IMG/VR virus record: IMGVR_UViG_3300046450_000423
Location: 1 to 24,181 of that record
Length of the DNA: 24,181 nucleotides
Origin: a virus
Direction: 5' to 3' (one strand)
The notes beneath the pieces were generated by a model. It ran no database searches, had not been told where the DNA came from, and was given only the letters and a program-made list of their open reading frames with translations. Both the position numbers and the translations under genes were made by a program. Shown in pieces: positions 1 through 24,181 of this stretch (position 1 is its first letter; every line of letters begins with the position of its first letter).

Positions 1-1072
1 TTTTGATAATGATGATGCAGGTAAGAAAGCATCACTTAAAGTTGCTAAGTTATTTAAACCAAACAAATGTAAGATTGTTAGCCTTGAATATAAAGATGCT
101 AATGAGTATCTATGTGCTGGTCAGACACAATCCTTCGTAAGAAAATGGTGGGATGCCACCCCCTATACACCAGCAGGTATTATAAATCTTGCAGACTTAG
201 GTGAGTCACTTTACACAGATGATTATTGTGAGTCGGTAGCTTACCCTTGGGTAGGATTGAATGATAAGCTGTATGGTATGCGTACTGGAGAGCTGGTTAC
301 CTTCACCAGTGGTACAGGTATGGGTAAGTCCAGTATAATGCGTGAATTAGTTCATCACATTATGAATAATACAAAAGATAATATAGGCTTACTATCATTA
401 GAAGAATCCATACGAAACACAGCACTTAACATCATGTCTGTAGAGGCTAACGCTAGACTATATATTAAAGAGGTTCGTGATACATATACTCGTGACCAGC
501 TTAATGTATTCGATAAGAATACCATAGGTACAGAAAGGTTCTTTGCATACGATCACTTTGGGTCAGCAGGTACAGATGAAATCTTAGATAAGATTAGACA
601 TATGGTTGCAGGTAATCAATGTAAGTGGATATTTCTTGACCATCTATCTATCCTTGTATCTGGTCAAGAAGATATGGGCGATGAAAGAAAAGGTATTGAT
701 TTGTTAATGACAAAGTTACGATCTCTTGTAGAGGAAACTCAGGTAGGGTTAATGCTTGTATCCCATCTTCGTAGGGTAGGTGGAGACAGAGGACATGAGG
801 ATGGCAGAGAGGTATCCTTGTCTCATCTTAGAGGATCACAAAGTATATCCCAGCTATCAGACACTGTTATATCTATGGAACGTAACCAACAAGAGTCAGA
901 CGAGAGGCTCGCCAACACTTCAACCATTCGCATCCTAAAGAATAGATACACAGGTGATGTGGGTATCGCGACATACTTGAATTACAATAAGGACACTGGT
1001 AGGATGTCTGAAGTTTCAAATCCTTTTGAAGACGAGAGTAACGATACAGACTTCTCAGTAGTTGAGGATTAA
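1..1072 (+). CDS. Bifunctional DNA primase-helicase, T7 gp4-like (5' truncated by window edge)
   Basis: The reading frame is open from base 2 to the stop at 1070-1072, so the TTG at 257 is not the true start and the gene begins outside the window. Bases 2-22 encode FDNDDAG, a Toprim metal-binding motif of the primase, followed by KDANEYL, which resembles the same region of T7 gp4. The helicase domain follows: Walker A GTGMGKSS (about 311-334), Walker B IFLDH with its Asp at 638-640, and motif H4 with LRGSQSISQLSD and ERNQQ, close to T7 gp4. The C-terminus is acidic, as in T7, where that tail contacts the polymerase. It should unwind DNA 5'-3' as a hexamer and prime the lagging strand. The stop lies 4 bases before the next start, so the genes are probably co-translated. 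The assignment is very secure; only the N-terminal part (zinc-binding domain, start) cannot be seen. Confidence 0.96.
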   Translation, partial: FDNDDAGKKASLKVAKLFKPNKCKIVSLEYKDANEYLCAGQTQSFVRKWWDATPYTPAGIINLADLGESLYTDDYCESVAYPWVGLNDKLYGMRTGELVTFTSGTGMGKSSIMRELVHHIMNNTKDNIGLLSLEESIRNTALNIMSVEANARLYIKEVRDTYTRDQLNVFDKNTIGTERFFAYDHFGSAGTDEILDKIRHMVAGNQCKWIFLDHLSILVSGQEDMGDERKGIDLLMTKLRSLVEETQVGLMLVSHLRRVGGDRGHEDGREVSLSHLRGSQSISQLSDTVISMERNQQESDERLANTSTIRILKNRYTGDVGIATYLNYNKDTGRMSEVSNPFEDESNDTDFSVVED

Positions 1073-1076
1073 TATA

Positions 1077-1634
1077 ATGAGTAAATTTATGGTTCAACAA
1101 CAGGAACGTCTAGCTTTAGCTAAAATAATAGAGGAACATTTTGCTAAGAATCTCATTGACCCTGTATGGCCTACACAACATGAAGATATGTATGATCATT
1201 GGGATGTTTCAGGTAAGGTTAAAGAAGACTTCTTACTCAAGAACCATATCAAAGGTGATGAGTTAAGAGATGATAATAAGTTTGATGTCAAAGGTCTAAA
1301 GAAGTTTCATCGTAAGGATGATAAATTTATGGATGATATGGCATGGGTTGAGGCAAAGAATGTTAATGGATCAAAGGGGTGGATTTCTGGTAAGGCTGAT
1401 TACATTGTCTTTGAAAGAATTTGTACATGGTTAATAGCGAACAGGTTAGAATTGCTACACCTTGTAAATAAAAAAGTTAAAGCTTTGAATTTTATGGTAG
1501 GTAAAAAACCATATCATATATATAGTAGGTCTGGTAGATCAGACAAGATTACTCTTGTTCCCTTTAAAGATATTAAAAGTCTTCCACTAACAACAGAGCC
1601 TTATAAGGTGCCAGTAAATGAGATGCATAGTTGA
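1077..1634 (+). CDS. Putative PD-(D/E)XK-type nuclease-like protein, 185 aa
   Basis: I start it at ATG 1077 (MSKFMVQQ), preceded by GAGG at 1064-1067, rather than at the in-frame TTG at 1062, which lies inside the helicase gene. Residues 70-113 hold the informative segment: D70-V-K72, then E92-A-K94-N, then GWISGKADYIVFE (101-113). An acidic residue followed by E-x-K and a KADY block is what I expect of phage-borne restriction-endonuclease-fold proteins, and the GW...KADYI pattern recurs in small phage proteins of this kind. That is family recognition from memory, not a proven match. It sits between the helicase and the polymerase and overlaps the polymerase start by 17 bases, so a role in DNA processing during replication is likely. 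It could instead be a catalytically inactive replisome accessory. Confidence 0.6.
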   Translation: MSKFMVQQQERLALAKIIEEHFAKNLIDPVWPTQHEDMYDHWDVSGKVKEDFLLKNHIKGDELRDDNKFDVKGLKKFHRKDDKFMDDMAWVEAKNVNGSKGWISGKADYIVFERICTWLIANRLELLHLVNKKVKALNFMVGKKPYHIYSRSGRSDKITLVPFKDIKSLPLTTEPYKVPVNEMHS

Positions 1635-3279
1635 CATTGAGACTGATGGTTTTATTGAAAACTTAAACACTATACACTGCATTGTAGCTAAAGATGTAGA
1701 TACCAATGAGGTATTTTCTTTTGTTCAAGATGAATGTTACACAAAGTTTCCAGAGTTTTCTAAAAAGATAGACAAATTTATAATGCACAATGGGATTAGT
1801 TTTGATGCTAGGATACTTAACAGCTTTAATATTACGACAATCACCCCTACCAAAGTCATTGATACTTTATTGTTATCCCAGTTACTGTATCCAGAAATTG
1901 AGGGAGGGCATTCCCTCGCTTCCTGGGGTGAGAGATTTAAAAGTTCTAAGGGGGACTGCGAAGACTTTAAATATTATACTCCTGAGATGTTGGAGTATTG
2001 TAAACAAGATGTGGAGATAACTCATAAACTATATAAGTATATAAGTTCACACCTGTATGGTTGCCCACCACAGGCTATAGAGTTAGAACATAAGATCAGG
2101 GCTATAGTAGATCAACAAGAAATAAATGGATTTAGTTTAGATGAGAGGAAGGCCAGCCTATTAGTAGCCCAGTTTCTTGACGAGACTATAGAGTTAGAAA
2201 CTAAACTACAAGAAATCTTCCCACCTATCACCCATCAACGATACTCAGAGAAGACAGGAAAGAAACTACAAGATAAAGTAGAGGTGTTTAATGTTGCATC
2301 TCGTAAACAGATAGCAGAAAGGTTACAAACATTAGGATGGATACCTAAGAAAGTTACACCTAAAGGTCATGTGATTGTAGATGAAGGAGTTCTAAAGGGT
2401 ATTGATCTGCCAGAAGCACAGCTTATATCAAGATGCCTTCTACTACAAAAGAGAATGGTTCAGATTAATTCCTGGCGTAGTCTTGTGGATAAGAATGGGC
2501 GTGTGCATGGTAAGGTAATGACCTTGAGGGCAGTGACAGGACGCATGGCTCACCACTCTCCTAACATGGCTCAAGTACCTGCATCATACTCAATATATGG
2601 TAAGGAATGTAGAGAATGTTGGACTGTCTCTGATCCAGATCGTTATGTTTTGGTAGGTACAGATGCTTCTCAACTAGAAATTAGGTGCCTAGCTCATTAC
2701 ATGAATGATGAAAAGTTTACCAAAGAAATTTTGGAAGGAGATATACATACATATAATCAACACAAGGCTGGCTTAAAAAATAGAGATGAAGCAAAGACAT
2801 TTATATATGCCATGATGTTTGGTGCTGGCGCAGAAAAGATAGGGCTTATAGCTGGTACATCTAAACAAAAGGGTAAGCTGTTAATAGATTCTTTCCTCAG
2901 AAATCTACCAGCCTTTAAAAATCTCAAGTCTAATCTTGAACATACAGCCAGGGGAGGTAGGATTAAAGGATTAGATGGAAGACCTCTTGTTATAAGATCA
3001 AGTCATAAAGCTTTAAATACTTTAATACAAGGTGCTGGAGCAATTATATGTAAGACTTGGTTAGTATGTATAACTAAAAGAATAAGTTCCTATAATATAG
3101 ATGCTCGTCTAGTAGCATCTATACATGATGAGTACCAGTTTGAGGTTAGGAAAGACCATGTAGAAGTATTCTGTACCATTACTAAGGATGCTATGAAGGA
3201 GGCTGAAAAGATTCTCAAACTAAAATGTCCTATGGATAATGATTATAAGATTGGAAAAACATGGGCCGAGACTCACTAA
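1618..3279 (+). CDS. Family A DNA polymerase with 3'-5' exonuclease, T7 gp5-like, 553 aa
   Basis: Replicative DNA polymerase. The N-terminal proofreading exonuclease shows D6-I-E8 (Exo I), N58-x4-D63 (Exo II) and Y127-x3-D131 (Exo III). The polymerase part shows motif A with D349 (GTDASQLEIR), motif B R389-x3-K393-x3-Y397 and motif C H503-D504-E505. All catalytic residues are present. Tyr397 occupies the position equivalent to E. coli Pol I Phe762 and T7 Tyr526. At 553 residues it is about 150 shorter than T7 gp5 (704). Much of the difference lies in the thumb, where the thioredoxin-binding loop of T7 sits: only about 28 residues separate LQEIF from FNVASR. There is no 5'-nuclease domain and no DnaJ-like zinc cluster. 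The start ATG overlaps the preceding gene by 17 bases. The annotation is secure. Confidence 0.97.
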   Translation: MRCIVDIETDGFIENLNTIHCIVAKDVDTNEVFSFVQDECYTKFPEFSKKIDKFIMHNGISFDARILNSFNITTITPTKVIDTLLLSQLLYPEIEGGHSLASWGERFKSSKGDCEDFKYYTPEMLEYCKQDVEITHKLYKYISSHLYGCPPQAIELEHKIRAIVDQQEINGFSLDERKASLLVAQFLDETIELETKLQEIFPPITHQRYSEKTGKKLQDKVEVFNVASRKQIAERLQTLGWIPKKVTPKGHVIVDEGVLKGIDLPEAQLISRCLLLQKRMVQINSWRSLVDKNGRVHGKVMTLRAVTGRMAHHSPNMAQVPASYSIYGKECRECWTVSDPDRYVLVGTDASQLEIRCLAHYMNDEKFTKEILEGDIHTYNQHKAGLKNRDEAKTFIYAMMFGAGAEKIGLIAGTSKQKGKLLIDSFLRNLPAFKNLKSNLEHTARGGRIKGLDGRPLVIRSSHKALNTLIQGAGAIICKTWLVCITKRISSYNIDARLVASIHDEYQFEVRKDHVEVFCTITKDAMKEAEKILKLKCPMDNDYKIGKTWAETH

Positions 3280-3282
3280 CTA

Positions 3283-3330
3283 ATTACTACTAACTAGTAG
3301 AGTATCTTACGATACTAGTTAGATAGTAAT
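3283..3330. repeat. Imperfect inverted repeat between polymerase and SSB genes
   Basis: The left arm (3283-3306) and right arm (3311-3330) are complementary over about 20 positions around a TTAC loop. The core AACTAGT...ATC pairs with GATACTAGTT, and the outer part ATTACTA pairs with TAGTAAT. The left arm has a small unpaired AGAG bulge. It begins 4 bases after the polymerase stop. The stem is AT-rich and no U-run follows, so it is a poor intrinsic terminator. It could stabilise the 3' end of the upstream message, partly terminate transcription, or act as a DNA site such as a replication origin or protein-binding site. Confidence 0.6.
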
Positions 3331-3356
3331 TATATTACACTAAAATAAATTAATAG

Positions 3357-3385
3357 TTGACTACGTGTGTTGTGTATGAGACTAT
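3357..3385 (+). promoter_or_regulatory. Possible sigma70-type promoter upstream of SSB
   Basis: TTGACT at 3357-3362 matches five of six -35 consensus bases. After a 17-base spacer GACTAT (3380-3385) matches only three of six -10 bases. It lies in a 146-base gap, after the inverted repeat and 40 bases before the SSB start, which has a strong AAGGAG ribosome site at 3412-3417. A separate promoter for a highly expressed SSB makes sense, but the weak -10 keeps this tentative. Confidence 0.3.
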
Positions 3386-3425
3386 CAGCTTGTAAAAATT
3401 TTTAAACCTGTAAGGAGTAAAGAGT

Positions 3426-3902
3426 ATGAGTGTTATTACTGGCGTTGCTTATTGGGCTTCTGTTGTGGCCCCTAACACCACCTTCGATGTAGATGGTGTT
3501 TACACAATTGATATCTGTAATCTTGACGAAGAGAATCAAGATATTGTTAAGAGCGATAACCTTGAAGTTAAGAATGTGGGTGATGCTCGTGGTGATTACA
3601 TCACTGCAAAGACTAAGGTAAGGCGTAAGGATGGTATGCTTAATGACCCGCCTAGAGTTGTTGACTCTAAACTTAACCCCATCGTAAATGTTCTTATAGG
3701 TAATGGGTCTATGGTTAATGTTTCTTATCGTGCCTTTGACTGGACATTTGGTGCTAAGTCTGGTGTATCTGCTGGACTAAACTCTGTACAAGTACTCGAT
3801 CTTATTGAGTATAATCCTAATGGAGCTACATCAGAGTTCTCAGTATCAGATGGATACACAGATGATGTTGGTGAAGACATCCCATTTGCATCAACCTCTT
3901 AA
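3426..3902 (+). CDS. Single-stranded DNA-binding protein, T7 gp2.5-like, 158 aa
   Basis: OB-fold ssDNA-binding protein that would coat single strands at the fork and coordinate helicase and polymerase. The C-terminal half parallels T7 gp2.5: RVVDSK, then LIGNGS, then VSYRAFDW, then GLNSVQVLDLIEY, in the same order and spacing as the VDSK, IIGGGS, VKYS...W and LESVMLVEL segments of T7. The tail from about residue 139 is acidic (DGYTDDVGEDIPF), like the gp2.5 tail that contacts polymerase and helicase, although here four residues follow the final Phe. The protein is shorter than T7 gp2.5 (232 aa). The start is set by AAGGAG at 3412-3417, 8 bases upstream. It stands as its own unit between two non-coding structured gaps, which suggests it is expressed at a level different from the neighbouring replication genes. 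Confidence 0.85.
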   Translation: MSVITGVAYWASVVAPNTTFDVDGVYTIDICNLDEENQDIVKSDNLEVKNVGDARGDYITAKTKVRRKDGMLNDPPRVVDSKLNPIVNVLIGNGSMVNVSYRAFDWTFGAKSGVSAGLNSVQVLDLIEYNPNGATSEFSVSDGYTDDVGEDIPFASTS

Positions 3903-3906
3903 ATAG

Positions 3907-3954
3907 AAAAGGAGTGTGGGGTCAGCATGAAAATGTTGGCCCCATATCTATCTA
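3907..3954 (+). promoter_or_regulatory. Shine-Dalgarno followed by GNRA-capped hairpin before the exonuclease start
   Basis: AAAAGGAG (3907-3914) is followed directly by a stem of 14 pairs (3915-3928 with 3933-3946, using only Watson-Crick and G-U pairs) closed by a GAAA tetraloop at 3929-3932, then 8 bases to the ATG at 3955. No other ribosome site lies near this ATG. In linear sequence the Shine-Dalgarno is 40 bases away, but folding the stem out leaves 8, a normal spacing. The stem is fairly GC-rich at its base, so a weak intrinsic terminator after SSB is the other reading, though only TATCTATCT follows instead of a U-run. Confidence 0.7.
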
Positions 3955-4821
3955 ATGAAAAATATTTCAACATTAGTTAAAGATATCTATTCCCTTTTTA
4001 CACAGGATGATGGTGTTGTTGTCAGTAAGGAAGTAGCGAGAGAGTTAGCAGATCAAGCTGGTGCAAACATTGCAGACCATATATATAATTCTGTCTATGA
4101 AGTTAGGAAACTTAAAACTAACCTACGCCTTTCTCAAATTGGAAAACCACTAAGACAGATATGGTATAGCTCTAAAGGAGTAAAGGGTGAGGGGATAGAT
4201 GGCCCTACATATATAAAATTCTTATATGGAAATATCTTAGAAGAACTTTTAGTTGCTTTATCAGAACTGTCTGGTCATAAAGTTACAGAATCCCAAAAGG
4301 AAATAGACCTTGATGATATCAAGGGTCATCAGGATGCACGAGTAGATGGTGTGTTGGTAGATTTTAAGAGCGCATCTCACTATGCGTTTAGTAAATTTGG
4401 TATGGATGATCTCTCAAAGAGAGACCCCTTTGGTTATATCTATCAGCTTGCTGCATATGCTAAGAGTAAAAGAGACAAGATAGCTTCTTGGGTTGTAATT
4501 AATAAACAAACAGGTGAGATTGCTGTCTCCAACCTGCATGAATTGGAGATGCCTGATGTATCTGAGAAGATTAGACAAGTTAAACATGCTGTGGGGGAGG
4601 ATAGTCCACCCCCTAGATGTTACGATGATATTCCTGATGGTAAGTCTGGTAACAGGCGTCTGGATTTTGGGTGTGTCTATTGCGTTTATAAGTTACACTG
4701 TTGGTCACACGTTAATAATGGTAAAGGGTTACGCAAGTTTAACTATTCTAATGGACCGAAGTATTTTACACAGATTAGTAAAATGCCTATCGTTGAAGAG
4801 GAGCATTTAATTGCAAGCTAA
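3955..4821 (+). CDS. Cas4/RecB-type PD-(D/E)XK exonuclease with four-cysteine Fe-S motif, 288 aa
   Basis: Exonuclease probably filling the role of T7 gp6 in degrading host DNA and in recombination. Nuclease core: H125-x-D127 (GHQDARVDG), D136-F-K138 (the D-x-K pair) and Y163-Q164-x3-Y168, the QxxxY motif of the RecB/AddB/Cas4 families. The C-terminus has C222, then C240-x2-C243-x5-C249, the spacing seen for the 4Fe-4S cluster in Cas4 and AddB. In those families the first cysteine lies before the nuclease core; here the N-terminal part has no cysteine (IGKPLR where relatives often have GKC.R) and C222 may replace it. ATG 3955 is the first possible start because an in-frame stop lies at 3928-3930. 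It overlaps the methyltransferase start by 11 bases. Nuclease family secure; Fe-S cluster inferred. Confidence 0.87.
   Translation: MKNISTLVKDIYSLFTQDDGVVVSKEVARELADQAGANIADHIYNSVYEVRKLKTNLRLSQIGKPLRQIWYSSKGVKGEGIDGPTYIKFLYGNILEELLVALSELSGHKVTESQKEIDLDDIKGHQDARVDGVLVDFKSASHYAFSKFGMDDLSKRDPFGYIYQLAAYAKSKRDKIASWVVINKQTGEIAVSNLHELEMPDVSEKIRQVKHAVGEDSPPPRCYDDIPDGKSGNRRLDFGCVYCVYKLHCWSHVNNGKGLRKFNYSNGPKYFTQISKMPIVEEEHLIAS
4797..4803 (+). promoter_or_regulatory. Ribosome binding site supporting a TTG start
   Basis: AGAGGAG inside the end of the exonuclease gene lies 7 bases before TTG 4811. It is what fixes the methyltransferase start, because the next in-frame ATG (4862) would remove about 17 residues preceding the SAM-binding motif. 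Confidence 0.65.
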
Positions 4822-5479
4822 TAAACCTATTCGTATACCACCCCTTAGATATTTTCAGCTTATGGAACTGGTAAAATTTTATAAGCCTTCTACTATTCTT
4901 GAGGTGGGATGTTGGGATGGAGAGCATGGTACACAAATGTGTATGGCAGCTTTAGCATCCCATGATTCTAATGTTCATTACATAGGGTATGATTTATTTG
5001 AAGAAGGTACTTCAGTAATGGATGAGAAGGAATTAAATAGTAAATCACGAACAGTTAAAGATAAGATTGAACTTAAATTTAATAAGATATCAGAGGAGTT
5101 TCCACACAGGTTTTCGTATGAGCTTATTAGAGGCGACACTAACCTTACTATGAAAGAACACGTAGTCGATTTTGCTTTTCTTGATGGAGGTCATTCAATA
5201 GGTACAGTCCAGAATGATTATTCTAAATCAAACCTATCGAAGGTTATTGTGTTCGATGATTACTTTACTGAAGATATCGAGGGACGTATACCAGGGGTAT
5301 CCTACCTAGGGACAAACGTAGTGGTAGACGCTATCTTAGATAAAGCTAAGTGGGTGTTCCCATCTAATGATCCTGTACGTGAGGGAGGTATCACTCATCT
5401 CGCAGTCATTGTTAATGAAGGTGCGGCTCCACCTAACAAAGATGTCTTACTTGTTCCCCTTCTTATTTCTAATGGCTAG
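4811..5479 (+). CDS. Class I SAM-dependent methyltransferase, Methyltransf_24-like, 222 aa
   Basis: Rossmann-type methyltransferase. Motif I is E31-V-G-C-W-D-G-E-H-G40 for SAM binding; an acidic residue after the second strand is in GYDLFEEG; and FLDGGHSIGTVQNDY places D125-G-G-H128, typical of the Methyltransf_24 group (small-molecule or sugar O-methyltransferases and related enzymes). The target cannot be read from the sequence. The start is a TTG with a strong ribosome site. It overlaps the exonuclease by 11 bases and endonuclease I by 8, so it sits in the middle of DNA genes. Its whole length, including the C-terminal PS.D...GG..H.AV..N.G block, reappears in degenerate form inside the 759-aa protein at 9417-11696. 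That links it to the sugar genes rather than to DNA methylation, where I would expect a DPPY-type motif. Confidence 0.8.
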   Translation: MQANKPIRIPPLRYFQLMELVKFYKPSTILEVGCWDGEHGTQMCMAALASHDSNVHYIGYDLFEEGTSVMDEKELNSKSRTVKDKIELKFNKISEEFPHRFSYELIRGDTNLTMKEHVVDFAFLDGGHSIGTVQNDYSKSNLSKVIVFDDYFTEDIEGRIPGVSYLGTNVVVDAILDKAKWVFPSNDPVREGGITHLAVIVNEGAAPPNKDVLLVPLLISNG

Positions 5480-5891
5480 ACGTAAAAAAAGAAGTAGGTT
5501 TCGTTCTAAGTCTGAAGAGGATGTTTATAATTCTCTTACAGACTTAGGCGTACCTATTAGGTATGAAGAAGAAAGAATAAAATATACTTGGCTTGAATAT
5601 AAAACATACACCCCTGATTTTATTTTACCTAACAATGTAATATTAGAAGTGAAAGGAAGATTTGTTTTAGAGGATAGAAAAAAACATCTCTTTATCAGGG
5701 CACAGAAACCAGAAATAGATATACGATTTATATTTGATAATCCTAATAGTAAGCTATATAAGAATGGTAAGATGACTTACGCAACATGGTGTATTAAACA
5801 TAAATTTTTATTCTGTAAGAGGAAAGATGGTATACCAATAGCGTGGATCAATGAAAAAAAATCAAGAAGAAAAGCAAAAGAAAACATATGA
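5472..5891 (+). CDS. Endonuclease I (Holliday junction resolvase), T7 gp3-like, 139 aa
   Basis: Junction-resolving endonuclease that cuts branched DNA before packaging and helps break down host DNA. The match to T7 gp3 runs through the catalytic region: an early Glu in SEEDVYNSL, TPDFILPN (catalytic Asp), ILEVKG (Glu and Lys), then DRKKHLFIRAQ, PEIDIRFIF and SKLYKNG, each with a direct T7 counterpart. All catalytic acids and the Lys are present and the length is close to that of T7 gp3. I start at ATG 5472 (MARRKKRS), which overlaps the methyltransferase stop. A longer in-frame start at 5367 would add residues with no T7 counterpart inside the methyltransferase gene. The C-terminus is strongly basic and overlaps the next gene by 41 bases. 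The annotation is secure. Confidence 0.94.
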   Translation: MARRKKRSRFRSKSEEDVYNSLTDLGVPIRYEEERIKYTWLEYKTYTPDFILPNNVILEVKGRFVLEDRKKHLFIRAQKPEIDIRFIFDNPNSKLYKNGKMTYATWCIKHKFLFCKRKDGIPIAWINEKKSRRKAKENI

Positions 5892-6225
5892 CTGGACTGT
5901 AGATATTAACTATGAGATATTTCAATTCAGGCATTCTACTAAAGAAGGTGAGCCTGAAAGAAATTTATATCTCGCAGTTATTCTACAAGCTTTATTAGAC
6001 GCTACACATTCGACAGTGGGATACACTGTTGCTGTATCAGGGTCTATTCAAAGCCAAGCAGACTCCTGGTTCTTCACATCTGTATCAGCACACGCATCTG
6101 ATTTTAATTACGTGTGTGATATGGCTGGACTTGACCCTTCATACACTAGGAGTTTTGCTTATAAAATTATACGTTCCAAAGAAATATCCTTTATAAGGAA
6201 GAGAATAAATGGCTTACTCTCCTGA
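5851..6225 (+). CDS. Small conserved phage protein of unknown function, 124 aa
   Basis: I cannot name a family. After a Lys-rich N-terminus (MKKNQEEKQKK) the sequence has a helical segment LYLAVILQALLDA (about 39-51), then SQADSWFFT and a segment DFNYVCDMAGLDPSYTRSF (about 84-102). An aromatic W-F followed by F..VC..AGLDP is a pattern I have seen in small phage proteins proposed to be helix-turn-helix-like, but no function is established. It lies between endonuclease I and the DUF3310 gene, overlapping the first by 41 bases and the second by 17, so it is translated from the same message. The ribosome site is poor, which suggests coupling to the upstream gene. It may be a small regulatory or DNA-associated protein; that is a guess. 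Confidence 0.7.
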   Translation: MKKNQEEKQKKTYDWTVDINYEIFQFRHSTKEGEPERNLYLAVILQALLDATHSTVGYTVAVSGSIQSQADSWFFTSVSAHASDFNYVCDMAGLDPSYTRSFAYKIIRSKEISFIRKRINGLLS

Positions 6226-6553
6226 ACTAAATAACATAGGTGAAGATATACCCCATAGAACAATGGCGGAATCTTGGGATGAATATTGTGTAAGAGTAAT
6301 GCAAGAAAAGAGGACAAAACGAATGCCTGATAATGCGTTATCTAAACAGGTTGAAGGATCACATTATAAAGAATGTAAGATACAGCCTGTAGAATATATT
6401 GTAGGTAATAACCTTGATTTTTTAGAGGGTAATATAGTGAAGTATATTACTAGACATAAGACTAAAGGTGAAGGATCAACAGATATTAAAAAGGTTATTC
6501 ACTATGCAGAATTAATTCTTGAACTTGTTTATGGGGAAAAGAAACTTAAATAG
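6209..6553 (+). CDS. DUF3310 domain protein (related to a region of T7 gp1.7), 114 aa
   Basis: Residues from about 48 to 110 fit DUF3310: VEGSHYKECKIQPVEYI, then NNLDFLEGNIVKYITRHKTKG, then DIKKVIHYAELILELVYG. The domain is common in phages and occurs in T7 gp1.7, reported as a nucleotide kinase, though gp1.7 is longer and kinase activity cannot be assumed here. The first ~45 residues carry no recognisable feature. AAGGAAGAG at about 6195-6203 precedes ATG 6209. The stop is 13 bases before the nrdJ start, and its placement directly before a ribonucleotide reductase is consistent with a role in nucleotide metabolism. Confidence 0.85.
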   Translation: MAYSPELNNIGEDIPHRTMAESWDEYCVRVMQEKRTKRMPDNALSKQVEGSHYKECKIQPVEYIVGNNLDFLEGNIVKYITRHKTKGEGSTDIKKVIHYAELILELVYGEKKLK

Positions 6554-6566
6554 AGGAGTAAATGTT

Positions 6567-8498
6567 ATGGGTTTACCCACAGATTATCAGACCTTCATCC
6601 ACCTATCTCGTTACTCACGATGGTTGGACGAGAGTAATCGTAGAGAAACTTGGGAAGAAACTATTTCCAGGTTAGTAAATTATTTTAAATATCATATAGA
6701 ACATAACCTTGAGATTACTTTAGCAGAGCAAGACGCTGACATCTGGAAAGAGTTATACAATAGTATCCATTCCCTTCAGGTAATGCCTAGTATGCGAGCT
6801 ATGATGGCTGCTGGCCCTGCATTAGAAAGAGAGAATATAGCAGGGTATAATTGTTCATACATACCTATTGATAGTCCTAGATCATTCGATGAGATATTAT
6901 ATATCTTAATGAATGGTACAGGTGTAGGGTATTCAGTGGAGAGACAATATGTAAACAACCTACCCACTGTCCCATTCATAGATATGGAAGAGACTGATGA
7001 TGTTATTAGTGTAGCTGATTCTAAAGAGGGATGGGCTAGAGCCTTTAAAGATTTAATATCTTTCCTATACTCTGGTAGAGTTCCACAAATAAACATGGAT
7101 AAGGTAAGACCTAGTGGGTCTAGGCTTAATGTGTTTGGAGGCAGGGCTTCAGGTCCAGACCCTCTTAAAGCATTATTTGATTTCACTATTAAGAAATTTA
7201 TAAATGCTAAAGGAAGAAAGCTTACCACTATTGAGTGTCATGATATTGTCTGCAAGACAGGTGAGGTAGTTGTTGTTGGTGGGGTTAGAAGATCAGCCTT
7301 AATCTCTCTCTCTAATGTATCAGATGATAGACTACGATCTGCAAAGAAGGGGCAGTGGTGGGAAACTAATCCTGAAAGATCATTAGCAAACAACTCTGCT
7401 GTCTACACAGGTATCCCAGATACAGCAACCTTTATGAAGGAATGGTCTTCTCTCTATGAGAGTAAGTCAGGCGAGAGGGGTATGTTTAATAGAAGCTCTG
7501 CTCAAATGAAAGCAAAGAGTACTGGTAGACGAGAGTGGGATATTGATTTTGGAACTAATCCTTGTTCGGAAATCATCCTTAGACCAAATCAGTTCTGTAA
7601 CTTAACTGAGGTTGTATGTCGTGTAGACGATACACGAGCTAGTCTAAAGAAGAAAATAAGAATGGCTACTATCCTTGGTACAGTACAAGCCACTATGACA
7701 AACTTTGGTTATCTCAGAAAGCGTTGGCAGAATAATACTGAGGAAGAAAGATTACTGGGGGTATCCCTTACAGGGATTATGGACTGTCGTTTAATCAATG
7801 GAGTTAATAAAGATTCCTCTATTGATTCTTTACTAAGTGGCATGAAGAATTATGCTGTTGATATTAATAAAGAATGGGCAGCTAAACTAAACATTCCTCA
7901 GTCTACAGCAGTAACCTGTGTTAAACCTTCTGGTACAGTGAGCCAGTTAGTTGACAGTGCATCAGGCATCCATGCTAGACACTCACCTTATTACATAAGA
8001 ACTGTACGTGGTGATGTTAAAGACCCACTCACACAGTTCATGAGTGAGACTGGTATACCTTATGAGATGGATCAGATGCGTTCAGATAGTACTGTGGTGT
8101 TTTCTTTCCCCATTAAATCTCCTGATAATGCTGTATATAGAAATGATAAAGGGGCTATCGAACAGTTAAAGTTTTGGAAAACTTATGCTGAACATTGGTG
8201 TGAACATAAGCCTTCTGTAACTATCTCTGTGAAAGAGAACGAGTGGGTAGAGGTTGGCGCATGGTGTTGGGCTAACTTTGATTCTCTATCAGGAGTATCT
8301 TTCCTACCCCATACTGACCATACTTATAAGCAAGCTCCTTACCAGGATATAACTAAGAAGGAGTATGAGAAACAGTTGTCAAACTTCCCAGATAAGATTG
8401 ACTGGTCAAAACTTACAGAATGGGAAAAAGAAGATACAACTAAGGGAACACAGGAACTTGCGTGTACAGCAGGTGTCTGTGAACTTGTTGATATATAA
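6567..8498 (+). CDS. nrdJ: Adenosylcobalamin-dependent (class II) ribonucleotide reductase, monomeric type, 643 aa
   Basis: Reduces ribonucleotides to deoxyribonucleotides for phage DNA synthesis, using host-supplied coenzyme B12. Key residues follow the Lactobacillus leichmannii enzyme: C96 (GYNCSY) and C344 (QFCNL) as the active-site disulfide pair, N331-P-C333-S-E335 with the thiyl-radical Cys and catalytic Asn and Glu, VKPSGTVS in the active-site barrel, and the C-terminal shuttle pair C633-x4-C638. It is about 100 residues shorter than the Lactobacillus enzyme (739 aa) but lacks no catalytic residue. I start at ATG 6567 (MGLPTDY), 8 bases after GAGGAG at 6553-6558, rather than at 6519. 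No cobalamin riboswitch precedes it. It needs no separate small subunit or oxygen, and no B12 synthesis gene is present. The assignment is very secure. Confidence 0.95.
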   Translation: MGLPTDYQTFIHLSRYSRWLDESNRRETWEETISRLVNYFKYHIEHNLEITLAEQDADIWKELYNSIHSLQVMPSMRAMMAAGPALERENIAGYNCSYIPIDSPRSFDEILYILMNGTGVGYSVERQYVNNLPTVPFIDMEETDDVISVADSKEGWARAFKDLISFLYSGRVPQINMDKVRPSGSRLNVFGGRASGPDPLKALFDFTIKKFINAKGRKLTTIECHDIVCKTGEVVVVGGVRRSALISLSNVSDDRLRSAKKGQWWETNPERSLANNSAVYTGIPDTATFMKEWSSLYESKSGERGMFNRSSAQMKAKSTGRREWDIDFGTNPCSEIILRPNQFCNLTEVVCRVDDTRASLKKKIRMATILGTVQATMTNFGYLRKRWQNNTEEERLLGVSLTGIMDCRLINGVNKDSSIDSLLSGMKNYAVDINKEWAAKLNIPQSTAVTCVKPSGTVSQLVDSASGIHARHSPYYIRTVRGDVKDPLTQFMSETGIPYEMDQMRSDSTVVFSFPIKSPDNAVYRNDKGAIEQLKFWKTYAEHWCEHKPSVTISVKENEWVEVGAWCWANFDSLSGVSFLPHTDHTYKQAPYQDITKKEYEKQLSNFPDKIDWSKLTEWEKEDTTKGTQELACTAGVCELVDI

Positions 8499-8502
8499 AG
8501 AC

Positions 8503-8530
8503 TTGACACGTTAGTTTTTTAATATACATT
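8503..8530 (+). promoter_or_regulatory. Probable sigma70-type promoter before the sugar-gene leader
   Basis: TTGACA at 8503-8508 is a perfect -35 box. TACATT at 8525-8530, after a 16-base spacer, matches four of six -10 bases, and the stretch between and after is very AT-rich. It lies 4 bases after the nrdJ stop and reads into the structured leader. TATACT at 8533-8538 is a better -10 but would require a 24-base spacer. Confidence 0.45.
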
Positions 8531-8551
8531 AATATACTTAATGTAAAGCCT

Positions 8552-8623
8552 ATGCTGCTCCCCCTCTAACAACAGCTAGTGCTTTAGAGGGGGTGAGTAT
8601 GTAGCTCCTAGACTCACCCCCTC
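8552..8623 (+). promoter_or_regulatory. Attenuator-like leader with two mutually exclusive hairpins
   Basis: Three segments can pair in two ways. Segment A (8560-8569, CCCCCTCTAA) is the exact complement of 8584-8593. Segment B, extended to 8587-8597 (GAGGGGGTGAG), is the exact complement of segment C (8613-8623, CTCACCCCCTC). A:B (10 pairs) and B:C (11 pairs) share 8587-8593, so only one can form at a time. The second hairpin is followed by ATTCTTT, a weak terminator tail, 8 bases before the AAAGG ribosome site (8632-8636) of the glycosyltransferase. A five-codon frame (MLLPL, 8552-8569) ends on the last base of segment A. It may be an attenuator, or simply a reinforced terminator after nrdJ. 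Confidence 0.6.
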
Positions 8624-8643
8624 ATTCTTTAGAAAGGTTAAAT

Positions 8644-9417
8644 ATGAAACGCTTAGATACTATCTATGTAGGATACGATCACAACGAGCAACCATCTTTT
8701 GATGTACTTGTAGAATCTATTAAAAGAAATTCATCTGATACTTATAACATTGTACCTCTGTATGAAGATAGACTGAGGATGATGGGTATGTATTGGCGTG
8801 GCTTTAGTGTTAGGGAGGCTGCGAATTATGATCTACAGAGGTTTGATTATTTAGATAAGAAGCCTTTCTCTACAGATTTTAGCTTCACAAGATTTCTTGT
8901 TCCTATGCTTAATCAATATGAAGGGTTAGCTCTTTATATGGACTGTGATATGTTTGTTAGGGCAGACGTTAAAGAAGTGTTTGATGTAGCTAGGAAAGAC
9001 CCTCAGACTCCTTTATGGTGTGTACATCATGACTATGTACCTAAAGAATCAAGAAAGATGGATAACAAAATCCAAGAAGCATACTCCAAAAAGAATTGGT
9101 CAAGCTTTATGCTATGGAATTGTGAGCATGATGCACATAAAAATCTTACAGTAGGGGATGTAAATACTAAGACAGGGTGGTGGCTACATAATTTTAAATG
9201 GTTGAGTAATGATGGTTACAATATTGGTAAACTCGCACCAGAATGGAATTGGCTAGATGGACATTCACCAGAAACAGTGGAGCCTTGTAACGTACATTTT
9301 ACTACAGGTGGTCCCTCCTTTAAGGGATGGCATCCTAAGAGAGATATAGAAAAAGGTTATGTAGAAGAGTGGCTTAGAGTATTCAAAGAGATACAAATGG
9401 AAGAGGTTATGAGTTAA
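8644..9417 (+). CDS. GT-A fold glycosyltransferase, GT8-like, 257 aa
   Basis: Likely transfers a sugar from a nucleotide-sugar donor. The N-terminus (TIYVGYDHNEQPSFDVLVES) has the opening strand and nucleotide-binding region of GT8-like enzymes, and YMDCDMF places the DxD metal site at D100-C-D102. The later HFTTGGPSFKGWHP (about 218-231) resembles the C-terminal His-Gly region that helps bind donor and metal in this clan. There is no signal peptide or membrane segment, so it acts in the cytoplasm. The ribosome site AAAGG precedes ATG 8644, behind its own promoter-like site and structured leader. Its stop overlaps the next start by one base (TAATG), so the two sugar genes are coupled. The acceptor is unknown; lipopolysaccharide or a virion protein are possibilities. 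Confidence 0.82.
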   Translation: MKRLDTIYVGYDHNEQPSFDVLVESIKRNSSDTYNIVPLYEDRLRMMGMYWRGFSVREAANYDLQRFDYLDKKPFSTDFSFTRFLVPMLNQYEGLALYMDCDMFVRADVKEVFDVARKDPQTPLWCVHHDYVPKESRKMDNKIQEAYSKKNWSSFMLWNCEHDAHKNLTVGDVNTKTGWWLHNFKWLSNDGYNIGKLAPEWNWLDGHSPETVEPCNVHFTTGGPSFKGWHPKRDIEKGYVEEWLRVFKEIQMEEVMS

Positions 9418-11696
9418 TGCTTAAATTTATTACAACATTTTCTGAAGATGGGTATGCAAAGTATGCTAGGAAAATGCTTGAAGGTGTGAAGGAAAACTGG
9501 GGAGAGGGTTTACATCTCACAGCTTTTTACCATGATTTTGATATAGCAGATTATGATTATCCTGTGAGTGATAACATTACTTATAGAAATCTAAATGATA
9601 TTGAAGACCTACATGTGTTTAGAAAAGAACATAAAGATCATGATGGTACTATGGGTAAGAAGGTTCCTTACAACTGGAGAGTAGATGCTATAAAGTTTTG
9701 CCATAAAGTTTTTGGTTTAACTGAGATGGCGTTTGAACTTGCAGAAGAATCTAAGAGATCAGGGTGGCTGATATGGCTTGATGCTGATACGTATACCACT
9801 AAACCTATTACTGATAAAAACTTTATACCTCATTTAAATCCCAAGTCTGAACTTGTTTACCTAGACAGAAAGAATTTTGAATTTGCAGAAACTTCTTTCA
9901 TGGCATTTAATCTTGATTATAGACCTCCTCTTGATCTTCTTGGTGACTTGCGAGGATTCTATATGTCAGGGGAAGTTACAACCTATAGGGAATGGCACGA
10001 TGGCTTTGTCATCTCTCGCCTGATTAACCTATACAGAGCGCATGGTTTAAAAGTTGTCGATCTTACAGGACATATGGATGAGATTAGCAGCCATCTCACA
10101 GGACCACAAGCTTTCGATTCTTCCTTCTTAGGAAACATAATGATCCATCAGAAGGGAGAAAAGAAACATTCAGAGTCTGGTAATCCAGACCCACGCAGTA
10201 ATATGAGATATAAAAAGCTTGGTGATATCCTACAGTATGTTGCACCTAAGAAGATAGTAGAGGTTGGTGAGTGGGATAGTCATAGGGCTATAGGTAGCTG
10301 TACTAAATCCTTTGAGAAAAACAAATCAATTTCTTACATCTTATTTAATGATTTTAAAAACATTAACTTTTCTAAATCTGAAAAACTCTTTAACTCTTAT
10401 AAAGAAGAAAGGGAATCTAAGGGATTAGAATTTACTTTTAAATTTATAAAGGGTGAGATAGACCCAGAGCTAGTTAAAGATGCAGACTATGCTTTCATTG
10501 GAGGGTTTGACGAGCCAGAACAGTTTACAGATGCCTTTAACAAACTAAAACATACTCCTCTTATCGTAATTGATAAGATATATACTGCTGATAAGGATAA
10601 GAAACTTCCTAATGAAAAATATTTAAAGCCTGTTAAAACCTTAGAAGAATTTAAGGCTACTAAAAAATACATCCTCCCTTCAGAAGATGATGTGACTGGT
10701 GGTGGGCGTTGTCATATAGCAGTCGTTATAAATAAGGGAAGTATTGATGCTCTTCCAAGAGAGCTACTACAGGTTCCTATTATAGTTAATCCTAAAGACT
10801 GTGTTCCTAAAGAAGATATCATGGACAATGTAAAAAATAACATGAAGCTTATTCCTACAAAGCATTGGGTTGATAAGACCAGGAACACTAAGGATGTAGG
10901 GATCATTGTATCTGGAGGGCCAAGTACAGATTGGGATGAGTTGCGTAGTGTAATTAAAGAAGAAGAAAAGAATGGCGCGAAGGCTAGGATTATGGCTGTT
11001 AAACATTCCTACCCTACACTACTTAAACAAGGGTTCATCCCTTGGGGTTGTACTATCCTTGATCCTCGATCACTAGAAGGTAAGAGTACACATGGGATAG
11101 TGAGGCGTACCCTCTTTAAAACAATTAGTAAAGAGACTCTATTTTTTATTGCCTCTATGACAGAACCTTCTGTAACTAGATATCTTTTAAAGAAAAAAGC
11201 AAAGCTTATTGGATGGCATGCTTATACGCAAGCTCTTCAAAAGAATATAGAAGAGCAGAAGAATGCTGCACAGTCAGGTAATAAAGCGAAGCTCATTGTA
11301 GAAAAAGATTTAGGTATCGAAGAAGGGGCAACTCTTATAACAGGTGGAACCTGTGCAGCTATGCGAACAATAGGAATTATGCATACGCTGGGCTTTAGAA
11401 AGTTTCATCTATTTGGTTTTGATTGTAATGTTTCAGAGCCATCCAAGAAAAACCTATCAGAATTGAGTGAAGAAGGCGCGCCAAAATTTATGCAGGTATC
11501 AGTAGACGATCATCCCTTTTGGACAACTGGTGAGTTACTTGCTATGGCACAAGACTGCGAAAAGATATTTGAAAGAGATGATGTAGATTTGGATTTAGAA
11601 TTTCATGGTAAAGAAACTCTTGTCGCTGCCTTATGGAACAAATCTATTTCCCAAAAGAAGATAACCTACCAAGAGCTATTAGATATAGGAGATTAA
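9417..11696 (+). CDS. Three-domain protein: glycosyltransferase + degenerate methyltransferase + DUF115 domain, 759 aa
   Basis: Residues 1 to about 255 form a second glycosyltransferase-like domain with a DxD site in LIWLDADTY (D122-A-D124). Residues about 265-450 follow the stand-alone methyltransferase at 4811-5479: RY..L then P..I.EVG.WD, and at the end PS.DDV..GG..H.AV..NKG...........VP. The SAM loop GCWDGEHG has become GEWDSHRA (284-291) and DGGH has become IGGF (361-364), so methyl transfer is unlikely. Residues about 494-740 match DUF115/MAF-type proteins: VGIIVSGGPSTDWDEL (494-509), a central PWGCTILDPR, and FHLFGFDCN. DUF115 is found in sugar-related proteins such as flagellin-modification factors. 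It likely acts in glycan transfer or assembly, coupled to the preceding glycosyltransferase. Domain calls are good; the function is inferred. Confidence 0.85.
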   Translation: MLKFITTFSEDGYAKYARKMLEGVKENWGEGLHLTAFYHDFDIADYDYPVSDNITYRNLNDIEDLHVFRKEHKDHDGTMGKKVPYNWRVDAIKFCHKVFGLTEMAFELAEESKRSGWLIWLDADTYTTKPITDKNFIPHLNPKSELVYLDRKNFEFAETSFMAFNLDYRPPLDLLGDLRGFYMSGEVTTYREWHDGFVISRLINLYRAHGLKVVDLTGHMDEISSHLTGPQAFDSSFLGNIMIHQKGEKKHSESGNPDPRSNMRYKKLGDILQYVAPKKIVEVGEWDSHRAIGSCTKSFEKNKSISYILFNDFKNINFSKSEKLFNSYKEERESKGLEFTFKFIKGEIDPELVKDADYAFIGGFDEPEQFTDAFNKLKHTPLIVIDKIYTADKDKKLPNEKYLKPVKTLEEFKATKKYILPSEDDVTGGGRCHIAVVINKGSIDALPRELLQVPIIVNPKDCVPKEDIMDNVKNNMKLIPTKHWVDKTRNTKDVGIIVSGGPSTDWDELRSVIKEEEKNGAKARIMAVKHSYPTLLKQGFIPWGCTILDPRSLEGKSTHGIVRRTLFKTISKETLFFIASMTEPSVTRYLLKKKAKLIGWHAYTQALQKNIEEQKNAAQSGNKAKLIVEKDLGIEEGATLITGGTCAAMRTIGIMHTLGFRKFHLFGFDCNVSEPSKKNLSELSEEGAPKFMQVSVDDHPFWTTGELLAMAQDCEKIFERDDVDLDLEFHGKETLVAALWNKSISQKKITYQELLDIGD

Positions 11697-11698
11697 TT

Positions 11699-12103
11699 AT
11701 GTTAGGTATTGTAGAGACAGTTGCAAGTGTAGTAGATAATGTATTAGATAAATTTATCGAGGATAAAGACCTAAAGACTAAGCTTAACCATGAGCTAAAG
11801 AAAAGTGTACAGGATGCTAACCTTGCCCAGATACAGGCGAACATTGAACAGAGTAAACATGCCTCTATTTTTGTAGCAGGGGCTAGACCTGCTATCATGT
11901 GGGTATGTTGTTTTGGTTTAGCATGGCAGTTTGTTCTGCAACCTATCGCAGTGTGGGTAATTAATATAACAGATTATAATTTAGCACTCCCTCTTATCCC
12001 TACAGAGGGACTTCTTCCTCTCACTCTGGCATTACTTGGGCTAGGTGGTATGAGAACAGCAGAGAAGTTTAAGAATAAGGCTAGAAGTAACATGAAGAAT
12101 TAA
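11699..12103 (+). CDS. Holin, GTA-type 3TM-like, 134 aa
   Basis: Small membrane protein likely to form the lysis hole for the endolysin. After a charged amphipathic N-terminal half, FVAGARPAIMWVCCFGLAW (about 58-76) begins a long hydrophobic region to about 90. A second hydrophobic segment (about 104-118) ends in LGLGGMRTAEK. The AGARPAI.W and GG.RT.EK patterns are those of the holin family first described in gene transfer agents. I start at ATG 11699, with AGGAGA at 11687-11692, rather than the in-frame TTG at 11633, which lies inside the preceding gene. It is the only lysis gene on the + strand; the probable endolysin is on the opposite strand. Confidence 0.78.
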   Translation: MLGIVETVASVVDNVLDKFIEDKDLKTKLNHELKKSVQDANLAQIQANIEQSKHASIFVAGARPAIMWVCCFGLAWQFVLQPIAVWVINITDYNLALPLIPTEGLLPLTLALLGLGGMRTAEKFKNKARSNMKN

Positions 12104-12123
12104 GAATGCGCGTGAAGGATGTT

Positions 12124-12192
12124 ACAGAGACATACAGAGATATTACCTATTGTCAGGTAGGTTGCCATACAAACACCTAGAGATGTCTCTGT
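12124..12192. repeat. Structured inverted-repeat region upstream of the small terminase gene
   Basis: The 128-base gap 12104-12231 contains no gene that I can support. A perfect 10-base inverted repeat, ACAGAGACAT (12124-12133) and ATGTCTCTGT (12183-12192), encloses smaller pairings: TACCT (12144-12148) with AGGTA (12155-12159), or TAGGT (12158-12162) with ACCTA (12175-12179). ACAGAGA is repeated at 12134-12140. In RNA this would be a long stem with one or two inner hairpins. In DNA it could be a protein-binding site, for instance for the terminase encoded just downstream. It is not a tRNA: no acceptor stem or T-loop is present. Confidence 0.5.
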
Positions 12193-12231
12193 GTGGCTCT
12201 CTACGCCCCTTATATTTTCAGGAAATATGCA

Positions 12232-12639
12232 ATGTTGAATGATAAACAGGAAAAGTTTGCTCAAGCTTACATTATCCACAGGAATGCAACAGTAGCTGCA
12301 AGAACTGCTGGATACTCAGACAGGTCTGCTGCAAACCAGGGTCATAGACTTATAAATAATCCTGAAGTTATAGAGAGAGTTGAGGATTTAGAAACAGAAC
12401 TTGAAACTAACATTGATGTTATTGATGAGATAGAAAATCAATACACTTTTGCTAAAGCAAATGGACACACCAATAGCGCCATTAAAGCTTTGGAACTTCT
12501 GTCTCGTATAAGGGGATCAAAAGGAGATGCTGAAAAGCAACTCGATAAGAAAGAACTAAAGGGAGAGATCGTAAAGTTTATGGAGATCATAGGTAAGGAT
12601 GAGGTGGAAGCTATATTTAAAAAGTGTGTGTTTGATTAA
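12232..12639 (+). CDS. terS: Terminase small subunit, 135 aa
   Basis: Recognises phage DNA and starts packaging together with a large subunit. The N-terminal helix-turn-helix region has the Terminase_2 pattern: L-x-x-K-Q-x-x-F-A-Q-A-Y, NATVAARTAGYSDRSAANQG and LINNPEVIERV. The middle (about 50-85) is helical and suits oligomer formation. I start at ATG 12232 (MLNDKQEKF), preceded by AGGA at 12220-12223. The longer GTG start at 12193 lacks a ribosome site and adds unrelated residues. It is the last gene on the + strand and overlaps the iron-sulfur carrier on the other strand tail to tail. No large terminase follows or precedes it in the window, so the subunits are encoded far apart. Confidence 0.85.
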   Translation: MLNDKQEKFAQAYIIHRNATVAARTAGYSDRSAANQGHRLINNPEVIERVEDLETELETNIDVIDEIENQYTFAKANGHTNSAIKALELLSRIRGSKGDAEKQLDKKELKGEIVKFMEIIGKDEVEAIFKKCVFD

Positions 12640-12962
12640 ACGCTAAAGCTTTCTCCACAACCACATTGAGATTGAACATTAGGATTCTCAATCTTCAGGA
12701 TTGCTCCAAAGACATCTGTAGAATAATCTACTATAGAACCTAAGACATACATCACAGCTAGAGGATCAATAAACAATGTTCCCTTTGTCAGAGCTATGGC
12801 TTCATATTCTTCCTTATTACTGGAACCTTCTAGTAAAGACCACTCGTAAGAAAACCCTGCACATCCTCCACCTTTTACAGACAGTAATACACCCTCGCAA
12901 TCCTTAGAGGAACTTACTATACCTGATAGGTGGTCATTAGCTGTGGGAGTTATTTCAATCAT
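12636..12962 (-). CDS. A-type iron-sulfur carrier, HesB/IscA-like, 108 aa
   Basis: Accepts and delivers Fe-S clusters. The three ligand cysteines are in place: C34 in KGGGCAGFSY, and C100 and C102 in QCGCGES, almost the same positions as in E. coli IscA (107 aa; 35, 99, 101). Length and pattern match over the full family. It is the last gene of the - strand block, 6 bases after the oxygenase, with no clear ribosome site of its own, so translation is probably coupled. HesB-like genes recur in marine phages as auxiliary metabolic genes. In this genome a plausible client is the four-cysteine exonuclease at 3955-4821, but host enzymes are equally possible. IscA, ErpA and SufA subtypes cannot be told apart here. 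Confidence 0.92.
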   Translation of the reverse strand: MIEITPTANDHLSGIVSSSKDCEGVLLSVKGGGCAGFSYEWSLLEGSSNKEEYEAIALTKGTLFIDPLAVMYVLGSIVDYSTDVFGAILKIENPNVQSQCGCGESFSV

Positions 12963-12968
12963 AATAAT

Positions 12969-13502
12969 TTATTTTACCACACTTTTAAAGTTAAATGAAA
13001 TAGACACTCTTGGTTCCTCAGTTAAATTTCTAGTTACACAATGTTTAAGATAAGAAGGGAAGATATAGTATACCCCCTGAGTAGGTTCAAACCAATGCTG
13101 ATTAGTATTTATATAATCTGTTTCCCAGTGAAAAACTAATTTACAAGCACTAGCATTTTCACAAGGATAATAAACAGCAGCTAAATCACAACCATCATTA
13201 CCATGACCATGTAAATTACAACTCATATTTTTTTCTTGAATAAGCGCCCAATGAGAAACTAAATTTAAACTGTATCCTTTCACATGCTCTTCATAAGACT
13301 CAGTTAAAGTCTTTATAAGATGCTGTAACTCACTAGACATGGGTAGTACTGAGTCTTCAAAACGAGCCTCCAAAGGATCAGTAGAAACTCTATTCTTAGA
13401 AGCATTTAAACATTCTAAGGTTAGTTTTTTATTGTTAATATTTTGTTCTAACTTTCCAACTAAAATGGATAACTGGTAAATGATAGCAGAATCAAGTATC
13501 AA
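12969..13502 (-). CDS. 2-oxoglutarate/Fe(II)-dependent oxygenase-like protein, 177 aa
   Basis: Double-stranded beta-helix oxygenase resembling the 2OG-FeII_Oxy_5 group found in marine phages and bacteria. SCNLHGHGNDGCD (94-106) supplies the first metal His (H98 or H100) and a possible acid (D103 or D106), followed by the AAVYYP strand. FEPTQGVYYIFPSYLKH (138-154) gives H154, and EPRVSISFNF (164-172) contains R165, the likely 2-oxoglutarate anchor. Exact metal ligands are uncertain because the HxD motif is not canonical. The start is TTG 13502 with AGGAG six bases upstream; no ATG exists before residue 55. The target (protein residue, nucleobase or small molecule) cannot be read from sequence. 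It lies between the endolysin and the iron-sulfur carrier at the distal end of the late block. Confidence 0.75.
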   Translation of the reverse strand: MILDSAIIYQLSILVGKLEQNINNKKLTLECLNASKNRVSTDPLEARFEDSVLPMSSELQHLIKTLTESYEEHVKGYSLNLVSHWALIQEKNMSCNLHGHGNDGCDLAAVYYPCENASACKLVFHWETDYINTNQHWFEPTQGVYYIFPSYLKHCVTRNLTEEPRVSISFNFKSVVK

Positions 13503-13508
13503 AACAAT

Positions 13509-13513
13509 CTCCT
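13509..13513 (-). promoter_or_regulatory. Ribosome binding site supporting a TTG start for the oxygenase
   Basis: AGGAG on the - strand, overlapping the stop codon of the M15 peptidase, lies six bases before TTG 13502. It supports that unusual start, since no in-frame ATG is available near the N-terminus. Confidence 0.6.
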
Positions 13514-13895
13514 ACTTGTAAGACCATATCCAAGGTCTATGATGTGGTTTAACTTTATCCATGTTATCTAAATGAATAAAGCGACTGTCATAGTCGCCTC
13601 TTTGTTGAACCCCAATGCCTGTCATACCATGCTTCATCGCTAGACCAATAAGTATGTATGCTTCTTTCCCAAAACATAACACATCAACTGCTCTACCAAA
13701 TAGATGGGGAGAATATCTAGCCCCATTGATTGCACTGTTATGGGCTAGGCTTCTGTATCCAGAACTTATAGCCATTGGTCTATCAAAGTTTTTTCGTAAC
13801 TCTGTAAGTTGTTCCATGAAACCTTCATCCATTTCACATTCATCTGTTCCCTTACAGGCTAATTCTTTTCTCGTAAAAAACTCCCACTCGGTCAT
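13512..13895 (-). CDS. M15-type zinc peptidase, probable endolysin, 127 aa
   Basis: Likely cleaves peptidoglycan cross-links at lysis. The peptidase M15 signature is complete: SGYRS (45-49), then S-P-H64-x6-D71 (SPHLFGRAVDV) and FIH108-L-D110, giving the zinc ligands H64, D71 and H108. The N-terminus FFTRKELACKG.DECEMDEGFMEQLTELR fits the M15 proteins that occur as phage endolysins. There is no signal peptide and no cell-wall binding domain, so release depends on a holin, and the only holin seen (11699-12103) is on the other strand. Its start overlaps the stop of the membrane-anchored coiled-coil gene (ATGA), so the two are coupled. A virion-associated role in entry is possible but less likely given its size and place. 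Confidence 0.87.
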   Translation of the reverse strand: MTEWEFFTRKELACKGTDECEMDEGFMEQLTELRKNFDRPMAISSGYRSLAHNSAINGARYSPHLFGRAVDVLCFGKEAYILIGLAMKHGMTGIGVQQRGDYDSRFIHLDNMDKVKPHHRPWIWSYK

Positions 13896-14140
13896 TTAGA
13901 TAATATCCTTTCTATAAATGTGTCTATCTTATCCTCAAGCTTATCAAACCTTACCATAATTCTGGAGTCACCCTCCTGTATTTCTTTTCTTGTGGCGTAG
14001 TTCTTAGCAAGCTCTTCTCTAGTATCAGAAAGTTGACGTTTAGCCTCATTGATCTGTTGGCTTACACCACGTATCCACCACATAAATCCACCACCAGCTA
14101 AAGTTAATACAAGGTTCCATAACATAGTTGGATCATTCAT
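13892..14140 (-). CDS. Membrane-anchored coiled-coil protein, possible lysis accessory, 82 aa
   Basis: One hydrophobic segment (about residues 7-24, WNLVLTLAGGGFMWWIRG) is followed by a charged helical stretch rich in Glu, Lys and Gln to the end, which would form a coiled coil outside or inside the membrane. Such a layout is seen in inner-membrane spanins and in small phage membrane proteins of DUF2730 type. It is directly upstream of the endolysin with an ATGA overlap, which supports a lysis role. No embedded or adjacent outer-membrane lipoprotein partner is evident, so calling it a spanin would be premature. Confidence 0.65.
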   Translation of the reverse strand: MNDPTMLWNLVLTLAGGGFMWWIRGVSQQINEAKRQLSDTREELAKNYATRKEIQEGDSRIMVRFDKLEDKIDTFIERILSK

Positions 14141-14150
14141 AGAAATAATC

Positions 14151-17100
14151 CTAATCTTCTAAAGGTTCAGGGTATAGAACGCTATCATACAGCGAACCAT
14201 AGAGATTGTCCATTTCATGTATAGGAAGAGGAATACCTAAAAGTTCTCTTGACCTAACTGATAGAGCTGGAGGAAGTCTATATGGACTAAATTTATTTAC
14301 TTCTACTCTATCCATCAAGGTCATTAGTTCTTTGGATACTTTCTCACCACGCCCTCGAACATCTTCATTTGTCATAGCTTCAGTAACATTAGCATCAGTA
14401 AAATAACCATCTGTATTTGGTAAACCTAGTGATCTATAATTTTCTAAATTATTACGCATTGTTCTCTGCGCACTCACTCTTTTTTCCTGCGCGTCTATGA
14501 ACTGACCCATAAGATTTTCAGATGTTTGTTCTTGTCTAAATCCAAAACCGCTATCTGCTGTTGTAGAAAGAGCGTTCTCTATTCCTCTAAATTTAGCAGA
14601 AGCTTCTTGATTTAAACGATTTCCATCCATCATATCACGCCTAAGATTAGCACTAATGTCAAATCTTTGGGGAGAGAACCCACTAAGAGCTAACCAATCT
14701 GACTGACCATCAGACATCGTATACCTATACTTACTTTCAGCTTGACCATATCCTCGTTTGTTAGCCGCTTCAGTACTCTTTTCATGCTGGCTACGCCTTT
14801 GCATAAACTTAACAAAGCCTGGAGTAAGAGGCTCAAGTAGTCCTTCCCCAACTGTCTTTATCACATCCCAATCATCATCGCCTTCTCTTGTACCTTTTCC
14901 AGTCATAACATCCATAAGAGAATCTGTAATCATAGATGTGCCTAAGTAGGGACCAAAGGTTCTATCTATATTAGACATTACAGCTCTATTGATATCATCA
15001 TCTGTTAGATCATCACCATTCTGTAGTACATTAATAGCTGTTCTAGCTATAGGTTTAAAATATTCATAAGGATCAACAGGTCCAAGATTTAAATACTCAA
15101 TACCTAATCTATTATTCTTATCTTTTTCAACACCACTTAAAAATATTTTAGGAATATTATATTCCCAAGTTGCCCCTAGATTATTTATAGAATCCCTTTG
15201 TGTAGGACTGACACCCATTACTTGAGAAGAATAATCTGAAAGCATATCACCCATTAAGCCAACAGTTGTCATACCGCCTAATGTTTTATATCCTGCTTTA
15301 ACTAATTCAGGATTACCTGATCGTATATCTCTTATAGAACCTACAAGAAGGTTCTTACTAGTACGCATAGTTTCCCAGGGAAAAGCTGCAAAGTCACCCA
15401 AGGGTGCAGCTCTCAATGCCTTCAAAGCTCTAGGGACATAACCATAATTAGGCATCCTATCCTTTGTTCTAGTAGCAGCCATCTCTTCTAGTTCTCTTAA
15501 AGCAGCATCTCTCTCAGACTTAGGGAGACTGTTATCCTTTACCCTCTTAGCTAGTTTAGGATAAGCTCTTTTCATTATACCAAGAGACTTTTCAAAGTGA
15601 AGAATTTTAAAGTAATCATCTTCTGCCTGATACATATCAAAAGGAATCTTGGCAATTTTCTTACCCACTCTTTTATATGTCTTATCAAAGATAGATGCTG
15701 GTCCTTTTTTAAATGCTTCACCAGCAGTTTGCTTAATTATATTAGCCTTAACAGATGATTCAGTAATACCTAGTTCCAGAAGTCTATTAGAATATTTATT
15801 AATCTGATCATCATTCATATTAAAAATTTTATTAGATATATCTTGATAGAACTTTTTAGTTCCTTTACCAGCAACAGGTAACATAAAGCCATTAGCCATC
15901 ATCATGATCCCATTACCAACTATATTTCTGCCATGAACTGTAGGACTAAGAACAGTTTGGCTCACCTGTGTACCTGCCTTTATCTTCATCCAAGTTCTAA
16001 GCATTGTTCCCAGTGCGCCATCAGCTCTAAGATTAAAATTTAGACCTTCTTCTACAGCCTTTTTGTAGTTTGTATTAGCAAATAAATCTTCTAGGGGATT
16101 ACTAAAATTAGTAGCACCATCCTTACCCAAAAAAGATTCTATTCTTTTCTTACCAGCATCACCTAAGTTTTCTTCTATATCTAACAGTCTTCTTTCATTA
16201 TCTCTAATCAGCTTAGTGGTAGGCTCGTTTAAATTTTCTTTACCTGATACTTTCTTAGCTGCATTTTTAACAGCTTGTGTATAGCCCCTGTTTTTTAATG
16301 CCCTCGCCATTTCTTCCATGAAATCAAGTTCTACCTGAACACTTGTCATCTTCTCAATAGTTCTAGCATAATTTTTAAAGGGGTCTTTATAGACACCCCA
16401 TAACTCTTGTATTTCTGGAGGTACTTCACCGCGCTTTTTAAGTACATTAGTACTTCCTGAACCATAAATATCATTCATAAACTTTGCAAATGCTTTAGGT
16501 TCACCTTTAAATCCTAGAGCTAAATTATCTACATAATTTTGTAGGCCTGTCTCATTCATATTTGGATTAATCTTTTGAAATTTAGCATTGTTTCTTAGAT
16601 GGTCTTTAACTCTATTGATGATATCATCTGACTTCTTCTTACCCATTTCTTTTCTCAAGGTCTTTAAACCTTTCCAAGAGGGATCATCAAAAGTTCTATA
16701 GGCTCTGTTTAAATATATACCATCGTTTGCTTCAAAGATTCCTTGCAGAGTATCTTCAGGATTATTTCCTGTTTTAGGTTTCATATATTTTTTTATACCT
16801 TTAGACAACTCATCTATATTACCTCGCATCTTTTGTATGACACTAACAGTGTCATTCATACCCATTGATTGTAAAGACGCTATCGCATCTTCTTTCTCTT
16901 TTTTATTTCCACCAAGGAATTTATTAAGTAGAAGTTCTATTTGCGCTCTATCCTGACCCCTACTCTCTGCTTTAATAGTAGAAAGAAGAAGCTCATTTGT
17001 TTGTTGAATCTCTCTTATAACTTTAGCTTTACGTTTATCTCTACGAGATAGTACGTTAAATCCTTCTTCAAATATACCCTGTCTTGAAGTAAAGTTTCTA

Positions 17101-18092
17101 GCACCAAACTTACTAATGTCTTTGACTGCAAGTTTTACTGGTTCAGGAGCCATACGCCCTATTTTATTAGCAGCTTTAGCAAACTGATCTATGGCTACCT
17201 TACCTCCTACTGTGAGGAATGGAGCAAGGATTGTCGTAGCCCCTTCAAACACAAGAAGATTATTTAAAAAAGCATCAAATCTCTGCCGCATTTCAGGGTC
17301 TTCAGGATTAACTTTGTACTCTTTTAAAAAATCTAAAGTTTCAGGAAAACTATCTGTAAGAATATTAACAGCATTTTCTTCAGGGTCATCTATAAAAGCA
17401 GCAGCAACAGAAAAATCAAATCCCTGTACCGCACCCTTCTTCATCTTTCTTCCCAAGCTACTTAATCCAGGACTAACTCTTTGCATAGGAACATCTGCTC
17501 CTGGCTTAGTTAATTTAGGATTAATATTTTTAGTTGCCTTTCGCACACCCCCATCCACTAAGCGTCTTGTTGCTTTAACTAAACCTGCACCAGTAAGGTA
17601 ACTAGCTAGAGTCCCTATACCATCCTCCACTGCACCCTGAATTGTATTATCATCATGATAAGGATCAATAGCAGCATTTATATCTCTAATTACTTCGTCA
17701 CCTATCAAATTATTTAAAGGGTCAAAAAATTCTTGATTACCTAGGTTGTCCCAATACTCTTCAGCATCATCACTAACTAAACCTAGACCACCTCCAATTA
17801 GGCTATCAACACCACCTAAAGCTTCTCCTGCCCATCTCCCTAACATACGTCCTGTTGTTGCACCAGATGTTCCTGCCTCAGAGAATGTACGAATATCTTC
17901 CCCTTTTTCTAGAGCATCTGTATACTTGTTTATCTGTAAAATATAATCATCAGGATCAATATCATGTCCTCTAATAATATCACGAAGTTCTTCACCTGTT
18001 GATTCAGAAGAAGCGTCCTCTATCTCTTGATATAATTCATGAAATGATTGTGATCTATAATCAGGACTTAACTCATTATACCCTGCCATCAT
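14151..18092 (-). CDS. Very large probable internal virion / ejection protein, 1313 aa
   Basis: I recognise no enzymatic motif. It is mostly charged and helical, with acidic N-terminal residues (ELYQEIEDASSESTGEEL), basic stretches in the middle (for example RRDKRKAKV, near 350), and a hydrophobic segment around 712-735 (VHGRNIVGNGIMMMANG). Size, position downstream of the other virion genes and coupling to the 640-aa gene (ATGA overlap at 18089-18092) resemble the large internal core proteins of podoviruses, such as T7 gp16, that enter the cell with the DNA. No lysozyme or transglycosylase motif was found by eye. The start may be the first or second of two adjacent ATGs (18092 or 18089). Assignment by context only. 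Confidence 0.7.
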   Translation of the reverse strand: MMAGYNELSPDYRSQSFHELYQEIEDASSESTGEELRDIIRGHDIDPDDYILQINKYTDALEKGEDIRTFSEAGTSGATTGRMLGRWAGEALGGVDSLIGGGLGLVSDDAEEYWDNLGNQEFFDPLNNLIGDEVIRDINAAIDPYHDDNTIQGAVEDGIGTLASYLTGAGLVKATRRLVDGGVRKATKNINPKLTKPGADVPMQRVSPGLSSLGRKMKKGAVQGFDFSVAAAFIDDPEENAVNILTDSFPETLDFLKEYKVNPEDPEMRQRFDAFLNNLLVFEGATTILAPFLTVGGKVAIDQFAKAANKIGRMAPEPVKLAVKDISKFGARNFTSRQGIFEEGFNVLSRRDKRKAKVIREIQQTNELLLSTIKAESRGQDRAQIELLLNKFLGGNKKEKEDAIASLQSMGMNDTVSVIQKMRGNIDELSKGIKKYMKPKTGNNPEDTLQGIFEANDGIYLNRAYRTFDDPSWKGLKTLRKEMGKKKSDDIINRVKDHLRNNAKFQKINPNMNETGLQNYVDNLALGFKGEPKAFAKFMNDIYGSGSTNVLKKRGEVPPEIQELWGVYKDPFKNYARTIEKMTSVQVELDFMEEMARALKNRGYTQAVKNAAKKVSGKENLNEPTTKLIRDNERRLLDIEENLGDAGKKRIESFLGKDGATNFSNPLEDLFANTNYKKAVEEGLNFNLRADGALGTMLRTWMKIKAGTQVSQTVLSPTVHGRNIVGNGIMMMANGFMLPVAGKGTKKFYQDISNKIFNMNDDQINKYSNRLLELGITESSVKANIIKQTAGEAFKKGPASIFDKTYKRVGKKIAKIPFDMYQAEDDYFKILHFEKSLGIMKRAYPKLAKRVKDNSLPKSERDAALRELEEMAATRTKDRMPNYGYVPRALKALRAAPLGDFAAFPWETMRTSKNLLVGSIRDIRSGNPELVKAGYKTLGGMTTVGLMGDMLSDYSSQVMGVSPTQRDSINNLGATWEYNIPKIFLSGVEKDKNNRLGIEYLNLGPVDPYEYFKPIARTAINVLQNGDDLTDDDINRAVMSNIDRTFGPYLGTSMITDSLMDVMTGKGTREGDDDWDVIKTVGEGLLEPLTPGFVKFMQRRSQHEKSTEAANKRGYGQAESKYRYTMSDGQSDWLALSGFSPQRFDISANLRRDMMDGNRLNQEASAKFRGIENALSTTADSGFGFRQEQTSENLMGQFIDAQEKRVSAQRTMRNNLENYRSLGLPNTDGYFTDANVTEAMTNEDVRGRGEKVSKELMTLMDRVEVNKFSPYRLPPALSVRSRELLGIPLPIHEMDNLYGSLYDSVLYPEPLED

Positions 18093-20011
18093 TGACCTCT
18101 CAAGCGATCAGCCTGCGCTTGCGCCTCTTCGGCGAGTACGGCTTTCGCCTCCCTGGGTGGTGTACTAGTGTCTGTAGAACTAGTGGATTTATCTACATTG
18201 CCCCCCTTGTGAACCTCCCTTGCAACTTCGTAGGCTCTTTCTATTTCGTTTGTAATTTGTGCTAGGCCTTTACCAGCCGAATTTCTAACAATTTCCTGAG
18301 TAAGTTCTACATATATATCTCTATTATATTGCCCCATTTCTTTTGTCCTTAGATCATTTATATGGCCTAGAACAACTTTCATTTTTTCAGGGTCTTCCCT
18401 CAAAGCCTCAATTATATCTGCATCAGCCTGAACCTGATCAGTACTAAGTCCTATAAATGCAAAAGCATCAATTAGCTCTTGTCCTTCTATACTTGATAGA
18501 GCTTCATAACCCTTTAATTGCTTCAAGTCTCGTTCTTTTCTATTCTTCCTCTGGTCCTGTGATGCCTTGGTTATTGTATCAACAGCTCCTGCATCTTTAG
18601 CTGCACTAGCTACCTGACCTACAAGACCACCTGCCCCTGGATTAAATGTAGAAGCTACCCCAAGACCAGTACTCGCTAATGCACCATATAATTGTTGCAT
18701 GTATGCTTCTTTATCGTCAGCCTTATCTTTTTCCAAACTCTCAGGAGAGAAATAATTTTTTATACCAGATGTATATTCATCTTTATAAGGAGTAGGTCTA
18801 GTCCGCAAATCTTCTAATGCTTTTCTATCTGACAATAAATTTAATGGAATACCAGAGCCTGGAGCTTCTTCCTGTATCTCTAATTTCATTGCCTCTATTT
18901 TCTCTCTTAGAGTCTGTGGCTTTTTCCTTGGTCTGTCAGCCTCAGAATTCGGTGCCGCGCCTATAGGCTCAAGATCAAGTACAATTTCACTACCAGAATT
19001 TACTGGAGTAGCGCGCCGCCCTCTTATATCTTTATGTCTTTCTAAAGAACTAAGTCCTCCACTAATCTGCCCACCAGATTTTCTGAATGCCCCTAATCCA
19101 CCAGCAATACCAGCACCTGCTGCACCTAGACCCAACAACTGCTGAGACAGGGGAACAGAAGGAACAGATTGAACTTCTTGTCTAAATAAATTTGGTGAGA
19201 TTGGGAATCCTCTAACAAGAGATTGGTATTCCTGCAACTGTCTTGTTGGGAACTCCTGCTCTGTTAAGAAATCAGACAAGGCAATATCTAAAGCACGTTG
19301 ATCTACACCCTTCTTCTGTTCCCCTACAGATTGTAATGCGCCAAGTTCACGCATAGCTTGTCCAGGAAATTGAGTTGCAAATCCTCCAAACTGTCCTGCT
19401 CCTTGAGCTTGTCTAGCTTTTTCTAGTTCAAATTGTGAGGCCGATCTATCATAAGCATCCCTTAAACCTCTAGATTGTATATCTCCTAGCTGCTGCTGTA
19501 GGTTCCTCTGTGCCTCTGCTTCAAGGATAGCCTGTCTACTACCCCCAAATGATCCTGCACCTGCTGCCTGTGATCCTATCTGAGGAAGAGTGGTTCCTTC
19601 AAATTGTCTTATAGCCTCATCTTTTTCAATATCAATAACTTGCTGTTGAAAAGGATTTGTAAAGCGTTGAACATCAGCAGTTCCAAACTGCTGTATACCT
19701 TGTTCAGCAGCATCTTGTGCCTGTTGGGCATAGAAAGCTGATGAAGCTAAATCAGGATATGATCCCAGCCCTGCATCTGCAATACCTTGGATACCTGTAA
19801 AAGCAGCTTGCTCTTCTCCTGAAAAGGGAGCAATACGTGGTCCTTGAAAGAGTTCAAACTCTCTACCTTCTTGCTGTGCTTTAGCCTTTTCTAAAGTATC
19901 TGTAATAAAAGGCTTTACCTCTGATGGAAACTCAGAGGTTTGTGATAGAGTCTGTACAGAAGCAGGTGCTTGATTACCTCCTCCTCCAAAAAGATCAGTA
20001 AGAAAACTCAT
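18089..20011 (-). CDS. Probable internal virion / ejection protein, Gln-rich helical, 640 aa
   Basis: The N-terminus MSFLTDLFGGGG followed by Gln/Ala-rich helical sequence (AQQAQDAAEQGIQQFG, about 90-105) and GSFGGSRQAILEAEAQRNL (about 153-171) is a pattern I associate with structural proteins of marine podoviruses whose exact role is unproven. A Gly/Ala-rich hydrophobic segment (LLGLGAAGAGIAGGLGAF, about 292-309) could insert in a membrane. The second half is charged, with SGGLSSLERHK shared in style with two neighbouring virion proteins. The gene overlaps its neighbours on both sides by four bases (ATGA). Its last ~25 codons lie in a strikingly GC-rich patch. It has no enzyme motif. Ejection-protein role is inferred. 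Confidence 0.72.
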   Translation of the reverse strand: MSFLTDLFGGGGNQAPASVQTLSQTSEFPSEVKPFITDTLEKAKAQQEGREFELFQGPRIAPFSGEEQAAFTGIQGIADAGLGSYPDLASSAFYAQQAQDAAEQGIQQFGTADVQRFTNPFQQQVIDIEKDEAIRQFEGTTLPQIGSQAAGAGSFGGSRQAILEAEAQRNLQQQLGDIQSRGLRDAYDRSASQFELEKARQAQGAGQFGGFATQFPGQAMRELGALQSVGEQKKGVDQRALDIALSDFLTEQEFPTRQLQEYQSLVRGFPISPNLFRQEVQSVPSVPLSQQLLGLGAAGAGIAGGLGAFRKSGGQISGGLSSLERHKDIRGRRATPVNSGSEIVLDLEPIGAAPNSEADRPRKKPQTLREKIEAMKLEIQEEAPGSGIPLNLLSDRKALEDLRTRPTPYKDEYTSGIKNYFSPESLEKDKADDKEAYMQQLYGALASTGLGVASTFNPGAGGLVGQVASAAKDAGAVDTITKASQDQRKNRKERDLKQLKGYEALSSIEGQELIDAFAFIGLSTDQVQADADIIEALREDPEKMKVVLGHINDLRTKEMGQYNRDIYVELTQEIVRNSAGKGLAQITNEIERAYEVAREVHKGGNVDKSTSSTDTSTPPREAKAVLAEEAQAQADRLRGQ

Positions 20012-20406
20012 GATAACTTCCCTTCATATATTACTCCTATATTCGACATCTTAATCCCCACTTTATTTAATTCTTTAGACCAGCCCTTACGACCTACAAT
20101 TTCTACATACTCACAGTCATTGTCTCTACCATATTTATTTAATATCTTCACCATAGTAGGAAACCAATTCCTCATTTTATTATCTTGTGAAGCAAGAAAC
20201 CCCCACCAAAAAACTTTCTTATTAGAATATTCTATAATTTTGGTACATACAATACCTTGTATGTTATTTATATCTTGCCATAATACCCATAAAATAATTT
20301 CATTATTGTTGATCTTATCAACTATTGATTCTATAGTTTCTCTACCAAATGTAGTTGGAATTACTTTTTGCATTAAAGGTTCTATCTGATCCCAGAATGC
20401 AGTCAT
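20008..20406 (-). CDS. GNAT-like acyltransferase-fold protein, probable virion-cluster protein, 132 aa
   Basis: The pattern of strands and helices fits a GNAT fold: IILWVLWQDINNIQGIVCTKII (about 37-58) as the central strands, WFPTMVKILNKYGRDNDCEYVEIVGRKGW (about 81-109) as the helix-strand pair, and KVGIKMSNIGVIYEG at the end. A clear acetyl-CoA loop (Q/RxxGxG/A) is not visible, so it may not be an active enzyme. Similar small GNAT-like proteins occur among podovirus structural genes, including T7 gp13. It lies between the 569-aa and 640-aa virion genes and overlaps the latter by four bases. The ribosome site is unusual: AGGA abuts the ATG directly. Confidence 0.6.
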   Translation of the reverse strand: MTAFWDQIEPLMQKVIPTTFGRETIESIVDKINNNEIILWVLWQDINNIQGIVCTKIIEYSNKKVFWWGFLASQDNKMRNWFPTMVKILNKYGRDNDCEYVEIVGRKGWSKELNKVGIKMSNIGVIYEGKLS

Positions 20407-20432
20407 TCCTATTGGGTGAACTGGTGTACAAT

Positions 20433-22142
20433 TTACGTTTTCATTAGAGATTGTAAGGCACTCCTTCCATTCATTTCAGGTGGCTGTGTAGGACGACCAT
20501 ATTTTGCAGTTCTAAAGTCTGCTATAAAGCCATCCATTGCTTGCGCTCCATTATCAGCATTTCCATTTCCTATCATTGACATTACATCAGCAGGAACTAC
20601 ATACTCTTTAGGACTAACTGCTGCCACCCCTCCCTCTTGAAGTATAGGCATCATAACATTGTCTTGCATACCATGCCCATTACCTGTAATTACACCTTCA
20701 AAAGGAGTCTCACTTATACCTACTTGCTCTGACACTCTAATTAAATCTTCTATGCCTCCACCAGATTTAGCTTTAAGGGGGAATACTCCACTACCAGAAC
20801 TAGGTTGTTGATATGATCTTAGATCATTCCCACCTGATTGGTATAGTGCTGCTATTTGACTAGAAGTTAAACCTTCAAAGGGGCTTTTCTTTTTCTTATT
20901 ATAAACGTAGTCACGGTCACGAAGAACATAAGGGTCTGGTCCCTTTGGAAGTGGTAATTGTTCTGGTTCGTCTGGCACAAGAAGATTTGCACCTAGTTGA
21001 CCTATACCTGTTGCCATAGCTTGTTTACTAAACACTCCACTTTTAGGATCAACCAGCATGTTGCCAGCCTCATCCATAGACCCAGGTAGTTTATTTCTAA
21101 ATTTATCTATCCAAGAAGTTTCTGTAACCTCACCAGTACTTCCCCCATCCATACTTACTACCTGCTCTGTAGATTTAAGGGGATTGAAAGTATCCCCATG
21201 ACCATACTCAGGAGGCATTCCCTCGTTGATTAACAGATTAAAGTCTCTATCTGCTCCAGGAAATGGCTGATGTTCAACTGGCAAAGCTGATGGTAGTTTG
21301 GTTGGGCTAAATTGCCTGTGGCGCATATCTGGAAGTGTGTCTGCTGCGTCCATAGTCCTATATAAATAGGGATCATTTAATGACTTAGAACCGAGAGCAT
21401 TTGCTGCTTCTATATTCTGGTGTGTACGAAAGCCTTCCATCAGCTCAATGTCATGGGGACCTTGCGCAATCCCAGCATCACCGCTTCTCCATAAAGGAAT
21501 ATTTGTGTTATTATAGTCCCCTGGAAGTATTGGGCCATCAGGGATACCAACTTGTTGATCCATACCATAACTAAATGCGTCAGGAAGACTAGAATCTAGA
21601 GTTCCTGATGGGGCATACTCTGATACATTTCTTCCCCAAGAATCATATCCTGTTCCTGCTCCTGCTTCAGCAGATAGCCCTTGGTTTGGAACACCTTCTC
21701 CCGCAGCACCTTTACCATAACCAAAGGTTTCAGGGAATAGACTTCCTGCACCATAAGACATTCCACCACTTAACAATCCTTTAGTAAGAGCATCAACAGG
21801 GTCTTCTCCTGAAAGGATACCACCTGCTGCTGTTCCTAATCCTGTAGCAATAGCACTACTTGCTAATGCACTAGTACCAAGTGCTGCACCTATTGCAGGT
21901 CCAAATAAAGGAGGAAAGGCTATAGCAGCAATCATTGGTAGAAGGGACGCAAGTATATTCTTTCCACCAGCAAACTGAGGTAGACCTGTTTCATTATTCA
22001 TAGACATTAAGCCAGTGTCCATCATCATCTTAACTTCTGGCTTAGTCATATGGACTAATTCTGTATCTCCCTTAGTACCTTGAAGAGCTAAGAGAGAAGC
22101 TATACCACTTTCAGGAGCATCTCTATTAATATATATTGCCAT
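20433..22142 (-). CDS. Gly/Ala-rich virion protein with N-terminal membrane-like segment, 569 aa
   Basis: Residues 28-41 (TELVHMTKPEVKMMMD) and the following TGLPQF form a module common in podovirus structural proteins. Residues 61-110 are a long Ala/Gly/Ile-rich hydrophobic run that could insert in a membrane. The centre is low-complexity with many Gly, Pro, Asp and Ser. Near the C-terminus (about 504-528) GGVAAVSPKEYVVPADVMSMIGNG follows a phage structural motif usually written as lS.gE.VvpadvvS.iGnG. No enzyme motif is seen. The start is one base after the upstream stop. It is probably part of the ejection apparatus or internal core; a tail role is the alternative. Confidence 0.7.
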   Translation of the reverse strand: MAIYINRDAPESGIASLLALQGTKGDTELVHMTKPEVKMMMDTGLMSMNNETGLPQFAGGKNILASLLPMIAAIAFPPLFGPAIGAALGTSALASSAIATGLGTAAGGILSGEDPVDALTKGLLSGGMSYGAGSLFPETFGYGKGAAGEGVPNQGLSAEAGAGTGYDSWGRNVSEYAPSGTLDSSLPDAFSYGMDQQVGIPDGPILPGDYNNTNIPLWRSGDAGIAQGPHDIELMEGFRTHQNIEAANALGSKSLNDPYLYRTMDAADTLPDMRHRQFSPTKLPSALPVEHQPFPGADRDFNLLINEGMPPEYGHGDTFNPLKSTEQVVSMDGGSTGEVTETSWIDKFRNKLPGSMDEAGNMLVDPKSGVFSKQAMATGIGQLGANLLVPDEPEQLPLPKGPDPYVLRDRDYVYNKKKKSPFEGLTSSQIAALYQSGGNDLRSYQQPSSGSGVFPLKAKSGGGIEDLIRVSEQVGISETPFEGVITGNGHGMQDNVMMPILQEGGVAAVSPKEYVVPADVMSMIGNGNADNGAQAMDGFIADFRTAKYGRPTQPPEMNGRSALQSLMKT

Positions 22143-22143
22143 A

Positions 22144-23514
22144 TTACGATACCTTATTCATGTTAGGCATTGCATAAAATGATTGAGGTCTAGAAAAATC
22201 TGCATGCTGTGTATTATCTGTATTCATTTGGCCTCCTGAAGGGAATGGATCAAAGGGTTTGGTAGCTTGTTGTGTGCTATGCATACCCATAGGAATAGCA
22301 TTTCCCTGCATAATATTATTTACATAACTACTGTCCATTAGTTCTTTATTAGGTGTAAAAGAATTTTGTTGAAAAGCTTCTTTTCCTGGCATCATCGAAT
22401 CTTGATTAGCTACTCCATAATCTTTATTCTGATTATTAATAAGCCCCTGTATACCACCACCTGTAGCTGCACCAATATATCTATTTCTTATTCCAGATAA
22501 GCTAGTAGGAATTTGAGATATAGTTTCTTCTTCGTTCACAACAGTTGTTGTTTGGGGTGGTGGTGCAATAGCTTGTTGAGCTATAGGACTTGTTTGTTGA
22601 GGAATGTTTGGGGCTTGTCCTTTCGATCCTAAACCTGGAGAGAATGTAGAAGAACCAAAGGTTGGATTATCAACAGAACTAATCATACCAGAGTTAGGTG
22701 ATACAGGACTATCACCACTAAATAATCCTGTTGATAATCCTGTTAGTCCTTCAAGACCTCTAATTGAAGATTGGGCGCTAAAGGGATTCTGCTCCCCAGT
22801 GACCGCTTCAGCCCCACTAGCTACTAAGCCTAATGCCAGCCCTATTGGGGTCAGTCCTGCAACAAATCCAAGGGCTGAAGCGAAACCACTATTTGGATCA
22901 CCAATAGGACTAGTAGTAGAATCACTACTTATAGCGTCAAACGCTTTTGGTGTCATATTAGCAAGCTGTTGCATTGAGTATTTCTTACCTTTATTAACAA
23001 GTCCCTGGGGTTCACCAAAGAAAGAAAAGGTAGGCTGCTTACTAAAATTGTTCTGACTAATCATACCTGTTAGTCCTTCTTCCGCTTGCTTTGACCTAAT
23101 ATTTGACAACATTGAAAAATCGTTGAGTGATGCCATCGTGTTTGCAATGCCATCAGTATCTGCGGTAACATCTACGTTATGCTGTGCCACAGTGTCCCCA
23201 AATCCATCAAAGGCATTGGCGTGGGCGTTGGGAGTTGAAGTAGTTGATGAGGGTTGACCATGACCAGGACTAGCTGTTGATCCCGCATGGCCTGGATTTC
23301 CAGCACCAACACCAGCACCCATACCAGCTACGAAAGCAGGAACCCCACCAGGACCACGATACTGCCCTCCAGTAGGTGTTACACCTCCACCCTCTCTACG
23401 AAGCATCTGAGCTTCTTGTGGGGTAATATAAGACAACATATGATCTTGTCCACTAAGAGTTGTTCTTTTAGGTAGAGAAGAAAGACCTCCCCCATTTTTA
23501 TAACGATAAATCAT
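22144..23514 (-). CDS. Gly-rich virion protein related to the 569-aa protein, 456 aa
   Basis: Opens with MIYRYKNGGGLSSL, then HMLSYITPQEAQMLRREGGG (25-44), which corresponds to the VHMTKPEVKMMMD module of the downstream gene. Residues 50-95 are Gly/Ala/Pro/Ser/Thr-rich and probably disordered. A hydrophobic Gly/Ala/Leu segment at 211-238 (FVAGLTPIGLALGLVASG) could contact membrane. The last third is rich in Asn, Gln, Pro and Ser. Overlaps the upstream gene by four bases and is separated from the downstream gene by one base. Its place between tail-type and ejection-type genes fits a structural protein. No enzymatic function is apparent. Confidence 0.68.
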   Translation of the reverse strand: MIYRYKNGGGLSSLPKRTTLSGQDHMLSYITPQEAQMLRREGGGVTPTGGQYRGPGGVPAFVAGMGAGVGAGNPGHAGSTASPGHGQPSSTTSTPNAHANAFDGFGDTVAQHNVDVTADTDGIANTMASLNDFSMLSNIRSKQAEEGLTGMISQNNFSKQPTFSFFGEPQGLVNKGKKYSMQQLANMTPKAFDAISSDSTTSPIGDPNSGFASALGFVAGLTPIGLALGLVASGAEAVTGEQNPFSAQSSIRGLEGLTGLSTGLFSGDSPVSPNSGMISSVDNPTFGSSTFSPGLGSKGQAPNIPQQTSPIAQQAIAPPPQTTTVVNEEETISQIPTSLSGIRNRYIGAATGGGIQGLINNQNKDYGVANQDSMMPGKEAFQQNSFTPNKELMDSSYVNNIMQGNAIPMGMHSTQQATKPFDPFPSGGQMNTDNTQHADFSRPQSFYAMPNMNKVS

Positions 23515-23816
23515 GGTACTCCTCCGAGATCATACCATGCTGCTGTTGTAGCAACACTAACAAAACCTCTAAACTTCCCTGCACTTGCTGCATAAACTAT
23601 ATCTCCAGCTTGTGGCCTACCAACTTCAGTCACTGTAACAACAGCTAAAACATTAGATGTAGGAGCTGCTTCTACCTCAATATCTCTTAAATCCAACTCA
23701 CTAATCAAGGCTGCACCCCACTGACGTAGTAAACTATATACTTCTTCTTGTGTGTAAGTTTGACTCCCAGTCTTCTTTGCAAAAAACATAGAGGGAATTT
23801 CTGGATAACGTGCCAT
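23511..23816 (-). CDS. Small protein of the virion gene cluster, 101 aa
   Basis: I do not recognise a named family. The N-terminal half (residues 20-45, QTYTQEEVYSLLRQWGAALISELDLRD) is helical and polar. The C-terminal half (about 55-101) is made of short strands with Gly and aromatic residues: VLAVVTVTEVGRPQAGDIVYA, then AGKFRGFVSVATTAAWYDLGG, which looks like a small beta-rich module ending in a W-Y-D pattern often seen in phage fibre-end or decoration repeats. The start ATG follows the upstream stop immediately (TAGATG), with GGAGGAG at 23824-23830. A minor virion or tail accessory is likely from context. Confidence 0.65.
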   Translation of the reverse strand: MARYPEIPSMFFAKKTGSQTYTQEEVYSLLRQWGAALISELDLRDIEVEAAPTSNVLAVVTVTEVGRPQAGDIVYAASAGKFRGFVSVATTAAWYDLGGVP

Positions 23817-24181
23817 CTATCTCCTCCCATCAGGTTGAATAGCTAATCGTACAGAACCATATCTCCATGATGTTCCTTGAGAATCACAGGATACTTTAAT
23901 TCTTGCCTGTCTACCTCTTAATCTAAAATCTATTTTTTGAGTAGTTTTACTTATATCAAATGGACCTCTAGTTACTGCACCATTAACAGGAAAGTTTTGA
24001 CCTGTTAATTCTATAGTAATATTACCATCATTGATGTCAAAATCAGGAATGAGCCTATCCATAAACATGATAACATCCCCATCCTCAATATCAAAATCAG
24101 CAGATTCTATGAAAGAAGTTAGTGCTGCACCATCACCTGTAAAGACATTTGGAGGTTCATTATCAAAAAGGAATGAATGAC
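23817..24181 (-). CDS. C-terminal end of a tail/stabilisation-type virion protein (truncated by window edge)
   Basis: The frame stays open past the ATG at 24068 to the window end, so this is the 3' part of a longer gene, about 120 residues visible. The visible sequence includes NEPPNVFTGDG, SFIESADFDIEDGD, FMDRLIPDFDIN and, near the end, RGRQARIKVSCDSQGTSWRYG followed by LAIQPDGRR. The order R-I/L-I-P-D-F, then an Arg-rich strand, then W.YG..R...QPDGRR is the ending I associate with large tail or phage-stabilisation proteins of podoviruses (the role of T7 gp12). The internal ATG should not be used as a start. Family recognition is from memory and moderate. Confidence 0.7.
   Translation of the reverse strand, partial: HSFLFDNEPPNVFTGDGAALTSFIESADFDIEDGDVIMFMDRLIPDFDINDGNITIELTGQNFPVNGAVTRGPFDISKTTQKIDFRLRGRQARIKVSCDSQGTSWRYGSVRLAIQPDGRR

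Follow-up and report, generated by a model that had tools for sequence, protein, structure and literature searches.

A three-domain glycosyltransferase, methyltransferase-like and DUF115 protein forms a widespread viral family, and in one phage clade an intact methyltransferase gene accompanies a worn fused domain

The closest described counterparts of the protein reported here are the Maf flagellin glycosyltransferases, whose central domain (PF01973; structure 5mu5) has the DUF115/Maf_flag10 fold and is preceded by a Rossmann-like domain described as degenerate (PMC11339370). A methyltransferase fused to DUF115 has been reported for CA_C2196 of Clostridium acetobutylicum, a bacterial protein of a sugar-modification locus, for which the accessible text of the report names no GT-A domain (PMC4000134). 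MycE is a metal-dependent sugar O-methyltransferase that uses Asp275, His278 and Asp304 (PMC9275233), and glycosylation of virions by phage glycosyltransferases has been established in mycobacteriophages (PMC12363180). Pelagibacter phage Mosig EXVC030M encodes, as genes 00188 and 00189, adjacent homologs of the two glycosyltransferase units of the present locus, in a cassette with methyltransferases (an FkbM-type one adjoining the glycosyltransferases) and a sulfotransferase.

Here we analysed a viral sequence of 24,181 nucleotides (IMG/VR record IMGVR_UViG_3300046450_000423, positions 1 to 24,181; “the window”), together with loci of relatives, which carry L numbers. It encodes a chain that shares with Maf the Rossmann-like domain before DUF115 and with CA_C2196, as described in that text, the fusion of methyltransferase and DUF115. 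Unlike Maf, the chain is phage-encoded, has an additional N-terminal GT-A domain and lacks the C-terminal helical bundle, since DUF115 ends at about residue 747 and the chain 12 residues later, at 759. In Mosig EXVC030M, the two glycosyltransferases are separate genes in reverse order, and no DUF115 was found among the cassette genes tested. The chain and its neighbours are laid out as follows:

6519-8498, + strand: ribonucleotide reductase, B12-dependent insertion domain (PF21995)
8644-9417, + strand: partner glycosyltransferase gene, 257 aa, GT8-like (phrog_28018, 1e-39; weak GT8 match)
9417-11696, + strand: three-domain chain, 759 aa, glycosyltransferase, methyltransferase-like and DUF115 (ORF list; order common to 120 full-length chains among the matches listed)
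9417-10166, + strand: GT-A glycosyltransferase domain, residues 1-250 (Foldseek; unfused phage homologs)
9780-9788, + strand: DxD site, D122-A123-D124
10179-10814, + strand: degenerate methyltransferase domain, residues 255-466 (homology to Methyltransf_24-matching domains and to ORF 4811-5479)
10815-11657, + strand: MptE-like/DUF115 (Maf-like) domain, residues 467-747 (PF01973; model against 5mu5 and 8sd5)
11343-11366, + strand: highly conserved DUF115 motif GGTCAAMR (alignment of chains, among the matches listed)
12972-13502, - strand: 2OG-Fe(II) oxygenase gene on the structural-gene strand, adjoining the endolysin (phrog_81, E 8e-22)

The coordinates of the chain gene are exact in the ORF list, and its start codon sits within the stop of the upstream glycosyltransferase gene (TAATG overlap). 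An initial annotation, made from the letters alone, had proposed the three domains in this order and considered the order undescribed in phages. A protein search of IMG/VR with the window chain returned 38 full-length relatives at 36-82% identity, and an alignment search yielded at least 531 passing stretches. The IMG/VR loci that we kept contain, among the matches listed, at least 120 full-length chains, every one with the proposed order. Motif counts given below are based on a set made nonredundant at 95%, which holds 63 of the 120 chains among the matches listed. We sought a bacterial origin of the fusion, and the one cellular match was a 33-kb contig in a Sneathiella metagenome-assembled genome with the same phage synteny. 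Since 120 chains share one order and the sole cellular record is phage-syntenic, the architecture is real, conserved and essentially viral. Two deposited proteins of uncultured Caudovirales phages resemble the window chain from end to end by Foldseek (A0A6J7X5Q0, E 1e-50, 27% identity; A0A6J5PVH5, E 4e-17, 12% identity); each is named after a single domain, and we found no description of either. A literature search for this three-domain protein likewise returned no published description, and the presumed novelty therefore holds for the literature but not for the databases, where A0A6J7X5Q0 was already present. The three-domain chain is a widespread, undescribed viral family, a common protein without a name: tblastn against 50,697 phage records recovered homologs of the glycosyltransferase domain alone and no full-length relative.

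The window chain had no match in PHROGs, where its relatives had weak and scattered ones, and sequence searches of the PDB gave no clear relative. The predicted model of the whole chain is of low confidence (pLDDT 74, pTM 0.42), and with so low a pTM it does not fix how the domains sit together. The domain boundaries first proposed (1-255, about 265-450 and about 494-740) were roughly right but shifted to 1-250, 255-466 and 467-747. No membrane helix was found in the chain, the partner glycosyltransferase or the stand-alone methyltransferase described below, as expected for the chain if it is a cytoplasmic enzyme.

In the predicted structure, residues 1-250 have a GT-A fold with a DxD site, and Foldseek against the PDB mostly retrieved GT6-type alpha-1,3-galactosyltransferases and ABO enzymes (E 5e-7 and weaker). 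This likeness to GT6 is purely structural, as the region has no Pfam match and does not belong to CAZy GT6 at the sequence level. Unfused homologs of the domain occur in phages Mosig EXVC030M and MW202713. Both acidic residues named by the initial annotation are present and largely conserved, D122 in 62/63 and D124 in 55/63 nonredundant chains among the matches listed. The second Asp is gone (DPL, DPH or DPY) in L018, L023-L032, L037 and L126, and L126 has NTN at the DxD position. All loci with DxD loss fall inside the clade without DGGH (see below); these changes suggest that some lineages may have lost the activity of the glycosyltransferase domain as well. The pairing with the upstream glycosyltransferase is nearly universal: it lies just upstream of 119 of the 120 chains among the matches listed, sometimes with a small ORF between, and the contig of the remaining chain ends there.

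The DUF115/MAF assignment of the C-terminal part was confirmed by score and by the fold of solved members. PF01973 (cut-off 34.6 bits) matches residues 468-673 with 50.7 bits and also matches each of the 21 members of alignment A1. A separate model of residues 467-747 (pLDDT 91.6, pTM 0.88) had as its best PDB matches Maf 5mu5 (E 5e-7) and the M. jannaschii HPPK 8sd5 (E 1e-6), and the window domain has the short motifs GSGPSID and LGFRELYLFGVD in common with 5mu5. The nearest NCBIfam model is flagellin modification PseD; at 24.8 bits against a cut-off of 670 this match is weak, far short of the score of a full-length PseD protein.

By DNA polymerase, the nearest isolates of the phage are Pelagibacter phages HTVC115P, HTVC104P and HTVC103P (43-44% identity), and the interval that separates the ribonucleotide reductase genes of HTVC115P from its minus-strand genes contains no three-domain gene. 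The interval from the ribonucleotide reductase to the glycosyltransferase often contains a gene of the HSP20 small heat-shock family (L001:4519-4965, Pfam 6.5e-15, and 46 other listed loci); none is listed at this place in the window. Some relatives carry genes that look like aspartate carbamoyltransferase and dihydroorotate dehydrogenase, downstream of the chain in L015, L025, L030 and L031 and beside TerS in L015, L017 and L019, which suggests, by sequence resemblance, phage pyrimidine synthesis. One record of 106,894 bases (L078) contains two copies of the three-domain gene (45130-45810 and 100216-100911), which could be explained by duplication of the gene or by a joined assembly.

The middle domain was described initially as a dead methyltransferase that had lost its SAM loop and its DGGH motif. 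The window copy matches no Pfam model, and we assigned its identity by homology: the corresponding domain matches Methyltransf_24 in 12 of 21 relatives of alignment A1 (2.3e-12 in L102), and the window encodes a second, intact copy that the initial annotation had overlooked. The motif states of the two copies are:

10260-10289, + strand: degenerate SAM loop EVGEWDSHRA, ETGTWNGGRA in most relatives (motif comparison, listed chains)
10500-10511, + strand: lost metal/catalytic motif GGFD, DGGH in most relatives (motif comparison, listed chains)
10572-10577, + strand: lost second acidic site DK, DD in 39/40 DGGH relatives (motif comparison, listed chains)
4811-5479, + strand: stand-alone methyltransferase, intact paralog of the fused domain (Methyltransf_24, 3e-6, above cut-off)
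5183-5194, + strand: intact DGGH of the stand-alone methyltransferase (alignment, DGGH invariant)
5255-5260, + strand: intact DD of the stand-alone methyltransferase (alignment, DD invariant)

In the window clade, the SAM loop, DGGH and DD positions are all altered, and in the window fused domain the SAM-loop glycines, the ribose acid, the D, the H and the DD have changed together. This copy thus has none of the sites of MycE, TylF and NovP (SAM loop, D..H and second acidic site). Across the family, the label of a dead enzyme fits less well. Among the matches listed, DGGH is kept in 40/63 nonredundant chains and is paired with a downstream DD in 39 of these 40, whereas all five window-type chains have DK. 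A further clade of 17 nonredundant chains among the matches listed has GGGN or GSGN together with DH or DN in every case (the GxGN clade) and keeps the SAM loop. The term “dead methyltransferase” therefore suits the window and not the family, most members of which look intact as judged from their motifs. Most fused relatives and the stand-alone gene have the D..H spacing of MycE and, like it, an acidic site further downstream. Against Pfam TylF, L102, a DGGH relative, scores 2e-4 (21.2 bits), below the cut-off of 23.

The stand-alone methyltransferase is homologous to the window fused domain (27% identity, E 2e-23) and retains the ribose acid, DGGH and DD; its D..H and downstream acidic site make it a putative MycE/TylF-type enzyme, while Pfam TylF gave no match to it. 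Homologs with intact DGGH and DD occur in three of the four other window-clade records (L001, L047 and L048) and in L050; the fourth record, L049, a 13.7-kb fragment, has none. Apart from L050, a search of whole records found no free-gene homolog outside the window clade, and tblastn against the phage records found no homolog. The window clade adjoins L055/L059/L060 in a tree of DUF115 (support 85). A tree of the methyltransferase places the free-standing copy beside the fused domains of the same three loci (97/85) and the worn fused copies of the window clade on a long branch. The free copy thus occupies the position that the fused domain of the window clade itself should have. This is most simply explained if a copy of the domain left the chain and the one that remained there decayed.

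The GxGN clade has a different, unrelated methyltransferase gene (Methyltransf_23 type) directly downstream of the chain in 33/33 testable loci, as against 0/72 other loci with at least 700 bases downstream of the chain (61 intact, 8 window-type and 3 DGGN). By whole records, the distribution is 12/12 GxGN versus 0/38 others. Thus, two clades have lost the motif and each has a separate methyltransferase gene. This amounts to at most two events of loss with replacement, and the AU test (p 0.25) does not reject a tree in which the motif was lost once. A sub-lineage of three loci (L120, L122 and L124) breaks the pattern: the H and the DD have given way to DGGN and NN, and no replacement methyltransferase was found in their incomplete records. 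Within its own clade the worn domain evolves with a dN/dS of about 0.12, a rough value, as most pairs are so divergent that dS is close to saturation. Purifying selection implies that the domain is probably kept as a scaffold, which makes the initial suggestion of such a role plausible.

The identities of the domains, the states of their motifs, the pairing of the genes, the selection on the worn domain and the place of the free copy in the tree are observations; beyond them, we infer what chemistry, sugar, acceptor and purpose the pathway may have. A short O-methylated glycan is the product suggested by the two glycosyltransferases, the sugar-type methyltransferase and the Maf-like fold, and we consider it an evenly balanced proposition that genes 8644-9417, 9417-11696 and 4811-5479 jointly build such a glycan with the worn fused domain as scaffold or spacer. 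The upstream glycosyltransferase and the GT-A domain would each draw on host nucleotide-sugars to add one sugar, the stand-alone MycE/TylF-like enzyme would methylate a sugar hydroxyl, and the Maf-like DUF115 domain would carry out the system's defining transfer, possibly to Ser/Thr of a protein. Most relatives would house the methylation step within the chain itself. The ancestor of the window clade would have gained a copy of the methyltransferase domain as a separate gene; the copy remaining in the chain would have lost SAM and metal binding and may serve as a spacer or an acceptor-binding scaffold. A worn fused domain with a separate intact copy nearby suggests that a methylated sugar structure is built and that one step has moved to a new gene. 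A search of 20 records for a CMP-sugar synthetase found none, and a nonulosonate donor would have to be supplied by the host.

With regard to the acceptor, phage glycosyltransferases that act on host surface glycans against superinfection are well known, and the same enzymes could instead place a methylated sugar on host lipopolysaccharide or another envelope glycan and thereby block superinfection. A soluble chain could work on lipid-linked precursors, and the unfused homologs in Mosig EXVC030M lie in a sugar cassette with a sulfotransferase, but we saw no membrane-anchored glycosyltransferase, flippase or acyltransferase in the cassette, and the nearest structural match of the DUF115 domain is a protein O-glycosyltransferase; modification of the host envelope is a genuine but minority possibility. 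The neighbours of the chain include a holin and the terminase small subunit, which is compatible with glycosylation of virions, and we slightly favour a cytoplasmic virion protein over the host surface as acceptor.

The DUF115 family takes in pterin pyrophosphokinases too, and the Pfam name (MptE-like) together with the second rank of HPPK 8sd5 in the Foldseek search could indicate that the chain is an auxiliary metabolic enzyme of this kind. We regard this as improbable, given that the domain is fused to a glycosyltransferase and a sugar-type methyltransferase, is paired with a second glycosyltransferase and has flagellin modification PseD as its nearest NCBIfam model. It seems just as improbable that the window middle domain still binds SAM and methylates by a changed mechanism while the stand-alone gene serves otherwise; purifying selection and the presence of E282, G284 and H433 in 63/63 nonredundant chains among the matches listed would agree with an active domain, but the joint alteration of its SAM-loop glycines, ribose acid, D, H and DD, and the retention of the ribose acid, DGGH and DD by the paralog, argue against it. 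DNA glycosylation exists in phages, and transfer to hydroxymethylated bases of the phage's own DNA would be another use for such enzymes. We rejected DNA hypermodification because a hydroxymethylase of the thymidylate synthase type (PF00303) is absent from the window and from 19 related records of up to 107 kb, which leaves this the least probable reading, with very little in its favour.

Overall, the chain and the free methyltransferase offer a readable evolutionary case, in which an enzyme domain was apparently copied out of a fusion and the dead original left in place. In a broader and rather doubtful extension, aquatic podovirus-like phages would possess a Maf-like protein glycosylation system that equips their virions with O-methylated glycans; at least two lineages would have moved its methyltransferase domain out of the chain or replaced it, and would have kept the dead domain as an obligatory scaffold. 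If such a virion-glycosylation system is real, phage coats with methylated sugars would be widespread in aquatic phages.
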